NCBI GenBank assembly: GCA_902805985.1
Contig: CADCUW010000343.1
Location: 2,492-14,886 of the forward strand
Origin: an uncultured Rubrobacteraceae bacterium
GTDB taxonomy: Bacteria > Actinomycetota > Rubrobacteria > Rubrobacterales > Rubrobacteraceae
Direction: 5' to 3'
DNA: 12,395 bases
Every line of letters starts with the position of its first letter. Within the stretch, counting starts at the first letter, position 1. Position numbers and translations under genes: made by a program. Shown here piece by piece: positions 1 through 12,395 of this stretch. Below the pieces are notes generated by a model, which did no database searches, was not told the DNA's origin, and saw nothing but the letters and a program-made list of their open reading frames with translations.

Positions 1-125
1 CCGAACACGAAAAGCCACCTCTTCTTGTGCGAGGAGCAGTAGAACCACTGCTCCTCGCCGACGTCCAGGTAACCGTCGTTCGCGCCGCACACGGGACAGC
101 ATCCGTAGACGTTCTCCATGCCCAT
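1..125 (-). CDS. Small zinc-ribbon protein, C-terminus cut by window edge
   Basis: Minus-strand frame open from two in-frame ATGs (125 and 119) to the left edge; too short to stand out because its stop lies outside. The visible protein reads MGMENVYGCCPVCGANDG, then W-F-Y-C-S-S-H-K-K-R-W. CPxCG followed by a distal Cys and His before a Trp-rich stretch is the pattern of a one-domain zinc ribbon; small proteins of the type CPxCGxNDGYL...W..C..H...W recur in many bacteria with unknown function. I prefer the ATG at 125 because GGAGGT (complement of 138-143) lies 12 bases upstream, though this spacing is long. It is divergent from the gene at 175. Function unknown; metal binding is inferred from the cysteines. 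Confidence 0.6.
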   Translation of the reverse strand, partial: MGMENVYGCCPVCGANDGYLDVGEEQWFYCSSHKKRWLFVF

Positions 126-174
126 GGCCCCGAGTCTACCTCCCCGGCCCGGTCGCAAGTCGGGCAAGGCCCCG

Positions 175-459
175 ATGCGCAGACCCCTTAGCCCTAACCA
201 ACGCCGTCGCGTGGAGGAGTTGGTGCGAGAGAAGGAGGAGAGGTGCGGGCTGTGCGGCTGGACGGGTCTGCGGTGCGAGGAGGACGCGGCCACCTTCGTC
301 GGCGGCGGCTTCAACGTCCGCGTGCTGTGCACCAACACCGGGGCCGAGGCCCACGCCGGGGGCTTCGGCTTGGGCCGGGACTACTCGCTCACCCCCGAGG
401 AGGCGCGAAGGGTCGGACTCGGCCAAGGTCCGCCCACCGGACCCCTCTCGCTGCCGTAA
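175..459 (+). CDS. Hypothetical four-cysteine small protein
   Basis: 94 residues. Begins MRRPLSPNQRRRVEELV, a basic helix, then C24-G-L-C27, C34 and C52, so a C-x2-C pair plus two further cysteines that could hold one zinc. The C-terminal third (YSLTPEEARRVGL) looks like a short helix. The frame is open from an ATG at 118, but that start would overlap the divergent gene on the other strand and adds a low-complexity Pro/Arg segment, so the ATG at 175 is chosen; its ribosome site is weak. Family not recognised. Cysteine spacing, balanced charge and a following plus-strand gene argue for a real gene, but it could be a chance frame in GC-rich DNA. Confidence 0.5.
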   Translation: MRRPLSPNQRRRVEELVREKEERCGLCGWTGLRCEEDAATFVGGGFNVRVLCTNTGAEAHAGGFGLGRDYSLTPEEARRVGLGQGPPTGPLSLP

Positions 460-469
460 GATGTAGCCG

Positions 470-485
470 GGCACGGAAGTGTGCC
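470..485. repeat. Short hairpin before the gene at 500
   Basis: Perfect 5-bp inverted repeat GGCAC / GTGCC (470-474 and 481-485) with loop GGAAGT. It sits immediately before the AAAGGAGG ribosome site of the next gene and contains the GTG at 479, the only canonical start codon in that frame, which makes that GTG a poor start candidate. Short stems like this are expected often in GC-rich DNA. Confidence 0.3.
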
Positions 486-493
486 AAAGGAGG
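486..493 (+). promoter_or_regulatory. Ribosome binding site AAAGGAGG that points to an ATC start
   Basis: AAAGGAGG followed by a 6-base spacer (ACCACC) and then ATC at 500-502 in the open frame. There is no ATG, GTG or TTG at the normal distance. The site is therefore ideal in sequence and spacing but lacks a canonical start codon. Confidence 0.6.
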
Positions 494-499
494 ACCACC

Positions 500-790
500 A
501 TCGAGACCCAGGCGAAGAGCGACGGGCTGAGGCTGCTTCGGACGATCGACGCCACACAGGCCCACGGCCTGGAAGGGACCAGGGTGGACCCGAACAGGGC
601 CGCCCACGATGCCGGGCTGGACGTGGACGACGTCGGCTCGGATCGCTACCACCGCGCCCTGGAATACCTGCTCGAGGAGGGCGCGCTGGAAGGAGACGAT
701 CACACGGCGTTCGACGTCGGCGAGGAGCACCCCCACGGCTACGCGCTCTACTTCTTCACCCGGCGTGCCGTGAAGCTGCTGGAGGGGTAG
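500..790 (+). CDS. Small winged-helix-like hypothetical protein, apparent ATC start
   Basis: About 96 residues if translation begins at the ATC served by AAAGGAGG; 103 if it begins at the GTG at 479, which lies upstream of that ribosome site. Key pattern: DGLRLLRTID, then SDRYHRALEYLLEEGAL and a C-terminal HGYALYFFTRRAVKLLEG. The series R-Y-x2-A-L-x2-L-x2-E-G-A followed by Y...[LF]-T-R-R-G/A resembles the recognition helix, wing and last helix of small winged-helix proteins, and the frame at 1997-2275 has the same pattern, so the two are paralogs. No catalytic motif. The start codon is either a rare AUC or a mutated ATG, so the gene may be weakly expressed. Converges on the gene at 820-1032. 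Confidence 0.65.
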   Translation: METQAKSDGLRLLRTIDATQAHGLEGTRVDPNRAAHDAGLDVDDVGSDRYHRALEYLLEEGALEGDDHTAFDVGEEHPHGYALYFFTRRAVKLLEG

Positions 791-797
791 CGAGGGA

Positions 798-813
798 AGG
801 GGCGTGGGCCCCT
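798..813. terminator. Hairpin between convergent genes
   Basis: Perfect 6-bp inverted repeat AGGGGC / GCCCCT (798-803 and 808-813) with a 4-base loop, in the 29-bp gap between two converging genes (stops at 790 and 820). Position fits a bidirectional terminator. There is no T-run on either side, so this is suggested by position and structure only. Confidence 0.35.
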
Positions 814-819
814 CCTACC

Positions 820-1032
820 TCAAAGGGCTTCCATCTCCCTCCGGTATTGTTCTTCGGGATGGGCCCGCTGTTCTTCGACCTGCTCGGCGTAAGCGGCGTG
901 CCAGGGACGAAGGATGCCATCGAGGAGGCGCCCCTCCACCTCTTCCTCGCCCGGCACCCACACGTAGTCGGTAGCCCAGGGCGTCTTGGTGGCCTCGTAG
1001 TGTCCTTCGACGTGCGCGGTGATCCGAGTCAT
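820..1032 (-). CDS. Small hypothetical protein of the 'EGHYE' type
   Basis: 70 residues, starting MTRITAHVEGHYE and continuing TPWATDYVWVP, then an acidic/aromatic helical tail with paired Glu and Arg (AAYAEQVEEQ, YRREMEAL). The start is very well supported: GAGGAGGAGG followed by TCC precedes the ATG on the minus strand. The opening (V/I-E-G-H-Y-E...P-[WFY]...Y-x-W-x-P) is a pattern I associate with short uncharacterised proteins of Rubrobacter-like and Chloroflexi bacteria; this is recollection, not a search. No cysteines or membrane segment, so cytosolic. Lies downstream of the minus-strand gene at 1155-1406 with a 122-bp gap, possibly co-transcribed. Confidence 0.7.
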   Translation of the reverse strand: MTRITAHVEGHYEATKTPWATDYVWVPGEEEVEGRLLDGILRPWHAAYAEQVEEQRAHPEEQYRREMEAL

Positions 1033-1154
1033 GGACCTCCTCCTCGTCTTTGCTGCCTAACGCACCCAGCGGAGGCCTGCGAAAGGCCGCGTGATTTTGT
1101 TGTTTAGTTACCGACCAACGCTGGCGCTCGTCGTCCTCGATAAGGCCGGTACGC

Positions 1155-1406
1155 TCAATTCCTCGAGATGGCTTCCAGCTGCTCCGCCGCCGCGATGCTC
1201 TCCAGCGCCCCGACGAGTTGCCCGTAGCGGAAACCGTGCGCCTCCTGCGTAAGCTCGCCAATGGCGAAGTACGCGTCCTGCCGGCTGGCGCAAGCCCCGC
1301 AGAAGGGTACGCCGCGGATCTCCACCACCGCCTGGTGAGGGCAGGGGTGATCCGTCTTGCTTCGCACCTGGCACGCGTCGCGCCGCTTCGTCGTTGCTTC
1401 GGTCAA
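1155..1406 (-). CDS. Hypothetical four-cysteine zinc-finger-like protein
   Basis: 83 residues from a TTG start. Cysteines at C12, C22, C36 and C39 (ACQVRSKTDHPCPH, then VPFCGACASR) suggest a treble-clef-like zinc site, followed by a helical tail (YGQLVGALESIAAAEQLEAI). The TTG at 1406 is chosen over the in-frame ATG at 1463 because AAGGAAGGT stands about six bases upstream of the TTG while the ATG has no ribosome site. The TTG overlaps by four bases (TTGA) the stop of a damaged reading frame upstream, which implies translational coupling. 'C-x9-C-x(n)-C-x2-C' proteins of this sort are common accessory genes with no known role. No enzyme motif seen. Confidence 0.65.
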   Translation of the reverse strand: MTEATTKRRDACQVRSKTDHPCPHQAVVEIRGVPFCGACASRQDAYFAIGELTQEAHGFRYGQLVGALESIAAAEQLEAISRN

Positions 1407-1493
1407 GAGGACCTTCCTTCTACCGTGGGCCCGACTTTCGGGCGCTCCGGAGAGTAGTACCATCCGGCAAAAATATACGGACCGGCGAAGCCT

Positions 1494-1506
1494 CTCCTGT
1501 CAGGAG
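1494..1506. promoter_or_regulatory. 13-bp perfect palindrome, possible operator
   Basis: CTCCTG-T-CAGGAG, a perfect 6-bp inverted repeat around one central base. It is upstream of the minus-strand gene at 1155-1406 and beside an AT-rich TATATT stretch (complement of about 1472-1477). It could bind a dimeric regulator. It also lies inside the damaged small frame, so it may be chance. Confidence 0.3.
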
Positions 1507-1543
1507 TGGCGATCGCCGGCCCGAGCGACAAACCCCGGTCGTG

Positions 1544-1574
1544 CCACAACGCCGGTATCTGCAGCTAGTTGTGG
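1544..1574. repeat. Inverted repeat in the leader of the minus-strand genes
   Basis: Perfect 7-bp arms CCACAAC (1544-1550) and GTTGTGG (1568-1574) around a 17-base loop that contains CTGCAG. On the minus strand the stem includes codons 6-7 and encloses the amber codon of the interrupted small frame. No T-run follows, so it is not a standard terminator. Confidence 0.35.
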
Positions 1575-1629
1575 GTCTTCCTCTGCATCGTTCCTTACCT
1601 CCCACTAGAGGTGCAACGGCCTGCCCGGT

Positions 1630-1659
1630 ATTGTAGCAGGTATTACTAAAACCGGTCCG
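1630..1659 (-). promoter_or_regulatory. Possible minus-strand promoter with extended -10
   Basis: Minus strand reads TGCTACAAT (complement of 1630-1638), an extended -10 (TGnTACAAT). With an 18-base spacer, CGGACC (complement of 1654-1659) shares the GAC core of the -35 consensus. It would transcribe leftwards toward the small frame at 1588 and the genes at 1406 and 1032. The region is AT-richer than its surroundings. The -35 is weak. Confidence 0.35.
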
Positions 1660-1713
1660 CGTCTCGATGCGAAAGCCTTCTCGGAAGTCCGCGTAGTCCC
1701 CAGCCCCTTCCGG

Positions 1714-1722
1714 TGGTACAAT
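1714..1722 (+). promoter_or_regulatory. Possible plus-strand promoter with extended -10
   Basis: TGGTACAAT is an extended -10 (TGnTACAAT) followed by an AT-rich stretch up to about 1755. The hexamer at the -35 distance (TAGTCC) is poor. It would transcribe rightwards into the gene at 1801 with a 5' leader of about 70 bases. Together with the motif at 1630-1659 it makes a divergent promoter pair in the gap 1589-1800, which otherwise shows no gene. Confidence 0.35.
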
Positions 1723-1800
1723 AGCAACACATATCACTAAATACTAAGTTTGCTAAGCGCCGCCATGCCGATGTGGCGGCCGCGAAGAAGGGACGGGGCG

Positions 1801-1986
1801 ATGTTGCGATCCGAGACCCACACCACAGAGGCGGCCGCCAAGAAGGCTGCGGCCAGGGCCTACAGGCCCGCCGTCGTATGCCTGCCCAACGGCCGCTACG
1901 CCTGCCTCCAGGCCGGGGACGCCGTGCCGCGGGGCGCCCGCGCGGTCAGCCGCTGGGGCGCCAACGGATGGCGGGCCTACGAATAG
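1801..1986 (+). CDS. Small hypothetical protein
   Basis: 61 residues, MLRSETHTTEAAAKKAAARAYR followed by PAVVCLPNGRYACLQAGD and AVPRGARAVSRWGANGW. An alanine/lysine-rich first helix followed by a beta-like stretch (VVCLPNGRYACL) recalls short uncharacterised actinobacterial proteins, but I do not recognise a family. The frame is open from a TTG at 1750 and ATGs at 1765 and 1774. The ATG at 1801 is preferred because GAAGGGACGGGG precedes it and the upstream residues are Arg/Pro-rich filler. Its TAG (1984-1986) lies within the AGGAGG ribosome-site-like sequence of the next frame. A possible promoter sits at 1714-1722. Confidence 0.55.
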   Translation: MLRSETHTTEAAAKKAAARAYRPAVVCLPNGRYACLQAGDAVPRGARAVSRWGANGWRAYE

Positions 1987-1996
1987 GAGGAGGGGC

Positions 1997-2275
1997 GCGC
2001 CGCCCAGCGCGGCCGAAGACGGGCGGGCGCTGCTCGAAAGTGCCCGCGAGATCCACGCCGAGCGCCACGGGGCGCCCGCGCTCGCGCCCGGCTCGCGCCT
2101 GCCGTTCCCGGAGGCGGCAGAGCGCGCCGGCATAAGGGCGGACCGCCAGCGCTACTTCGACGCCCTGCGGGACCTGGAGTACGAGGGTGCCATCGGGTGG
2201 GACGAGAGCGCGCGCTACGCCAGGGGGGACAAGCACTACGTCCTCACCCGGCGCGGCCTGGGCGGCGCTGGGTAG
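1997..2275 (+). CDS. Paralog of the gene at 500-790, no canonical start codon
   Basis: A frame with no stop from well upstream to TAG at 2273-2275, but with no ATG, GTG or TTG before the conserved part. Protein pattern: AEDGRALLESAREIHAER, PEAAERAGIRADRQRYFDAL, RDLEYEGAIGWDES, then DKHYVLTRRGLG. It matches the protein at 500-790 at DG-x-LL, R-Y-x2-A-L-x2-L-x2-E-G-A and Y-x-L/F-T-R-R, so a shared ancestor and a winged-helix-like fold are likely. AGGAGG (1985-1990) plus a 6-base spacer leads to GCG at 1997, exactly where the paralog has ATC. Either the start mutated (GTG to GCG would need one base), the frame is reached by a +1 frameshift from the gene ending at 1986, or the gene is dead. Confidence 0.5.
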   Translation, partial: APPSAAEDGRALLESAREIHAERHGAPALAPGSRLPFPEAAERAGIRADRQRYFDALRDLEYEGAIGWDESARYARGDKHYVLTRRGLGGAG

Positions 2276-2277
2276 GT

Positions 2278-2299
2278 CCACGGGAGGGCGGGCCCGTGG
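2278..2299. terminator. Hairpin just after a stop codon
   Basis: Perfect 7-bp arms CCACGGG (2278-2284) and CCCGTGG (2293-2299) with an 8-base loop, two bases after the TAG at 2273-2275. Position fits a terminator or attenuator before the gene at 2345. There is no T-run after it. Confidence 0.35.
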
Positions 2300-2344
2300 T
2301 CCCGCCGGAGAAGCGACGCGCGAGAAAAGGATGAAGGAGGATGG

Positions 2345-2563
2345 GTGCCGGATAGGGGACGAGACTGGCAAGCGAAGAAGCGGGCGGAGAGGATCGCGTG
2401 GAGGGAGCGCTCGAGCGGCACGACCCGGGCCTCCCGCAGCCTAAACGAACGCCTGGGCGAGATGGACGGGGGGGCCGCCGCGCTGGACGGGCGCCTGGGG
2501 CACCACGCGGAGACGAGCAGGGCCTGGCACCGGAAGTGGGACGACCCCGCGAGGTCGGGCTAG
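2345..2563 (+). CDS. Small charged hypothetical protein
   Basis: 72 residues from GTG. AAGGAGG (2334-2340) stands four bases before the GTG. The sequence (MPDRGRDWQAKKRAERIAWRE, LNERLGEMDGGAAALDGRLG, TSRAWHRKWDDPARSG) mixes acidic and basic residues in a heptad-like way and should be mostly helical, perhaps a short coiled coil around residues 33-58. No cysteine, membrane segment or catalytic motif. It is the last gene of the left plus-strand group. I do not recognise it. Confidence 0.55.
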   Translation: MPDRGRDWQAKKRAERIAWRERSSGTTRASRSLNERLGEMDGGAAALDGRLGHHAETSRAWHRKWDDPARSG

Positions 2564-2763
2564 CAACCCCCGGTGTTGATCGCGACGGGCCAGCTCGGCC
2601 GCGGAGGAGCGCGGCGATGACGGCCCGGCCGTCCAGCACCCGCGCGTTCGACAGCACCAGGTCGCCCACCGATCCACCCCCCCAACCTCCAAGACCCCTC
2701 CGGCCCCGCGCGACCGGCGATAGCGATGCCGCAGTATAGCGGCTTTGGAGAGGATTGACCCTT

Positions 2764-2782
2764 CGTGCTGCGGCGTAGCACG
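2764..2782. terminator. Hairpin downstream of the lipoprotein gene
   Basis: Perfect 6-bp arms CGTGCT (2764-2769) and AGCACG (2777-2782) with a 7-base loop. On the minus strand it follows repeat copy A and the lipoprotein stop, so it may end that transcript; no T-run is present. The remainder of 2564-2822 shows no convincing gene on either strand. Confidence 0.3.
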
Positions 2783-2785
2783 CCT

Positions 2786-2822
2786 TATTCACCGGAGTGC
2801 GTGGAAGGGTTGTTCTCCGAAG
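2786..2822. repeat. 37-bp imperfect direct repeat, copy A
   Basis: Matches copy B at 3240-3276 in 33 of 37 positions by eye (TATTCACC, GAGTGCGTGGAAGGG, GTTC and CCGAAG shared). On the minus strand both copies can be read as S-x-N-x-P-S-T-H-S-G-E-stop (TAA here, TAG in copy B). Copy A abuts the stop codon of the lipoprotein gene at 2823. Confidence 0.75.
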
Positions 2823-3005
2823 TTACGGAGCCTCTGACTTTGCGCAATACACCCCGACGGGGACCACACGGAGGTAATAGTCCGTGTGGCAGCCGTTCTT
2901 CATATCTTCCGACACGAACGTGTTCGTCGCGTCCGCGAGGCAGCTCCCTAAGAGCACGACGAACACAACGACAACACCGCAGGCGGAAATCAACCTCTTG
3001 TCCAT
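2823..3005 (-). CDS. Small lipoprotein
   Basis: 60 residues. MDKRLISACG is followed by a hydrophobic stretch (VVVVFVVLLG) and the lipobox L19-G20-S21-C22, so the predicted mature protein is a lipid-anchored peptide of about 39 residues on the outer face of the membrane. Two further cysteines, C39 and C54, could form a disulfide. Start at 3005 is supported by AGGAAGG upstream of the ATG on the minus strand. It lies 57 bp downstream of a second tiny membrane protein on the same strand and next to the conjugation operon, which faces the other way. Small lipoproteins near transfer genes (TrbK, EexN families) mediate entry exclusion; that role here is only a guess from size, lipobox and location. 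Codon use is less GC-rich than the operon. Confidence 0.75.
   Translation of the reverse strand: MDKRLISACGVVVVFVVLLGSCLADATNTFVSEDMKNGCHTDYYLRVVPVGVYCAKSEAP
2864..2889. repeat. Perfect 9-bp hairpin inside the lipoprotein gene
   Basis: CCACACGGA (2864-2872) and TCCGTGTGG (2881-2889) around the loop GGTAATAG. Strong for its length and located in codons for the segment around HTDYYLRVV. It could affect mRNA folding or be a protein-binding site; no function can be assigned. Confidence 0.5.
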
Positions 3006-3062
3006 CCCTGCCTTCCTACGCTATGCACTCAACGTCGGGGAACGAATGGTGATTCTCGGCAA

Positions 3063-3221
3063 TTATGGGTGCGTCGGCTCTGCTGAGGTGGGCCGCTCGA
3101 TGCCACACGCGCGGTCGTGGTCGAGACAGCTCGCGGGTCCTTGCCGGAAGTAGAACCCTACTACAAGGCTGAAGCCGACGAATAGCAACACCACGGCTGC
3201 CAGTGTCAGCAGGCCCCTCAC
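3063..3221 (-). CDS. 52-residue single-pass membrane protein
   Basis: Read on the minus strand from GTG (3219-3221) to TAA (3063-3065): VRGLLTLAAVVLLFVGFSLV, then VGFYFRQGPASCLDHDRACG and a short Pro/Thr/Glu tail. Residues 4-25 form a clear membrane segment or uncleaved signal anchor; C32 and C39 lie outside and could pair. The GTG has only GGAG very close upstream, so the start is uncertain, but TAA five codons upstream leaves GTG as the sole usual start. Composition (hydrophobic core, then two cysteines in a polar tail) is not that of a random GC-rich frame. It precedes the lipoprotein gene on the same strand, so the two probably form a small operon. Function unknown. Confidence 0.55.
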   Translation of the reverse strand: MRGLLTLAAVVLLFVGFSLVVGFYFRQGPASCLDHDRACGIERPTSAEPTHP

Positions 3222-3239
3222 ACTCCGAATATCTTACGC

Positions 3240-3276
3240 TATTCACCCGAGTGCGTGGAAGGGGCGTTCCCCGAAG
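3240..3276. repeat. 37-bp imperfect direct repeat, copy B
   Basis: Second copy of the repeat at 2786-2822, same orientation, starting 454 bp later. It lies 18 bp upstream of the minus-strand gene at 3063-3221. Here the core contains GGGG-CGTT-CCCC, which can fold; copy A has lost that symmetry. Confidence 0.75.
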
Positions 3277-3328
3277 CCCGCATCCAGGATCCCGCATAGG
3301 CCGGCCCTCTGAAGGCCTTCGGACCACC

Positions 3329-3439
3329 GCCACGGCAGCGCGAGGCATAGAAGGCGACCCAACATCTTGTGGGTCTGCATAGAGATGCACCGAACCGGAT
3401 AGACCAATCCGGCTTGGCGTACGATCCGCCCGCCGTGGC
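3329..3439. repeat. Outer stem enclosing three consecutive hairpins
   Basis: Arms GCCACGGC (3329-3336) and GCCGTGGC (3432-3439) pair perfectly over 8 bp. Inside lie three perfect hairpins in a row: GACCCA/TGGGTC (3356-3361, 3370-3375), TGCAT/ATGCA (3376-3380, 3385-3389, directly abutting the first) and CCGGAT/ATCCGG (3395-3400, 3407-3412). The whole can be drawn as a four-way branched fold of about 110 nt. Could be a transfer origin, a replication site or a structured RNA; no nick-site consensus recognised. Confidence 0.45.
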
Positions 3440-3554
3440 ACCGCTACGTGGGTCGGCGCGGTCGTCCCGCGTTTCGTCGGGCGCTGTGCCGCGCCGCGGC
3501 TCGGGACCCTCGTAACCCAAGACCACCGAATCCGATAGCCGTACCACCGATTTT

Positions 3555-3572
3555 GGGGGCGAAGGCGCCCCC
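3555..3572. repeat. GC-rich hairpin
   Basis: GGGGGCG (3555-3561) and CGCCCCC (3566-3572) with loop AAGG, preceded by TTTT on the plus strand. The T-run is on the wrong side for a terminator in either direction. Confidence 0.4.
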
Positions 3573-3627
3573 GAGCTCCCACCATCATGTTGCACGGCGG
3601 GGCCGAACGCGGACCCCGAAGGACGAC

Positions 3628-3656
3628 GGGGGCCGGGCTCCAAGGGCCCGGCCCCC
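3628..3656. repeat. Perfect 11-bp hairpin just before the operon
   Basis: GGGGGCCGGGC (3628-3638) and GCCCGGCCCCC (3646-3656) with a 7-base loop. It lies 27 bp upstream of the TTG start at 3683 and inside the extra N-terminal part that a start at 3587 would add, which favours the later start. It would either insulate the operon from upstream transcription or shape the 5' leader. No T-run follows. Confidence 0.5.
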
Positions 3657-3682
3657 CAGGCCCGAGAAAGGGGCTCGCGCAC

Positions 3683-4030
3683 TTGAGAGGCCGCACTCCG
3701 GATACGAAACGAACCGAACCGCGCGGCGCTCGACGATCTTCCGGCGAGGTCGTCGTCCTGTTTCCCGCCGGCCGGGCGCGCCAGTCTCCCACACCCGAGC
3801 GGCTGGACGCGGTGCTCGCCGCGTTCCTCGTGGCAGACCGGCTGAGCCTCCGGCGCCTCAGGCTGCTCAGCGGTCTTCCGCACGAGCTCGTGGTCCGCTG
3901 CGTCGAGCGGCTCGCGGCCGACGGCCTGCTGGCAGCCGAACGCAGGCCCGACGGCAACGAGTCGCGCGGCATCGCCTCCCTCACGGACGAGGGCCGCCGA
4001 ACTCTCGAGCGGCTGGGGACGGCCGGCTGA
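3683..4030 (+). CDS. Small winged-helix-like DNA-binding protein
   Basis: 115 residues from TTG at 3683. The last 80 residues carry a helix (PTPERLDAVLAAFLVADR), a helix-turn-helix (LSLRRLRLLSGLPHELVVRC, then VERLAADGLLAAERR) and a wing followed by a last helix (ASLTDEGRRTLERLG), the layout of MarR/PadR-like winged-helix domains. The wing-plus-terminal-helix ending (x-L-T-x-x-G-R-x-x-L) resembles the two small paralogs at 500 and 1997. The frame is open from an ATG at 3587, but that start lacks a ribosome site and includes a strong hairpin; AAAGGGG nine bases before the TTG supports the later start. Stop and next start overlap (TGATG), so it is coupled to the coupling-protein gene and may autoregulate the operon; that is inference. 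Confidence 0.65.
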   Translation: MRGRTPDTKRTEPRGARRSSGEVVVLFPAGRARQSPTPERLDAVLAAFLVADRLSLRRLRLLSGLPHELVVRCVERLAADGLLAAERRPDGNESRGIASLTDEGRRTLERLGTAG

Positions 4031-5664
4031 TGGTCTTCCGGAAGCCGCCCACCCCTCCAGGCCTCGAGCGCCTGGAGGAACTGCCCAGGATCGCTGGTGA
4101 CGTGGCCGCCCACTGGCCCGAGTACCTGGAGGTCCTCCAGGACCCGTCCCTCTACGCCGCCATCGCCGGGTGCGCCGTCGCCGGGGTCGGGGCGGCCGCG
4201 GCCGGGAGGGCCGGGGCGCGCCACCTCTCCCGCCGGCCCGGGGACATCGTGCTGGGGCGCAGGATGGAGACGCGTCTGAACCGTTACCTGAAGGCCCCGG
4301 TCGTCGCTCGCTGGATCGACAGGACGCACCACACGGAGCTCGTCGGTCCGACCGGCTCCGGCAAGACCACCGCGCTCCTGCCCCAGGCGGTGCAGGACCT
4401 CCTCAACGGGCACACCGTCGCCGCCGTGGAGATCTACGGGGACTTCGGCACCAGCCTCATCCCCTACGCGATAGCCCTGGGGAGGCCCCTCTTCGTCTTC
4501 GACCCGTCCCTCGACGGCTCGCTCCGGTGGAATCCCCTCGCCGGCGAGGAGGACGAGGACGTCGTCGGCCACTTCGCCTCCGTCGTGGAGGGCCTCTTCG
4601 TGCACCACTTCTACAAGGCGTTCAACGGCGACGCCGCCCGCGCCTTCGCCCGCCTCGCCAGGGAGTACGCCCGAGAGCGCGGCGCCGAGGCGGACCTGGC
4701 GCTCTTCATGTTGCTGCTCTGCGACCGGGCCTTTCTCTACAAGGTGCTGCGGGTGAGGGTCGAGGGCTCGGGCCCGGACAAGACCGAGCGTGTAGGCGCG
4801 CCGTGGACCTCTCGCGAGACGAGGAGCTGGTTCGACTCGGCCTACCTCAGGTGGTCCGAGAAGCTCAGGGTGGACTACATGACGGACCTTCGGGTCTGGG
4901 TCACCAAGCTGCTCTCCAGGACGGCGGCCCGGCGCGCGCTGTGCCCCGGCCCGGGCGGGCTCACCCTCGACATGAGGGCGGCGCTCTCCACCCCCGGCGC
5001 GCTCGTGGTGGCCCGCTTCCCCGTGGAGGCCGTGGACGAGGAGCCGGCGCACGCGATGGCCCGCTTCGCCACCCGCACGATCCAGGACCTGACCCTCAGG
5101 CGCTTCTCGGACGCCCGGCTCTTCGGCCTGGCCGTCCCCCCGCTGGCGCTCTACCTGGACGAGCTGCCGACCCTCGTCGGCCGCGACCTGGGCGACGCGG
5201 TGAGCACGGCGCAGTGGATGGCGCTGGTCAGGAAGCAGCGCGTCGCGGTGACCGTCGCCCACCAGGGCGGCGTCCTGATAGGCGACGTGCTCTCGGGCGC
5301 CCTCGACACCAACGCCCTCACCAAACTCATCGCCCCGGGCCTCGGCGCCGACGACCTGCTCAAGGCGCAGCGCACCTTGGGCTTCGAGGAGAAGGAGGTC
5401 CACGACGAGCGCGTCACCGATCCCGGCCTGTTCGGCTCGGGCCACTACTCCCGCTCGCGCGGGACCCGCACGCACCGGGCGCCCCGCTTCGACGAGGACG
5501 AGCTCAAGTACTCGAGGGTCGGCAACTGGGCGCTCCTGCCCTACCGCGGCAAGGCGCAGCATCCCCCCGAGCGGCTCCGCATACGGCCCGTGCCGCCGCC
5601 CCAGGCCTTCGCCGAGGGATCCGCCGGGCGCTCCTGGCGCTGGCGAAGCCGGGGGGCGGCGTAG
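4030..5664 (+). CDS. VirD4/TraG-type type IV secretion coupling ATPase
   Basis: 544 residues. One membrane segment at about 41-59 (LYAAIAGCAVAGVGAAAAG), then a cytosolic P-loop ATPase: Walker A G106-PTGSGKT-T114 and Walker B LALYLDELPTL with D377-E378. Downstream DAVSTAQWMALVRKQRVAVT and VAHQ match the region following Walker B in TraG/VirD4 and TraD proteins, where the motor searches for substrate. The family hexamerises at the inner membrane, recruits the relaxase-DNA complex and drives transfer. The single N-terminal membrane helix is simpler than the two of VirD4. Start ATG overlaps the previous stop (TGATG), giving high confidence in the start. A 105-bp gap to the pilin gene follows. FtsK/TcpA-type motors are an alternative, but the LDELPTL Walker B and context favour TraG. 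Confidence 0.88.
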   Translation: MVFRKPPTPPGLERLEELPRIAGDVAAHWPEYLEVLQDPSLYAAIAGCAVAGVGAAAAGRAGARHLSRRPGDIVLGRRMETRLNRYLKAPVVARWIDRTHHTELVGPTGSGKTTALLPQAVQDLLNGHTVAAVEIYGDFGTSLIPYAIALGRPLFVFDPSLDGSLRWNPLAGEEDEDVVGHFASVVEGLFVHHFYKAFNGDAARAFARLAREYARERGAEADLALFMLLLCDRAFLYKVLRVRVEGSGPDKTERVGAPWTSRETRSWFDSAYLRWSEKLRVDYMTDLRVWVTKLLSRTAARRALCPGPGGLTLDMRAALSTPGALVVARFPVEAVDEEPAHAMARFATRTIQDLTLRRFSDARLFGLAVPPLALYLDELPTLVGRDLGDAVSTAQWMALVRKQRVAVTVAHQGGVLIGDVLSGALDTNALTKLIAPGLGADDLLKAQRTLGFEEKEVHDERVTDPGLFGSGHYSRSRGTRTHRAPRFDEDELKYSRVGNWALLPYRGKAQHPPERLRIRPVPPPQAFAEGSAGRSWRWRSRGAA

Positions 5665-5769
5665 GGCCGTGGGGTTCGGCGTTCGCGGGGCGCCAGGAAA
5701 GGGGCGCAAACAGACGCAGGGGCCGAAGCCGGCCGGACCGGAGAGAGAGGAAGGAGGCGCGGAGATCAG

Positions 5770-6240
5770 GTGAGGACCAACGGAGAAGAGGAGAGGCTTA
5801 TGGAGACGATGGAGAGAGGCACGGGAGGCGCCGAGGCGTTCGCCGCGGAGCGTGCGACGTGGGCCAAGGTCGCGTGGTGGGCCGCAGCACTGGTCGCCGT
5901 CTCGGCCGCGGCGCTGCTCGTGTACGCCTACCCGGCCTTCGCCCAGGCCGGCGGGGAGAACATCGACACCTGCCAGGCCGGGGGCGGCGTCGGCGGCGAG
6001 GGCGGCCAGAAGATCCTGGGCGGCATCAGGAACATCGCCCTGTTCGGCGCGGCCCTGATCGGCGCCTCCGCGGTCCTCGGGCTGCTCGCGTGCGGCCTAA
6101 TGATCATCCTCGGCTCCGCCTCCAAGGACTGGCAGCGGCGCGGGTTCACGGGCCTCGCACTCTGCGCCGTCGGCATCTTCATCGCCCTCGGCGCCGCGTC
6201 GGTCTACGGAATCATCAGCTGGGCCATCTGCGGCGGTTAG
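5770..6240 (+). CDS. VirB2/TrbC-like pilin subunit
   Basis: 156 residues from GTG at 5770; an in-frame ATG at 5800 with GAGGAG upstream is an equally good start (146 residues). A long signal sequence (hydrophobic 33-52) ends YPAFA, with likely cleavage A58/Q59. The mature part of about 98 residues has a Gly-rich segment (GGGVGGEGGQ), then two hydrophobic helices (about 86-116 and 125-152) separated by the short basic loop SASKDWQRRG, the classical VirB2/TrbC hairpin topology. Position between the coupling protein and VirB4 is typical. It would build the conjugative pilus or surface channel. No sortase motif (LPxTG) is seen. C68, C108, C132 and C154 are unusual for pilins and might form disulfides. 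Confidence 0.8.
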   Translation: MRTNGEEERLMETMERGTGGAEAFAAERATWAKVAWWAAALVAVSAAALLVYAYPAFAQAGGENIDTCQAGGGVGGEGGQKILGGIRNIALFGAALIGASAVLGLLACGLMIILGSASKDWQRRGFTGLALCAVGIFIALGAASVYGIISWAICGG

Positions 6241-6250
6241 CCGAGGCTAG

Positions 6251-6276
6251 CCGCCCCTAGCCAAGGCTAGGGGCGG
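6251..6276 (+). terminator. Perfect 12-bp stem between pilin and VirB4 genes
   Basis: CCGCCCCTAGCC (6251-6262) and GGCTAGGGGCGG (6265-6276) pair perfectly around AA, ten bases after the pilin stop. The exact symmetry and position suggest a partial terminator or 3'-end mRNA stabiliser that lets the abundant pilin be made in excess of the VirB4 ATPase. No T-run follows, so complete termination is unlikely. Confidence 0.6.
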
Positions 6277-6322
6277 GGTCGAAGGGCGCGGGACGGTCAC
6301 GGGCCAGGAAGGGGTAGTAGCG

Positions 6323-9300
6323 GTGTCGCAAGACCACAGGATGTTGGAGGCGCTCTCCACGGAGCGGAAGCTCGTCGGCTTCTGGATCTTCTCGCTCACC
6401 GTGCGCCAGTTCGTCATCCTCGCCGGGCCGTCCATGGCGTGCATGATGTTCTTCACCCTCGTGCCCTTCTTCGGCGGCGTCAACGTCTGGGCCGCGCTCG
6501 CCTTCTTCGTGCCCCTGATCTTGGGCTCGGGCGTCCTGGCCTTCGGCAGGTGGGAGGAGCGGACCCTCGACTGGCACCTCTGGCGCTGGTGGATAGGCGT
6601 GCGCAACCCCCAGGTTCTCATGTGGCGCCACCGCCCGCCCTGGATGCCCGAGGACCACGACGACGTCCGCGACTCCGTCCAGGCGTACCTGCCTCAGGCC
6701 GCCGTCGGCTCCCCGCTCGCCCGCTCCACGGACGGCACGCGCTACCTGGTGCTGAAAGCCTTCAGGCAGCCGAGCGTCTCTTTGGCGGGCAAGCGGGACA
6801 AGGACCGCCTCTGGGCCCGCTCGAAGGACATGCTCGACGCCCTGGACTTCGACATAGTGGAGATCCTGGATTCCCGGGAGGGCCACGTCACCACCTACGC
6901 CGAGACCCTGCGCGAGCGCCTCGCCAGAACCCTGACCTACGACCAGCAGAAGCTCATCACGTTCGCGAGGCAGCACCTCCGGCACGTCGAGGAGGTCGTC
7001 GAGGGCGGCAACGTGTACGAGAGGATCGGCTACGTCGTCCTCCCGTACAACCCCCGCCGCGAGGACGAGGAGCAAGCCTCCGGCGCCACGGCCGCGCTCG
7101 TGGAGGCGCTCGTCAAACCCCTCAAGAAGCTGCTGGGGCGCGACCACCCTACGCCTGAGGACGCGGCGGCCCTCCAGGAAGAGGAGGAGGTCGCCCAGGC
7201 GGTCCTGACGGAGAGGGCGCGCCTCGTGGACGAGCTCTACTCCGGCATGGGCGTCTCCCTGCGCTGGCTCATGGGCCCGGAGCTCGTCGCCTTTCTGCGC
7301 GGCCAGGCCACGGACGAGCCCGAGGGGGCGCCCGAGGACCCCGATGACCAGATCGTCCGCCACGACGGGGGCGACTACGAGCGGGTCCCCGAGCACAAGA
7401 GGCCCGCGATCCACGCCGCCGCCAGGGCGGCCCAGGAGCGCGCGCCCCTCGCGCCGGCCTCGGGCTTCCTGACGCTGCCGGACCTCATCGCCCCGGACTG
7501 CGTGGAGGTCGAGGACGACTACATCAAGGTGGGGGACACCTACCGCACCTACGTCATGGTGTGGGACTGGCCGAAGAAGGTGAAGTTCCCGCAGCTGGGG
7601 CCCCTGGCGACGATGCGCGGGCAGATAAAGGTCGTCAAGTACGTGAGGCCGATCCCCGAGGACGCCGCCCTGGACCTCTGGGGCAAGGAGCTGGCGCGGC
7701 TGGCCGCCGGCGAGCAGACGGCCAAGACCGGCCACGTTATCGAGGTCAAGAAGCGCAAGAGCGCCGCCGAGCAGGCCGAGGCCGGCGTGGACGAGCTGGT
7801 GGAGGGCAAGCAGCGCTACCTCGAGGTCTCGCTCTACGTCGAGATCCAGGCCCGCACCTTGGGCGAGCTCAGGAACCTCCGCAAGAACGTCGAGACGAAG
7901 CTCAAGGGCGCGAAGGCCAAGCCCATGCTGGCCCGCAAGGAGATGTGGGAGGCCTACGTCTCGTGTTTGCCGGTCAGCGACGACCGGCTGACGAAGCGAT
8001 ACGCCAGGAAGGGCTTCATGAGCGAGCCCCTGGCGGACTTCCAGCTCTTCGTGAGCCACCAGGTCAACCACGAGACCGGGGTGTTCTTAGGCACCGACCC
8101 CGAGAACCACCATCCCGTAACGCTGGACACCCGGCTGCTGCTGAACCCCCACGTCATCATCTTAGGTGTCCCCGGCGCCGGCAAGACGTTCCTCATGAAG
8201 ATCTGGCAGACGCGGGTGCGGTGCCAGGACGAGTTCGTCGCCGTCATAGACCCCCGCGGCAACTCCGGCTACCAGCGCGTGGCGACCGCCATGAACGGCC
8301 TCTACATACCGTTCGGCATCGGGAGCGACAAGCACATAAACCCCTGGGACATAAAGGGCTACCTGAACCTGGAGCTCTTGCGGGCGCTCGCCGGCGACGA
8401 CGTCGAGGGCCTGGACGGGGAGCGCGTCGCCTGGGCGAGGAGGAAGGCCCGCGAGGCGGCCTTCGACGGAAAGGTGAACTCTTTGCGGCGCCTGCTCTCG
8501 ATCATGAGCCAGGGCGAGGCCGGCGACGGGATGCTCGACTCCGAGGAGGAGGGCGAGGCGGACAACCTCATCCGCCTGACCTACTACGGCAAGGGGATCA
8601 ACGAGGACCCCTCAACCCACGACGATAACGAGCCCCCGACCTTCGAGGACTTCTTCGGGACCTTCGCCGCCGAGATCGTCCGGCGCGAGGAGGGGGGCGA
8701 CGCCGAGGGCGCCAGGCGCCTGAAGAAGATGCGGGCCCGCCTGAGGCTCTGGGAGACGGGTTCCTTGCGGACCCTCTTCGGCCGCACCAACGTGAAGCTC
8801 GACAACAAGTACTGCGTCTTCCACCTGGGGCGCCTGGAGGGCCGGGAGAAGGGGGCGATGTACTTCGCCCTGCAGGACTTCCTGATCCCCAGGCTCTCCG
8901 ACCCCTCAGAGCCCACCAACCTCTTCGACGACGAGATGTGGGACATCGTCTCGTTCCCGATCGCCGCCCAGGCCCACATGGAGCAATACAGGACGGGGAG
9001 GGCCCGCAACAACCGCATGGTGGGCGCCAGCCAGGACGTCGAGGAGTTCCTGGCCTCCAAGGACGGGCGCACCATCCTCGCGCTGCCGCAGACGAAGATC
9101 GCCATGCAGCTCCCGCGCAACCCGGTGGAGCAGTTCGCGAGGTACGTGGACATCTCCGACGACCAGAAGGAGGCCATAGGCGCCCTGCCCCAGGGTCAGG
9201 CCCACCTCGTCGTCGGCAACAACCAGGTCCCTTTGAAGGTCGAGGCCTCCGAGTACGAGAAGCGCCTCTTCAACACCGACCCGACGAAGGAGAGGGAGTA

Positions 9301-10291
9301 CCGGCGCAAGGAGGCCGCCCGCGGCATCCGCGGCCCGATAGAGGTCCTGGAGCGCGCCGGCTTCGCCCGCGGCGACGGCTCCGACCCGCTGGAGGACGAA
9401 GTGGGCGGAGCCGGCCGCAAGCGCCTGACGGACGCCGGCAGGATGCGCCGCCTGCTCGCACCGGACGCCGATGGGGCCGCCCCGCGCCCGGACGACTACG
9501 AGGACGTGCCGGAGGAGGAGCTACTCCCCGAGCTCCCGAAGGACTCGCTGCTCCCCGAGCGCCCCGAGGGGGAGGAGGCGCCGCTGGTGGCCGTCGCCGG
9601 GCCCTCCGCCGGGCTTGTCGCCTTCAATCTCGCCGGCTTTTTGGCGGAGGACGCCAAGGAGCACGGGCGCAAGGTCCTCTTCGTGGACGCCGACGGGTAC
9701 GCGAGCACGCGCCTTTTGGCCCGCGCCGCCCACGAGGCCGGGATAGCGCCGCCGGGCGCCGCCTGCGTCGCGCATGGCAGGTTCGCACGCTCGACGACAC
9801 TTACGGAGCACTCGACGGGCCTGGAGGTCCTCCTCGCGCCCGAAGACGACGACCTGGAGGCCTACCCCATCGTCCGCGCCGCGCGCGGCTCGGACTACGA
9901 CCTCGTCGTCGTGGCCTGCGGCCGGTCCACCTACGCCTCCCAGTGGCTCGCCGAGTCCGACCGCGCCGTGGTCGCGGGCTCCGGCTACCTGCACGACAAC
10001 GTGATCCGGGCCGAGGACGCCAGGGGGATGGACGGCACGCTCGTCGTCGCCATGGGCTCCTGCGAGCTCCCCGACTCGCTCGTGGGCCGGACGGTCCTCA
10101 GGATGCCGGCCCAGAACTCCGAGGCCTTTAAGGAGGCCGAGCGACGCGAGATCTTCGCGGCTGTCATAGACGAAGACGTAGGCGCCGCCACCGGCGAGCT
10201 CGCCCGCGGGCTCATGCTCGCGGGAGCCGAGGCTGGGCCCGGGACCGGGACGGACGCCGGCGCTGGCGCTGGCGACGGCGGCCTGGCATGA
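6323..10291 (+). CDS. PrgI-VirB4 ATPase fusion with C-terminal degenerate ParA/MinD-like domain
   Basis: 1322 residues; VirB4 proteins are usually 600-900. Start GTG with AGGAAGGGG eight bases upstream. Order: (1) residues 1-110, PrgI-like, two membrane helices (about 27-50, 54-75) then a Trp-rich stretch (DWHLWRWWIGVRNPQ); (2) about 120-370, a region resembling the N-terminal domain of VirB4/TraC-like proteins; (3) about 385-1030, VirB4 proper, with LIAPDCVEVEDDYIKVGDTY, Walker A G615-VPGAGKT-F623 and Walker B NLFDDEMWDIV (D870, E871); (4) acidic linker, about 1030-1085; (5) 1087-1300, ParA/MinD-like. In part 5 the P-loop is GPSAGLVAFNLA (1093-1104) without lysine, VLFVDAD (1118-1124) is kept, and DYDLVVVACG (1191-1200) lacks the Walker B Asp. 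VirB4 powers pilus assembly and transfer at the inner membrane; the tail is probably non-catalytic. Confidence 0.85.
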   Translation: MSQDHRMLEALSTERKLVGFWIFSLTVRQFVILAGPSMACMMFFTLVPFFGGVNVWAALAFFVPLILGSGVLAFGRWEERTLDWHLWRWWIGVRNPQVLMWRHRPPWMPEDHDDVRDSVQAYLPQAAVGSPLARSTDGTRYLVLKAFRQPSVSLAGKRDKDRLWARSKDMLDALDFDIVEILDSREGHVTTYAETLRERLARTLTYDQQKLITFARQHLRHVEEVVEGGNVYERIGYVVLPYNPRREDEEQASGATAALVEALVKPLKKLLGRDHPTPEDAAALQEEEEVAQAVLTERARLVDELYSGMGVSLRWLMGPELVAFLRGQATDEPEGAPEDPDDQIVRHDGGDYERVPEHKRPAIHAAARAAQERAPLAPASGFLTLPDLIAPDCVEVEDDYIKVGDTYRTYVMVWDWPKKVKFPQLGPLATMRGQIKVVKYVRPIPEDAALDLWGKELARLAAGEQTAKTGHVIEVKKRKSAAEQAEAGVDELVEGKQRYLEVSLYVEIQARTLGELRNLRKNVETKLKGAKAKPMLARKEMWEAYVSCLPVSDDRLTKRYARKGFMSEPLADFQLFVSHQVNHETGVFLGTDPENHHPVTLDTRLLLNPHVIILGVPGAGKTFLMKIWQTRVRCQDEFVAVIDPRGNSGYQRVATAMNGLYIPFGIGSDKHINPWDIKGYLNLELLRALAGDDVEGLDGERVAWARRKAREAAFDGKVNSLRRLLSIMSQGEAGDGMLDSEEEGEADNLIRLTYYGKGINEDPSTHDDNEPPTFEDFFGTFAAEIVRREEGGDAEGARRLKKMRARLRLWETGSLRTLFGRTNVKLDNKYCVFHLGRLEGREKGAMYFALQDFLIPRLSDPSEPTNLFDDEMWDIVSFPIAAQAHMEQYRTGRARNNRMVGASQDVEEFLASKDGRTILALPQTKIAMQLPRNPVEQFARYVDISDDQKEAIGALPQGQAHLVVGNNQVPLKVEASEYEKRLFNTDPTKEREYRRKEAARGIRGPIEVLERAGFARGDGSDPLEDEVGGAGRKRLTDAGRMRRLLAPDADGAAPRPDDYEDVPEEELLPELPKDSLLPERPEGEEAPLVAVAGPSAGLVAFNLAGFLAEDAKEHGRKVLFVDADGYASTRLLARAAHEAGIAPPGAACVAHGRFARSTTLTEHSTGLEVLLAPEDDDLEAYPIVRAARGSDYDLVVVACGRSTYASQWLAESDRAVVAGSGYLHDNVIRAEDARGMDGTLVVAMGSCELPDSLVGRTVLRMPAQNSEAFKEAERREIFAAVIDEDVGAATGELARGLMLAGAEAGPGTGTDAGAGAGDGGLA

Positions 10292-10349
10292 GGCGGCCCG
10301 AAGCGCGCGGCGCGCGCAGACATCGGACCCTGAAAGGAGGTCGAAGGCC

Positions 10350-11252
10350 TTGACCGAGAGGCGAGGGGGGCAGTGGACGAGCCCCGAGAAGCAGGCCGAC
10401 GAGGAGTACCAGCGGAAGATGAAGGACTTCTTCGCGCCCGGCGGCGCCGGCGTGCGGGGCCCGCTGAAGGACGACACCACCGTCATACCGTCGATCGGCG
10501 CGAACGGCGAGCCGGGCGGCGCCCAGAACGGGCACGCCGCGGCACCCGCGTCCGCCGCCATCCCCGGCCCCCGCCGCCCGCCCCTCGGCAGGCTGCTCCT
10601 GGCGGGGGTCCTCGTCCCCGTCGGGGTCCTCTTCGTCGTCCTTCTTGCCTGGCTCGTGTTCGGCCGCGGCGGGGGCGAGGGGCGGGCGGCCGAGCGCGCC
10701 CCCGTCGCCGCCGGCGCCGCGGCGCCGGCGATCGAGGAGACCAACCAGGTCTTCGAGGCCGTGGACGGCGAGGGGGAGGCCTACGCCGTCCGGCTCGGCG
10801 AGTACGAGTGGGAGGGCACCGAGGCGATGAACGGCGACGTCGAGGAGGTCGTGCTGGAGGGCAGGACCGCCGCCCACTTCACCACCGCCGTCCGCCTGGC
10901 CGACGGGGAGATCCAGACCGGCGTCTTCGGCCGGGCCGAGCCGGGACGGCCGATGTGGCACGCCACCTTCCAGCGCACCACGACCGGCGGCCAGCAGACC
11001 ACGGCCGGCACCTACACCGTCGTGGAGGACGAGACGGTCGTCCTCGAGGGCGCCTACACCGACCGCGTGGTCGAGGACAACCCCGAGGGCGAGCCCGACC
11101 GGGTCGTGCGCGAGTACGTCGAGGGCGACCCGGCCGCCGGCGGCGAGGACGTCGAGCGCTTCCGCGTCTCTTTTGAGGCCGAGGAGGGCGTCGAGCTCCC
11201 CTGGCTGCCCGGGCACCCGGTCGCCGAGACCAACGAGGGGGAGGCGCAATGA
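10350..11252 (+). CDS. Single-pass membrane protein of the transfer operon
   Basis: 300 residues from TTG, with AAAGGAGGT eight bases upstream. Cytosolic N-terminus of about 78 residues (SPEKQADEEYQRKMKDFFAP, then a Gly/Ala/Pro-rich linker), a membrane helix at about 81-105 (LLLAGVLVPVGVLFVVLLAW), and an outside domain of about 190 residues, acidic and rich in beta-like alternation (VVLEGRTAAHFTTAVRLADG, TTAGTYTVVEDETVVLEG). This topology (short N-in, one helix, extracytoplasmic beta domain) and its place after VirB4 fit the scaffold role played by VirB8 or TcpC, but I see no diagnostic motif of either, so the assignment is by position only. The stop overlaps the next ATG (ATGA). Confidence 0.72.
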   Translation: MTERRGGQWTSPEKQADEEYQRKMKDFFAPGGAGVRGPLKDDTTVIPSIGANGEPGGAQNGHAAAPASAAIPGPRRPPLGRLLLAGVLVPVGVLFVVLLAWLVFGRGGGEGRAAERAPVAAGAAAPAIEETNQVFEAVDGEGEAYAVRLGEYEWEGTEAMNGDVEEVVLEGRTAAHFTTAVRLADGEIQTGVFGRAEPGRPMWHATFQRTTTGGQQTTAGTYTVVEDETVVLEGAYTDRVVEDNPEGEPDRVVREYVEGDPAAGGEDVERFRVSFEAEEGVELPWLPGHPVAETNEGEAQ

Positions 11253-12395
11253 CGGAAGGACGCGAGGAGAGGAGCACCGCCTTGGACCGCCACGAGACCG
11301 ACCCGGCTTCGCCAAGGCGTTCGCCGGGGCGTTCGTCCGGCCCGGCGCCGACGGACGGCGTCCCGGGTGCCCCGGAGGCCCGCCTGCCCCGCCTGGCCGT
11401 CGCCGCGTGGGCGGGAGGGCGCCTCATGGCGCCCGCCGGCCGCAAGGGCAAGAAGATGCGCCGCAGGGCGCGCAAGATCGCAGCTGCCCTCGCTGCCATC
11501 CTCGTGACGAGCACCTTCGGCGGGACCGCGGCGCTGGCCGACCCCTCCTTCTTCAAGGCGAGCCCCTACGTGGGCAACGCCGAGCTCATAGACGCCGGCT
11601 CCCTGACCTTCGACCGGCAGCTCGCCATAGGGGAGCCTGAGAGCACGGGCGGCGACGCCATCGCCGCGCGCACGCTGGAGGACGCGATCCTCACGGGCGG
11701 CCTCTCCCCGGACGACATGGAGATGCCCGACATGATGCTCGCGGGGATCTCGGGGGACCAGATGGCCCTCGCGGCGGCCCAGGACGACGACTCCGCGCTC
11801 GCCGGCACCGGGGACGAGACGGCGGAGCCCGCCGGCGACCTCGCGCAGGCCGGCGGGGACACCATCGGCGAAACCGTCGACGACACCGCCGGCGCCGACG
11901 TCACCGGCTCCGCCGGGAAGGGGCCTGCTGCCGACGCCACGGTCGACGGGCTCGCCAGAGACGCCGCCGAGGGGAACCCGGACGGCTTCGCGAGCCCGGC
12001 CCTCGGCGGCGACCCGGAGCCGATAGTCGAGGAGTACGCCGCCGCGAGCCCGCCCGAAGAGGAGCCGCCGGCCGAAGAGTCCGCCCCGGTCGGGCCCGAG
12101 ATGGCGAGCGCCGACGCCGGCGACGCGCCGGCCGCCGCCCCGATCCCGGAGGGAGAAGCGGCGGGGACGGCGCCGACCTCGGAGACCGGCACCGAATCGG
12201 GCGCGGAGCCCGTCCAGTCCGACGAGCTCGCGTACACGCCGGTCTCAGACGACGGCGTTTCGGACGAGGACGGATCCGCCGATCCCGCGCCGGAGCAGGC
12301 CGCGCCGGAGCAGACAGTCCCGGCAGAAGCCGTCCCGGCAGCGACCGGTACGGAGGAGGGTGGTACGGACGGATCCTCGACGGACGAGTCTACGC
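11249..12395 (+). CDS. Exported acidic low-complexity protein, cut by window edge
   Basis: Open for 382 codons with no stop before the window ends. Start ATG overlaps the previous stop (ATGA) with GGGGGAGG upstream. A second in-frame ATG at 11426 has GGGAGGG before it and would place the signal sequence near the N-terminus. The signal has a basic region (GRKGKKMRRRARK), a hydrophobic core (IAAALAAILV) and TAALA|DP, cleavage after residue 97 of the long form. After a short folded-looking part (DPSFFKASPYVGNAELIDAG) comes a long Ala/Glu/Asp/Pro/Gly-rich stretch with almost no hydrophobic core and simple recurrences (PEQAAPEQTVPAEAVPA). It looks like an extended stalk crossing the cell wall; a functional domain may follow outside the window. 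Last gene of the visible operon. Confidence 0.75.
   Translation, partial: MTEGREERSTALDRHETDPASPRRSPGRSSGPAPTDGVPGAPEARLPRLAVAAWAGGRLMAPAGRKGKKMRRRARKIAAALAAILVTSTFGGTAALADPSFFKASPYVGNAELIDAGSLTFDRQLAIGEPESTGGDAIAARTLEDAILTGGLSPDDMEMPDMMLAGISGDQMALAAAQDDDSALAGTGDETAEPAGDLAQAGGDTIGETVDDTAGADVTGSAGKGPAADATVDGLARDAAEGNPDGFASPALGGDPEPIVEEYAAASPPEEEPPAEESAPVGPEMASADAGDAPAAAPIPEGEAAGTAPTSETGTESGAEPVQSDELAYTPVSDDGVSDEDGSADPAPEQAAPEQTVPAEAVPAATGTEEGGTDGSSTDEST

Follow-up and report, generated by a model that had tools for sequence, protein, structure and literature searches.

The protein encoded by the forward-strand frame 6323–10291 is a VirB4 of a conjugative-type T4SS in Rubrobacteria with a C-terminal pseudo-ParA/MinD domain that follows a variable linker. 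The presence of a worn-down ParA/MinD fold on the end of VirB4 suggests that the conjugation machine has its docking or positioning part built in. The window, the whole stretch of 12 395 nucleotides analysed here, comprises positions 2492–14886 of contig C343 of a 4.2 Mb genome in 707 contigs, the nearest named relatives of which are Rubrobacter. The ParA/MinD fold is used by other bacteria to place structures inside the cell, and to our knowledge little is understood of what determines where T4SS machines sit in Gram-positive cells. By being fused to the core ATPase, a domain of the positioning class offers a removable handle on T4SS placement and DNA transfer, and it brings together, within one lineage, conjugation, plasmid ParA proteins and pseudo-ParA domains.

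The VirB4 core, its operon and the tail domain

The frame encodes a single protein of 1322 residues, and its identification as VirB4 by the initial annotation is borne out by profile matches, by intact Walker motifs and by the surrounding T4SS operon. The NCBIfam model of the CD1110-family VirB4-like ATPases matches residues 384–974 (E 1.9e-45, bit score below the curated cut-off), and further matches were obtained with the Mbov_0397-type VirB4 (6.1e-24), VirB4_CagE (1.4e-10) and TraC (1.6e-9) models; because all of these lie under their curated cut-offs, the assignment is made at the family level only. The Walker A motif GVPGAGKT (residues 615–622, 8165–8188, forward strand, as are all window features below) and the Walker B region LFDDE (residues 867–871, 8921–8935) of the core are intact, with Gly618, Gly620 and Lys621 of the former and Asp870 and Glu871 of the latter invariant in 14 aligned sequences. 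The segment joining the core to the tail (approximately residues 986–1085, 9278–9577), which was delimited from alignment gaps, model confidence and dN/dS, shows long gaps in the alignment and low-confidence stretches in a 762-residue model, and is probably flexible.

A VirB2/TrbC-like pilin gene (5770–6240; PF04956, E 0.0037, below the cut-off) lies just 5′ of virB4, and a gene annotated 'pilin' occupies the matching place in the R. tropicus plasmid. The frame at 4021–5664, the start of which is not settled, encodes a P-loop protein with weak P-loop/TrwB matches only; it is probably the VirD4-type coupling protein, and its position is that of the T4SS DNA-binding-domain gene in the R. tropicus plasmid, where this gene is followed by the pilin gene and then by virB4. 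The pilin and coupling-protein operon is weak by the window's own matches and clear by this shared gene order. On the 3′ side of virB4, a 300-residue protein with one apparent membrane helix by eye and no family match (10350–11252) is possibly, as a guess, VirB8-like. Apart from the weak CpaE match of the tail itself, no Tad match was found among the scanned window proteins. The window genome (G000) carries a second tailed VirB4 on contig C577 (locus L024, 3475–7893), the core and tail of which are 88% and 73% identical, respectively, to those of the R. tropicus plasmid VirB4, and the genome therefore seems to hold two T4SS elements. In the relative G011, the T4SS operon (L030, 4024–6331 and 1776–3545) continues, by eye, with genes for a transglycosylase-like protein whose end carries a HEIGHALGFEH motif resembling that of metalloproteases, for a membrane protein with one helix and for a CAP-like protein.

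The tail domain spans approximately residues 1086–1302 (9578–10228), and its overall fold in the predicted structure is that of the ParA/MinD (deviant Walker A) class; the fold class claimed by the initial annotation was thus recovered, and not an unrelated one. The domain folds again beyond the low-confidence stretches in the longer, 762-residue model, the mean pLDDT of 64.3 and pTM of 0.40 of which are such that domain packing is not claimed. A sequence search of solved structures returned chance matches only. At the P-loop position, sequence reading identifies the shortened and lysine-less AGPSAGLV (residues 1092–1099, 9596–9619); KGGxGKT/S with its signature and P-loop lysines is absent, and the first 20 residues are free of lysine in all 16 tails. 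The Walker B position, DYDLVVVACG (residues 1191–1200, 9893–9922), was set by eye against YDLVVYDLG of a canonical ParA half encoded on contig C659 of the same genome; Ala1198 stands instead of aspartate, and by eye all 16 tails have Ala, Val or Pro at this place. The VDAD motif (residues 1121–1124, 9683–9694) is present, with Val1121, Asp1122 and Ala1123 invariant in 14 sequences. The lost lysines, the substituted Walker B aspartate and the retained VDAD had all been claimed from the window alone, and each holds among the relatives, for VDAD as far as its first three residues. Nine aligned tails share 13 invariant columns, with no lysine or arginine among them, and VDA and a YAxxW motif are invariant although the tails are only 25–34% identical to that of the window. 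The protein closes with an Ala/Gly/Asp-rich end and the stop codon (10229–10291), where model segments 221–232 and 238–240 fall below a pLDDT of 50. We are highly confident that the tail combines a ParA/MinD fold with a degenerate nucleotide site.

Conservation and distribution of the fusion

With the whole protein as the query, nine of 60 relatives' genomes had matches, those in G048 and G059 being distant and partial only, and a search of 39 genomes of the class with P0009 as the query matched eight, in two of which (G008 and G306) all copies are cut by contig ends. The tail is kept in every untruncated genomic VirB4 copy (nine copies in six genomes) and in all seven further database relatives that extend to the C-terminus (P0002–P0006, P0008 and P0009). 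This count leaves out the window's own entry (P0001), P0007 (N-terminal part only), copies running off contig ends (G008 C634, G306 C173 and C61, and loci L036 and L037), the partial matches of G048 and G059, and the fragments P0010–P0012, of which P0010 and P0011 were used in the lysine check only; G306 C61 retains the first tail residues before its contig ends. Tailed VirB4 proteins are encoded on the complete plasmids NZ_CP045122.1 (R. marinus) and NZ_CP045120.1 (R. tropicus) and also on the complete R. marinus chromosome NZ_CP045121.1, and the recurrence of the in-frame fusion in these records excludes a frameshift. The survey of homologs suggested by the initial annotation therefore found a conserved fusion, and neither absence of the tail nor a frameshift.

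In three pairs of relatives, dN/dS values (Nei–Gojobori, without error bars) were 0.27, 0.30 and 0.30 for the tail, 0.08, 0.16 and 0.24 for the VirB4 core and 0.63, 0.39 and 0.69 for the 60 residues before the tail. The tail is under purifying selection, with a constraint weaker than that of the core and stronger than that of the linker.

No tailed VirB4 was found outside Rubrobacteria in plasmid, viral-contig, 296-genome and protein searches, the last of which scored the 8000 candidates sharing most words. When 72 556 plasmid records were searched by tblastn with the tail (E ≤ 0.01), only the two Rubrobacter plasmids matched, and scanning viral contigs brought up no relative. Among 661 plasmid records that match VirB4, the 18 non-Rubrobacter records among the matches listed all end by query residue 987. 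Over 296 genomes of the phylum (at most nine candidates scored per genome), the tail profile found VirB4 tails in six genomes, which belong to a single family; nine further genomes had weak matches (E 1.2e-6 to 7.9e-4). The proteins of four of these nine were read: by eye, three look like CpaE/MinD and have a receiver-like part in front, the two of them that were scanned matching TIGR03815 (E 2.6e-18 and 3.1e-22), and the fourth matches BcsQ, BagA and ParA models. Three candidates for a stand-alone tail protein (356, 253 and 129 residues) were rejected, as they read as VirB4 pieces from short contigs. No description of a VirB4 with such a tail was found in the excerpts of open-licence literature available, which is weak evidence of absence.

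ParA proteins related to the tail or encoded in T4SS operons

A profile built from the 16 tails and searched against 2340 ORFs of the loci matches the N-terminal half of a 600-residue R. tropicus plasmid protein (WP_166180760.1, annotated hypothetical; L054, 12717–14519) with E values of 1.6e-19 for the whole sequence and 2.5e-13 for the domain (i-E), and that of its counterpart on C659 of the window's own genome (L002, 1468–3234) with values of 1.8e-18 and 1e-11. Both N-halves, like the tail, lack the P-loop lysine; the C-halves are canonical ParA domains with KGGVGKSS and are matched more weakly by the profile (0.0028 and 1.8e-4). The matches to the N-halves therefore place one pseudo-ParA module both on VirB4 and on a live ParA. 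In R. tropicus the doubled protein and virB4 lie on one plasmid, approximately 55 kb apart, and in both genomes the doubled protein sits after a PASTA-domain gene, which in R. tropicus is annotated as a Ser/Thr kinase. G011 has a canonical ParA gene immediately after virB4 on the same strand, and the product of this gene is, over its own ParA domain, 57–58% identical to the C659 protein. A partner ParA is not universal among genomes with tailed VirB4: G030 (two contigs, two tailed VirB4) has no C659-type ParA match at E ≤ 0.01, and G012, G024 and G306 have only weak ones. On the window's contig, the tail profile picked up the tail itself and no further ParA-like ORF.

Searching with the doubled protein also brought up a Clavibacter plasmid with the order SCO6880-family gene, ATP-binding gene (a weak VirB4-like match, E 0.0085) and MinD/ParA gene. 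Sixteen SCO6880-type plasmid loci were examined, namely that of Clavibacter and 15 chosen from the 40 listed of 368 records, and a profile built from six T4SS-linked ParA domains matches a gene in seven of them, three of the seven being its own seeds. The ParA-like gene directly follows the ATP-binding gene in Clavibacter and occupies the same place in Curtobacterium; it lies upstream in three Arthrobacter operons, the two read having a variant KGGxNKTP loop, and upstream in two Rhodococcus operons. These separate Rhodococcus genes lack the P-loop lysine (L096, 4214–5161, i-E 2.4e-8; L098, 4599–5375, 4.1e-9). There was no match to the ParA profile in the other nine loci (L089–L091, L094, L097 and L099–L102), of which at least two (L089 and L094) end near the likely place; the profile did not pick up a protein of L097 that is annotated as ParA family and is therefore not a complete detector, and its matches include two MinD/ParA-type frames of a type VII secretion cluster (L087), so that it is not specific for T4SS. 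The tail profile left the separate ParA proteins of the Clavibacter and Arthrobacter T4SS operons unmatched (E 0.1 to 2.3), and its best E value among 1529 ORFs of 17 plasmid stretches was 0.35; the link between the tail and the T4SS ParA proteins accordingly rests on gene context and on the shared fold class. The sequences do not support a direct descent of the tail from the separate ParA genes found in T4SS operons of other Actinobacteria. DUF6668 proteins also occur in actinobacterial T4SS-type operons (L095, 6827–7414; L096, 5164–5802), and that of L095, with a P-loop-like stretch without lysine by eye, is perhaps another degenerate ParA-like protein.

Possible roles of the tail and comparison with known systems

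TadZ/CpaE are thought to mark the sites of Tad pili. The tail would no longer cycle ATP and, by analogy with these proteins and with VirC1, which brings the relaxosome to the T4SS, would serve as a fixed docking surface by which VirB4, the cytoplasmic ATPase of the machine, is placed at, or tied to, some partner belonging to the ParA/MinD class of positioning factors; candidate partners are a ParA encoded by the plasmid or the host, a pole and the relaxosome. Docking or positioning is the role that we tentatively favour, at a little under an even chance. The term 'non-catalytic' stays an inference because, according to excerpts of PMC10482377, ATPase activity is reported for E. rectale TadZ, which has lost both conserved P-loop lysines, with a lysine from an adjacent helix assisting. 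In A. tumefaciens, GFP-VirB4 is polar and has a localization region at the C-terminal residues 592–789, in the available text of PMC4234268, which also records that this polar location is disputed. A broader reading is that actinobacterial conjugation machines use a dedicated ParA/MinD positioning module, the Rubrobacteria tail being a dead copy that pairs with a plasmid ParA whose own N-half is the same pseudo-ParA, so that the live ParA would place or tether the machine relative to the nucleoid or a pole; we regard this generalization as doubtful.

That the tail instead binds the relaxosome or the coupling protein and helps to feed DNA, with no cell-site role, is unlikely: the ParA-like VirC1 does join the relaxase and VirD4 (excerpts of PMC4949242) and the virB4 operon has a gene for a probable coupling protein, but VirC1 belongs to the deviant Walker A class and is encoded separately. 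ParA/MinD-class recruitment of this kind aside, the tail might merely aid VirB4 oligomerization or solubility. ParA/MinD folds often dimerize; such a structural part, however, would leave the same module on a plasmid ParA unexplained, and we consider it distinctly improbable. Similarly improbable is a nucleotide switch that still binds or slowly hydrolyses nucleotide through a non-canonical site, for which the reported activity of the lysine-less E. rectale TadZ (PMC10482377, in part) and the invariant VDA speak, whereas the P-loop is shortened as well, the invariant columns hold no lysine or arginine and the Walker B aspartate is missing throughout by eye. A functionless, decaying remnant of a fused ParA gene would be in keeping with the faster evolution of the tail than of the core in all three pairs, but its dN/dS is well below 1, it is present in every untruncated copy and VDA and YAxxW persist in tails with 25–34% identity to that of the window, which makes a relic very improbable. 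Fusion of a neighbouring gene by frameshift or misassembly, conceivable in so fragmented an assembly, is ruled out because the same in-frame fusion occurs in complete records, namely the plasmid and the chromosome of R. marinus and the plasmid of R. tropicus.

Compared with known systems, the window protein shares with the VirB4/TraC T4SS ATPases of the CD1110-family branch the intact Walker A/B core and an operon with pilin and coupling protein, and differs from them by approximately 240 extra residues forming the ParA/MinD fold. The resemblance to TadZ/CpaE proposed by the initial annotation stands in part: like these proteins and actinobacterial Ssd (TIGR03815), the tail is a ParA/MinD domain of atypical kind that goes with a pilus or secretion system. 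No name-bearing model comes close to it; TIGR03815 is the best NCBIfam match of the window tail (E 0.0055), matching only three of the eight tails or VirB4 proteins scanned (E 0.0055, 6.4e-4 and 0.0087), with its 154-bit cut-off not reached. Membership does not stand, as the tail is preceded by a variable linker and the VirB4 core instead of a receiver-like N-terminal domain, is not a separate protein and is surrounded by T4SS-type genes rather than a Tad pilus locus. The tail is not a ParA/MinD ATPase by motifs, nor a TadZ/CpaE member by architecture or locus, although it may work like one. VirC1 of Agrobacterium, which is ParA-like and links the relaxosome, VirD4 and the pole, and the MinD/ParA genes common in archaeal Ted loci also associate a ParA/MinD-class protein with T4SS-type DNA transfer (excerpts of PMC4949242 and PMC9905601); these are separate proteins, whereas the Rubrobacter tail is a degenerate domain fused to VirB4. 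The closest parallel in sequence is WP_166180760.1, the N-half of which is homologous to the tail and likewise lacks the P-loop lysine, with the difference that its pseudo-ParA is fused to a canonical ParA rather than to VirB4 and is encoded beside a PASTA Ser/Thr kinase gene.
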